23,281 nucleotides of DNA. It comes from a virus. The stretch is from positions 10,421 through 33,701 of the IMG/VR virus record IMGVR_UViG_3300030117_005263. One strand, written 5' to 3'. A program made the position numbers and the translations under genes. Positions 1 through 23,281 of the stretch are shown here, piece by piece. Each line of letters opens with the position of its first letter. Position 1 is the first letter of the stretch. The notes below the pieces were generated by a model. That model was not told the DNA's origin and searched no databases. It saw nothing but the letters and a program-made list of their open reading frames with translations.

Positions 1-1869
1 GATACATTGGTGTATGGTACAAACCCTGCTTTTGGTAATGACACATCACATGTATTTGCTTCTGATTCATGTCCACCTATATATGGATGTACAGATGATG
101 ATTATGTAGAGTGGAATCCATTTGCTGATGTAGACGATGGAAGTTGTCAAACTTTAAAAATATATGGATGTATAGATTCTACAATGTTTAATTATGATCC
201 AAATGCTAATACTATGGATATGATTGCAGATTGTGAGTTTACTTTAGTGTTGCATGATTTAATGGGTAATGGTTGGGTAGGTTCTCATTTAGTTTTGAAC
301 CATCCAGATAGTGTGTATCATTTTAACCATACAGGAGGCTTTAATGACGAATATCAAATAAACTTATCTGCACCCGCCCCTATGGAGTTTATATTTCATA
401 TATCTTCACAAGCAGCATTAACAACTATAGAATGTGGTTTTACATTTATAAACCCTGAAGGAGATACTTTAATAAGTATACAGCCACCTTTTATACAGCC
501 ATTATTTCCTTATGGTTTGGTTACAAATTGTGGTAACACTTGTGAAGAAAAAGTATATGGTTGTTTAGATTCTACAGCTATAAATTATTTTGAAGAAGCA
601 AACACAACAGATAGCAGTTGTTATTATAGTCCAGGTTGTACTAACTCAAGCTACTTAGAATACTATACACAAGGTTTTATAGCAGATTACGATGACGGTA
701 GTTGTGTAACACAGGCTATCTGGGGTTGTACTGACAGTAATGCTTTTAATTATGATGTTTCAGCAAATATTGATAACGGTGGTTGTGTGCAAATTATAAC
801 AGGCTGTATGCAGCCATTAGCATTTAATTACAATCCTAATGCTAATACTCCAGATACATGTATAGCTATTGTATATGGATGTATGAGCAGTATTGCTATA
901 AATTATAATCCATTAGCAAATACAGATGATGGTAGTTGTATAGGTGTTATATATGGATGTACAGACAGTACAATGTGGAATTTTATGCCAAGTGCAAATG
1001 TTGATGATAGTAGCTGTGTGCCTTACATTTATGGATGTACTGATGCAACTATGTTTAATTATTGTGATAGTTGTAATACAGACAATGGATCTTGCATACC
1101 GTTTGTTTATGGTTGTATGGATACGTCTGCATATAATTATGATCCTATTGCTAATACAGACAACGGAACATGTATTCCAGTAATATACGGTTGTACTAAT
1201 CCAATAGCTTTAAATTATTGTGATACATGTAATACAGATGACTTTAGCTGCATACTACCTATATATGGTTGCACCGATAGCACAATGTTTAATTATAATC
1301 CTTTAGCCAATGTTGATAATAATACTTGCATACCTTTTATCTATGGTTGTACTGACCCTAGCATGCTTAATTACAACCCACAAGCAAACACTGAAGATTT
1401 TAGTTGTATCGCTTATGTATATGGGTGTACCGATTCTACTGCTTTTAACTATAATCCACTGGCTAATACTGACAATGGTTCGTGTATCAGTATTGTGCAA
1501 GGATGTATGGATCTTAATGCGTACAACTATAATGAACTAGCTAATATAAATGATAGTTTGTCTTGTTTGTATGATGCAGGTTGCATAACGGGACCAGGTG
1601 TTCCTTATTGGCTAAACGACCCTTGTTATGCATGGGTTTTAGAAGTAGATGATTACTGTTGTGAAAACGAGTGGGACACAATATGTCAAGCTACGTATAA
1701 TCATTGTGTTGATGGTTGGGTTGGACCTATACCATTAAGAATGATAAATAAAGAATTAATAGGAATTACAGATTTATTAGGTAGACCTGTAAATAAAATA
1801 ACATATAATACGGTTTTATTCTTTATATATAACGATGGAACTGTAGAAAAAAAGAGTATAAAAAAATGA
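1..1869 (+). CDS. Cys-rich repeat surface protein with T9SS-like C-terminal tail (5' partial)
   Basis: The reading frame is open to the left edge, so the N-terminus is missing; 622 codons are visible. Seen: two Cys/Asn/Asp-rich repeat units, an insert of about 95 residues starting near EFTLVLHDLMGNGWVG, thirteen more units of about 26 residues (YGCTDSTAFNYNPLANTD type), and a Cys-rich block (CYAWVLEVDDYCC, then EWDTIC). The last ~37 residues contain ITDLLGRPV and then YNDGTVEKKSIKK. From family knowledge, such repeats, the GNGWVG-type domain and this ending occur in Bacteroidetes cell-surface proteins, where the tail directs export and anchoring by T9SS. Inferred: an adhesin or virion/host-surface protein. 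The next phage gene starts inside its stop codon (ATGA), so it belongs to the same operon. Exact function is unknown. A virion-attached fibre is an alternative to a secreted protein. Confidence 0.85.
   Translation, partial: DTLVYGTNPAFGNDTSHVFASDSCPPIYGCTDDDYVEWNPFADVDDGSCQTLKIYGCIDSTMFNYDPNANTMDMIADCEFTLVLHDLMGNGWVGSHLVLNHPDSVYHFNHTGGFNDEYQINLSAPAPMEFIFHISSQAALTTIECGFTFINPEGDTLISIQPPFIQPLFPYGLVTNCGNTCEEKVYGCLDSTAINYFEEANTTDSSCYYSPGCTNSSYLEYYTQGFIADYDDGSCVTQAIWGCTDSNAFNYDVSANIDNGGCVQIITGCMQPLAFNYNPNANTPDTCIAIVYGCMSSIAINYNPLANTDDGSCIGVIYGCTDSTMWNFMPSANVDDSSCVPYIYGCTDATMFNYCDSCNTDNGSCIPFVYGCMDTSAYNYDPIANTDNGTCIPVIYGCTNPIALNYCDTCNTDDFSCILPIYGCTDSTMFNYNPLANVDNNTCIPFIYGCTDPSMLNYNPQANTEDFSCIAYVYGCTDSTAFNYNPLANTDNGSCISIVQGCMDLNAYNYNELANINDSLSCLYDAGCITGPGVPYWLNDPCYAWVLEVDDYCCENEWDTICQATYNHCVDGWVGPIPLRMINKELIGITDLLGRPVNKITYNTVLFFIYNDGTVEKKSIKK
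79..1575 (+). repeat. Fifteen coding repeats of about 78 nt (YGC...NYNP.ANTDDGSC)
   Basis: Units 1-2 begin at 79 and about 157. Units 3-15 run almost head to tail from 553 to about 1575, after an inserted non-repeat domain. Each unit has an aromatic-Gly-Cys opening, a conserved N-Y/F, an Asn-Asp loop and a closing Cys. This suggests one disulfide per unit and possibly a cation-binding Asp/Asn loop (inference). Two units (near 1060 and 1216) replace NYNP with NYCD..CN, adding a second Cys pair. Units are diverged in DNA sequence, so this is an old array rather than a recent expansion. Confidence 0.9.
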
Positions 1870-2222
1870 GCATATTAACAACAATTGACGGAATACCATT
1901 GTATTCTTCTGTAGTAGAAGCCTTAACATGGGCAAATGATAATAATCAACAAGGATACCATACGCATGTTCATAATGGTATAACAGGTTATATGGGAGGA
2001 TATACTCATACAGGCGCAACAGCAAATGTAACAGCAGCAGTTGCAGAGCCTTTTGTAGATGTAGAACCAGAAGTTAGTGCACCTGTACAACCAGTTGCAC
2101 CAACAATTAATACACAACCAACTCCAAGTCCAACTCCAGCTGCTAGTCCAGCGCCACCAACACAAGCGCCAGTAGTAATGACACCTACAGGTGGAGGGCA
2201 AGGAACAGGAGGAGGTTATTAA
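1866..2222 (+). CDS. Small protein with HTHVHNG-type motif and Pro/Thr-rich tail
   Basis: 118 aa. The N-terminal ~50 residues form a compact unit with IDGIPLYSSVVEALTWA followed by GYHTHVHNGITGYMGG and YTHTG. The clustered histidines could bind metal or form a small beta fold. Residues ~60-105 are low-complexity Ala/Pro/Thr/Gln and the end is Gly-rich (GGGQGTGGGY), a layout typical of an exposed linker or tail on a virion protein. The ATG overlaps the upstream stop by 4 nt. I do not recognise a named family. A minor virion or fibre-associated protein is inferred from its place between the repeat protein and the holin. Confidence 0.8.
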   Translation: MSILTTIDGIPLYSSVVEALTWANDNNQQGYHTHVHNGITGYMGGYTHTGATANVTAAVAEPFVDVEPEVSAPVQPVAPTINTQPTPSPTPAASPAPPTQAPVVMTPTGGGQGTGGGY

Positions 2223-2231
2223 AATAAAATT

Positions 2232-2618
2232 ATGTTAGGAAATTTATTATCACAAGGAACAGCAGAATTAGTAAAAAATGTCGGTGGAGTTATAGACAAT
2301 TTACACACTTCTAAAGAAGAAAAATTAGAAGCTGAAAGAAAAATAAAAGATATGATTATGGGTTATGAAGCTGAAATGCAAAAGCAAGTAACTGAAAGAT
2401 GGAAGGTTGATATGGCTTCTGATTCTTGGCTATCAAAAAATATAAGACCACTAGTTTTAATATTTTTATGTGTGTCAACAGTATTATTAATATTTATAGA
2501 TGCAGGCGTTATATCATTTGAAGTTAAAGCGTCTTGGGTAGACCTGTTACAGTTAGTGTTAATTACTGTTATTGGTGCTTATTTTGGAGGTAGATCATTA
2601 GAGAAAGTTAAAAAATGA
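2232..2618 (+). CDS. Holin, GTA/3TM-type (lysis)
   Basis: 128 aa. A charged, helical N-terminal half (about residues 25-58) is followed by DSWLSKNIRPLVLIFL and two clear membrane segments (about 72-90 and 102-119), then a short basic tail (RSLEKVKK). The W-x-x-K/R-N-I/V-R-P signature before the first helix is characteristic of the phage/gene-transfer-agent 3TM holin family (PF11351 type). Role: forms inner-membrane lesions that time lysis. The DUF5675 candidate lysis gene lies 1.1 kb downstream in the same operon, separated by three small genes. Start ATG follows an A-rich leader; the gene ends in ATGA with the next start. Confidence 0.82.
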   Translation: MLGNLLSQGTAELVKNVGGVIDNLHTSKEEKLEAERKIKDMIMGYEAEMQKQVTERWKVDMASDSWLSKNIRPLVLIFLCVSTVLLIFIDAGVISFEVKASWVDLLQLVLITVIGAYFGGRSLEKVKK

Positions 2619-2893
2619 CATTAAGTATGAGTACGTTAGATTTAGACGATGAACAGTTGTATCACCAATCTATGCAAAATGCATATATTATCGTAACTAA
2701 CAAGCTTACCTTTGGAGAACTTTTTGAATATAATGGATGCGTTTTACCTTATCCTCCTAAAAAAAAGATAAATAATCAAGTTTTTAACGATTTAATTGAT
2801 TATTTTTGTACTCTAGAAGAGTATGAAAAATGTGCAGAATTGAAAAAAATAATGGATTCAAAAAAATATAAAAAAAATTTTATAAATTTGTAA
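2615..2893 (+). CDS. Small hypothetical protein, C-terminal UVR-motif-like helix pair
   Basis: 92 aa, starting inside the holin stop (ATGA, 4-nt overlap). The C-terminal half (LIDYFCTLEEYEKCAELKK) resembles the short helical UVR-like motif of UvrB/McsA-type proteins, in which an E-x-Y/F-E-x-A/C-A-x-L-K/R pattern forms a helical hairpin that pairs with a partner. This resemblance is weak and by eye. The N-terminal half has no recognisable domain. Its position suggests a late-expressed accessory protein. Confidence 0.72.
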   Translation: MTLSMSTLDLDDEQLYHQSMQNAYIIVTNKLTFGELFEYNGCVLPYPPKKKINNQVFNDLIDYFCTLEEYEKCAELKKIMDSKKYKKNFINL

Positions 2894-2905
2894 AAATAAA
2901 TAAAA

Positions 2906-3289
2906 ATGGCAAAAAACTATACATTTAACGCAAATATATCATGTTCAGCTTCTTCTGCATCAGGATATACGCAATCTGAAAGTGGTAATTTTAGTTTAAA
3001 TTTAACTGGTATAGATCAGGTAGAAACAGGTAGAAAAAATATAGCAACTGGAGGTACAGTTATAATGACTGCCCCTACATATGGTAAGGTTGTATATGTA
3101 AGAAATTTAGACGACACAAATTTTGTGACAATTAGTATGGCTGATGATGCTGACAATACAATAGCTGTTTTAGAACCAGGAGAATTTTTCTTTACTATAC
3201 TTAGAGATAATGGTGTAATTAGAGGAGATGCTGACACTGCTACTGTTACTGTAGAGTATTTTGCAGTAGAAATAGATTCAAACGCATAA
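2906..3289 (+). CDS. Small beta-rich structural protein, paralog 1
   Basis: 127 aa, no membrane segments, rich in Ser/Thr/Asn/Gly with alternating hydrophobics, as expected of a beta-sandwich virion protein. Shared features with the next gene are a leading Ser/Thr-rich strand region, a central VYVRNLDDTNFVTIS-like stretch, and a LEPGEFFFTILRDNGVI block near residues 91-107. Inferred: decoration, fibre or tail-associated protein. The two adjacent copies suggest tandem duplication with strong divergence. The start ATG lies 12 nt after the upstream stop within an A-rich spacer. Confidence 0.8.
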   Translation: MAKNYTFNANISCSASSASGYTQSESGNFSLNLTGIDQVETGRKNIATGGTVIMTAPTYGKVVYVRNLDDTNFVTISMADDADNTIAVLEPGEFFFTILRDNGVIRGDADTATVTVEYFAVEIDSNA

Positions 3290-3313
3290 TTAATAATATA
3301 AAAAAATATAGAT

Positions 3314-3730
3314 ATGTCAACAATGACTACAACATTTACAGCTTCGGGTACTTTTTCTCTAACAGATTCAGAAGGTACTACAATATTTTCTTATAGCCCA
3401 AGCTTTACTTCAGAAAGAAATACAACTGCACACTGTTTATATACAGGTGAGCATTTAGCACAAACAGCAGGTAGTGAATTAGCTTTAGCAGATGTTAATG
3501 ATGATAGAGTTTATGTTTTTGTAAAAAATGTAGATAGTGATTATCCTGTAGAAGTAGAGGCTAGTGCTTCAGAAAGTTCAGCATTAGAGTTAGCTGACCT
3601 AAAGCCAGGAGAATGTTTCTTTGCGCCTATGGAATTAAATGGTGATGGCTCTGGTAGTAGTATAAAAGTTACAGCTGCAACAGCAGATCAACACGTTAGA
3701 TATTTAATATGTGATGCATTAGACAACTAA
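3314..3730 (+). CDS. Small beta-rich structural protein, paralog 2
   Basis: 138 aa. It has the same layout as its upstream neighbour: Ser/Thr-rich N-terminus, a central VYVFVKNVDSDYPVEVEAS segment, an LKPGECFFAPMELNGDG block, and a beta-rich end. Compare VYVRNLDD..V.IS and LEPGEFFFTILRDNG in the first copy. The order and spacing of these blocks support common ancestry. Likely a virion surface or fibre component (inference). No catalytic residues or signal peptide were seen. Confidence 0.8.
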   Translation: MSTMTTTFTASGTFSLTDSEGTTIFSYSPSFTSERNTTAHCLYTGEHLAQTAGSELALADVNDDRVYVFVKNVDSDYPVEVEASASESSALELADLKPGECFFAPMELNGDGSGSSIKVTAATADQHVRYLICDALDN

Positions 3731-3733
3731 GAT

Positions 3734-4201
3734 ATGAAACTTAAAGTATTAAGATTTAGTAGCCAGGAGGATAGTACTTCTGGCTTACTTTTTTTAGAGA
3801 CAAATGATGGTGATAAATTTTTGTGCTATACATTAGAAGATGAATATAGAACAAGAAAAGTATATAGCGAAACAAGAATACCAGCAGGTAAATATAACAT
3901 AACTCTAAGAGAAGAAGGTGGGTTTCACGATAGATACAAAAAAAAATTTAGAAACATACACAAAGGTATGTTATGGGTAAGAAATGTGCCAAACTTTGAA
4001 TATATATTAATTCATTGTGGTAATACAGACGAACATACAGCAGGCTGTTTATTATTAGGAGATACACAAGAAAATAACATTTTAGTAAAAAATGGTTTTA
4101 TAGGTAAATCCAATCAAGCATACAAAAGAGTATATCCTATTATTGCAAATGAATTAGATAACGGTAATTCTGTAACAATAGAATATATAGACTATGCTTA
4201 A
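3734..4201 (+). CDS. DUF5675 family protein, putative peptidoglycan-acting lysis protein
   Basis: 155 aa. Seen: TRIPAGKYNITLREEGGFHDRY (residues ~48-67), HKGMLWVRNVPNFEYILIH (~76-94) and CGNTDEHTAGCLLLG (~95-109). This pattern matches the DUF5675 family of phage and bacterial proteins. The H...TAGC arrangement (His94 or His101, Cys105) recalls the catalytic His/Cys of L,D-transpeptidase (YkuD) folds, so a cell-wall role is plausible but unproven. It sits downstream of the holin in the late operon, which supports a lysis role. The 3' end overlaps the tail-fibre gene by 8 nt. Confidence 0.8.
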   Translation: MKLKVLRFSSQEDSTSGLLFLETNDGDKFLCYTLEDEYRTRKVYSETRIPAGKYNITLREEGGFHDRYKKKFRNIHKGMLWVRNVPNFEYILIHCGNTDEHTAGCLLLGDTQENNILVKNGFIGKSNQAYKRVYPIIANELDNGNSVTIEYIDYA

Positions 4202-5216
4202 ATATATTGGTAAAAAAATAGAAAAGTTTATTACTATATTTCGTAACGATGTTTTTTTAGAAGACGTTGATACAGGAACAATTGCAAGTGGCGCAAACTT
4301 AGGCCTAGATTCAAACAATAAAATTGTAAAAAACACAGTAAGCGGGGGTGGAGATTTTACCTTAACAGGTGACAGTGGTAGTAATCAAACTATATCTAGT
4401 GGTGATACAATGGATATAGCAGGTGGTAATGCTATAAGCACTGTTGTTGGAGCTACAGATACTGTTACAATAAATCATGACGATACATCATCACAAGCTA
4501 GTGTAAATAACAGCGGTAGAACATTTATACAAGATATAACCTTAGACACATATGGTCATGTAACAGGTATAACTTCTGCTACAGATTCTGACACGCATAC
4601 AGGAGATATAACAGGGGTAACATTTCAAGCTGATGATGAAAATATAGCATCAGATACAGCTGGTTCTGCTGATTTTTTTATAGGAGGTGGAGAAGGTATA
4701 GATACGAAAATAAGTGGTACTAATATTACTATAGAAGGTGAACTTGCTACAACATCTAATAAAGGTGTAGCTAGTTTTGATAGTAATCATTTTACTGTCG
4801 CTGATGGTGCTGTAAGTTTAAGAGGTGAAACTAGTATAAAATTATTACCAACAGATTTTATGCAAAACGAAGACGGTGGTGTAAATAAATCTGTACAGTA
4901 TGATGATACTGGCACTATAGGTGTTAGAGCTTCTTCAGCTGATGGAGAGTTATATGCTTTTGTAGAAATACCTACTGGTAAAACAGCAACAAACGTTACT
5001 ATATATGGTAATGATACTAACAACACTGTAGAGGTTTTTGAAGCAGATGTTAATGCTAGTGGTTTAACAGATAAGACACCTGGTGGTGGTTGTGCTGTTG
5101 GTAGTGCTTGTGATTTTACAGATGTAGCTGCTAATTCTACAAATTATCTAGCAATAAGAGTAACAGTTACAGCTACTAGTGATATTGTATATGGTGGACT
5201 TGTAACTATAACATAA
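4194..5216 (+). CDS. Tail-fibre / receptor-binding-like protein
   Basis: 340 aa. After a short basic N-terminus, residues ~50-200 form a Gly/Asp/Thr-rich region with FTLTGDSGSNQTISSGDTMD and later GVASFDSNHFTVADGAVSL, a repeat style I know from marine phage fibre proteins. The C-terminal ~125 residues start at IKLLPTDFMQNEDGG, include YAFVEIPTGKTATNVTIYG and end in VYGGLVTIT, probably a beta-sandwich tip. Two Cys (GGGCAVGSACD) lie near residues 298-306. Role: trimeric fibre or receptor contact (inference). It starts within the end of the upstream gene. Confidence 0.8.
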   Translation: MLKYIGKKIEKFITIFRNDVFLEDVDTGTIASGANLGLDSNNKIVKNTVSGGGDFTLTGDSGSNQTISSGDTMDIAGGNAISTVVGATDTVTINHDDTSSQASVNNSGRTFIQDITLDTYGHVTGITSATDSDTHTGDITGVTFQADDENIASDTAGSADFFIGGGEGIDTKISGTNITIEGELATTSNKGVASFDSNHFTVADGAVSLRGETSIKLLPTDFMQNEDGGVNKSVQYDDTGTIGVRASSADGELYAFVEIPTGKTATNVTIYGNDTNNTVEVFEADVNASGLTDKTPGGGCAVGSACDFTDVAANSTNYLAIRVTVTATSDIVYGGLVTIT

Positions 5217-5230
5217 TAAAATAATATAAT

Positions 5231-5833
5231 ATGCCTATAATAAAAGATAAATATGGTGCTAAAGGAGAATCTGTAAGATCAAAATACGTAAGAAGACAAG
5301 CAGTTCAAAATACAAACACAAGTATAGATTATGCTTCTATGCAAAACACACAGCAAAAAAGATCAATACTGGCAGAACAAGTTAAATCTGTTAATAGAAT
5401 AGATGAAACTGCTAATACTATAGCAGAAATTAATAGAGAAGTTAAAACACATATAGAAGGATTTAAATTTCCTGCAATACAAACAGTATATAATTTTACT
5501 ACATTATTACCTGGACAGTCTTTGCTAGACATTGTAATTAATCATTATAATTCAGATGATACATCTTCAATAGTATCTTTATATTGGAGTACATCCCCTA
5601 TAGCAGATATGACGTTTTCATATACAGGAGGAGGAACTACAGGTGATTTAGTTGAAGACACTAAAGGAGGAGATATGTATAGGTTGGTAGTAGAAAATAT
5701 GCCTACAGATAGCAGTATATCTATAGGGTCTTATGGTCTTATAGAATCTTTTAGTAACATTGGAAATACTATATATTTTTATGCAGTTGTTAGTGGTGCA
5801 GGTCCAGAAATTACTACTATAAAAAAATATTAA
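5231..5833 (+). CDS. Putative virion protein: helical N-terminus, beta C-terminus
   Basis: 200 aa. The N-terminal ~75 residues are basic and helical (KYGAKGESVRSKYVRRQA, then Gln/Asn/Glu-rich repeats ending in EINREVKTHIEGF). The remainder is beta-rich with Ser/Thr/Gly loops (LPGQSLLDIVINHYNSDDTS, YSYTGGG-like turns). The layout suits a trimerising stalk with a globular tip, i.e. a fibre or fibre-adaptor subunit next to the tail-fibre-like gene. No named family was recognised. Its stop overlaps the next start by one base (TAATG). Confidence 0.75.
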   Translation: MPIIKDKYGAKGESVRSKYVRRQAVQNTNTSIDYASMQNTQQKRSILAEQVKSVNRIDETANTIAEINREVKTHIEGFKFPAIQTVYNFTTLLPGQSLLDIVINHYNSDDTSSIVSLYWSTSPIADMTFSYTGGGTTGDLVEDTKGGDMYRLVVENMPTDSSISIGSYGLIESFSNIGNTIYFYAVVSGAGPEITTIKKY

Positions 5834-6072
5834 TGTCTGAATATTGTGTACCTATATGGCTAAGTAGTTGGGTTTTTCAAGACGCAAGAAAAAATAAAAT
5901 TACTATTGATAATGTTGTAGTAAAAGGGTACAATAAAGGTGAAATTTTTACTAATCCAAAAATTGTTAATAAAGTAGTTAATAAAATTTCTGGGCGTAGG
6001 TCAAAGCGCAAGCTTGTTCCAGTAAATTTAACATTACATAGTCAACATGGTTATGGTGTTGAAGAAAATTAA
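5833..6072 (+). CDS. Small basic hypothetical protein
   Basis: 79 aa, coupled to the preceding gene through a TAATG junction. The N-terminus (SEYCVPIWLSSWVFQDARKN) is aromatic and the middle is Lys/Arg-rich (NKISGRRSKRKLVPVNLTL), so nucleic-acid contact or a structural peptide are both possible. No domain was recognised. Its co-directional, overlapping position in the late operon is the main reason to accept it as real. Confidence 0.68.
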   Translation: MSEYCVPIWLSSWVFQDARKNKITIDNVVVKGYNKGEIFTNPKIVNKVVNKISGRRSKRKLVPVNLTLHSQHGYGVEEN

Positions 6073-6083
6073 ACAATAAAACA

Positions 6084-7367
6084 ATGTCTTTAAATGATCA
6101 AATTAGGGAATATCTTTTAGAAAACCCACACTTAATGCGTAGTAAATACGCAGACACAGCAAAAAAATTTGGAACTAATTATGAGCAGATAAGAACAGTA
6201 GCACGCGGATTGAGAAAAAGAAATCCTGATGTAGAACCAGGAGAAAAAGAAGTACTAAATTTCCAAGAAACAAAAAATAAAGCTGTAGTAACAGCAGAAA
6301 ATTGTACAAGAGTAAAATCTTTAGAAGATCTATTAGCAGCATGTCAAGTAGATTTAGATTTATGGGAAGTAGAAAAATACGATATAGGAACTTACGAGGT
6401 AACAGGTTTTGATAATGACAGAAAACCTATTACAGTTACTATGTTTAGAACTAAAGCTTTTTTAAAAAGAATTAAACCAGAAGTTAATTTAAAAAAAATA
6501 AAAGAAGAACTTATAGAAGACTTACGGAATTTATCTCCTTTAGTTGCAAAAAAAGATAGAAAAAGACCAGAAGACAGAAAGGATTTACATTTGCTAGAAA
6601 TATCAGCATTTGATTTGCATTTAGGTAAAATAGGTATAAAGAATGATAAATATAGTATTAAAATAGCTTATAAGCGTCTTTTAAGCGCCATAGAGCACCT
6701 TTTATATCGTTCGCAGGGTTATTATATAGATAAGATACTTTTTATTGTAGGGCAAGACTTATTAAACTCAGATGGTGATTGGCCTATACCAGCGACAACA
6801 AAAGGGACTCCGCAGTTTAACAGTAATTATCATATAGATATGTATCGTTCTGCTAGAAAATTAATGATAAAAGCTATAGATAGACTATCAGAAATAGCAG
6901 ACGTACACGTTATGGTCATACCAGGTAATCACGACAGAGAATCTGTTATGCATTTAGGTGATACATTAGAATTGTATTATGAAAACAATGAAAATGTAAA
7001 AGTAGATAATAGTGATTGTTTGATGAAGGCATTACCTTATGGTAACAATTTAATAATATCTGATCATGGTGATGGTCCTAAAACAAATGATTTGCCAGGT
7101 ATTATATCACAAAGATTTAAAAATTTATGGAGTAATGTAGACTATGTTGAAGTACATAGGGGTCATTATCATACTAATAAAGCCACTAAGTTACAGGCCA
7201 TAGAAGAACTAAACGGTATAACTGTTAGAAATTTATCCTCTATGTCTGCAACTGATTATTGGCATGATAGCAAAGGCTTTATAGGTAACATTAAAAAAGC
7301 ACAAGCTTTTATATATAGTAGAAGAAATGGTTTGCAAGGTATATTAAACTACAACGTTACCGTTTAA
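6084..7367 (+). CDS. Metallophosphoesterase with N-terminal HTH-like segment
   Basis: 427 aa. Calcineurin-like motifs appear in order: FDLHLG (D177, H179), VGQDLLNSDGD (~222-232; GQD in place of the usual GD), IPGNHDRE (~279-286), ISDHGDG (~325-331) and HRGHYHT (~358-364). These would bind a two-metal centre that hydrolyses phosphoesters. The substrate could be nucleic acid or a nucleotide. Residues ~1-47 (SKYADTAKKFGTNYEQIRTVARGLRKR) look like a DNA-binding helix-turn-helix, suggesting a DNA-directed enzyme. It is the last gene of the plus-strand operon, 11 nt after its neighbour. Its 3' end overlaps a short antisense ORF. Confidence 0.88.
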   Translation: MSLNDQIREYLLENPHLMRSKYADTAKKFGTNYEQIRTVARGLRKRNPDVEPGEKEVLNFQETKNKAVVTAENCTRVKSLEDLLAACQVDLDLWEVEKYDIGTYEVTGFDNDRKPITVTMFRTKAFLKRIKPEVNLKKIKEELIEDLRNLSPLVAKKDRKRPEDRKDLHLLEISAFDLHLGKIGIKNDKYSIKIAYKRLLSAIEHLLYRSQGYYIDKILFIVGQDLLNSDGDWPIPATTKGTPQFNSNYHIDMYRSARKLMIKAIDRLSEIADVHVMVIPGNHDRESVMHLGDTLELYYENNENVKVDNSDCLMKALPYGNNLIISDHGDGPKTNDLPGIISQRFKNLWSNVDYVEVHRGHYHTNKATKLQAIEELNGITVRNLSSMSATDYWHDSKGFIGNIKKAQAFIYSRRNGLQGILNYNVTV

Positions 7368-7458
7368 GCTTTTCTATATACCTATCAATACGCTTAATAC
7401 ATTTGTATAAATAACGCTTGTATTTCTCCCAATATCTAATTTTATCTTGTGTTCTCAT
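7357..7458 (-). CDS. Putative 33-aa Lys/Arg/Tyr-rich small protein
   Basis: A short minus-strand ORF: ATG at 7458, TAA at 7357-7359, 33 codons. The product begins MRTQDKIRYWEKYKRY and ends KRIDRYIEKLKR, a strongly basic amphipathic helix. It overlaps the 3' end of the convergent metallophosphoesterase gene by 11 nt. It lies about 35 nt beyond the end of the 49-aa ORF in the same direction. A hairpin separates them, so expression is uncertain. No family was recognised. Confidence 0.35.
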   Translation of the reverse strand: MRTQDKIRYWEKYKRYLYKCIKRIDRYIEKLKR

Positions 7459-7482
7459 ATTAATTGTACCAAACTTTATAAA

Positions 7483-7509
7483 CTTGTACACCGTTAGATG
7501 TGGTACAAG
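7483..7509. terminator. Hairpin at the convergence of the two operons
   Basis: CTTGTAC at 7483-7489 pairs with GTACAAG at 7503-7509, extended by two more pairs across a bulged G; the loop contains CGTTAGAT. It lies between the convergent gene sets. On the plus strand it is followed by a T-rich run (TTCTTTTCGTTTTATTG), and on the minus strand by TTTATAAAGTTTGG. A bidirectional terminator is plausible. The stop codon of the 49-aa ORF lies in the loop. Confidence 0.4.
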
Positions 7510-7643
7510 CGAGTTCTTTTCGTTTTATTGTCTTTTCCTGTGTTTGGCTTTGATTTCCGTACTTCGGATTCTTGCTGTTCAGCTTTCTTTTTTTTGTCAT
7601 ACTCTTCTATGTTTTTTAATAATTGATCGTTTTGTTTTCCCAT
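7494..7643 (-). CDS. Putative 49-aa charged small protein
   Basis: A minus-strand ORF with ATG at 7643 and TAA at 7494-7496, 49 codons. The ATG lies one base after the stop of the radical SAM gene, exactly the spacing used elsewhere in this operon. The product is highly charged (MGKQNDQLLKNIEEYDKKKK, later SKPNTGKDNKTKR), probably helical at the N-terminus and disordered at the C-terminus. The hydrophobic plus-strand ORF over the same bases is its shadow. Function unknown. Confidence 0.55.
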   Translation of the reverse strand: MGKQNDQLLKNIEEYDKKKKAEQQESEVRKSKPNTGKDNKTKRTRLYHI

Positions 7644-7644
7644 G

Positions 7645-8508
7645 TTAAAATATATATCTAATTGTATTCCAAGGAATAATTTTATTATGTAAATTTACAA
7701 AATCTTTTATATATTCCTTTTTAAGTTTGTAATTATATCTAATATTTTTACCACCATACTGTGATGTTTTAGATTCTTGCACGTTAGGTGTCCATAAATC
7801 TTTTTCTGCTATAGGGTTATTTTTATTATTAACCAAATGCCTAGACTCGTTGTGTGTTAGAAATATAACTTCCGACAGAACGTTTGCATGTATGGCCGAA
7901 TCAACGTAGTCATTAAGCATTTGGAATAATCTATAATAATCGTTAAGCCAACCATCATAAACTATTACAGGACTAAAATTTACATGAACATCGTATCCTG
8001 CTTTTACATATACATTGATAGCTTTGATACGATCTATAATTTTAGATGTATTAGGCTCGTGTATATCTGCTTTAGATTGTGGCATTAAGCTAAACCTAAT
8101 TCTAATTTTACCATTAGGATTGAAAAATATAAAATCAGGATTTACATATTTAGTAGCAAAACTACCCATAGCAACAGGATGATTTTTAAAAAATGTAAAT
8201 ATTTTTTCCCATTCGTGATATTTAGCGTGTAGTGAAAAATCCTCATTACAGCTTATGTCATATGTTATGTACTCTTTATGTGTTTGATTTGGCTTATCTA
8301 CTTCGGCAAACATAACATGACTATTTATTTCAGTAAGTATATCTTCTGTATTAGTGGCTATATCTAAGCCATTTGGTCTGTGTCGTTTCATATAACAATA
8401 AGAACAGTTATACAAACAACCATAACCAAAACTAGGAGATATAAAGTCTGTAGATCTACCAGATGGTCTTATCTTAAATGTCTTTCTCTTTATTTTCTTT
8501 ACTTTCAT
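7645..8508 (-). CDS. Spore photoproduct lyase-like radical SAM protein
   Basis: 287 aa. The radical SAM [4Fe-4S] motif is C31-x3-C35-x2-C38 in FGYGCLYNCSYCYMKRH. Further blocks match the SPL (SplB) family: SFATKYVNPDF (like RTKS-N-D), IRFSLMPQ, RIKAINVYVKAGYDVHVNFS and PVIVYDGWLNDYYRLF. Family role: uses S-adenosylmethionine to reverse UV-induced thymine lesions by radical chemistry. In a non-spore phage it may repair UV damage or act on another DNA adduct (inference). Its start lies 35 nt inside the upstream DUF3310 gene. Somewhat shorter than bacterial SPL (about 340 aa). Confidence 0.85.
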   Translation of the reverse strand: MKVKKIKRKTFKIRPSGRSTDFISPSFGYGCLYNCSYCYMKRHRPNGLDIATNTEDILTEINSHVMFAEVDKPNQTHKEYITYDISCNEDFSLHAKYHEWEKIFTFFKNHPVAMGSFATKYVNPDFIFFNPNGKIRIRFSLMPQSKADIHEPNTSKIIDRIKAINVYVKAGYDVHVNFSPVIVYDGWLNDYYRLFQMLNDYVDSAIHANVLSEVIFLTHNESRHLVNNKNNPIAEKDLWTPNVQESKTSQYGGKNIRYNYKLKKEYIKDFVNLHNKIIPWNTIRYIF

Positions 8509-8773
8509 TTTGTAACTTTTCTAGTTCAAATTCTAAATGAGCTATTGCTTTTTTTATACAATCAACAGGAGTGCTATGCTTACGGTCTGCACGCAAAAGA
8601 TAAGTAACAGCTGTCCCGCAGTTGTATGAAAGATTAAAATCTTCTACTACTTTTCTAGCTTCATATTTGTAATGTTTACCTACATAATAAGAAGGTATTC
8701 TGCTGTCTGTTGTAGTGTCTGCTACATATCCATTTCTACCTATTTCATAATAATATTTGTTATGTTCTGTCAT
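8474..8773 (-). CDS. DUF3310 family phage protein
   Basis: 99 aa. The core SYYVGKHYKYEARKVVEDF followed by NCGTAVTYLLRADRKHSTPVDCIKKAIAHL (about residues 28-79) fits DUF3310: a HY motif, an aliphatic helix, G-x-x-x-x-Y-L/I-x-R, and K-K-A. As I recall, T7 gp1.7, a nucleotide kinase, belongs to or near this family, so a nucleotide-related role is possible but not shown here. The C-terminal ~20 residues are charged and disordered. It is coupled by TAATG to its upstream neighbour. Confidence 0.8.
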   Translation of the reverse strand: MTEHNKYYYEIGRNGYVADTTTDSRIPSYYVGKHYKYEARKVVEDFNLSYNCGTAVTYLLRADRKHSTPVDCIKKAIAHLEFELEKLQNESKENKEKDI

Positions 8774-9165
8774 TAGTCTAGTTTAGTTTTAAAGTGATCA
8801 ATAATTTTATTCATTTGTCTTTTATAGAACAAATCAAATTCTATATATTCCATTTCACCAGTATCTCCATTAAGAGTCTTAGGTTGTGTTTTTTCCCATA
8901 ATTTATATAGTACAGCTCTCATTCTTTGGCTTGGTGTTTTTTCACTAAACTCGGTATTAGTTGTAGCTTTTTCTACTGCATCTATTTGTTCTTGATTAAT
9001 AGAATTAGTTGATATTAATACATAACCAGGTTTTTTTATTAAGTTAAAAACATTAACCATAGTTTCGTTTGCTAGTTCAGGAGTGCCTATAAATAAACGT
9101 AAACTCCCATCTGCTAAGGTACTAACTTTATCAATACCTCCTTCAAATACTACTGAATTTTTCAT
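8773..9165 (-). CDS. Conserved phage protein of unknown function
   Basis: 130 aa. Notable blocks are VVFEGGIDKVSTLADGSLRL at the N-terminus and TPSQRMRAVLYKLWEK with FDLFYKRQMNKIIDHFKTKL in the C-terminal half. The S-x-R-(L/M)-R-x-V-L-Y-x-L-W plus F-Y-x-x-x-M-x-x-I-I-D pattern occurs in many phage replication-region proteins of unknown function. The start overlaps the upstream stop as ATGA. It sits in the replication-side operon between an unknown gene and DUF3310. Confidence 0.78.
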   Translation of the reverse strand: MKNSVVFEGGIDKVSTLADGSLRLFIGTPELANETMVNVFNLIKKPGYVLISTNSINQEQIDAVEKATTNTEFSEKTPSQRMRAVLYKLWEKTQPKTLNGDTGEMEYIEFDLFYKRQMNKIIDHFKTKLD

Positions 9166-9857
9166 TTTTTATTCTTGTTTAATTTATTGTGTATGTTTTC
9201 TGCTATTGTATCGTAAACTATAAGATATGTAGGATCAGATTTGATAATGTTATTATCTTTATACTCTCCTTTAGTTCCGTATATACTATTTTCAATAGTA
9301 AAATTATCTGTTATACTTTTTATAATTTTAATAGTTTTACTTGTAAGATTTTTAGATTTATTACCATATCTTGATCCAGATATAACATAAGATATTTTTA
9401 CTTTGTTGTTATTTTTTACAGTTTGATACATAGATATATAATCATTATTTTTATTTAATATTGTATCTAATTTTTCCCATTCTTTTAGTATTTCAAAATA
9501 ATGTTTTTTTGTATAAGGATCTAACTGTGGCAATATAGCGTAACCTCTTAAATATATTGCATCTATTTTTAAATCCTTATTATATCTATATTCATTATGA
9601 CCATCAGGACGATAATAAATTTTATCAAACTCAAATTCTTCTTTATCTGTAAATTTGTATTTTATAAATATTTCTCCTTGTAAATTAGAGTTTTGTTTTG
9701 GCCTGCAAACCAAATAAACAGACTCAATATTATTATTGTTAATTCTTATATATCCTGTTTTGTCTTGTGTTACTTCAAAGTTAAATTCCTGATTTATATT
9801 ATCAGGAACTAACTTTAGTAAGTATTTTATAAAATTATCTTTATATTTTGGATTCAT
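9162..9857 (-). CDS. Hypothetical protein, 231 aa
   Basis: Lys/Asn/Tyr/Ile-rich. The N-terminal two-thirds alternates short strands and charged turns (FIKYKFTDKEEFEFDKIYYR). A helical segment follows (KHYFEILKEWEKLDTILNKN), then a C-terminal part with SYVISGSRYGNKSKNLTS. No family was recognised and no membrane segment is visible. It is ATGA-coupled on both sides, between the exonuclease and the 130-aa gene, so it is probably co-expressed with recombination functions. Confidence 0.72.
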   Translation of the reverse strand: MNPKYKDNFIKYLLKLVPDNINQEFNFEVTQDKTGYIRINNNNIESVYLVCRPKQNSNLQGEIFIKYKFTDKEEFEFDKIYYRPDGHNEYRYNKDLKIDAIYLRGYAILPQLDPYTKKHYFEILKEWEKLDTILNKNNDYISMYQTVKNNNKVKISYVISGSRYGNKSKNLTSKTIKIIKSITDNFTIENSIYGTKGEYKDNNIIKSDPTYLIVYDTIAENIHNKLNKNKK

Positions 9858-10675
9858 AATATGTCATCATTCATTATGTGTATAATTCTTTCAGATGTTT
9901 TATCTGTATAGTCATATCCTTGGGTAGGCCAATAATTGTTTTCTTTACAATATTTATATATTTCTAAATCATTATTGTACATTTCTCTACCTTTGTCTAG
10001 CAAATCATGACCTATCTGTATTATGTTAATGCTATAAGGTGGATTTTTTTCTACAGCTACAATGTAAAATTCTGTTGCTTTTATAGCATCCATATAGAAA
10101 GCAGCTTGTTTATAGTATTTAAACTTTTTCATAGATTTAGAAAAACCATAATATGAGCTATCTTGTGTGGTTTTAAGATCTACTATATAGTTGTGACCTA
10201 AAATATCATCTCTTCTATAAACATCTAGCATGCCTTTACATTTAATATCATATTCTTCATTATTCCACGCTATTATATGTTCTTTAGTGCCTTGAGTAAG
10301 CATTAGATTAGCATCTTCATCATTTCTAAGTTTATCAGTTATTTGTGTTATTTGCAAATATTCTTCTTCTGTTATAACTGTTTTAAACATATTATTGTTT
10401 ATAAATTCTGCATAATCTGCCTTACCTTGTTTAGTTCTTTTATCAAATTTTGGTGAAACTATATAATGCTTACTAAATTCTTCTGGTTGTAATACATTCA
10501 TATGTAATGCTGATCCAAATTTCATAGAAGCTGTAGGTGGTTGTGGATTATCCATTATAAACCTAAAGTATTCTGGTGATTTACCAGATAAATTATTCAG
10601 CATACTGTTAGATACATATTCATTATCAGTATAGTATGTGTCGTGAGTCAAGTTGTGATTTTCTATTAATTGCAT
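9854..10675 (-). CDS. PD-(D/E)XK exonuclease, RecE/Cas4-like
   Basis: 273 aa from ATG 10675; an upstream in-frame TTG would only add a non-conserved stretch overlapping a hairpin. Motifs: SNSMLNNLSGKSPEYFRF, FGSALH (residues ~53-58), GMLDVY (D151), YIVDLKTT (D166, K168) and KQAAFYMDA (Q-x-x-x-Y, ~189-196). This is the full active-site order of the phage RecE-like/DUF3799 PD-(D/E)XK nucleases. Role: resects double-stranded DNA 5'-3' to supply single strands to an annealing protein; the Rad52-family gene upstream is the expected partner. Ends in ATGA with the next gene. Confidence 0.85.
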   Translation of the reverse strand: MQLIENHNLTHDTYYTDNEYVSNSMLNNLSGKSPEYFRFIMDNPQPPTASMKFGSALHMNVLQPEEFSKHYIVSPKFDKRTKQGKADYAEFINNNMFKTVITEEEYLQITQITDKLRNDEDANLMLTQGTKEHIIAWNNEEYDIKCKGMLDVYRRDDILGHNYIVDLKTTQDSSYYGFSKSMKKFKYYKQAAFYMDAIKATEFYIVAVEKNPPYSINIIQIGHDLLDKGREMYNNDLEIYKYCKENNYWPTQGYDYTDKTSERIIHIMNDDIL

Positions 10676-10699
10676 ATTTATTGTTTGTATTTGTATTAA

Positions 10700-10719
10700 A
10701 GCCCTCCCGAAGGAAGGCT
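10700..10719 (-). terminator. Stable cUUCGg hairpin in the exonuclease leader
   Basis: Read on the minus strand, AGCCTTCC-TTCG-GGAGGGCT forms eight pairs (one G-U) closed by a C(UUCG)G tetraloop, a loop known for unusual stability. It is followed by TTTAATAC, a poor U-tract. It sits 25 nt before the exonuclease ATG and after the preceding gene, so it may be a weak terminator, an mRNA-stabilising or processing hairpin, or an attenuator. Confidence 0.6.
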
Positions 10720-10771
10720 CTAACACACACAAAACAAAAAACCATATAAACTATGGACGAGAAAAGTTCTA

Positions 10772-10779
10772 CAAAAGTA
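10772..10779 (-). promoter_or_regulatory. Possible Bacteroidetes -7 box (TACTTTTG)
   Basis: Matches TAnnTTTG on the minus strand, just after the stop of the 107-aa gene and about 96 nt before the exonuclease ATG. A transcript from here would carry the cUUCGg hairpin in its leader. No TTTG-like -33 element is seen at the expected distance, so this is only a candidate. Confidence 0.22.
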
Positions 10780-10784
10780 GTAAA

Positions 10785-11108
10785 TTATTCTTTTGCTCCC
10801 TTATCTTTCTCTTCTTTGTTTTGATTTTCTTTTTCTTTTTCGGTTTGTTCGTCTAATTCTTGCATTCTTACAAGTATGTTTACTGCGTCAGGTATTTGCA
10901 TACAATAATCATGTAAACTTTTTCTAAATAATTCTTTTTCTTGTTTTGTGTCTGCACCCTTATAGTCTTTATGAACCCAGCTTAGCAAGGCTACTTCATG
11001 TGAATGTAATGCGCTAGACATATTTTTTAAGGTTTCATTTACAATAGAGTCTACCTTATACTCTTTGCCCATTATTTTAATTTTTTCTTTTTTAGTTTTT
11101 GTTGCCAT
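10785..11108 (-). CDS. Small helical hypothetical protein with charged tail
   Basis: 107 aa. It opens with a basic stretch (MATKTKKEKIKIMGKEYKVD), continues with predicted helices (LKNMSSALHSHEVALLSWVH, LHDYCMQIPDAVNILVRMQ) and ends in a Glu/Lys/Asn-rich tail. No family was recognised. The start lies 17 nt inside the DnaA-like gene, so translation is probably coupled. Its position suggests a replication or recombination accessory protein. Confidence 0.72.
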   Translation of the reverse strand: MATKTKKEKIKIMGKEYKVDSIVNETLKNMSSALHSHEVALLSWVHKDYKGADTKQEKELFRKSLHDYCMQIPDAVNILVRMQELDEQTEKEKENQNKEEKDKGAKE

Positions 11109-11532
11109 CTAATTCTTTTTCTAAATTAATTATTTTATCTTGTAGTTGTTTGTTTTTATCTAAGAGAATATCTATTAGCTCTCTTTCTTTTTTCTGTAAT
11201 ACACTAGGCTCTCCATAAGATATATATAAAGTTTCTTTATTCATCTCGTAAGCTTGATTAGCTAAATTATATAAAGTTTTAATATGTGGATATATTTCTA
11301 GCATATCACTTGTTAATCCTTTATAATGTATTATTGTTGCATGATGTTTATTTAATATATTACCTATATGTTGATAAGACATTTTAATTTTTTTTCTTAA
11401 AAAATGTGCTATTACCATACGTTTTTCTACAGTATCTCTTTTTCTGCATTTAGAACAAATTGCTTCTTTAGTAGTTTTTACTAAATTACAGTAATCTAAT
11501 ATAAAATTATTTATATATTTATCTCTTATCAT
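11092..11532 (-). CDS. DnaA domain IV-like DNA-binding protein
   Basis: 146 aa. Residues ~27-80 (CSKCRKRDTVEKRMVIAHFL, then MSYQHIGNILNKHHATIIHY) match the C-terminal helix-turn-helix of DnaA: the S/C-R-K-R-D-x-V helix and a variant of the D-H-S-T-V-I-H signature (K-H-H-A-T-I-I-H). There is no AAA+ ATPase domain. The C-terminal ~35 residues form a coiled coil (LQKKERELIDILLDKNKQ). Likely a sequence-specific binder at the phage or host origin, or a helicase-loading adaptor for the phage DnaB (inference). ATGA overlap with RusA and 17-nt overlap with the next gene. Confidence 0.8.
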   Translation of the reverse strand: MIRDKYINNFILDYCNLVKTTKEAICSKCRKRDTVEKRMVIAHFLRKKIKMSYQHIGNILNKHHATIIHYKGLTSDMLEIYPHIKTLYNLANQAYEMNKETLYISYGEPSVLQKKERELIDILLDKNKQLQDKIINLEKELDGNKN

Positions 11533-11894
11533 AGTACTTCTATTATAACTCCAGAATTATTTTTATCATGTTTATATTTACCAAAACAAGGTAAAATATA
11601 ATCACAATTATCGTCTTGTATATAATCATATTTAACCATAAGATCTTGAACAGTTTGACAAGGATTTATATAATCAAATTTTCTTCTACTATTTCTAACA
11701 AATGTAAATTTAATTTTATATGGGGCTTGTTTATTTTCTAATAATTGTAAAAATTTATCTTTATTGTCTAGCCAATCTTGTTTTGTATTTTTTATATAGT
11801 TCATTACTGTTTTTGAATGTATTAAATACTTACCTGTCCATCTTTTACCATTTTTGCTAGATGGGACATTTCCTGCTATAAAAATTTCGTCCAT
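11529..11894 (-). CDS. RusA-like Holliday junction resolvase
   Basis: 121 aa from ATG 11894; a GTG 33 nt further upstream is in frame but adds non-conserved residues. Motifs: NVPSSKNGKRW near the N-terminus, FVRNSRRKFDYINPCQTVQD and KYDYIQDDNCDYI. The family cleaves four-way junctions using a cluster of Asp residues. The usual D-x-D-N is D-Y-I-N here, so the second Asp is replaced; D-D after YIQ is kept. This may be a known phage sub-type or altered activity. ATGA-coupled to the DnaA-like gene. Confidence 0.8.
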   Translation of the reverse strand: MDEIFIAGNVPSSKNGKRWTGKYLIHSKTVMNYIKNTKQDWLDNKDKFLQLLENKQAPYKIKFTFVRNSRRKFDYINPCQTVQDLMVKYDYIQDDNCDYILPCFGKYKHDKNNSGVIIEVL

Positions 11895-11898
11895 ATTG

Positions 11899-11906
11899 CA
11901 AATATA
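11899..11906 (-). promoter_or_regulatory. Candidate -7 box TATATTTG before the resolvase gene
   Basis: TATATTTG ends 4 nt before the RusA ATG and lies in the 120-nt spacer (11895-12014) after the SSB-like gene. In Bacteroidetes the start of transcription lies a few bases downstream of this box, so the message would be almost leaderless. No clear -33 TTTG was found. The spacer also holds CCCTAGGG and ACCCAAGGGT palindromes but no strong terminator. Confidence 0.3.
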
Positions 11907-12014
11907 GTAAAATTGTAAGAGTTGCACCCTTGGGTAATTTGGCGCACTTAAGTCTTAAAGATATAGATATACTACATCTACCTGATACCCTAGGGATTTG
12001 TTATCTCTTATTTT

Positions 12015-12590
12015 TTAGAATGGCATATCTTCATCTTCTTCTGTATTATTAACCGCAGAATTTGCTTTACTCCATTCACTGTGTCGTGTACTAAAATCAG
12101 CCATATCTACATCAGATAATGTTTGATTCATGTTTTGGTTGTATGTACACTTACCTCCTTTTTTAGCAGACCATCTATATTTTATAGCTGTTCTAATTAC
12201 AGGCTCTTGTGTTTCTCTATTAACACCTATATACTCTTCAGATATAAATGCTATCATTAAAGATTTACCAATAGCGTCATTCATAGCATTGCTATCATCG
12301 CTAAAATCTCTAACTCCTGCATTTATTAAAAAGTCTTTTAAAGTTTTGGTTTTCCATTCTTTTGTAGATGGTTTGTCAGATTCTTTTACCGCCCAAAATC
12401 TACATTTACCAATTCTTTGATTACTTTTTACTTTAAAATCTATAAATGGTGAGCCTTTATAGTCTTCTAATTGTTCTGATGTGCTTATACCTGTAATTTC
12501 ACATTCATGTGATCCAGGCTGTATGTATTCAAACTTTTCTCCTTTTGCTTTAGTTTGTGTTGTAGTGTTTAAATTAAATGGTAGTATCAT
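12015..12590 (-). CDS. Putative ssDNA-binding protein with acidic MPF tip
   Basis: 191 aa. The core has OB-like alternating strands (FEYIQPGSHECEITGISTSE, GSPFIDFKVKS, GKCRFWAVKES) and a helical middle. The end is a low-complexity acidic tail finishing EEDEDMPF, which mirrors the DDDIPF tip that bacterial SSB uses to recruit partners. The layout matches phage SSB-like (DUF669-type) proteins next to annealing proteins and helicases. Overlaps the coiled-coil gene upstream by 17 nt. No standard SSB motif was seen, so the assignment rests on tail, context and fold style. Confidence 0.68.
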   Translation of the reverse strand: MILPFNLNTTTQTKAKGEKFEYIQPGSHECEITGISTSEQLEDYKGSPFIDFKVKSNQRIGKCRFWAVKESDKPSTKEWKTKTLKDFLINAGVRDFSDDSNAMNDAIGKSLMIAFISEEYIGVNRETQEPVIRTAIKYRWSAKKGGKCTYNQNMNQTLSDVDMADFSTRHSEWSKANSAVNNTEEDEDMPF

Positions 12591-12810
12591 CTTTCTTTCT
12601 ATTTAATATTTGTTTTATATTATTTATTTGCTCTTGTAAGTCCATAATATGGTGTTTTAAGGACTCATTATATGCTTGCAACCTATGTTTATCAGTATTA
12701 GCAATTTTTAATTCTACAGTCAATTCTTCTACAGTTTTTACTATAGGTGTGTTTATACTGTTTTTAGGTAATGCAGAAGCATACTTTTCGTTTATAGGAT
12801 CATTTGCCAT
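12574..12810 (-). CDS. Small coiled-coil protein
   Basis: 78 aa. The first ~25 residues are disordered (MANDPINEKYASALPKNSIN). The rest is a predicted coiled coil (VEELTVELKIANTDKHRLQA through LQEQINNIKQILNRKK). It begins at a TAATG junction with the Rad52-family gene and ends 17 nt inside the SSB-like gene. It may be an adaptor between the recombination proteins on either side (inference from position only). Confidence 0.75.
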   Translation of the reverse strand: MANDPINEKYASALPKNSINTPIVKTVEELTVELKIANTDKHRLQAYNESLKHHIMDLQEQINNIKQILNRKKDDTTI

Positions 12811-13292
12811 TATTTATTGTTTTTAATTTTCCAGTTAATATACTTTGTTAGTGTATCTCCATCAAATATAATTTTATCTTTTTCAGGTGCATATGGATAG
12901 TCTTTACCCTTCCATTGTTTTGTAGTTAAAGTTTGTATTGGTAATCTATACAAAAATCTACCTATACCCCACTCTACACATGCACGTTTAAATGCATCTG
13001 ATACGTGACCTTTATCTTTTTCTACATTAGATTCTGATCCTGTGTCTGATTTCCATACCCATTTACCATATTCTTCAGCCCCAGTTTCTGGACAATATAT
13101 ACCTACTTTACAAAACAATAATCCGCTTGCTTCGTAAAATATACTTTGCCAGTTTTCTGGACCACACACTTCATCTAATATGTCCATGCAGTCTCTAGCG
13201 TCAATATACGCTACACAGGTAGTTTTTCCAAACTTAGTGGACTGTACACGCCACTTGTATGGTATTTCTTTTTTTAGATCGTTTAAATTCAT
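12810..13292 (-). CDS. Rad52/Rad22-family ssDNA annealing protein
   Basis: 160 aa. Diagnostic blocks in order: YKWRVQST (~12-19), CVAYIDARDCMDILDEVCGP (~26-45), NWQSIF, SDTGSESNVEKDKGHVSDAF (~82-101) and KRACVEWGIGRFLYRLP (~102-118). These match the Rad52 annealing core found in phage Sak-like recombinases. Role: anneals complementary single strands coated by SSB during replication-coupled recombination. The length corresponds to the N-terminal core only. ATGA overlap with the HU-like gene. With the exonuclease and RusA-like enzyme it makes a full exo/anneal/resolve set. Confidence 0.9.
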   Translation of the reverse strand: MNLNDLKKEIPYKWRVQSTKFGKTTCVAYIDARDCMDILDEVCGPENWQSIFYEASGLLFCKVGIYCPETGAEEYGKWVWKSDTGSESNVEKDKGHVSDAFKRACVEWGIGRFLYRLPIQTLTTKQWKGKDYPYAPEKDKIIFDGDTLTKYINWKIKNNK

Positions 13293-13528
13293 TTTTGTTT
13301 TTCTTTTTGTTTTGTTTTTCTAATTTTTCTTATAGATGCTGCTGCAACTACAAATTTTGCAAATCTTCTAATCATTACAGGCTTACCTTTTAGTAATAAT
13401 GTTATAGCTATTTCTTTAAATGTTAGAAGTAATACTTGTCTTACAAGTTTTTTGTCAATTCCTAAATCGTGTGCAATTTCTGCAACAATAGATTTAAGTT
13501 TAGATTTTTCTATTTTCTTTTGTTCCAT
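13289..13528 (-). CDS. HU/IHF-like DNA-binding protein
   Basis: 79 aa from ATG 13528; the in-frame TTG 9 nt upstream is less likely. The helical N-terminal half (LKSIVAEIAHDLGIDKKLVRQVL, with LTFKEIAITLLLKGKPVMIRRFAKFVV) follows the HU order of two helices and the G-x-x-V-x-I-x-x-F-x-x-F strand turn. The basic tail (RKIRKTKQKEKQK) replaces the usual arms. Likely bends or coats phage DNA. The family match is moderate. ATGA overlap with the Rad52-family gene. Confidence 0.62.
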   Translation of the reverse strand: MEQKKIEKSKLKSIVAEIAHDLGIDKKLVRQVLLLTFKEIAITLLLKGKPVMIRRFAKFVVAAASIRKIRKTKQKEKQK

Positions 13529-13534
13529 GTAAGA

Positions 13535-13565
13535 CAAAGATATAAAATTAATCTTTATCTCCCAA
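13535..13565 (-). promoter_or_regulatory. Candidate Bacteroidetes promoter, TTG-N20-TATCTTTG
   Basis: On the minus strand TATCTTTG (13535-13542) follows TTG (13563-13565) by 20 nt, close to the usual 19-nt spacing. It lies 6 nt before the ATG of the HU-like gene and within the 3' end of the small membrane-protein gene. It could start a recombination transcript (HU-like, Rad52, SSB-like). Confidence 0.35.
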
Positions 13566-13709
13566 TAATTGAACAGCTAAATATATTGGCAATACAATAA
13601 TACCAGCCAATATAACAGAAAATAATACAGGGCCTAGTATAAAAATAATAGACGCTAGTATTATTAGTGATATTATAGGGTACTTACCTATTTTACTTAT
13701 TTTAATCAT
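13548..13709 (-). CDS. Hidden 53-aa two-helix membrane protein
   Basis: ATG at 13709, TAA at 13548-13550. It begins MIKISKIGKYPIISLIIL and ends YLAVQLLGDKD. Two hydrophobic segments (~residues 11-25 and 27-49) with a Gly-Pro between them predict a membrane hairpin; a basic start favours N-in orientation. It overlaps the end of dnaB by 8 nt and fills what would otherwise be a 173-nt gap before the HU-like gene. Holin-like, superinfection or toxin-like roles are possible. No family was recognised. Confidence 0.65.
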   Translation of the reverse strand: MIKISKIGKYPIISLIILASIIFILGPVLFSVILAGIIVLPIYLAVQLLGDKD

Positions 13710-14985
13710 AATCAATAAATTTAGTTATTTCACTTATAAATTTTAAGGTAACTTCGCCAACACCTATATTTCTGCCTTTAGCAAATATAATGTTAGCTGT
13801 ACCTTTACTTTCATTACCATTGTCGTTGTATTCTATACCATAATATTCAGGACGATATATAAGCATAACTACATCTGCAGCTTGTTCTATTTCGCCTGAT
13901 TCTCTTAAATCAGATAATGTTGGTTTACTATTATTACGCATACCTACGCCCCTATTTAGTTGGCTTAGAGCAATAATAGTTATGTTTAACTCTTTAGCTA
14001 GATTTTTTAAGGTTCTAGCCACTTTACTAACTTCTTGTTCTCTGCTACCAGATTTGTTTTTAGAGCTAACTAGCTGTAAATAATCTATCATTACAAGTTT
14101 AGCATTTTTATTTTTAGCATATTCTTTTATTCTATGTGTTAAATAGGCTAAAGATGTAATACTAGCTTCATCTATAAATAATGGTAAGTTTTGTATTTCT
14201 GTAACAGAACTATGTAATTTCTTTAGCTCATCCATGTTTAAAGTACCATTAGTTATATATCTATTACTTATACCAGATTCCATAGAAGCTATTCTTCTTA
14301 ATAATTGTAAAGCAGACATTTCGTAAGAAAATATAACAGAAGCTGTATTGGTATATTTAGCCGCATTGTATGCTAAGGCTAAAGCAAAGCTAGTTTTACC
14401 CATAGATGATGCGCCACCTACAATAATCAAGTCTGTTTCTTGCCAACCGCCTGTAAATCTGTCTATATCTTTAAATCCAGATGCTATACCTAACAAACCC
14501 TCTGTGTTCATTCTTGTTTCTACGTCTTTTAAGAAATGTGTTACTTGTGTTTTTAGATCACTTAGCTTTTCAGGTGTACCTATTTGTACTTTGTTTATAG
14601 CTGTATTTAAATCATTTACAATAAGCTCTAGTTCTTCATGATTAGACAACTTATTGCTTACATCATGAACAGCAGTAACTAAAGTTCTTTTTTGATATTC
14701 TTCTGATAATATACCTATACATGTAAATGTTTCTATTACATTAAAAGCCCGATCAGTCATTTTTGATAGATGATATGCAACATTTTCTCCTTTAACTAAT
14801 TTAGAAACTGTAAGAATATCTATCGTTCTGTTTTTACTATGCAAATCATCTATAGCATGATAAACTGATTTGTTAAAATCATTATAAAATAAATTTTTGT
14901 GTAGTAATATTGCATATTTGTCTAATAGTTTAGGTTCTACTATAATTTTACCTAATAGACATTCTTCAATTTCGTGTAATTCCAT
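13702..14985 (-). CDS. dnaB: Replicative DNA helicase, DnaB family
   Basis: 427 aa, near the usual length. The N-terminal domain (ELHEIEECLLGKIIVEPKLL) is the DnaB collar. The RecA-like C-terminal domain has Walker A GGASSMGKTSF (~190-200), the SYEMSALQLLRRIAS block (~220-234), Walker B LVMIDYLQLV (~297-306), SQLNRGV (~341) and LRESGEIEQAADVVMLIYRP (~360-379). Role: hexameric 5'-3' helicase of the phage fork. The DnaA domain IV-like protein in the same operon may help load it. No separate primase is seen in the window. Confidence 0.95.
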   Translation of the reverse strand: MELHEIEECLLGKIIVEPKLLDKYAILLHKNLFYNDFNKSVYHAIDDLHSKNRTIDILTVSKLVKGENVAYHLSKMTDRAFNVIETFTCIGILSEEYQKRTLVTAVHDVSNKLSNHEELELIVNDLNTAINKVQIGTPEKLSDLKTQVTHFLKDVETRMNTEGLLGIASGFKDIDRFTGGWQETDLIIVGGASSMGKTSFALALAYNAAKYTNTASVIFSYEMSALQLLRRIASMESGISNRYITNGTLNMDELKKLHSSVTEIQNLPLFIDEASITSLAYLTHRIKEYAKNKNAKLVMIDYLQLVSSKNKSGSREQEVSKVARTLKNLAKELNITIIALSQLNRGVGMRNNSKPTLSDLRESGEIEQAADVVMLIYRPEYYGIEYNDNGNESKGTANIIFAKGRNIGVGEVTLKFISEITKFIDYD

Positions 14986-15004
14986 AATTTTTTGCTTTAA
15001 CTAA

Positions 15005-15012
15005 CAAATATA
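15005..15012 (-). promoter_or_regulatory. Candidate -7 box TATATTTG before dnaB
   Basis: TATATTTG on the minus strand lies 19 nt before the dnaB ATG, in the 30-nt gap after the zinc-ribbon gene. The same octamer occurs before the resolvase gene and near 21906. No -33 element is obvious, so it may be chance in A+T-rich DNA. Confidence 0.27.
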
Positions 15013-15015
15013 TAA

Positions 15016-15231
15016 TTATTTACTATATCTTTCTTCGTCTGCCCTATCTTCTAAATAATTTTCTTTTTGTATAGCTTCATATTCGTAATCTTCTATAGCT
15101 TCACATCCTTCACCACAATATGTACATATACATTCTGACTCGTCTACTCTTTTTCCACAGCAATTACTTACCATGTCATATCCATAACCATCATCTATTG
15201 GGTTACTGAGCTTCCATTTATCATAATTCAT
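15016..15231 (-). CDS. Small zinc-ribbon-like protein
   Basis: 71 aa. Cysteines at 24, 25, 34, 36, 39 and 43 (SNCCGKRVDESECICTYCGEGC) form a pattern consistent with one zinc ribbon. The C-terminal ~25 residues are acidic and helical (EDYEYEAIQKENYLEDRADEE). Probably a small nucleic-acid- or protein-binding regulator expressed with dnaB. No named family. It starts 4 nt after the preceding small gene. Confidence 0.75.
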   Translation of the reverse strand: MNYDKWKLSNPIDDGYGYDMVSNCCGKRVDESECICTYCGEGCEAIEDYEYEAIQKENYLEDRADEERYSK

Positions 15232-15235
15232 AGTT

Positions 15236-15418
15236 TTATTTGTTTTTTTTCCAATTTTCTTTTATTATAATTTCATTTTTAGTTAACATCCATTGACAAT
15301 TTTCAAGACGATGTCCTTTTGTTACTAAAAATTCATCAACATTATGTTCGTTGTCATTCTCATTCATTGTGTAAATATAAGTGATGTCCTTATAAAAATC
15401 TAATACTATTAATTTCAT
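15236..15418 (-). CDS. Small hypothetical protein, first gene of the replication unit
   Basis: 60 aa. It begins with a short beta-like stretch (MKLIVLDFYKDITYIYTMNE), followed by an acidic segment and a basic end (IIIKENWKKNK). No family was recognised. Its main support is position: it follows a structured intergenic element and a copy of the repeated T/A motif 13 nt before the ATG, and the zinc-ribbon gene and dnaB follow closely. Confidence 0.62.
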   Translation of the reverse strand: MKLIVLDFYKDITYIYTMNENDNEHNVDEFLVTKGHRLENCQWMLTKNEIIIKENWKKNK

Positions 15419-15431
15419 ATATTTATTTTTT

Positions 15432-15449
15432 TTATTAATAATAGTAAAA
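15432..15449 (-). promoter_or_regulatory. Copy of the repeated TTTACTATTATTAATAA start-upstream motif
   Basis: On the minus strand, CTTTTACTATTATTAATAA ends 13 nt before the ATG of the 60-aa gene and directly follows the U-rich end of the structured element at 15453-15512. It is one of five similar copies near minus-strand starts (others at 21101, 21754, 22615 and 22877). Likely a phage promoter or translation-start element. Confidence 0.5.
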
Positions 15450-15452
15450 GAA

Positions 15453-15512
15453 GGGGGTAGTAATAACCGCTACGCGTTAGTTATCATTCCATGGCCACAC
15501 GCACCTACCCCC
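15453..15512 (-). terminator. Structured intergenic element, GGGGGTAG/CTACCCCC stem
   Basis: GGGGGTAG (15453-15460) pairs perfectly with CTACCCCC (15505-15512), enclosing 44 nt. Inside, ATAAC (15463-15467) pairs with GTTAT (15480-15484) around a CGC/GCG mini-stem, and a CCATGG lies in the remaining loop. On the minus strand it is followed by TTCTTTTA. It is the only feature of the 107-nt gap after the DUF932 gene. It may terminate the upstream operon or act as a structured RNA. Strong G+C stems stand out in this A+T-rich sequence. Confidence 0.6.
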
Positions 15513-15525
15513 ATCTTTATTTGTT

Positions 15526-16398
15526 TTAATTATTTATAACATAACTTTTAAGATAATCAAAAGCTTTATTATTCATTTTAGAAGATGATCCTGTATATAT
15601 AGATTCTTCTTTACCAAAATCTCTATTAGGTGTAGATTTATAATGTGTTGTATATAATGTAACACCGTTTAATACACCCCATAAAGTATTAGATATTCTA
15701 TTTGTTTCTGTATAAATACAAGCAGATAAATCTCTAACTATATTTGCTTTTCTAGAAGATATTGGTAACTCTCTATCTGTTTTAGCAAGATAATCTACTA
15801 AATCATTGATTAAACTAGCACTTGCGGTAGTTTTACTCATGTATTGTAGATCTATAATTTTATCTTCTTGATCTGTAAAGTTAATTATTTTTGGCAAATC
15901 TTTTACTTTATCTTGTATAGATTTTGTATGTCTATAACCAGAAAAGGAGTTGCCAGATAACCATGCAAATTGATTTTGACAAGATATAACTTTATTTATA
16001 AATCCAAATTTTAATGATGAAGAACCATCATGACCATTTACAGCATATACATATTGTTCTGTCTGTTCATCGCCTATGGATATTTTATGACCTTCTGGTT
16101 TTCTCATTTGTACAATAATTTTTCTACCACCATTTATAGCCATAGCTTTTACTATAACTAAATCATTTTGTCCTGCAATTTCTTGCAAAGTGTTTATGAT
16201 AGTATAATTTTGTGTAGGCTCGTAAGCTTTTGATACTGAGTTAAATACCTCTCCAGTATCTTCTCTTACCAATGCATAATATGGTGTATGATGTAATCCA
16301 TTGTTAGCTTCAGGTGTACATTCACCTGCATACATTAATGGTTTTTTAACTACGTTCCAATCTAAATTGTATTGTTTTAAAATTTGTTCTGTATTCAT
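15526..16398 (-). CDS. DUF932 family protein
   Basis: 290 aa. The family order is visible: a start with WNVVKKPLMYAGE, then YALVREDTGEVFNSVSKAYEPTQ (~42-64), QMRKPEGHKI, YVYAVNGHDGSSSLKFGFI (~114-133), ISCQNQFAW (~137-145) and NTLWGVLNGVTLYTTHYKST (~238-257). DUF932 proteins are common on phages, plasmids and integrative elements; their function is not established. It is the last gene of the 20428-15526 run, 2 nt after its neighbour and before a terminator-like element. Confidence 0.87.
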   Translation of the reverse strand: MNTEQILKQYNLDWNVVKKPLMYAGECTPEANNGLHHTPYYALVREDTGEVFNSVSKAYEPTQNYTIINTLQEIAGQNDLVIVKAMAINGGRKIIVQMRKPEGHKISIGDEQTEQYVYAVNGHDGSSSLKFGFINKVISCQNQFAWLSGNSFSGYRHTKSIQDKVKDLPKIINFTDQEDKIIDLQYMSKTTASASLINDLVDYLAKTDRELPISSRKANIVRDLSACIYTETNRISNTLWGVLNGVTLYTTHYKSTPNRDFGKEESIYTGSSSKMNNKAFDYLKSYVINN

Positions 16399-16400
16399 AA

Positions 16401-16919
16401 TTAATCCATTTTAAAGTTAGGTACTATTTCTGTATAATCTTCAGGAGCTTCTCTTTCTACTGATATAACATCTTTTGCCCATGATCCTACCCAGACATTG
16501 TGCAGACGATAGTCTCCGCCTCCTCTACCATTACCATCGGCAGTCAATAGGGGAAGAGGATGTACGGACCATCCTTCTTCGTCTTTAGGACAAATAGATT
16601 TGTCTACATATTGTTTTTGTGTATGATTTACTATAAAATTACCAATATTTTCTTGTGGTATATTTTTGATTTTTAACTCTTTATCTTCTGTTAACATATG
16701 TAAATTATTATCTTTATCTATTTCATTATCTGCATAATCTCCTGCCCATACAAAGCTGTGCATGTGCCACTGACCTTTTGGTGATAAAAGATATTCTGCT
16801 ACTTTTACAAAATCATTGCCTATATAGCTATGCTCCATTAACTTTGATAAATTATCATAGTCATGTGAGTATAATGATTCCATTTTGTCTACTGATACTG
16901 GTTTATAATATTGTCCCAT
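16401..16919 (-). CDS. Conserved MGQYYKPV-type protein of unknown function
   Basis: 172 aa. Begins MGQYYKPVSVDKMESLYSHD, then LMEHSYIGNDFVKVAEYLL and WAGDYADNE. This opening and the HSYIGN and WAGDYAD blocks are typical of a conserved bacterial and phage protein family without assigned function. Later PLLTADGNGRGGGDY and VGSWAKDVISVE are also distinctive. No metal or catalytic motif is certain. The compact, soluble, His/Trp-rich character suggests an enzyme-like fold. It lies 2 nt from the DUF932 gene. Confidence 0.8.
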   Translation of the reverse strand: MGQYYKPVSVDKMESLYSHDYDNLSKLMEHSYIGNDFVKVAEYLLSPKGQWHMHSFVWAGDYADNEIDKDNNLHMLTEDKELKIKNIPQENIGNFIVNHTQKQYVDKSICPKDEEGWSVHPLPLLTADGNGRGGGDYRLHNVWVGSWAKDVISVEREAPEDYTEIVPNFKMD

Positions 16920-16931
16920 AATTTTATTTAT

Positions 16932-17138
16932 TTATTGTTTTAATTCACTAATTTCCCAACCTTCATCACTTACATCCATTTGTTCTAATTCCTTTTCAGC
17001 TATTAGATCCCATATATCTTGATCTCCTGCTGATATTTTTTCATCAATAATATCCATATGATTTCTACCATCATCTGGAAATTTTAATGTTATACGACTT
17101 AAGTATGTTCTGCTAATTGCTACTTCATATGTTTTCAT
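16932..17138 (-). CDS. Small acidic hypothetical protein (weakly DpnD/PcfM-like)
   Basis: 68 aa. An N-terminal strand pair (MKTYEVAISRTYLSRITLKF) is followed by an acidic helical region (DIWDLIAEKELEQMDVSDEG) ending with a WEISEL strand. The Y-x-V-x-I...R-x-T/I beginning recalls DpnD/PcfM-like small proteins, but the match is weak. It starts 14 nt inside the upstream gene. Function unknown. Confidence 0.7.
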   Translation of the reverse strand: MKTYEVAISRTYLSRITLKFPDDGRNHMDIIDEKISAGDQDIWDLIAEKELEQMDVSDEGWEISELKQ

Positions 17139-17373
17139 AATAATAACTTTTAATTGTTTCTATAATGTGTCTTCCACTTGCAGTATGAAATCCATAACTG
17201 TGTGTCATTAACGCTTTTATAGGTTTATTTTCTATTAATAATTGTAATAGTTCAAATGCATTGTGTTCAAATTCTGCACTTGCTTCATTTACCGCTATAG
17301 CTAAAGCGTTAACATCATGTGTAGGTTCACATCCTAATTGTTTCATATGATTTTCTATTTCTTTACCTGTCAT
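17125..17373 (-). CDS. Small helical hypothetical protein
   Basis: 82 aa, mostly helical (NALAIAVNEASAEFEHNAFE, LLQLLIENKPIKALM), then a His-containing segment (MTHSYGFHTASGRHIIETI). No family was recognised. ATGA overlap with the upstream gene and 14-nt overlap downstream fix it in the operon. An adaptor or regulator is possible; nothing in the sequence is decisive. Confidence 0.68.
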   Translation of the reverse strand: MTGKEIENHMKQLGCEPTHDVNALAIAVNEASAEFEHNAFELLQLLIENKPIKALMTHSYGFHTASGRHIIETIKSYYYENI

Positions 17374-17633
17374 AGTTCTAATTTTATTTGATTTTTACTA
17401 GGTTGCCATTGATAATAGTAAAGAGTATATGTTTTATCTCTACCAAATTTATCAGCAAACGTTTGTTCTCCAAGCAGTGGAGTGTCTTGATCTATAATCA
17501 TTTTCTTGTCACTATGTTCAACAAGTATTTTTGTACCATTGTATTTATACGGCAGAGCCACAAGCTTTTTGTCCTTGTGATTTGGACTTAGCTTGTAGCC
17601 TGGTATAATTTTTTTAAGAAGATATGATTTCAA
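17370..17633 (-). CDS. Small basic hypothetical protein, TTG start
   Basis: 87 aa. There is no ATG near the beginning. The TTG at 17633-17631 overlaps the upstream TGA as TTGA, copying the ATGA couplings used throughout this run, so it is taken as the start. Lys/Tyr-rich strands (KLVALPYKYNGTKILVEHSD) are followed by KTYTLYYYQWQPSKNQIKL. No family was recognised. Function unknown. Confidence 0.62.
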   Translation of the reverse strand: MKSYLLKKIIPGYKLSPNHKDKKLVALPYKYNGTKILVEHSDKKMIIDQDTPLLGEQTFADKFGRDKTYTLYYYQWQPSKNQIKLEL

Positions 17634-17890
17634 AATATTACTGGTATTGTTTGTAACTCTTTAAATGAAGTAAATATTGCTCCTCCGTCATTTCCTTCAT
17701 CATCCATCACAGGTATTAACCATTCTTTATTATCTAATTGTATAGCTATAGGTTTTTTATACCACATGTTATCTTCCATCTCATCATCTCCAATATATTC
17801 TACTTTTGTTATTGTTCTACCAACTAGATTTTTAGCAACTTTATCTGTCCAGTATTTTTCTATATCTGCTTTATTTGTTTTTACACTCAT
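17630..17890 (-). CDS. Conserved protein with DDEGNDGG motif, unknown function
   Basis: 86 aa. The body reads LVGRTITKVEYIGDDEMEDN, then KKPIAIQLDNKEWLIPVMDD and EGNDGGAIFTSFKELQTIPV. The W-x-x-x-P-I-x-I-Q-L-D...P-x-x-D-D-E-G-N-x-G-G-A pattern is a recurrent small family in bacteria and phages; I know no assigned function. The Asp/Glu cluster could bind metal. It lies 11 nt after the uracil-DNA glycosylase gene region and is coupled to the TTG-start gene. Confidence 0.75.
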   Translation of the reverse strand: MSVKTNKADIEKYWTDKVAKNLVGRTITKVEYIGDDEMEDNMWYKKPIAIQLDNKEWLIPVMDDEGNDGGAIFTSFKELQTIPVIF

Positions 17891-17901
17891 TATAATTTAA
17901 T

Positions 17902-18573
17902 TTAAATTGTTATTTGTTGTTTTACACCCCACTCTATAGGCTGTTCTAATTTTTCATTAATTTTCTTAAAATGTCCACATGTAAAGAAGCCAGCCTTACC
18001 ACCAGAGTAGGCCTCTGCGGCAGGATGAGGAGCTCTAAGTATAGTATGTCCATTTGGATACATAATATGCTTTTCATAGTCTTGTGCTTTCTTACCCCAC
18101 AAGACCCATATTAGATCTGGTTTATATATAGAAAGACTAGTTATAAGATCTCTTGTAAATGGCATCCACAAATCTATGTGTGATCCAGCCTTACCTTTCT
18201 CTACAGTTAAAGCGGTATTTAATAATAATACGCCTTGTCTTGCCCAGCTTTCTAGATTTGGATTTACATATACATCTCCAAAATCATTTTTAACTGTCTG
18301 TATTATGTTGCGCAAACTAGGACTAACTCTACCACCATTATTTGCAAATGCTAATCCTGTTGCGCTACCATCATGATATGGATCTTGTCCAAGTATAACA
18401 ACTTTTAAAGATTTTAGAGGACACATTTTGAAAGCCCTAAATGTTTTACCTTTTTCTGGATAAACCGTAGACTTAGTTGTGTTCTTCTTGTGTTGATCAG
18501 TTAATTTTTTAAAGTTTTCTGATTGAAATACGATACCTAATATTTTGTACCAGTCTCCTAGCATATTATACAT
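17902..18573 (-). CDS. ung: Uracil-DNA glycosylase, family 1
   Basis: 223 aa with ATG 18573, close to E. coli Ung (229 aa). ATG 18618 is an alternative, but 18573 gives a short overlap (8 nt) with the upstream gene and an A-rich leader. Motifs: VVILGQDPYHDG (~58-69; catalytic Asp in GQDPYH), GVLLLNTALTVEKGKAGSH (~114-132), LIWVLWGKKAQ (~154-164) and the Leu/His loop region HPAAEAYSGGKAGFFTCGHF (~183-202; usually HPSP). Role: removes uracil from DNA. For a phage this implies uracil-free DNA and repair of cytosine deamination. It pairs functionally with the SPL-like enzyme. Confidence 0.92.
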   Translation of the reverse strand: MYNMLGDWYKILGIVFQSENFKKLTDQHKKNTTKSTVYPEKGKTFRAFKMCPLKSLKVVILGQDPYHDGSATGLAFANNGGRVSPSLRNIIQTVKNDFGDVYVNPNLESWARQGVLLLNTALTVEKGKAGSHIDLWMPFTRDLITSLSIYKPDLIWVLWGKKAQDYEKHIMYPNGHTILRAPHPAAEAYSGGKAGFFTCGHFKKINEKLEQPIEWGVKQQITI

Positions 18574-18826
18574 TTGATTTGCTTTTGTAAGTTGTTCTAT
18601 TCTTTTTAGAGTCAACATGTGAAACACTTTTAAGAGTCCACAGTGCTGTTTCTTCTTTTACAGTTTTGTAGCATTCTTTTATAAGCTCTTTTCTTTGCTC
18701 TTCAATAGGTCTTGTAGGATCTACAGTAATACTTTGACCGTAATTAATTTTAATAGCCTCAAAGTTACCTATGTTAACAGTTTTGCTAACATTAAATGAT
18801 ATAGTTGTTGTTTCCATTTTGCTCAT
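18566..18826 (-). CDS. Small conserved phage protein of unknown function
   Basis: 86 aa. Starts MSKMETTTISFNVSKTVNIG, then NFEAIKINYGQSITVD and a charged helix with PIEEQRKELIKECYKTVKEE. The V-S-K-T-V...N-F-E-(A/S)-I/V-K beginning is a recurrent motif in small phage proteins of unknown role. ATGA overlap with the upstream gene and an 8-nt overlap with ung. Possibly a nucleic-acid-binding beta-helix protein (inference). Confidence 0.72.
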   Translation of the reverse strand: MSKMETTTISFNVSKTVNIGNFEAIKINYGQSITVDPTRPIEEQRKELIKECYKTVKEETALWTLKSVSHVDSKKNRTTYKSKSNV

Positions 18827-19086
18827 TTTTTAAATTGTTTTAAGTTTATAAATCTGATTATTTCTTTTTTTATATCATTAGTTTTGTTTCTAAGTTTTTC
18901 CATTTCATGATATAATCCTTTTTCTCCTAAGTAAACATTATTAACACTATATAGTTTTTCTATTAACTTGTTTACAGCAGGTACTAATTTCTTTTGCATA
19001 ATATTTATTTCTCTTTGTTTTGTTATATAACTACGCCACTCCGAGTAAGAATTGTAAACTCTTTTACCTATCTTTTTTATTCTCAT
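18823..19086 (-). CDS. Small basic helical hypothetical protein
   Basis: 87 aa, Lys/Arg-rich (MRIKKIGKRVYNSYSEWRSY) with a long helix (INIMQKKLVPAVNKLIEKLY, later MEKLRNKTNDIKKEIIRFIN). It starts 23 nt inside the upstream Api92-like gene and ends in ATGA. A nucleic-acid-binding or coiled-coil role fits its charge, but no family was recognised. Confidence 0.66.
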   Translation of the reverse strand: MRIKKIGKRVYNSYSEWRSYITKQREINIMQKKLVPAVNKLIEKLYSVNNVYLGEKGLYHEMEKLRNKTNDIKKEIIRFINLKQFKK

Positions 19087-19621
19087 TTATTTTAATTTGT
19101 GCAGGCCTAACTTGACTTGCGTTAATACTTATTATTTCACATTCATCTCCACATATTAGACATTGATGCTCAAACTCTTCATGTTCCCAGTTTACTTCTC
19201 CTTCACAGCATTCTGAAGCCTCATCAAGATCCCAATGATCATCGTCCCATATTTTATCATGCTGTGCTGTTAATATTCCGCCAAAGCACATACCTGTTTC
19301 TTCGTATTCTAGTGTAAATTTTAAACCAGGAAAGTCTTTTAATATATTATTTATCCAGTTTATAGGAGGAGACCAAGCCGATTGAAATGATACAGCAAAG
19401 TAATCTATATCATTATGACATATATATGGCTCATTCGCATCCCATTTAGTTCCCCAATTTTCTACACTCCAGTTATACCAATCTTTACGATCGCCACGTG
19501 GTAGAGTACCTTCAAATGAAAACTTTGTTTCTTTATGAGCACTTGTAGATTTTTCTACAAATTTATGTAGTTGTTTTTCGTCACCTGATATTTCTAGGTG
19601 GTTCCAGCACCAATTTGGCAT
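19064..19621 (-). CDS. Api92-like / DUF1281-type protein with C-terminal CxxC
   Basis: 185 aa. The opening MPNWCWNHLEISGDEKQLHK and the block DWYNWSVENWGTKWDANEPY are hallmarks of the ferredoxin-like Api92 family found in phages and plasmids. FQSAWSPPINWI also fits. The function of this family is unknown. An unusual C-terminal extension (HQCLICGDEC, residues ~152-161, after an acidic Glu/Asp/Cys stretch) adds a possible metal site. It follows its neighbour by 16 nt. Confidence 0.82.
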   Translation of the reverse strand: MPNWCWNHLEISGDEKQLHKFVEKSTSAHKETKFSFEGTLPRGDRKDWYNWSVENWGTKWDANEPYICHNDIDYFAVSFQSAWSPPINWINNILKDFPGLKFTLEYEETGMCFGGILTAQHDKIWDDDHWDLDEASECCEGEVNWEHEEFEHQCLICGDECEIISINASQVRPAQIKINENKKDR

Positions 19622-19637
19622 AATTATTTGTTTTTAG

Positions 19638-19889
19638 TTATATGTATTGTCTTATTAATTTAATTTTTTCTGCATCTGTTAGTTTTTCGCTATCCAATAT
19701 ATTTATTAGATAACATTCAAATTCTTCTGTAGTCATAATTATTTGTTTTTTAGTCTTAAATTCTTTTATTAAGGTATTTTCTTCTTCATCTGATAGTGTT
19801 AACATTCCCTGCGTGAATAAACTATGTAATTCATAAATGGTAGGAGTGTAGCCAAATTTTTCTTTATAATTTTTTATTATTGTTTTCAT
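19638..19889 (-). CDS. Small helical hypothetical protein
   Basis: 83 aa, all helical by appearance: IIKNYKEKFGYTPTIYELHS, TLSDEEENTLIKEFKTKKQ and CYLINILDSEKLTDAEKIKLI. The Y-K-E-K-F-G-Y-T-P-T-x-x-E-L start resembles small helix-turn-helix modules, but no confident match. It begins 2 nt after the 178-aa gene. Function unknown. Confidence 0.66.
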   Translation of the reverse strand: MKTIIKNYKEKFGYTPTIYELHSLFTQGMLTLSDEEENTLIKEFKTKKQIIMTTEEFECYLINILDSEKLTDAEKIKLIRQYI

Positions 19890-19891
19890 GG

Positions 19892-20428
19892 TTAAAGTAT
19901 ATTATTTTTATGTCTATAATTAATCCAATCATCATCGTTATTTATATTTAAAGAACTAGGCCTATAATATTTTATTATAAAATCGTCATCTTTCATGTAA
20001 TTTGATAATTCATATTTTAATAAATAGTCAAAATTAAACATAAATGTAAACTCAATAAATAATAATTGTATTTTTGATGAAATCTCTCTTACTACCATAG
20101 TTTCTCTTACAATTAAACCTTTATCATCAAGATATTTATTTTCTTCTTTAGTTCTTTTATTTTCTACTCTACTAAAATAACTATCAGGAGTAAATTTTAT
20201 ATCAAATGATAATTTCCACGTATCTTTATCAAATGGATTATTGATATTAAATATAATCCACATCATCCATTTTTTAAAGTTAAGAGCTAACATATTGTTT
20301 AAACACCAGTAATTTGGTGTATAATGACTGTGTGATTTGTCAAATTTAAATAATGTTATTAGAATGCTTTTATTTTTTTCATGTTCTCCTGAAAAATAAT
20401 GTTTTAATTTTTTTAATAATGTTGTCAT
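19892..20428 (-). CDS. Hypothetical protein, 178 aa, aromatic-rich
   Basis: First gene after the structured intergenic stretch. Rich in Lys/Asn/Phe/Tyr with alternating strands. WWIIF-like aromatic runs (KKWMMWIIFNINNPFDKDTW) and IQLLFIEFTFMFNFDYLL are hydrophobic but too charged at their edges for clear membrane helices. It ends SSLNINNDDDWINYRHKNN. No family was recognised. Expression is probably governed by the T-rich leader and hairpins upstream. Confidence 0.66.
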   Translation of the reverse strand: MTTLLKKLKHYFSGEHEKNKSILITLFKFDKSHSHYTPNYWCLNNMLALNFKKWMMWIIFNINNPFDKDTWKLSFDIKFTPDSYFSRVENKRTKEENKYLDDKGLIVRETMVVREISSKIQLLFIEFTFMFNFDYLLKYELSNYMKDDDFIIKYYRPSSLNINNDDDWINYRHKNNIL

Positions 20429-20455
20429 TTATATATAATTTAAATTGAAAAAAAA

Positions 20456-20529
20456 GAAAGGAGGAATTGTAAATACACACAAAGTATAACCGCTGAATTA
20501 TTATTTGTTATGTTTACTAACCTCCTTTC
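20456..20529 (-). other. Structured RNA element A (GAAAGGAGG/CCTCCTTTC stem)
   Basis: GAAAGGAGG (20456-20464) pairs perfectly with CCTCCTTTC (20521-20529). Inside, GTAAA pairs with TTTAC, and ATAAC with GTTAT. On the minus strand it ends in a run of eight T (CTTTCTTTTTTTTCAA), so it may be a terminator or attenuator for the 178-aa gene that begins 27 nt later. The inner ATAACCGCT also occurs in the element at 15453-15512. Confidence 0.55.
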
Positions 20530-20536
20530 TATGTTT

Positions 20537-20646
20537 AGAGTTAGGAACGCTTTACGTCAACTTGCTATGCTTAAAGTTTATCTGCAATTAGAACACTTTA
20601 ATTATGAATTTTATTAATTCTACAAATAGTTGCCCGACCTAACTCT
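20537..20646 (-). other. Structured RNA element B (AGAGTTAGG/CCTAACTCT stem)
   Basis: AGAGTTAGG (20537-20545) pairs perfectly with CCTAACTCT (20638-20646), enclosing about 92 nt. Inner hairpins on the minus strand include GAATT-AATAA-AATTC and AACTT...AAGTT. It abuts element C without a gap. No tRNA arms fit. It may be a noncoding RNA domain or a long-range closing stem. Seven nt separate it from element A. Confidence 0.5.
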
Positions 20647-20688
20647 ATGATGAGGGCCCATGGTTTATTACAGCAATAACCTCATCAT
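20647..20688 (-). other. Structured RNA element C (ATGATGAGG/CCTCATCAT stem)
   Basis: ATGATGAGG (20647-20655) pairs perfectly with CCTCATCAT (20680-20688). On the minus strand the interior holds a TTATT-GCTGT-AATAA hairpin and a CCATGG. The right arm contains the TGA stop of the 20685..21083 gene, so the fold begins as translation ends. With elements B and A it forms three adjacent perfect 9-bp stems. Confidence 0.55.
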
Positions 20689-21083
20689 GATATTTTTGAT
20701 ACTAATGCTTTTACTTGATTGGGTAACAATCTGTTAGCAATAGCATTTGTTTTCTTTTTAAGTTTAGCTCTGTGCTTATGAAAAGCATTTATAACCTTAA
20801 AATACCTATCTATATAATCTCTTCTGTTTTTAGGATATAAATCATTTAGATTTTTTGTCATCCTCATAAGTTCATTATATGTTGGAAATTTTTGTTTTGT
20901 ACCGTCTAGATATGTAATAATAAAGTCTATTTTATTAACTTTCTTAATAATTAAATCTGAATTATTTTTTCTAAATGATGCGTGCGCAATATGATAAGGT
21001 TTGATATTACTGTTTTTATCTTTTAGTAATTTTTTTAAGTCTTTGAGATATTGTGCGCTTATCTCATAATTATTTTCTTTCAT
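20685..21083 (-). CDS. Hypothetical basic helical protein
   Basis: 132 aa from ATG 21083; an in-frame TTG six bases upstream is less likely. Lys/Asn/Arg-rich with many helices (ISAQYLKDLKKLLKDKNSN; DYIDRYFKVINAFHKHRAKL) and a beta turn (IDFIITYLDGTKQKFPTYNE). The charge suggests nucleic-acid binding. No family was recognised. The repeated T/A motif lies 17 nt before the ATG and the stop sits in a stem. Confidence 0.65.
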   Translation of the reverse strand: MKENNYEISAQYLKDLKKLLKDKNSNIKPYHIAHASFRKNNSDLIIKKVNKIDFIITYLDGTKQKFPTYNELMRMTKNLNDLYPKNRRDYIDRYFKVINAFHKHRAKLKKKTNAIANRLLPNQVKALVSKIS

Positions 21084-21100
21084 AAGCAAAAGTATTGGTT

Positions 21101-21123
21101 TATATTAATAATAATAGTAAAAA
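21101..21123 (-). promoter_or_regulatory. Copy of the repeated start-upstream motif
   Basis: On the minus strand, TTTTTACTATTATTATTAAT ends (with TATA) 17 nt before the ATG at 21083. It follows directly on the U-rich end of the structured element 21129-21186. Shares TTTACTATTATTATTAA with the copies at 22615 and 22877. Confidence 0.5.
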
Positions 21124-21128
21124 AGGAA

Positions 21129-21186
21129 GAAAGAGCTCTAGTTTACCGTACCGTGTTGTCACGGTTATTCGTTAAGATACTCTTTC
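21129..21186 (-). terminator. Structured terminator-like element with nested ACCGTG hairpin
   Basis: GAAAGAG (21129-21135) pairs with CTCTTTC (21180-21186). Inside, ACCGTG (21150-21155) pairs with CACGGT (21160-21165) around a 4-nt loop. On the minus strand it follows the stop of the small membrane-protein gene by 8 nt and ends CTTCCTTTTTTA. A terminator is the simplest reading. The nested hairpin is more elaborate than usual. Confidence 0.55.
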
Positions 21187-21194
21187 AACCTATT

Positions 21195-21434
21195 TTATTT
21201 GTAGTCGTCTTCTGTAGGCGATGGTGTGATAGCTGTAAAGCATGAAAACAACACGCCTGCAATAACAGCAGTAGCTAGACCGCTGAATGTTCCAATAAAC
21301 AATAATGGTAACAACAAAGTAAATAGTATGTCCCAGAATGTTTGTGTTTTAACTAGTCTACGTCTACCGATGGCTTTATATACAATGATATAATAACCAA
21401 CGGCAGCGAAGAATGATATACCTAATATACCCAT
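21195..21434 (-). CDS. Small membrane protein, two to three helices
   Basis: 79 aa. Hydrophobic segments at ~2-19 (GILGISFFAAVGYYIIVYK), ~33-50 (FWDILFTLLLPLLFIGTFSG) and ~52-69 (LATAVIAGVLFSCFTAI) are separated by a basic loop (AIGRRRLVKT) and end in an acidic tail (PSPTEDDYK). Basic loop in and acidic tail out are typical of an inner-membrane protein. It starts at a TAATG junction with the SSB-tip protein. Holin-like or superinfection roles are possible; no family was recognised. Confidence 0.75.
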   Translation of the reverse strand: MGILGISFFAAVGYYIIVYKAIGRRRLVKTQTFWDILFTLLLPLLFIGTFSGLATAVIAGVLFSCFTAITPSPTEDDYK

Positions 21435-21736
21435 TAGAATGGCAGATCTTCAGTAGCTTCTTGAACAGCTTTTTCTGCAACAGCTTTAGGGCTGTAATCA
21501 TTCAAAGACATGTTATGTGAAAATCTAGAACCTTCTTTGTTAGCTCTAATTATAGTTCTTACATAACCTTTTTCATTAATATTGTCTTTCATCCATTGAC
21601 AAAATGCTTTAGCATTAAAGTCCATAAGAATAGAATACTCAGTTTCTTTAATAAATACACCTGTAGCAAAGTTTAATGCAGGTTTTGTAGCTTTTTTAGT
21701 AGCTTTTTTCGTAGTAGTTTTTGATTTTTTTGACAT
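21434..21736 (-). CDS. Lys/Ala-rich N-terminus protein with SSB-like EDLPF tip
   Basis: 100 aa from ATG 21736; in-frame upstream codons lie in a terminator/motif zone and are not used. The N-terminus is Lys/Thr/Ala-rich (MSKKSKTTTKKATKKATKPA), like a histone-like DNA-binding tail. The core reads FIKETEYSILMDFNAKAFCQ, WMKDNINEKGYVRTIIRANK. The end is EATEDLPF, matching the acidic-x-P-F form of SSB partner-binding tips. Possibly a small ssDNA- or replication-protein partner (inference). The repeated T/A motif lies 17 nt before the ATG. Confidence 0.7.
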   Translation of the reverse strand: MSKKSKTTTKKATKKATKPALNFATGVFIKETEYSILMDFNAKAFCQWMKDNINEKGYVRTIIRANKEGSRFSHNMSLNDYSPKAVAEKAVQEATEDLPF

Positions 21737-21753
21737 TTTATAAAATTTTATGA

Positions 21754-21776
21754 TTAATATTAATAAAAATAGTAAA
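21754..21776 (-). promoter_or_regulatory. Copy of the repeated start-upstream motif (variant)
   Basis: On the minus strand TTTACTATTTTTATTAATAT, then TAA, ends 17 nt before the ATG at 21736. It differs from the majority (TTTACTATTATTATTAA) at one position. It is preceded by an AGCGAGCG direct repeat rather than directly by a terminator. Confidence 0.48.
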
Positions 21777-21780
21777 TACG

Positions 21781-21798
21781 AGCGAGCGTTAGCGAGCG
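21781..21798. repeat. Short direct repeat AGCGAGCG-TT-AGCGAGCG
   Basis: Two perfect 8-bp copies separated by TT, a rare G+C-rich patch in this sequence. It lies between a terminator (21807-21833) and the motif before the 21736 ATG, where an upstream promoter element or activator site would be expected. A binding site for a regulator is possible. Confidence 0.5.
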
Positions 21799-21806
21799 AG
21801 AGAAGT

Positions 21807-21833
21807 AAAAAAAGAGGCTGTGCCAAACCTCTT
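21807..21833 (-). terminator. Intrinsic terminator
   Basis: Read on the minus strand, AAGAGG-(10 nt)-CCTCTT forms a 6-bp stem (with possible inner pairs) followed by a T run of seven. It lies about 80 nt past the terminator of the 21944..22165 gene, so it may end a separate short RNA rather than a coding transcript. Confidence 0.6.
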
Positions 21834-21900
21834 ATGCATAAAATATAGTTTAGAAAAGCAAGTATTACGACAGATATGATAGCACTTCTATATTTTACAA
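21807..21900 (-). ncRNA. Candidate short noncoding RNA between two terminators
   Basis: A TATATTTG box (21906-21913, minus strand) would start transcription near 21900; the terminator at 21807-21833 would end it, giving about 90 nt with no gene. The box overlaps the T-run of the previous terminator. No -33 element is clear. A 15-codon ORF inside is not convincing. Confidence 0.25.
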
Positions 21901-21912
21901 GTTTGCAAATAT

Positions 21913-21941
21913 AAAAAAAAAGGCTGATTCAACACCTTTTT
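21913..21941 (-). terminator. Intrinsic terminator after the coiled-coil gene
   Basis: Minus strand: AAAAAGG-TG-(loop)-CA-G-CCTTTTT, a 7-bp outer stem and two inner pairs, followed by further T. It begins 3 nt after the stop of 21944..22165. Confidence 0.65.
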
Positions 21942-21943
21942 AG

Positions 21944-22165
21944 TTAATATTCATTAGGATGTGTATGAAGTGCCTCTTCTAACTCAGCACATTCATTATT
22001 CAATTTTCTTACTTTATCTTTAAGTTTATTGTTTTCTTCTAATAATTTAATTACTTTAGCTTGGTTATTTATAGTTGCAATTTGTGATTGAACTAAATGT
22101 TGTATGTCTATTACAGTTTTATTATCTGCTTTATAGATTAACATTTCATTTTTTACTTTACCCAT
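21944..22165 (-). CDS. Small coiled-coil protein
   Basis: 73 aa. Residues ~18-66 form a long coiled coil (VIDIQHLVQSQIATINNQAK, VIKLLEENNKLKDKVRKLNN, ECAELEEALH). A short basic/hydrophobic start (MGKVKNEMLIYKADN) precedes it. It has its own terminators on both sides and no copy of the repeated T/A motif; a plain A-rich leader (CATAAATAAAACTATG) is seen. Likely an oligomeric adaptor. Function unknown. Confidence 0.72.
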   Translation of the reverse strand: MGKVKNEMLIYKADNKTVIDIQHLVQSQIATINNQAKVIKLLEENNKLKDKVRKLNNECAELEEALHTHPNEY

Positions 22166-22197
22166 AGTTTTATTTATGTTTAGTTAATGTTTAGGTT

Positions 22198-22226
22198 AAA
22201 AAAAGAGTGACTAAATTGCCACTCTT
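22198..22226 (-). terminator. Intrinsic terminator overlapping a stop codon
   Basis: Minus strand: AAGAGTG-GCAATTTAGT-CACTCTT followed by a T run; seven perfect pairs (22203-22209 with 22220-22226). The loop contains the TAG stop of 22211..22597, so coding and termination are fused. Confidence 0.8.
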
Positions 22227-22597
22227 ATTGGTTTACCATAAGCGTCAGCGTTTATAACGCCAGCTTTAGGATTTTCAGGATTATACCACATACCATCGTG
22301 ATAAACACAATATTCTTTTGGTATGTTGACAGTTATATTGTCTATATCAAAACAGGTATCCCAGTCAATATATGGTAGATGAGCTAACATATCAACATCA
22401 TGATACATATCTTCATACGCTTGTTCTTTAGCACGTTGTTCTATTACGTGTAAAGGTGTAATCTCAACATCGTGTGTAGTGTAATCGCTAAACTGTATGT
22501 CGTGTGGTGCTCCACACTTTACGCAATTACCCCACTTTTCGTCTAGTTTTTCAGCTCTTGTACAGCCGCAAGAGCAATTAATTTCATGTAAAATCAT
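22211..22597 (-). CDS. Small protein with N-terminal zinc-ribbon-like motif
   Basis: 128 aa. C8, C10 and C12 with C25 and C28 (INCSCGCTRAE...WGNCVKCGAPH) suggest a zinc ribbon. The middle is acidic and helical (HVIEQRAKEQAYEDMYHDVD). The C-terminal part (KEYCVYHDGMWYNPENPKAG) is aromatic. No family was recognised. It is a single-gene unit: the repeated motif lies 17 nt before its ATG and a terminator includes its stop. Confidence 0.72.
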   Translation of the reverse strand: MILHEINCSCGCTRAEKLDEKWGNCVKCGAPHDIQFSDYTTHDVEITPLHVIEQRAKEQAYEDMYHDVDMLAHLPYIDWDTCFDIDNITVNIPKEYCVYHDGMWYNPENPKAGVINADAYGKPIRVAI

Positions 22598-22614
22598 ATC
22601 TTATATAAATTTGG

Positions 22615-22638
22615 TTAATACTTAATAATAATAGTAAA
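22615..22638 (-). promoter_or_regulatory. Copy of the repeated start-upstream motif
   Basis: On the minus strand TTTACTATTATTATTAAG, then TATTAA, ends 17 nt before the ATG at 22597. All 24 bases are identical to the copy at 22877-22900. Its first T residues are also the U-tract of the terminator at 22636-22658, so terminator and motif are fused. Confidence 0.6.
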
Positions 22639-22658
22639 AAAAGGGGCCGTTAGGCCCC
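22636..22658 (-). terminator. Strong intrinsic terminator with UAAC tetraloop
   Basis: Minus strand: GGGGCC-TAAC-GGCCCC followed by seven T. Six perfect G-C pairs in an otherwise A+T-rich region. It ends the transcript of 22664..22861, whose stop is 5 nt away. Confidence 0.85.
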
Positions 22659-22663
22659 AATAA

Positions 22664-22861
22664 TTAGAATGGTAAGTCGTTATTATCTGGTTTTTTTAAT
22701 TCGTCAACATAATCATATAAAACTCCTAAAGCGTATAAACCGTCTTCTTTAAGATGCATTTTAATTTCGTCTAATGAATTTAAAATTTCTTTTAACTTCT
22801 TTTTTTCATAATCAGCTTCATAGTCGTGTTCACAAATCATATCGTGTATCCAAGATTCCAT
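22664..22861 (-). CDS. Small acidic helical protein with SSB-like NDLPF end
   Basis: 65 aa. Helical (YEADYEKKKLKEILNSLDEI, KMHLKEDGLYALGVLYDYVD) and ends ELKKPDNNDLPF, similar to the acidic-x-P-F tips on two other proteins of this window. Single-gene unit: repeated motif 15 nt before the ATG, strong terminator after the stop. Possibly a small partner that competes for or copies SSB-tip binding sites (inference). No family was recognised. Confidence 0.68.
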   Translation of the reverse strand: MESWIHDMICEHDYEADYEKKKLKEILNSLDEIKMHLKEDGLYALGVLYDYVDELKKPDNNDLPF

Positions 22862-22876
22862 AATAAATATTTTAAA

Positions 22877-22900
22877 TTAATACTTAATAATAATAGTAAA
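22877..22900 (-). promoter_or_regulatory. Copy of the repeated start-upstream motif
   Basis: On the minus strand TTTACTATTATTATTAAG, then TATTAA, ends 15 nt before the ATG at 22861. All 24 bases are identical to the copy at 22615-22638. No terminator stem directly precedes this copy; instead a CAGCTAAATATATTAA repeat adjoins it. Confidence 0.58.
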
Positions 22901-22904
22901 TAAA

Positions 22905-22920
22905 CAGCTAAATATATTAA
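22905..22920. repeat. CAGCTAAATATATTAA direct repeat, copy 1
   Basis: Identical over 16 bp to 23015-23030, exactly 110 nt away. A 14-bp match also lies at 13574-13587 inside the small membrane-protein gene. Confidence 0.6.
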
Positions 22921-22979
22921 TGATAATAATTTATATAAAAAAATGCTAGAAAGATTTGACAATGTAAAATAAATTGTAT

Positions 22980-23011
22980 AACTTCGCTATCTATTAGAGA
23001 TAACGATAGTT
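22980..23011 (-). other. Imperfect 13-bp hairpin between the two direct repeats
   Basis: Minus strand: AACT/AGTT, TCG/CGA and TATCT/AGATA pair, with one bulged A and one G-U pair, around a 5-nt loop (CTAAT). It pairs better as minus-strand RNA than as plus-strand RNA. No T-run follows, so it is not a standard terminator. Confidence 0.5.
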
Positions 23012-23014
23012 AAT

Positions 23015-23030
23015 CAGCTAAATATATTAA
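23015..23030. repeat. CAGCTAAATATATTAA direct repeat, copy 2
   Basis: Second identical copy, next to the hairpin at 22980-23011. Spaced repeats with a hairpin between could be protein-binding sites. Confidence 0.6.
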
Positions 23031-23204
23031 AGACATATTATACTTATATAATATCTAATAAATAAACAATAACTGATTGATTATCAACTACTTAGAGTAA
23101 TAGTAATGCTTATAATTGCTATTATATGATGATTATAAGGGTTTTAATAGAGCATACTACTCACACTTCAATACGCAATAATTATAGTTTTTTGTTAAAT
23201 AAAT

Positions 23205-23244
23205 AAAAAAAAGGTACTGAACTACCAAAAGATAGTCCAGAACC
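23205..23244 (-). terminator. Strong intrinsic terminator at the right end
   Basis: Minus strand: 14-nt arms (23231-23244 with 23213-23226) pair around a TTTT loop with one mismatch and two G-U pairs, followed by eight T and ATTTATTT. It must end a minus-strand gene lying mostly beyond the window. The last 37 nt leave its reading frame undecided; one frame ends with TAG in the hairpin and another with TAA at about 23267. Confidence 0.85.
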
Positions 23245-23281
23245 ATAGACCAAATGATCTATTTGTTAGAGTTTTACCGAA

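Follow-up and report, generated by a model that had tools for sequence, protein, structure and literature searches.

The viral DNA analyzed here encodes a cysteine-rich surface protein that is very likely exported in the T9SS manner, as a phage-encoded cargo of the host type IX secretion system (T9SS). Export is inferred, and on the same inference the infected bacterium very probably ships the viral protein to its surface. What follows refers to the window, i.e. the whole stretch of 23,281 nucleotides that was analyzed, corresponding to bases 10421-33701 of a 33,701-base IMG/VR virus record.

At the very start of the window, frame +1 runs without interruption from base 1 to a stop codon at 1867-1869 and gives 622 amino acids, 44 of them cysteines. 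The gene is incomplete within the window: a scaffold gap of 10 N (contig 10411-10420) lies directly before window base 1, and the 5' part of the gene is found on the other side of it, at contig 9843-10410, where it begins with MKNIFLTILLLPLFVFGQ, a typical Sec signal peptide. An unbroken copy of the gene, encoding 836 amino acids counted from the ATG, is present as L004 in the longer contig G001; the contig of L004 is 97% identical to the window over the first 7.35 kb. The scaffold gap thus splits a phage gene, of which window 1-1869 is the 3' part. The features of the gene and its surroundings are as follows.

Contig 9843-10410, upstream of the window and before the gap: signal peptide and first domains of the surface protein.
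1-1869, plus strand: phage surface protein, 3' part (622 of about 836 amino acids), from the open frame, the scaffold gap, the intact L004 and about 119 viral contigs with relatives.
79-234, plus strand: first YGCTD-type cysteine repeats, from sequence and pattern count.
235-540, plus strand: beta-rich inserted domain with MGNGWVG, from the AF2 model of L004 (pLDDT about 70-88), which has strands at the corresponding residues.
556-1569, plus strand: main array of YGCTD-type cysteine repeats, from pattern count; low AF2 confidence.
1564-1713, plus strand: cysteine module CLYDAGCITG..PYWLNDPCYAWV..DDYCCENEWDTICQATYNHC, from alignment; helical in the AF2 model.
1738-1866, plus strand: putative short C-terminal sorting tag RMINKELIGITDLLGRPVNKITYNTVLFFIYNDGTVEKKSIKK, from tail alignments, matches in the host order and TIGR04183 in its place in sister phages.
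1866-2222, plus strand: following gene of 118 amino acids with no function assigned (cluster 23, in 15 loci); its start overlaps the stop of the surface protein (ATGA).
2232-2618, plus strand: holin (phrog_3427, E = 1.1e-31).

The elements in which the original prediction had recognized the layout of a T9SS substrate, namely the YGCTD repeats, the MGNGWVG insert, the CCENEWDTIC block and the C-terminal DLLGRPVNKITYNTVLFFIYNDGTVEKKSIKK with its DLLGRPV-type end, are all present as described, and so is the ATGA at 1866-1869 in which the stop codon overlaps the next start. A fixed pattern finds 12 YGCTD-type repeats in all, compared with at most 1 in 1000 shuffles, and the cysteine module has 24 invariant columns across 18 aligned phage proteins. 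Since Tandem Repeats Finder found no repeats at the DNA level, the cysteine repeats are conserved only as protein. Besides these repeats the body of the protein contains beta-sandwich domains with YDSYGDG motifs. The curated models (NCBIfam, Pfam and PHROGs) gave nothing usable for the window protein, and a Foldseek search with the full-length model returned just weak matches with low TM-scores, which were not used for function.

The viral origin of the gene is supported by its surroundings and by its distribution. Close to the surface protein the window encodes the holin (phrog_3427), two exonucleases, an Erf-like annealing protein and a DnaB-like helicase. Contig G001, which is 95-98% identical to most of the window, carries a capsid gene matching Crass_capsid in Pfam (E = 2.8e-34), a P22-like portal, a terminase and CrAss_Ring_2, so that crAss-type capsid, portal, terminase and ring protein are all in place and G001 is, as judged from marker genes and without a phylogeny, a crAss-like phage. 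Named phages related through the G001 terminase are mostly Flavobacterium, Bacteroides and Cellulophaga phages, together with uncultured gut phages. Because of these capsid, portal and ring genes and the terminase relatives, the window phage most likely belongs to the marine crAss-like phages and infects Bacteroidota, with the host being inferred.

The last 99 residues of the surface protein have 214 relatives in IMG/VR contigs, and the frame is therefore not a chance one. When two viral scans are combined, the family is found on about 119 distinct viral contigs (a hand count of contig names). A terminase family is common to 43 of the 44 viral records tested and falls in about three score groups, and a crAss capsid could be detected in ten of the 44, from which we conclude that the gene is spread across several phage lineages. 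It is hardly conceivable that a bacterial fragment was misplaced in a viral contig, as could be supposed from the host-like signal peptide and tail: the terminase family is shared as described, gene and neighbouring cassette (see below) are conserved in about 119 viral contigs, and the scan that gave the 214 viral relatives, applied identically to 84,980 species genomes, produced two relatives only, one of them on a phage contig. A host-gene artefact is ruled out by synteny and terminase content, and the original claim of a phage context, made from the gene overlap alone, is now upheld by the downstream holin, the crAss-type genes of G001 and the number of viral contigs.

Some further observations were made along these genomes. 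Two phage contigs, of 43 kb (G015:C32; L235-L237, NZWA01000061.1) and 56 kb (G384:C16; L238-L240), lie inside species-representative bacterial genomes. Upstream of the window, L002:3-6311 is an open reading frame of at least 2102 amino acids containing GADLDGDSVHMNF, which to the eye looks like the catalytic motif of an RNA polymerase; no family match was obtained for it with NCBIfam, Pfam or PHROGs. It is followed by two adjoining similar genes of about 124 amino acids (L002:6344-6718 and 6740-7111, cluster 20) with no function assigned. On the minus strand of the window, positions 7645-8508 encode a CxxxCxxC in GYGCLYNCSYCYMKRH, radical-SAM-like by eye and phage-encoded, and positions 17902-18627 encode GQDPYH, by eye a uracil-DNA-glycosylase-like motif in a PHROG family of unknown function.

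Proteins that combine a Sec signal with a C-terminal T9SS domain (CTD) go to the cell surface or to the medium (PMC12618676), and a T9SS substrate should accordingly show an N-terminal Sec signal peptide and a conserved sorting domain at its extreme C-terminus. As predicted from sequence the first of these is present: MKNIFLTILLLPLFVFGQ, which was located upstream of the gap where the original prediction had proposed to look for a signal peptide, is conserved in the relatives. Signal peptides were scored with a crude rule and by eye, not with SignalP. The scorer recognized one in 68 of the 73 relatives with a complete 5' end; among the five misses three plainly have a signal peptide when inspected by eye, and two are truncated reading frames.

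The signal peptide also bears on the question of whether the protein could be a virion component, either a fibre or a decoration, whose cysteine repeats bind the host and whose ends resemble host exoproteins only by descent. The gene is indeed near late genes, and the same type of repeat occurs in gp232 of cyanophage S-CAM3, which is annotated as virion structural and is encoded beside a tail collar gene. However, neither gp232 nor the corresponding protein of AG-345-P14 has a signal peptide or a sorting tail, and a Sec signal peptide in nearly all relatives would remove the protein from the cytoplasm, where virions assemble. Moreover, the tail is conserved, and where it is missing it has been replaced by another sorting domain instead of being lost (see below). 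We consider a virion component quite unlikely and prefer export by the host T9SS.

The C-terminal end of the viral proteins has the consensus KKLxxITDLLGRPxKxxKNxLLFYIYxDGTVEKKxIK (about 40 residues), and in the viral loci this short tail occurs on the surface protein only. It is not detected by the type A sorting domain model TIGR04183, for which the curated cut-off is 23 bits. None of 15 virus records had a short tail scoring over the cut-off, and the same search gave approximately 50 matches in each of two Flavobacteriales genomes. The window protein and its short-tail relatives all remain below the cut-off, so the check that had been suggested on the window C-terminus turned out negative, and for this reason we do not count the window protein among the type A members. 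For the type B domain TIGR04131 the window protein had no NCBIfam match at E <= 1. Nor is the seven-stranded Ig-like fold of a type A domain met, as the model has three strands in the last 40 residues, with moderate confidence. TIGR04183 also stayed below the cut-off in a faecal contig and in seven cultured relatives (crAss001, DAC15, Flavobacterium elemoA, Fpv20, FPSV-D25, Cellulophaga phi46:3 and phi19:3), so that these provide no isolate suited to laboratory work.

A profile built from the viral tail matches 110 of 398 genomes of the order Flavobacteriales (best E 4e-21), with at least 18 matches per genome in many of them, compared with 2 of 297 genomes in a phylum-wide sample, one of the two being the genome on which the sample was centred. 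The host proteins carrying the tail are unrelated to one another and to the phage protein, and include chitinase-like, PHB-depolymerase-like, ResA-like and leucine-rich repeat proteins. Only 0-3 residues separate the tail from the stop codon in 76 of the 83 viral matches and in 73 of the 77 host matches. With the crude scorer a signal peptide is found in 52 of 61 complete tail-bearing host reading frames as against 40 of 120 other reading frames from the same stretches (p = 1.4e-11). Judged by sequence, the short tail is a C-terminal tag that belongs to the host lineage, where it sits on many unrelated secreted proteins, and the putative sorting domain at the extreme C-terminus of a T9SS substrate is likewise in place. 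Ten tail-positive genomes were tested for T9SS genes; all contained the sortase PorU and eight contained SprA, and its absence from the other two may merely reflect incomplete genomes.

When the profile of the short tail was compared with that of 20 canonical type A tails, it aligned to their C-terminal part (P = 7.8e-5), and none of 200 column-shuffled controls reached the score. The HHalign probability is only 61%, and the profile comparison alone is therefore no proof, but it suggests that the short tail is related to the type A sorting domain and has been shortened.

The best evidence that the short tail does the same job as TIGR04183 comes from loci brought in by a scan with the neighbouring barrel protein, because here closely similar proteins carry either tail, one of which is a curated T9SS signal. 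Eight viral proteins (L264, L278, L287, L301, L315, L319, L320 and L332) keep the body and the cysteine module and end in TIGR04183, with scores of 31.1-42.4 bits against the cut-off of 23. One of them, L278, is 84.7% identical over 804 residues to L034, which has the short tail, and the two diverge after the cysteine module. Independently of these, the 43-kb contig G015:C32, which had been placed in the bin of a Flavobacteriales MAG, is a myophage with tail sheath, tube, baseplate hub and DNA polymerase; it carries the cassette and a surface-protein homologue ending in TIGR04183 (53.6 bits). Very probably the window protein works like a TIGR04183 member without being one. The central claim of the original prediction, that a phage gene encodes a protein built like a T9SS substrate, is thus supported by the signal peptide, the host-type tag and the presence of TIGR04183 in sister phages.

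It could still be argued that the short tail serves for sorting or anchoring by another, unrecognized pathway and has nothing to do with the T9SS. The failure of TIGR04183 to detect the tail is consistent with this, as is its restriction to one lineage (110/398 genomes of the order, 2/297 in the phylum sample), the T9SS being far wider. Against it, a true T9SS domain occupies the same place on a near-identical sister phage protein, the profile of the short tail is similar to that of type A tails, and the tested tail carriers do have T9SS genes; we find another pathway unlikely. For the T9SS as the preferred route some points remain unfavourable: the tail is only about 40 amino acids, roughly 100 being usual for type A CTDs (PMC12618676), and is missed by TIGR04183, SprA was not found in 2 of the 10 tail-positive genomes, and recognition of the short tail by the T9SS has, as far as the literature was found, not been shown in any organism.

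The surface protein is encoded in a cassette with three partners. Of the 60 viral loci that extend 4 kb or more upstream, 59 have a gene for a barrel protein (about 360 amino acids), 59 a gene for a Sec-exported thioredoxin-fold protein, and 50 a gene for a single-TM coiled-coil protein of about 93 amino acids; some partners absent from these counts were displaced in gene picking by overlapping antisense reading frames. The genes for TM, thioredoxin and surface protein follow one another in this order, and the barrel gene stands either before or after the three; in some loci other genes are interposed. Conversely, the surface protein is present in all 37 barrel loci with long flanks; its tail is the short one in 32 and canonical in 5. 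AF2 predicts the barrel to be an outer-membrane beta-barrel (pLDDT 72), and Foldseek matches it to porins and autotransporter barrels (best E 3.6e-7, low TM-scores). Genes for type B substrates often neighbour a gene for a barrel shuttle protein (PMC12618676), and on the strength of this model and of synteny an outer-membrane beta-barrel fold beside a putative T9SS substrate gene is also found here. Identity of the barrel with PorP/SprF is not supported, as L002:8007-9104 gives only a chance-level match to another family.

Upstream of the window, the thioredoxin-fold partner (L002:9479-9841; cluster 3, 67 loci) has a strongly conserved C-terminus (MSDF). Since CxxC is found in none of the 67 members, a redox enzyme is unlikely. 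The small membrane protein (L002:9198-9479; cluster 4, 56 loci) has a single TM and a periplasmic coiled coil, and one member gave a weak PHROG match to an Rz-like spanin family (E = 0.007). In a divergent phage contig (G384:C16) the three partners are retained and the surface protein is absent, which leaves room for a further function of the cassette.

From these observations we infer that Sec would carry the surface protein across the inner membrane and that the host T9SS would take it by its tail, so that it ends on the surface of the infected cell or in the medium, presumably late in infection as judged from the late-gene neighbours. A weaker inference is that it may act with the barrel, the periplasmic thioredoxin-fold protein and the small membrane protein to alter the cell surface. 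The purpose can only be guessed from the architecture. Our favoured guess, put forward tentatively, is a masking of receptors that would shut out rival phages or keep new virions from re-adsorbing. Close to it, and likewise doubtful, is that T9SS export is right and the purpose is adhesion or the capture of nutrients or particles, a sticky cell or bound glycans aiding the spread of progeny instead of excluding phages. The adhesin-like body of cysteine repeats and beta-sandwich domains with YDSYGDG would fit adhesion, and several host T9SS substrates are adhesins (PMC12618676); no carbohydrate-binding family was recognized in the surface protein, however, and the present data do not separate adhesion from masking.

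In its widest form the proposal is a display module of marine crAss-like and other Bacteroidota phages, in which a T9SS-tagged cysteine-repeat protein would be served by the phages' own barrel as shuttle or anchor and by a periplasmic thioredoxin-fold helper, the tag being exchanged to match the host lineage and the short tag representing an unannotated T9SS class. This we regard as possible, and no more. If phages do add protein to the exterior of Bacteroidota cells through the T9SS, what had been two passing remarks in the literature becomes a widespread conserved trait. The tail swap and the short tag, which many proteins of a single host genome carry, suggest that marine Flavobacteriales have T9SS signals of a class not yet annotated, in which case TIGR04183 would count their secretomes too low. 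The phage trait also gives a testable handle on the effects of crAss-like phages on the host surface late in infection.

The two remarks concern other phages. For Cryophage, phage-encoded T9SS cargo was described in 2020 as a unique occurrence, hijacking of the host system was proposed, and superinfection exclusion was among the authors' suggestions (PMC7468147); a T9SS domain on a crAss-like BACON ORF had been pointed out in 2019, the authors leaving its meaning open (PMC6949934). The use of the T9SS by a phage, which the original prediction held to be unusual, is in this respect less unprecedented than claimed. The Cryophage proteins resemble ours in having a T9SS sorting domain and a proposed surface or secreted location, but they are three enzyme-like or PA14 cargos with recognized type A domains, from one phage and variable between its variants, whereas the window family is one conserved cysteine-repeat family from many marine phages, with a tail mostly unseen by the type A model and with a barrel partner. 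The phages of PMC6949934 are similarly crAss-like with T9SS sorting domains, but the protein bodies and contigs are others.

With the type A CTD (TIGR04183 / PF18962) the short tail shares the C-terminal position, the occurrence on Sec-exported proteins and an aligned LGR and terminal Lys-rich strand region, and it differs in its length of about 40 amino acids, in lacking the YPNP start and the GxY motif, and in being undetected by the model. As in type B substrates with PorP/SprF barrels (PMC12618676), the surface protein is encoded beside an outer-membrane barrel, but the phage barrel has no PorP/SprF model match and the tail of the cargo is not type B. The cyanophage proteins with YGCTD repeats (S-CAM3 gp232 and that of marine virus AG-345-P14) have the same type of cysteine repeat; they come from phages classed as Kyanoviridae and lack signal peptide and sorting tail. 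Both (L244 and L245) have a C-terminal end of their own, common to the two. Among open-licence papers we came across none that described the short tail, this phage family or the partnership with a barrel, and as far as found it is the cysteine-repeat family, the unmodelled short tag, the tail swap and the barrel partner that set the present system apart as new.
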